Assembly (NCBI GenBank): GCA_001873285.1
Contig: MNYV01000013.1
Span: 1-9,115, forward strand
DNA: 9,115 bases
Origin: Nitrospirae bacterium CG2_30_53_67
Lineage (GTDB): Bacteria > CG2-30-53-67
Reading direction: 5' to 3'
The translations under genes and the position numbers were made by a program. Each line of letters starts with the position of its first letter. The stretch's first letter is position 1. This document shows positions 1 through 9,115 of this stretch, in pieces. The notes beneath the pieces were generated by a model that saw only the letters and a list, made by a program, of their open reading frames with translations, was not told the origin of the DNA and made no database searches.

Positions 1-1453
1 GATGTTCTGCGCTCAGATAAAGCCCGGGCTCCGAAGAGGCCTCAACGAGGGCAAAGAGATTCTCCGAACCTGGACCTTTGAGTTCCTCTCCCTCCTGCCA
101 GTCATTGTTGCTCCACCGTACGGCATGCACGGGACTTTCTCCGAGCTGCAGGCCGGAAAGGGTCTGGGCATAGAGTTCGCTTCCGATGCTGCGGATGAAA
201 AGCCCTTTCCGGCGGTGTACGATCCGGAGGGCTCCTTGCTGCTGTGTGATCACAAGGACTCCTTCGTCCGTGTTGACGATGATCTCGTCCACGCCGTCTC
301 CGTTCAAGTCAGAGGCTTCCAGCCAGAAAAGCGTGGAGAGATCCTGATCTTCGAGTCTTTGGCCCACCCTCAGCATTCCCTGACGGAACGTATAAATCTG
401 GATCTTCCCCGGTGTCCCGACGGCCAAAGCCCGATTGCCCTCTCCCATGAAGTTTCCTGCGGCCATGGACATGATCCGTTTGTCCAGTTTGAGGATTCGG
501 ACCCAGTGTGCCGGATCATGAAATCCTTGCAATGGGGGGAGCTTGGGCATGGCCGGCAGAACGGCGCCGCCGGCTGCGGCCATGGGGAGCGCCAAAGGCG
601 CGGCGGCCTCCTCGCTTTCCGGTCTGTCAGCGGAAAGGATATCTGCGCCCTGCTGAGGGGGAGCGGAGGCCATGGTTTCAGCCGGGACTGCGGCAGGCAG
701 GGGCTGGGCCGTCTTGGATGCTGGCCGCGCCTCAGCCATGGAAGTACTCCGGGACGAAAGCAGGACCGAAAAGGTGTCGAGCCCCGCTCCTGTTTCCACG
801 GCATAGGGCGCCATTTGCAGAATGTTTTCTCCGAAACCCGAGAGGACCTTGACCTGTAAGATGAGAGGGGTCTTCAGTGCGGGCCCCAGTACCGAAAGGT
901 CCATCTGCTCGAGGGCAGAGAAGTCCGCGTAGTGGTTCTGGATCATGGCCGTGAGCACGTCTTCGGTCCGTACCGGGTCGATGTCTCCCTTGGGCGGTGA
1001 GTATTCAAGAAGAAGACCGAGCGCTTCCCTGGACATGGGGACCAGAGCGACCGGGAGGGGTCTCGGCCATCCCGTGACCGGATCGCCTTTTTTGATCTCC
1101 TGTTTTCTGATCCTTTCCGCCCGGATTTCCTGGCCGGAAACCCCGGTTACGCGGACCAGGGCCGCCGGCTGAGGGAGAGCTCCTTTGGCCGTCTCTTTTT
1201 TGATCATGAGATAGGCGCCGGATACGACCGGGGAACCCGGCGCCGTCTGGATCACCACCGTGGACCCTTGCACATCCTGAACTTTACCGGAAAAGACCGG
1301 GAAGAGGTGAAGGATCCGTGAGGTGATCTCCTGATAGGCGTCTGTCTTTGCATGGGCGGTGATGGAGGTGAAGGAAATGAGAATGGCGGTGATGAACATG
1401 AAAAGAACAAGGCCCCTGAGGGCGCGGCCGCAAAGCGGTGGAATAACGGACAT
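1..1453 (-). CDS. Exported FG-GAP/VCBS-repeat-like protein, C-terminus beyond the window
   Basis: The frame is open for 484 codons from ATG at 1453 to the left edge, so the 3' end is missing. The N-terminus is a classic Sec signal peptide: Arg10 and Arg13, a hydrophobic stretch at about 14-33, and a likely cleavage after ITAHA (residue 35). Residues about 36-230 form a mixed region of unknown family. Residues about 235-308 are an Ala/Pro-rich linker. From about 315 on there are beta-propeller-like blades with an FG-GAP calcium-type motif, DLNGDGVDE at 382-390. The protein is therefore probably periplasmic or surface-exposed; its partner is unknown. ATG is preceded by AGGAG at 1463-1467 with a 9-nt spacer, inside the end of the upstream radical SAM gene, whose TAG stop abuts it. 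The two genes are thus probably co-transcribed and translationally coupled. Exact function not recognised. Confidence 0.85.
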   Translation of the reverse strand, partial: MSVIPPLCGRALRGLVLFMFITAILISFTSITAHAKTDAYQEITSRILHLFPVFSGKVQDVQGSTVVIQTAPGSPVVSGAYLMIKKETAKGALPQPAALVRVTGVSGQEIRAERIRKQEIKKGDPVTGWPRPLPVALVPMSREALGLLLEYSPPKGDIDPVRTEDVLTAMIQNHYADFSALEQMDLSVLGPALKTPLILQVKVLSGFGENILQMAPYAVETGAGLDTFSVLLSSRSTSMAEARPASKTAQPLPAAVPAETMASAPPQQGADILSADRPESEEAAAPLALPMAAAGGAVLPAMPKLPPLQGFHDPAHWVRILKLDKRIMSMAAGNFMGEGNRALAVGTPGKIQIYTFRQGMLRVGQRLEDQDLSTLFWLEASDLNGDGVDEIIVNTDEGVLVITQQQGALRIVHRRKGLFIRSIGSELYAQTLSGLQLGESPVHAVRWSNNDWQEGEELKGPGSENLFALVEASSEPGLYLSAEH

Positions 1454-3199
1454 CTAATGGGTCTCCTTTCCGTGATAGATCTGAAATCCAGTGATCCCCC
1501 GGATGACCTCCGCGTAACGGGGATCGATGTTAATCAATTGGATCCGTTTCTTGTACCGTTTGATCATGCGTTTCCTGAAAAGGAGGATCTTGAACGCCAT
1601 CGGGGTGATCGCGCGGACCTCCTGAAAATTGATGATCACGGTCTTGGCCCCCTGCCGGATCGCCTGCCGGCTCTTGCTCCAGAGTTTGCGGGCGGAAACC
1701 TTGTCCAGCACGCCTTGCAGGTCCAACTGGAAGACCGGCTCGGTCCCGATCTTCCGGATCCGAATCCTGAGGAAGTCCATGATCTTTGCCGAGGTCTCCA
1801 CGGCGCCTTTGGCCGTGTGATCGAGAGCGGCCGTGATCTTCTCCTTAGAGTGGATGATCTCCGGAATCCTGTTGAAGATCTTCGAGAACCGGGGAACCTT
1901 CCCTTCCGGACTCCTTTCCACGATCCGCCGATAGCCGTAGTTCAGGGCGAGCCTGGGGAAGAGCCTCGGCTGAGGATGCAGGACACGCCTCGCGATGGAG
2001 CTTATTTTGTAGGTCTCGTGGAATGCCCAGAAGTATCCCTCCTGAAGCGTCTCCGGCGTCATGAGTTTGGGGTAAAAGACCGCGTTTCCGGAATTATACT
2101 TCCCCCAGTCATAATCGAATATCCTCCCCTGGTCCTGAAGCTTGTGAAACAGCTTGGTCCCCGGGAGCGGGGTCAGGATATGATAGGTGGGGAGGGCGAT
2201 CCGGTTCTTCTGCACAAAGCGGACCGTGCGCTCAAAAACCCCCTCATCGTCGGTATCGAACCCGAAGATGAACCCCGCGTTGATCATGATCCCGTGGTCA
2301 TGGATCTTCCTGATGGATTCTTCATATTCCGAGACCTTATTGATCTTTTTGTTTGCGGCCTTCAGGGTCTCGTCCGACAGGGACTCGATCCCCACGAACA
2401 TGGAGACGCACCCGCTCATCATAGCAAGTTTAAGGAGTTCATCATCCTTGGCCATGGTGAGCGACCCCTGGCTCCCCCACTTGATCTTGAGCGGGATCAG
2501 AGCGGTGAAGAGTTCCCTGGCATATTTCCGGTTGCCCACGATGTTGTCGTCCACAAAGGCCACGAACTTCGCATTGAACCTTTCCTTGAGCTGCCGCACC
2601 TCGGCCGCCACCTGTTCGACCGGACGGAAACGGTAGGTGTTCCCGAAGAATTCGGTTACGGAACAGAAATCGCAGGAAAACGGGCACCCCCGTGTGGTCT
2701 GAAGCGAGTTGGCGGTCATGTACCGGTCCCGTTTCAGAAGGCCCAGGCGCGGCATGGGGATTCGGCTCATATCAACGGGTTTTTCGGATTTGTAGATCCC
2801 TTTCATACGCCCGTGTTGAGCGTCCTCGATCACCTTGCCCCAGACATTTTCAGCCTCCCCCACCACCACGGCGTCCGCATGGGCTAGCGCCTCATCGGGC
2901 ATGAGCGAGGCATGGATTCCTCCCATGACCACGGGCACCCCTTTGGCCCGGTAGGTCTCCGCAATCTCATAGGCCCTTGGGATATAGGTGCTCATAGTCC
3001 CGATGCCTACGAGATCCACCGGCTCGTTCAGGTCCAGCGCCTCCACGGTCTCATCCGTGATCGAGACCTCGTGCTCCGGCGGCGTGAGGGCGGCGATGAT
3101 CGGGAGGCTGAGCCTGGGGAACCAGATGGCCCGGACTTCCTTTCCGGTATGCCGCATGTGTGAGCCTTTGAGGGCCGGGTCTATCAGCTTGATTTTCAT
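1454..3199 (-). CDS. B12-binding domain radical SAM protein with STAS-like C-terminal domain
   Basis: This is a 581-residue protein. Residues about 1-130 resemble a cobalamin-binding Rossmann domain (VVMGGIHASLMPDEAL at about 90-105). The usual DxHxxG cobalamin ligand motif is not evident. The radical SAM core follows, with the [4Fe-4S] cysteines in CPFSCDFC (Cys172, Cys176, Cys179). Related B12/radical SAM enzymes make methylations or rearrangements of unactivated carbons in lipids and natural products; the substrate here cannot be told. Residues about 485-575 look like a STAS domain: a beta strand, QGVLDKVSARKLW, a second strand VIINF, then a helix. The usual Asp-Ser phosphorylation motif is replaced by AITPMA. 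ATG at 3199 has AGGAGG at 3211-3216, 11 nt away. It is the first gene of a pair with the exported FG-GAP protein. Radical SAM call sure; STAS call moderate. Confidence 0.93.
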   Translation of the reverse strand: MKIKLIDPALKGSHMRHTGKEVRAIWFPRLSLPIIAALTPPEHEVSITDETVEALDLNEPVDLVGIGTMSTYIPRAYEIAETYRAKGVPVVMGGIHASLMPDEALAHADAVVVGEAENVWGKVIEDAQHGRMKGIYKSEKPVDMSRIPMPRLGLLKRDRYMTANSLQTTRGCPFSCDFCSVTEFFGNTYRFRPVEQVAAEVRQLKERFNAKFVAFVDDNIVGNRKYARELFTALIPLKIKWGSQGSLTMAKDDELLKLAMMSGCVSMFVGIESLSDETLKAANKKINKVSEYEESIRKIHDHGIMINAGFIFGFDTDDEGVFERTVRFVQKNRIALPTYHILTPLPGTKLFHKLQDQGRIFDYDWGKYNSGNAVFYPKLMTPETLQEGYFWAFHETYKISSIARRVLHPQPRLFPRLALNYGYRRIVERSPEGKVPRFSKIFNRIPEIIHSKEKITAALDHTAKGAVETSAKIMDFLRIRIRKIGTEPVFQLDLQGVLDKVSARKLWSKSRQAIRQGAKTVIINFQEVRAITPMAFKILLFRKRMIKRYKKRIQLINIDPRYAEVIRGITGFQIYHGKETH

Positions 3200-3281
3200 T
3201 TTTGGAAAGTCCTCCTGGTGCAGCGGTCATGAAAACATGGAGCATTCATGCGTCCCACAGCCGACAGCAGGGAAAGATCCG

Positions 3282-3377
3282 ATGAAAAAGATGCTTAAAG
3301 ATACACCAGGTCCCGTGACATGTCAAGGTTGTGTTTATGTGTGTTTATGTGTGGGTGTGCAACAAATTTATGGGTAA
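3282..3377 (+). CDS. Possible 31-residue cysteine-rich peptide
   Basis: A short ORF runs divergently from the radical SAM gene. It starts ATG AAA AAG and has a fair Shine-Dalgarno, AGGGA at 3269-3273, 8 nt upstream. The peptide begins MKKMLKDTPGPVTC and has four cysteines at positions 14, 17, 21 and 23 in its second half. A short basic leader followed by a Cys-rich tail next to a radical SAM gene invites a RiPP-precursor reading. Against this, the VYVCLCV part is encoded by a 10-bp tandem repeat, and the last codons lie in a dispersed repeat. It could easily be chance. I do not recognise a family. Confidence 0.22.
   Translation: MKKMLKDTPGPVTCQGCVYVCLCVGVQQIYG
3331..3350. repeat. Tandem direct repeat, 2 x GTGTTTATGT
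   Basis: Two exact, adjacent copies of a 10-bp unit lie just before the start of the dispersed palindromic repeat. They also encode the Val/Cys-rich part of the possible small peptide. Probably a slippage product. Confidence 0.8.
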
Positions 3378-3433
3378 CATTTCTCTAAGAGCGTCATTCT
3401 CCGACCCCCCGATCGGGCCTGTCCTCCGACTTG

Positions 3434-3592
3434 GAGGCTGTGTCGCAATGCATTCTGGAGCGAAAAATAAAAAATTGTTCCCCACATTTTAACCAGGGGA
3501 AGTTATGTTGTGGAATCGACAAGCAAGTTGGTTGCTCATGTAAGCGCTCATTCCCCACTTCTTAAAATAGCGTTGCATTGCGACACAGCCTC
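3434..3592. mobile_element. MITE-like element with perfect 19-bp terminal inverted repeats
   Basis: GAGGCTGTGTCGCAATGCA at 3434-3452 is the exact reverse complement of 3574-3592. The 159-bp body has no credible coding frame. On both sides the base pair TG (3432-3433 and 3593-3594) is present. Removing the element and one TG restores GACTTGATCGGGG, the intact repeat sequence that also occurs at 3686-3698. This supports insertion of a small non-autonomous transposon with a 2-bp target duplication. The parent IS family is not recognised. Confidence 0.65.
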
Positions 3593-3608
3593 TGGATCGG
3601 GGAATCCA

Positions 3609-3657
3609 CCCTTCGGCAGGCTCAGGGTGACAATTGTCATAGTGAGCTTGTCGAACC
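3609..3657 (+). repeat. Intergenic repeat with CCTTCGGCAGGCTCAGGG and GTGAGCTTGTCGAACC halves
   Basis: These two half motifs, joined here around the palindrome TGACAATTGTCA (3628-3639), match in type the short intergenic repeats I know from many environmental bacterial genomes. It occupies the spot where copy 2 of the host repeat (5211-5323) has a short A/T-rich loop. No coding potential. Confidence 0.55.
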
Positions 3658-3728
3658 ATGGATTGTCCGGTCAAGCATGCCCTCCGACTTGATCGGGGGG
3701 CCGGACAATGACAACTGCGGGATCCATG

Positions 3729-4013
3729 CTACAGGTTTGCCCGCTTAATGATCTTTTCGAGTTCTTTTCTGTTAATGATTCTCATAATGGTTATGGTATG
3801 GCTTTGCAACCTGTATAGAACCCTGTAATCTCCGGAACGAAGCCGGTAGAGAGGCGGTTTGAATCCTTTCAGTTTCTTAATTCCGGATCCTCCGGGCAAG
3901 GGGTTTATGGAAAGAGATTTTATCTCCGAGATGACCTGATCACGGAAAGCTTTTGGAATATCATTTAGGTCATCAATGGCTGCGCGGGCTAATTGGACAA
4001 TGAATTCATCCAT
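3729..4013 (-). CDS. RelE/ParE-superfamily toxin (probable mRNA interferase)
   Basis: The 94-residue protein has the RelE fold pattern. An N-terminal strand (MDEFIVQLARAA) is followed by two helices to about residue 36. Then come KLKG and PLYRLRSGDYRVLYRL at about residues 53-69, and a last strand with ITIMRIINRKELEKII. RelE toxins cleave mRNA in the ribosomal A site. ParE toxins of the same fold poison gyrase. The charged SGDYRVLY block fits either, with RelE favoured because the antitoxin is Phd/YefM-like. No Shine-Dalgarno is visible upstream of ATG at 4013: the preceding bases are GCCGCAAGATTA, supplied by an inserted repeat. In most such modules the toxin follows the antitoxin by a few bases, but here the gap is 243 bp, so expression may be reduced or altered. 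The gene is visibly more A/T-rich than its neighbours. Confidence 0.88.
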   Translation of the reverse strand: MDEFIVQLARAAIDDLNDIPKAFRDQVISEIKSLSINPLPGGSGIKKLKGFKPPLYRLRSGDYRVLYRLQSHTITIMRIINRKELEKIIKRANL

Positions 4014-4020
4014 TAATCTT

Positions 4021-4259
4021 GCGGCTTTGTAAAAAGTCCATCTGCAGGTTACGCTTTCCGCTCCGAACAGAGTTCAGAGCGCCGCGTGCCCCGCTTTGCA
4101 TTATCCATGCCGCCTACGGCGGCTTTAACATTAATGTATCTTGGGGTGCGCTGCGTCCTTCGTCATTGCAGCGTAGCTGTAAGTACGCCTCATTCCTCAG
4201 GACTTGCGCGCGGAGCTATAGGAGCTTTTTACTTTGCCGCCTCATTTGAGGACTTTTTA
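4021..4259. mobile_element. Inserted inverted-repeat element between antitoxin and toxin
   Basis: The spacer is bounded by inverted repeats. TAAAAAGTCC at 4030-4039 pairs exactly with GGACTTTTTA at 4250-4259, which contains the antitoxin's TAA stop. A longer imperfect pair joins 4021-4039 to 4221-4240 (GCGGC, three mismatches, GTAAAAAG, then CC). Inside lies a GCCGCC-TAC-GGCGGC hairpin at 4109-4123 and a core shared with 7450-7511. There is no convincing gene in it. It reads as a small non-autonomous element that separated two once-adjacent genes; no clear target duplication is seen. Confidence 0.55.
4047..4134 (-). repeat. Dispersed core repeat, copy A
   Basis: Read on the minus strand, the order is TTAATGTTAAA, the hairpin GCCGCC-GTA-GGCGGC, then an AAAGCGGGGCACG block and finally AAGCGTAACC. 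The same blocks in the same order occur at 7450-7511 (TTAGTGTAGTA, GCCGTC-GCA-GACGGC, AAAGCGGGACACG, GAAGCGTAACC). This copy carries about 25 extra bases between the last two blocks. Confidence 0.6.
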
Positions 4260-4502
4260 TGATAGGTAGTCATCCAGTGAAATAACTCTGCCGGCCTTTA
4301 TATCCGCTTCCGCTTTTGCTATCTTCTTTCGTATGGCCGGGCTGTTCTCAATGATAAAGTCTTCAAGATCGTCTTCAGTAAGCCGGGTAAGAGATGCCGC
4401 CGGTTTTCCTCTATAGGTGATGATCACAGGTTTTCCCTTCACCACCTCGCGCAACAGTTCATTCGTTTTGTTCTTTAATTCAACCGTATTGGCCACTCTC
4501 AT
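4257..4502 (-). CDS. Phd/YefM-family antitoxin
   Basis: The 81-residue protein has the Phd/YefM layout. The N-terminal DNA-binding half begins VANTVELKNKTNELLREVVKGKPVIITYRGKPAASL, and the acidic C-terminal half (DDLEDFIIENSPAIRKK... to SLDDYLS) would wrap the toxin. It should neutralise the downstream RelE-type toxin and, with it, repress the shared promoter. ATG at 4502 has GGAGG at 4511-4515, 8 nt upstream. A perfect sigma70 promoter and overlapping palindromes lie directly upstream, which fits autoregulation. The gene is intact; the sequence after its stop codon belongs to an inserted element that separates it from the toxin. Confidence 0.92.
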   Translation of the reverse strand: MRVANTVELKNKTNELLREVVKGKPVIITYRGKPAASLTRLTEDDLEDFIIENSPAIRKKIAKAEADIKAGRVISLDDYLS

Positions 4503-4515
4503 AAAAGACGCCTCC

Positions 4516-4536
4516 TAATAGCGCTATTATAATAGC
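4516..4536 (-). promoter_or_regulatory. Two overlapping palindromes, probable toxin-antitoxin operator
   Basis: TAATAGCGCTATTA (4516-4529) and GCTATTATAATAGC (4523-4536) are both perfect 14-bp palindromes and overlap by 7 bp. They cover the -10 box and the expected start of transcription of the antitoxin gene. Such tandem palindromes are the usual binding sites of Phd/YefM antitoxin dimers, so cooperative autorepression is likely. Binding itself is inferred. Confidence 0.75.
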
Positions 4537-4554
4537 CATGTTGCAGCATGTCAA
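4526..4554 (-). promoter_or_regulatory. Perfect-consensus sigma70 promoter of the toxin-antitoxin module
   Basis: TTGACA at 4549-4554 and TATAAT at 4526-4531 are separated by 17 bp, matching the consensus at all twelve positions with the optimal spacer. The start should fall near 4519, giving a leader of about 17 nt with the Shine-Dalgarno inside it. Confidence 0.85.
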
Positions 4555-4581
4555 GAAGATAAAAAAGTTGAGTTATTTTTT

Positions 4582-5043
4582 TTACCTATGCCGTCTTGAT
4601 TTCATTGCCTTTTCGATCTCCCGAACCTCTTCCCGCTTCTTGATATCCTCTCTCTTGTCGTACTCGCGCTTCCCCTTGGCCAGAGCGAGTTCCACCTTGG
4701 CCAGACCCCTGGAGAAATAGACGGTCACGGGAATCAGGGAGAACCCTTTCTCCCGGATCTTGCCGATCATCCGGCGGATCTCCCTTTTATGCATGAGAAG
4801 TTTGCGGGTCCGGATGGGATCGTGGTTTGAGATGTTCCCGTGTGTGTAGGGGCTGATATGCATCTGATAGAGGTAGAGCTCTTCCCCCTTTAAACCCGCA
4901 TAACTGTCTTTGAGATTGGCCTGCCCGTTGCGCAGGGATTTGACTTCGGTCCCGGTCAGGATCATGCCCGCCTCGTATTTTTCCACCAGGAAGTAATCCC
5001 TGTGGGCCTTGCGGTTGGTGCAGACGATCTTTTTTCCTTCCAT
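4582..5043 (-). CDS. smpB: SsrA-binding protein SmpB
   Basis: The 153-residue protein is full length for SmpB. It binds the tRNA-like part of tmRNA, brings it to stalled ribosomes, and its C-terminal tail probes the empty mRNA channel. Visible family blocks are [29 protein letters not shown] (about 10-38), the NLKDSYA and HISPYTHGN blocks (about 43-70), and [12 protein letters not shown] (about 78-89). The Lys/Arg-rich tail ending KAMKSRRHR is also typical. ATG at 5043 has CGGGAG 5 nt upstream. Its RNA partner, ssrA, lies about 0.9 kb away on the other strand, with moaC between. It is followed on the same strand by the toxin-antitoxin module after 79 bp. A weak promoter (TTGCCC, 18 bp, TACTGT) may lie upstream. 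Confidence 0.98.
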
Positions 5044-5210
5044 GACATCTCCCGGTCTCTTTTTGTATTGATCTACAGTAACATAAACACAAAACTCCGG
5101 GCAATATGTTTGATAAAAAGGGACGGAGGGGCTTTTTTTGAATATGTATTAGGGTCCGTCCCTTTCGGTCTGCGATAAAAATATGGGTAGACCTCAGGAT
5201 TGATATGTTG
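5044..5210. other. Spacer between smpB and moaC, first part
   Basis: This holds no gene. It contains an 11-bp perfect inverted repeat, AAAGGGACGGA at 5117-5127 with TCCGTCCCTTT at 5155-5165. Between the arms is a 27-base loop with a run of seven T. It could be a fossil of a dispersed element or a weak terminator; nothing else is seen. Confidence 0.5.
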
Positions 5211-5323
5211 TCATTGTCCGGCTTGACCGGACAATCCAGTCTTTTATTGTCTGGATTCCCCGATCAAGTCGGGGAATGACGCTCTTAATAAAAAATATTT
5301 ATCCATAAATTTACCGCACACCC
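5211..5323 (-). repeat. Dispersed palindromic repeat, copy 2 (compact)
   Basis: The unit holds two perfect 9-bp hairpins. ATTGTCCGG/CCGGACAAT is at 5213-5235 and ATTCCCCGA/TCGGGGAAT at 5255-5277, each with a 5-base loop. They are linked by a CCAG...CTGG stem with an A/T-rich loop. Read on the minus strand, it is led by GGGTGTGC, AAATTTATGG and TAAGAGCGTCATTC. It is the inverted and less disturbed relative of 3353-3713. Confidence 0.75.
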
Positions 5324-5340
5324 GGACCCTTTTTGAAAGC

Positions 5341-5369
5341 TTGATTTTCCTGATGGGATGATATAGGAT
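5341..5369 (+). promoter_or_regulatory. Possible weak moaC promoter
   Basis: TTGATT at 5341-5346 and TAGGAT at 5364-5369 are 17 bp apart, with four of six matches in each box. It lies 30 bp before the moaC start. Its only support is box similarity. Confidence 0.3.
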
Positions 5370-5398
5370 TTTTAAAACCTTATTAAGGAGGAGAGACC

Positions 5399-5878
5399 TT
5401 GGCGGATCTCAGCCATTTTGATGAAGAGGGGCGTTCCCGCATGGTGGATGTCTCGGACAAGAAAGAGACCCTTCGGGAGGCCGTGGCGCACGGCGCGATC
5501 TCCATGCAGCCCCGGACCTTCGAGCTGATTCAGGACAGGAAGATCAGTAAAGGGGACGTCCTGGGCGTGGCCCGTGTGGCCGGGATTATGGCGGCAAAAC
5601 GCACGGCCGAGCTGATCCCCATGTGCCACCCGCTCAGTATTACGGGAATTGAGATCCTCTTCTACCCGGATCCCGAGAAGAGCAGGATTGAGATCGAGGC
5701 CCGGGTCAGAATCACAGGCAAAACCGGGGTCGAGATGGAGGCGCTGACCGCGGTCTCGGCCGCGGCCCTCACTATCTACGACATGGCCAAGGCCGTGGAC
5801 CGGGGGATGGTGATTTCGGATATCCGGCTTATGAAAAAGAGCGGCGGGAAAAGCGGTGTCTTTGAGCGCAAGGCGTAA
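5399..5878 (+). CDS. moaC: Cyclic pyranopterin monophosphate synthase MoaC
   Basis: The 159-residue protein is full length. MoaC converts the MoaA product 3',8-cyclo-7,8-dihydro-GTP to cyclic pyranopterin monophosphate, early in molybdenum cofactor synthesis in the cytoplasm. The family's functional residues are all present, with the same numbers as in E. coli MoaC as I recall them: Lys51 (KGDVLG), His77 in MCHPL, Glu112 and Glu114 in [11 protein letters not shown], and Asp128 and Lys131 in [11 protein letters not shown]. The start is TTG at 5399: AGGAGG at 5386-5391 sits 7 nt upstream, and the protein begins [10 protein letters not shown] as other MoaC proteins do. It is isolated from other moa genes here, and is followed after 78 bp by ssrA on the same strand. 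Confidence 0.97.
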
Positions 5879-5881
5879 AAA

Positions 5882-5905
5882 TTGGCCGATAAGTTGGCCG
5901 ATAAG
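5882..5905. repeat. Tandem repeat, 2 x TTGGCCGATAAG
   Basis: Two exact adjacent copies of a 12-bp unit lie between moaC and the ssrA promoter. Each contains GCCGATAA, the consensus -10 of sigma28 promoters. A TAAA at 5876-5879 lies 17 bp before the second GCCGATAA. Confidence 0.85.
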
Positions 5906-5906
5906 G

Positions 5907-5934
5907 TTGAAAAATTCTGAAAAAGGTGTATAGT
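5907..5934 (+). promoter_or_regulatory. Likely ssrA promoter
   Basis: TTGAAA at 5907-5912 and TATAGT at 5929-5934 are 16 bp apart. Transcription would begin near 5941, leaving a short leader before the mature 5' end at 5957, which RNase P would remove. A second box, TATACT at 5935-5940, follows directly but has no well-spaced -35. Confidence 0.6.
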
Positions 5935-5956
5935 TATACTACATCATCCAAAGAAG

Positions 5957-6307
5957 GGGGGCGATTGGTCTCGACGGGGGTGAGAAAGCCCCGGCTGCAT
6001 GCCGAGGTCCCGGTGGCTCGTTAAACAATCGGGAAAACACAACTGCCAACAACGAACTGGCACTGGCTGCTTAATTAAGCAACCCGTCCTCTTTCTCCTG
6101 CCTGTGGGGGGGAGTCAGGGCGCAATATTCACAGGATAGCCAAGCGGGGAGGGCTCCGGCCCCAAAGGCGAAACATCAGGAGATAGCGACGAGGCTAAGC
6201 CCGCCCTTGGGGCGTGCCTCCGGGCGAATCCCAAATCCAAGGGTAAGCATGTAGAGGTCGTGGCGGACCATTTCCGGACGCGGGTTCGATTCCCGCCGCC
6301 TCCACCA
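5957..6307 (+). ncRNA. ssrA: Transfer-messenger RNA (tmRNA)
   Basis: The 351-nt RNA has a tRNA-like domain. The 5' end GGGGGCG (5957-5963) pairs with CGCCTCC (6297-6303) as the seven-base acceptor stem with one G-U pair. Discriminator A6304 and an encoded CCA (6305-6307) follow. The T arm is CGGGTTCGATTCCCG near the 3' end. The message part begins after GGGAAAACACAACT and encodes ANNELALAA, then TAA at 6072-6074. The remaining sequence would form the usual pseudoknots. tmRNA, charged with alanine and bound to SmpB, frees ribosomes stalled on broken mRNA and tags the peptide for proteolysis. One-piece standard form, not permuted. Confidence 0.97.
6045..6074 (+). other. tmRNA tag-peptide reading frame, ANNELALAA
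   Basis: The codons are GCC AAC AAC GAA CTG GCA CTG GCT GCT TAA. GCC is taken as the resume codon because tags normally begin with Ala and because ACT-GCN is common at this point. The ending LALAA has the C-terminal AA that ClpXP and related proteases recognise. The resume codon could be a codon or two off. Confidence 0.85.
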
Positions 6308-6341
6308 ATTATTACTTGTTGCATTGCAACAAGTAATAATT
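6307..6341. terminator. 17-bp perfect palindrome closing ssrA, probable bidirectional terminator
   Basis: AATTATTACTTGTTGCA (6307-6323) is exactly complementary to 6325-6341 around a single central T. The left arm starts on the last base of the tmRNA CCA end, and the right arm ends 1 bp before the stop codon of the convergent gene at 6343. The position between convergent units argues for a shared terminator. The stem is A/T-rich and lacks a long T-tract, so termination strength is uncertain. Confidence 0.55.
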
Positions 6342-6342
6342 G

Positions 6343-7209
6343 CTACGCTGGTTTCAGGAAAATGCCGAGTTCAACCTGCTCGTCAGCCACATAGAGCGGA
6401 AACAAAAGTCCCATTCCTCCCTCGGGGATATGAACGCCTTTCCCTCTCACGTCAAGGACCTCAGGGGGGACAATGCCGATCGTTTTTCCCAACTGGACCG
6501 CCTTGGCCGCGATATTGCCGCAGACAATGTTCATGAACTCCATGACGGTGTCATCCAGCACTTCATCGGTTTCATTCGTCACGTCATCTTCCTTCAGAAT
6601 CGCCTTTGCAATCAGTTTCCTGACGCCTGATGAGACGGAAAGCAGGTACTGTGCCTTCACTTGCCCTGTCAAGTTCATGGAAACGATGGTATCATTGGGC
6701 TCCATCTTTTGAATGACCACACACTGCCCGGGCTTGAAGGTAAGATTCACAATGCGGGTAAACATCTTATAGGTCAGGTCTGCCGCCGCTTCCCATACCT
6801 TGGGATCCGGCACACCGTCAGGGATGGCCACTTTCTCGATCATGTAGGGCGCCTGATCAATTTTAAAAGCATCAAGATAACCCGGCAGATCATCCGCTTG
6901 AATGGCGCCCACTTTAACCAGCGCTTCTCCAATGTACAAGTGGGTGCTTTTCTGTTTTGCAAGGACCTCTTTGAGCTGATCCTCGGTCAGGATACCTAAC
7001 TTGATGGACATGTCGCCGAATCGCAGATCTTCGGACCGCTGCGCTTCATGGATGCGTTCAATGTCCGCATCGGTTAAGAGGCCCATAGAGCGAGCCATTT
7101 CGCCGAACTTGATGTTGACGAAATCCTGCAGTTCCACGGCTTTCAGCAGGTCTTCCCTTGAAACCACTCCCTTCTCCACCATAAACTGGCCGAAAAATTT
7201 AACCGCCAT
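6343..7209 (-). CDS. MshEN-like repeat protein with C-terminal CheX-type phosphatase domain
   Basis: The 288-residue soluble protein has two parts. Residues about 5-115 hold four related helical repeats of about 28 residues, each with (F/I)G, a hydrophobic G-(V/L/I) turn and a following helix, for example LGILTEDQLKEVLAKQ at 71-86. These look like the N-terminal domain of GspE/MshE ATPases, some of which bind cyclic di-GMP. Residues about 135-288 look like CheX/CheC-class phosphatases. The ExxN catalytic pattern is met by Glu224 and Asn227 in EFMNIVCGN, in the family's long helix. CheX removes phosphate from CheY-type receivers, and a CheY-like gene lies upstream on the same strand. ATG at 7209 has AGGGAG 7 nt upstream. 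Domain calls are by eye; the cyclic di-GMP idea is inference. Confidence 0.85.
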   Translation of the reverse strand: MAVKFFGQFMVEKGVVSREDLLKAVELQDFVNIKFGEMARSMGLLTDADIERIHEAQRSEDLRFGDMSIKLGILTEDQLKEVLAKQKSTHLYIGEALVKVGAIQADDLPGYLDAFKIDQAPYMIEKVAIPDGVPDPKVWEAAADLTYKMFTRIVNLTFKPGQCVVIQKMEPNDTIVSMNLTGQVKAQYLLSVSSGVRKLIAKAILKEDDVTNETDEVLDDTVMEFMNIVCGNIAAKAVQLGKTIGIVPPEVLDVRGKGVHIPEGGMGLLFPLYVADEQVELGIFLKPA

Positions 7210-7330
7210 GACGGATCTCCCTCATTTGAAAATAGTTTAAATAGGACAACTCTCGTACGGGCACATTTACCCCGGAAACCGTCTCGTCATCCCTGTAATT
7301 ATGGTTCTTCTCCCATTTAGTGGGTAAAAA

Positions 7331-7583
7331 GGGTTCGAGGATTCAAGGGTTCAAGGGGTCAAGTGAAATACTGATACCGGTAAACCGAGTACAAGAACGC
7401 AAGCAAAATCTCCAGAGAAAAACACTGGAACCCTTGATCCCAAGATGCCTTAGTGTAGTAGCCGTCGCAGACGGCAAGTATAGAGAAAAGCGGGACACGA
7501 GAAGCGTAACCCTATGACCCTCGGCCCCTTATGTTTTTAGCACTTCACTTGACCCCTGGAATCCTTGACCCCTTGACCCCTGA
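7331..7583. mobile_element. Inverted-repeat element in the gap between the two signalling genes
   Basis: Ends are imperfect inverted repeats of roughly 37-40 bp rich in GGTTCAAGG/GGGGTCAAG motifs. The best arm is AGGGGTCAAGTGAA at 7354-7367, exactly complementary to 7544-7557. A further internal arm, GAACCCTTGATCCC near 7428-7441, mirrors the left end. The interior holds the core repeat at 7450-7511. There is no credible gene in the 411-bp spacer 7210-7620. It looks like a MITE or nested REP-like element. Confidence 0.55.
7450..7511 (+). repeat. Dispersed core repeat, copy B
   Basis: The order is TTAGTGTAGTA, the hairpin GCCGTC-GCA-GACGGC (7461-7475), AAAGCGGGACACG and GAAGCGTAACC. It matches copy A at 4047-4134 block for block, in opposite orientation, but sits inside different flanking inverted repeats. 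Confidence 0.6.
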
Positions 7584-7620
7584 TGTTTTCACCTACTCTT
7601 TTGGAGATGATTCGTAATTA

Positions 7621-7980
7621 TTACACCTCACGGAGAATTCGCAGCACATCATCAGCTTCAAAGGGCTTGCATATAACGTTTCGGGCGCCGAGTTTCATGG
7701 CCTCGGTAAATTTGTCACTAACCCCGCCAAGCGAGGTCACCATGACGATTTTCGCATTCTGGTCAAAGGCGATCAGACTTCGTAATGCAGTCAACCCATC
7801 CATCGTGGGCATATTCATATCCATGCAAACAATGTCCGGATGTCCGGCCTGATACTTCATGATGGCCTCTGCGCCGTTCTTTGCCCGGTCCATCACCTCA
7901 AATTCACCCGTACTAACAATAATTTTTTCAAGCCGGCGGCTCACGGAGATGCTGTCATCCACGATCAGAATTTTCTTCAT
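7621..7980 (-). CDS. Single-domain CheY-like response regulator
   Basis: The 119-residue protein is a lone receiver domain with no output domain. The acidic pair Asp8-Asp9 (ILIVDD), the phospho-acceptor Asp54 (VCMDMNMPTMDG), Thr82 (MVTSL) and Lys105 (CKPF) are all present, so it should be phosphorylatable. Start choice: ATG at 7980 has AGGAGG about 9-10 nt upstream; a TTG six bases further upstream is too close to that Shine-Dalgarno. A sigma28-type promoter precedes it, and a CheX-type phosphatase gene follows on the same strand, so it is probably a motility or chemotaxis regulator. No kinase is in the window. Confidence 0.95.
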   Translation of the reverse strand: MKKILIVDDSISVSRRLEKIIVSTGEFEVMDRAKNGAEAIMKYQAGHPDIVCMDMNMPTMDGLTALRSLIAFDQNAKIVMVTSLGGVSDKFTEAMKLGARNVICKPFEADDVLRILREV

Positions 7981-8049
7981 ATCCAATCACCCTCCTGACT
8001 TGTCTTGCCGAACAACCATGCATGAAGTTGAATTTATGAATTGGTACCT

Positions 8050-8077
8050 TTATCGGCATAACGGGCAGTTTTCTTTA
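8050..8077 (-). promoter_or_regulatory. Sigma28 (FliA)-type promoter upstream of the receiver gene
   Basis: On the minus strand TAAA (8074-8077) is followed after 16 bp by GCCGATAA (8050-8057), which matches the FliA -10 consensus at all eight positions. The usual spacing is 15 bp, with some tolerance. Transcription would start near 8043, about 63 bases before the ATG of the receiver gene, and just after the mtgA stop codon. Confidence 0.65.
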
Positions 8078-8080
8078 GAC

Positions 8081-8800
8081 TTATTCATATTCCGGCTCCA
8101 CGATCCCCCGTTTTAACATAATATGATAGATGTGAGCGGCCCGGCGTGCCACAAATCTTGAATGGCCGATCGGATTGTATTTCCTCGGGTTCGGCAGCAC
8201 GGCGGCCAGTCTCGCAGCCTCTTCAGGTCCGAGCGCTGAGGCGGGCTTGCCGTAATACCTTCTGGATGCGGCTTCAATGCCGAAGATCCCCCGGTCGCCC
8301 CATTCGGCCACATTGAGATAGATCTCGAGCATCCTCTTCTTCTTCAGGGTTTTCTCCATGCGCCATGTAATGATCGCCTCACGGATCTTTCTGACCGGGT
8401 TCTTGGAAGGCGAGAGATAGAGGTTCTTTGCAAGCTGCTGGCTGATCGTGCTCCCGCCCAGTTTAAATTTTTTTGCCTGGATATCCTTTTCCACGGCCTC
8501 CTGCAGGGCCTCGTAATCAAAGCCCTCGTGGCTCCAGAATTTGTCGTCTTCGGCGATGAGCACGGCCTTGATGAGATAAGGCGATATGGCCCTGTAGGGG
8601 ACCCATATCCGGCTGATCGTATCATGCTTACCCATGATCTTCCATTCCTTCTCGCGGTATTTCATGAAAGCCGTCTTCCCGGGATTTTCTTTGGCAAGGC
8701 TGGACACATCCGGGTAGACGAACTGGAAGGCAGTGAGTCCGAAAAGCGCAAGAACCAAAAAGAGAATGAACCGTTTTATAAAGGATTTTTTCTTCGCCAC
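8081..8800 (-). CDS. mtgA: Monofunctional biosynthetic peptidoglycan transglycosylase
   Basis: The 239-residue protein is a family 51 glycosyltransferase without a transpeptidase domain. It polymerises lipid II into glycan strands at the outer face of the inner membrane. After the basic start VAKKKSFIKR comes one membrane anchor at about residues 11-29. The conserved motifs follow in order: AEDDKFWSHEGFD with catalytic Glu84, GGSTISQQLAKNLYL (115-129), RKIREAIITWRMEKTL (138-152), MLEIYLNVAEWG (157-168) and the GIFGIEAASRRYYGK to LPNPRKYNP end. Length fits MtgA. The start is GTG at 8800: an in-frame TGA lies five codons upstream and no other start fits before the anchor. No good Shine-Dalgarno is visible. 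Confidence 0.95.
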   Translation of the reverse strand: MAKKKSFIKRFILFLVLALFGLTAFQFVYPDVSSLAKENPGKTAFMKYREKEWKIMGKHDTISRIWVPYRAISPYLIKAVLIAEDDKFWSHEGFDYEALQEAVEKDIQAKKFKLGGSTISQQLAKNLYLSPSKNPVRKIREAIITWRMEKTLKKKRMLEIYLNVAEWGDRGIFGIEAASRRYYGKPASALGPEEAARLAAVLPNPRKYNPIGHSRFVARRAAHIYHIMLKRGIVEPEYE

Positions 8801-8814
8801 CCAGAGAAAATATC

Positions 8815-8961
8815 ACGCCGGATGATCCCCCTGCAAGGAAAAAGGGCAAGGAGATCGGGGTCAGAAAAGGGGACATCCTGATCGGCCGGGTGCGCGTGCC
8901 CCACGGAATCAAGGCCAAGACCGAGATGAAGGTCCTGGTCACCATCACCCCGCCGTTATGA
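8815..8961 (+). pseudogene. Coding-like remnant of an unknown gene's 3' end
   Basis: A plus-strand frame runs to TGA at 8959-8961 with no ATG, GTG or TTG before its middle; the frame opens only at 8782, inside mtgA on the other strand. Codon third positions from about 8836 on are almost all G or C (AAG GGC AAG GAG ATC GGG GTC), as in the real genes here, and the peptide (EIGVRKGDILIGRVRVPHGI, then KTEMKVLVTI) looks like ordered beta structure. It may be the tail of a lost or rearranged gene. Family not recognised; chance is possible. Confidence 0.35.
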
Positions 8962-9007
8962 AAAGCCGTCGAATCTTAAGACCTTGGGGAAGCTCGTTTC
9001 CATCGTA

Positions 9008-9115
9008 TCATCCGGGCGGGGGCGGGGCATCCATCAGAAGAAAGGCGGGCCTGGCCTTGAAGGGGTTGTAAAGCGGATCGCCGATCAGGACCATCCGCCA
9101 TGAAAGGTAGGGATT
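9008..9115 (-). CDS. C-terminal end of a TIGR03790-family-like protein
   Basis: Thirty-five codons and a TGA stop (9008-9010) enter from the right edge; the start lies outside the window. The peptide contains PYLSWRMVLIGDPLYNPF, the GDPLYxPF type of ending that I associate with TIGR03790 proteins, whose function is unknown. It ends in a short Pro-rich tail, DAPPPPG. It is on the same strand as mtgA, 207 bp upstream of it, with the remnant at 8815-8961 between. The call rests on one motif. Confidence 0.6.
   Translation of the reverse strand, partial: NPYLSWRMVLIGDPLYNPFKARPAFLLMDAPPPPG

Follow-up and report, generated by a model that had tools for sequence, protein, structure and literature searches.

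A window of 9,115 nucleotides (the whole stretch of DNA that was analyzed) encodes on its minus strand, at 6343..7209, a protein of 288 residues in which four tandem MshEN-type motifs precede a CheX-type phosphatase domain. The explanation we prefer, to which we assign a probability of roughly one half, is that the protein is a CheX-type phosphatase under regulation, encoded together with the CheY that is its substrate, the MshEN motifs of the phosphatase being a putative cyclic-dinucleotide input. The C-terminal CheX domain would dock on the phosphorylated product of the neighboring gene (P0002), where Glu224 and Asn227 would speed the loss of phosphate from Asp54. The four-motif N-terminal bundle would be the input domain. 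Its motifs 2 and 3 would most likely bind a cyclic dinucleotide that contains guanine, with c-di-GMP as the first candidate, and ligand binding would alter phosphatase activity, dimerisation or localisation.

Domain composition of the fusion protein

The CheX domain covers residues 134-288 (6343..6810, minus strand). Pfam's CheX profile (PF13690) scores 50.1 bits against a cut-off of 27 and matches 16 of 16 family members, and in the predicted model residues 134-286 superpose on Thermotoga maritima CheX (1squ) with Z = 18.5, at 2.0 A over 150 residues. A single ExxN occurs in the whole protein, E224/N227, within the signature D220xxxE224xxN227 (6529..6552, minus strand), which is of the D/SxxxExxN type and whose site is intact in all alignable CheY-linked homologs. 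The sequence-only reading had proposed a CheX-like domain with ExxN at Glu224 and Asn227, and had expected residues 135-288 to match CheX or CheC. The profile score, the superposition and the residues themselves bear this out. CheC carries two D/SxxxExxN motifs and CheX one; given that just one ExxN is present, a CheC identity was ruled out. The equivalog model for Thermotogales CheX (NF041094) gives 41.9 bits, below its 280-bit cut-off. The fusion protein is probably a CheX-type phosphatase that switches off the CheY of the neighboring gene.

The MshEN-type motifs are 24 residues each and start at residues 5, 34, 63 and 92, an exact period of 29 residues (24 plus a spacer of 5). They correspond to residues 5-28, 34-57, 63-86 and 92-115 (6865..7197, minus strand), and the MshEN study by Wang et al. 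describes the same layout of 24-residue motifs and 5-residue spacers (PMC5013675). The NCBIfam model of the MshE-related c-di-GMP motif (NF053729) gives the repeats 70.9 bits (E = 5.5e-20; cut-off 38) and is matched in 16 of 16 members of the first family alignment; phmmer matches the repeats to MshE (5htl) and to Thermus PilF (6f8l).

Modeled alone, residues 1-125 reach a pLDDT of 91.1, and the whole protein reaches 86.7 (AlphaFold2, 16 sequences). In the model of residues 1-125, residues 32-89 are predicted to adopt the MshEN_N four-helix fold, superposing on c-di-GMP-bound MshE (5htl) with Z = 11.4, at 1.4 A over 58 residues; the whole-protein model gives Z = 11.3 and 1.4 A for the same residues. 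This region is essentially the central motif pair 2+3 (residues 34-86; 6952..7110, minus strand), which also superposes on PilF GSPII-B. The best superpositions of the 1-125 model are c-di-GMP-bound chains, with Z of about 9-11.4, and the non-binding PilF GSPII-A gives Z = 4.8. No long structural match across all four motifs was found for residues 1-125, the central pair alone being matched, and this is not evidence of a new fold. Taken together, the spacing, the profile score and the superposition confirm the four GspE/MshE N-terminal-like repeats that had been noticed in the letters, and the MshEN structural match expected of them.

A chance match or a wrong frame was ruled out for the open reading frame (7209..6343), as homologs 51-71% identical exist elsewhere, the start is conserved and 124 distinct homologs are known. 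A GspE/PilB-type ATPase was likewise ruled out, the ATPase domain being absent from the 288 residues in profile search.

Pairing with a CheY-like receiver

The partner gene (7621..7980, minus strand) lies upstream of the fusion gene on the same strand and encodes P0002, a single-domain CheY-like receiver of 119 residues. The receiver profile PF00072 scores 81.9 bits, and D8, D9, D54 and K105 are intact, as they are in all 15 homologs compared. The CheY-like gene reported upstream from the letters alone is therefore a complete single-domain receiver.

A contig scan retrieved 15 full-length homologs of the fusion, 51-71% identical to it, whose records carry names such as Nitrospirae, Geobacteraceae and Desulfuromonadaceae. 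The receiver is directly upstream and on the same strand in 15 of these 15 loci, all examined at length. Given that the other neighbors vary from locus to locus, receiver and fusion behave as a stand-alone cassette. Co-occurrence with CheY genes, which the sequence-only reading had predicted for this architecture, was also found in a wider census: CheY adjoins the fusion gene in 129 of 139 related loci, drawn from partly overlapping collections, and the 10 loci without CheY comprise 4 at contig edges and 6 informative ones. The fusion protein is present in 118 of 277 genomes of the Geobacter argillaceus class.

MshEN-CheX proteins of full or nearly full length occur in about 14 of 386 broadly sampled genomes, the window's own not counted, and most of these belong to separate families. 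In 13 more distant loci, the receiver is adjacent on either side in nine and fused N-terminally in two (L210 and L211), and in the remaining two (L212 and L218) no receiver was found within the stretch inspected. In Lachnospira eligens, P0003 has a receiver fused at its C terminus. Its gene, on a plasmid (NC_012780.1; L090:6001-7305), encodes a single-chain MshEN-like/CheX/receiver protein annotated merely as "response regulator"; the plasmid collection yielded two distant matches only, both from this species. Since adjacency and fusion each occur in both orders, they constitute strong evidence that receiver and phosphatase work together.

Loss of CheY tends to accompany loss of the active site. 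When distinct proteins that could be scored for both traits are compared, four of six copies without CheY have a broken ExxN, against 0 of 112 with CheY (Fisher, 2e-6); L175 and L191, which have in-frame stops, are left unscored. The broken copies read E..K (L126), G..G (L129), N..D (L193) and N..D (L194), and three of them (L129, L193 and L194) are among the longest branches. On the tree there are about four CheY losses, three of which coincide with ExxN loss, and none in the opposite direction. With about three independent events, a phylogenetic sign test gives p = 0.25, and because these events are so few the co-loss is suggestive rather than proof. Fold, active site, adjacency, receiver fusions and co-loss all support the proposal that the phosphatase acts on the CheY encoded next to it.

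An alternative is that the phosphatase serves several CheY proteins of the cell and not chiefly the encoded neighbor. L130 and L173, the copies that keep ExxN although no CheY adjoins them, are in line with this, their genomes (G169 and G188) holding another copy beside CheY, as is the window's genome, in which the fusion is the only CheX found and accompanies two CheA dimerisation domains. We nevertheless regard it as improbable, given the 129 of 139 adjacent loci, the receiver fusions at either end and the decay of ExxN in most other CheY-less copies.

A dedicated pair has to be reconciled with a feature of the window itself. Receiver and fusion genes are 411 bp apart, compared with 19-141 bp at other loci, and the gap contains a dispersed MITE-like repeat. 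The repeat spans 7296-7611, with a core (7330..7581) bounded by 43-nt inverted-repeat arms at 7330-7372 and 7539-7581 that are 81% complementary. It has a strong RNA fold (z = -5.75) and occurs in dozens of copies in the window's genome. By separating the two genes it counts against a paired phosphatase in this genome, and it may uncouple their transcription.

Several further features of the window were observed. A tmRNA lies at 5957-6307 (tag ANNELALAA), and between it and the stop of the fusion gene, which converges on it, at 6309-6342, is a near-perfect AT-rich palindrome (AATTATTACTTGTTGCA/TTGCAACAAGTAATAATT) that looks like a terminator common to both. Genes for a ParE-type toxin and a Phd/YefM antitoxin (3729-4013 and 4257-4502) are on one strand with an unusually long gap of 243 bp, possibly another repeat insertion. 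At 1454-3199, a B12-binding radical SAM protein has a C-terminal STAS-like match under the Pfam cut-off, an unusual combination.

As regards cellular output, three PilT-type ATPases above cut-off but no FliM were found in the window's genome, which is 95% complete at 2.36 Mb. A flagellar output is therefore unlikely in this genome, and the output would be a type IV pilus or another system. In the Geobacter class, FliM is present in 106 of 118 cassette carriers versus 91 of 159 other genomes (Fisher, 1.6e-9, relatedness uncontrolled), and was not found in the other 12 carriers. A flagellar output as a general rule is weakened by these 12 carriers and by the window's genome.

Ligand of the MshEN-type motifs

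The sequence-only reading had raised the possibility that the repeats bind cyclic di-GMP. Part of what this requires is present: the fold, and the polar ligand contacts of MshEN, Gly3 and Gln24 (PMC5013675). Gln24 of motifs 1, 2 and 3 is kept in 124 of 124 homologs, and Gly3 is invariant across all four motifs in these homologs, apart from a single cell. Other positions depart from the motif. Motif 1 begins with Phe, the last residue of motif 4 is Phe where Gln is expected, and position 21 of motif 2 (residue 54; His54 codon at 7048..7050, minus strand) is His in 111 and Asn in 10 of 124 homologs, and Arg, Lys or Tyr in some distant relatives. It stands in place of Leu29 of VcMshEN, the Leu that stacks on guanine in MshEN (PMC5013675). 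When the relaxed c-di-GMP motif pattern of Wang et al. 2016 is applied, motif 3 alone passes (57 of 74), motifs 1, 2 and 4 never do, and no adjacent pair results. These departures, and the lack of a fully conforming motif pair, weigh against the ligand-gated phosphatase that we prefer.

Most homologs have Lys or Arg as the first residue of motifs 2 and 3, and Lys at this position confers high affinity in PilF GSPII-B, which still binds with sub-micromolar affinity after a single Gln24-to-Glu change (PMC11731258). GSPII-A of PilF, a known non-binder, has lost Gln24, and in the full-length domain a perfect consensus failed to restore binding (PMC12002112). Since GSPII-A does not bind, sequence likeness is insufficient as proof of binding. 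Nor can c-di-GMP binding be universal in these proteins: the REC-fused relatives L210 and L211 have lost Gly3 from motifs 2 and 3, yet keep ExxN and conserve motifs 1 and 4, a pattern hinting that the outer motifs may have a role of their own. The name MshEN-like is thus right and a role as putative c-di-GMP receptor plausible, and we put binding of c-di-GMP or a close relative by the window's protein at slightly under even odds. The window's genome has 13 GGDEF domains.

The alternative that best survives, although we consider it unlikely, is that the repeats bind no nucleotide and form a docking or dimerisation module that places a constitutive CheX phosphatase, for instance at the base of the type IV pilus or in a chemosensory cluster. 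The N domains of GspE and PilB bind partner proteins, and the model of residues 1-125 superposes on the PilZ-binding N domain of PilB with Z = 8.3. The motifs that vary least, even in L210 and L211, are 1 (FFG..Q) and 4 (YIG..F), and XpsE shows that c-di-GMP binding can be lost in such domains (PMC5013675). What such a module leaves unaccounted for is the strictness of Gln24 in motifs 1-3 of every homolog: this residue is known as a ligand contact, and the non-binder PilF GSPII-A has lost it.

It can also be speculated that cGAMP is a candidate ligand, because the central pair is asymmetric and cGAMP is important in Geobacter (PMC6456294). Motif 3 would then bind guanine as a canonical half-site, and the His/Asn-bearing motif 2 would read a different base of 3',3'-cGAMP or another nucleotide. 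The asymmetry is lasting (K..H/N..Q in motif 2 versus K/R..L/I..Q in motif 3), and the family is common in the Geobacter class, where cGAMP is a known messenger. A GGDEF domain of the window's genome (L050; G000:C76:18932-19405) has GHLVGS (GHLVGSQLL) in place of GHxxGD, with Ser at the position that marks Hypr, or cGAMP-making, cyclases in Geobacter (PMC6456294). This identity of the ligand is distinctly improbable, however, as cGAMP is a weak ligand of VcMshEN (KD of about 330 uM), guanine is favored at both sites by the backbone contacts of Gly3 (both from PMC5013675), and a single Hypr-like Ser is insufficient proof of cGAMP synthesis.

Returning to the ligand-gated phosphatase, its most far-reaching form is rather less likely than not: a cyclic dinucleotide on the central pair (c-di-GMP or, in view of the pocket's asymmetry, cGAMP) would directly gate the dephosphorylation of a dedicated CheY, in a cassette that has spread through many bacterial families as two genes or as a single chain. 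If this gating is real, the level of a second messenger would directly set the lifetime of phosphorylated CheY, and would exert this control in bacteria that cannot all have a flagellar output. The conserved replacement of the stacking Leu by His/Asn would provide a probe of the range of the MshEN binding code and of possible cGAMP selection.

Comparison with known systems

The MshEN-CheX architecture is not new, given that Wang et al. 2016, in a single clause, name the phosphatase CheX among the proteins with which MshEN is associated. The main text of that paper (PMC5013675) has the same domain pair without its gene context, a partner CheY, a binding-site analysis or a function. In the open literature searched, no description was found of the two-gene cassette, the receiver fusions, the conserved motif departure or the CheY/ExxN correlation.

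In comparison with the CheX proteins of Thermotoga maritima and Borrelia burgdorferi, the fusion has the same predicted fold (Z = 18.5 and 16.4), a single D/SxxxExxN site and a partner CheY, at about 20% identity. Whereas those are stand-alone domains of chemotaxis systems, the fusion adds a four-motif MshEN input domain, and its cassette has no other che neighbors in the loci examined.

With the MshEN domain of VcMshE and with Thermus PilF GSPII-B, the protein has in common the 24-residue motifs, the 5-residue spacers, the core of the four-helix bundle and the Gly3 and Gln24 contacts. It differs in having four motifs instead of two, without the alpha/beta MshEN_C subdomain and without an ATPase, and in its residues: Phe, Lys, Arg or Tyr at position 1, His/Asn at the stacking Leu of motif 2, and Phe for Gln in motif 4. 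The window's genome also encodes a stand-alone four-motif MshEN protein (G000:C142; L002:1471-1869) of 132 residues, directly 3' of a dxr-like gene, which scores 79.7 bits with the c-di-GMP motif model. Its motifs also end in Q-Q-Q-F, but it lacks a CheX domain and has the canonical Leu at position 21 of motif 2.

Cle proteins, which are CheY-like c-di-GMP receptors (PMC5677366), are likewise a point where c-di-GMP meets CheY-type output. In these, the receiver-like protein is itself the target of c-di-GMP, whereas in the fusion the putative receptor domain is on the phosphatase.
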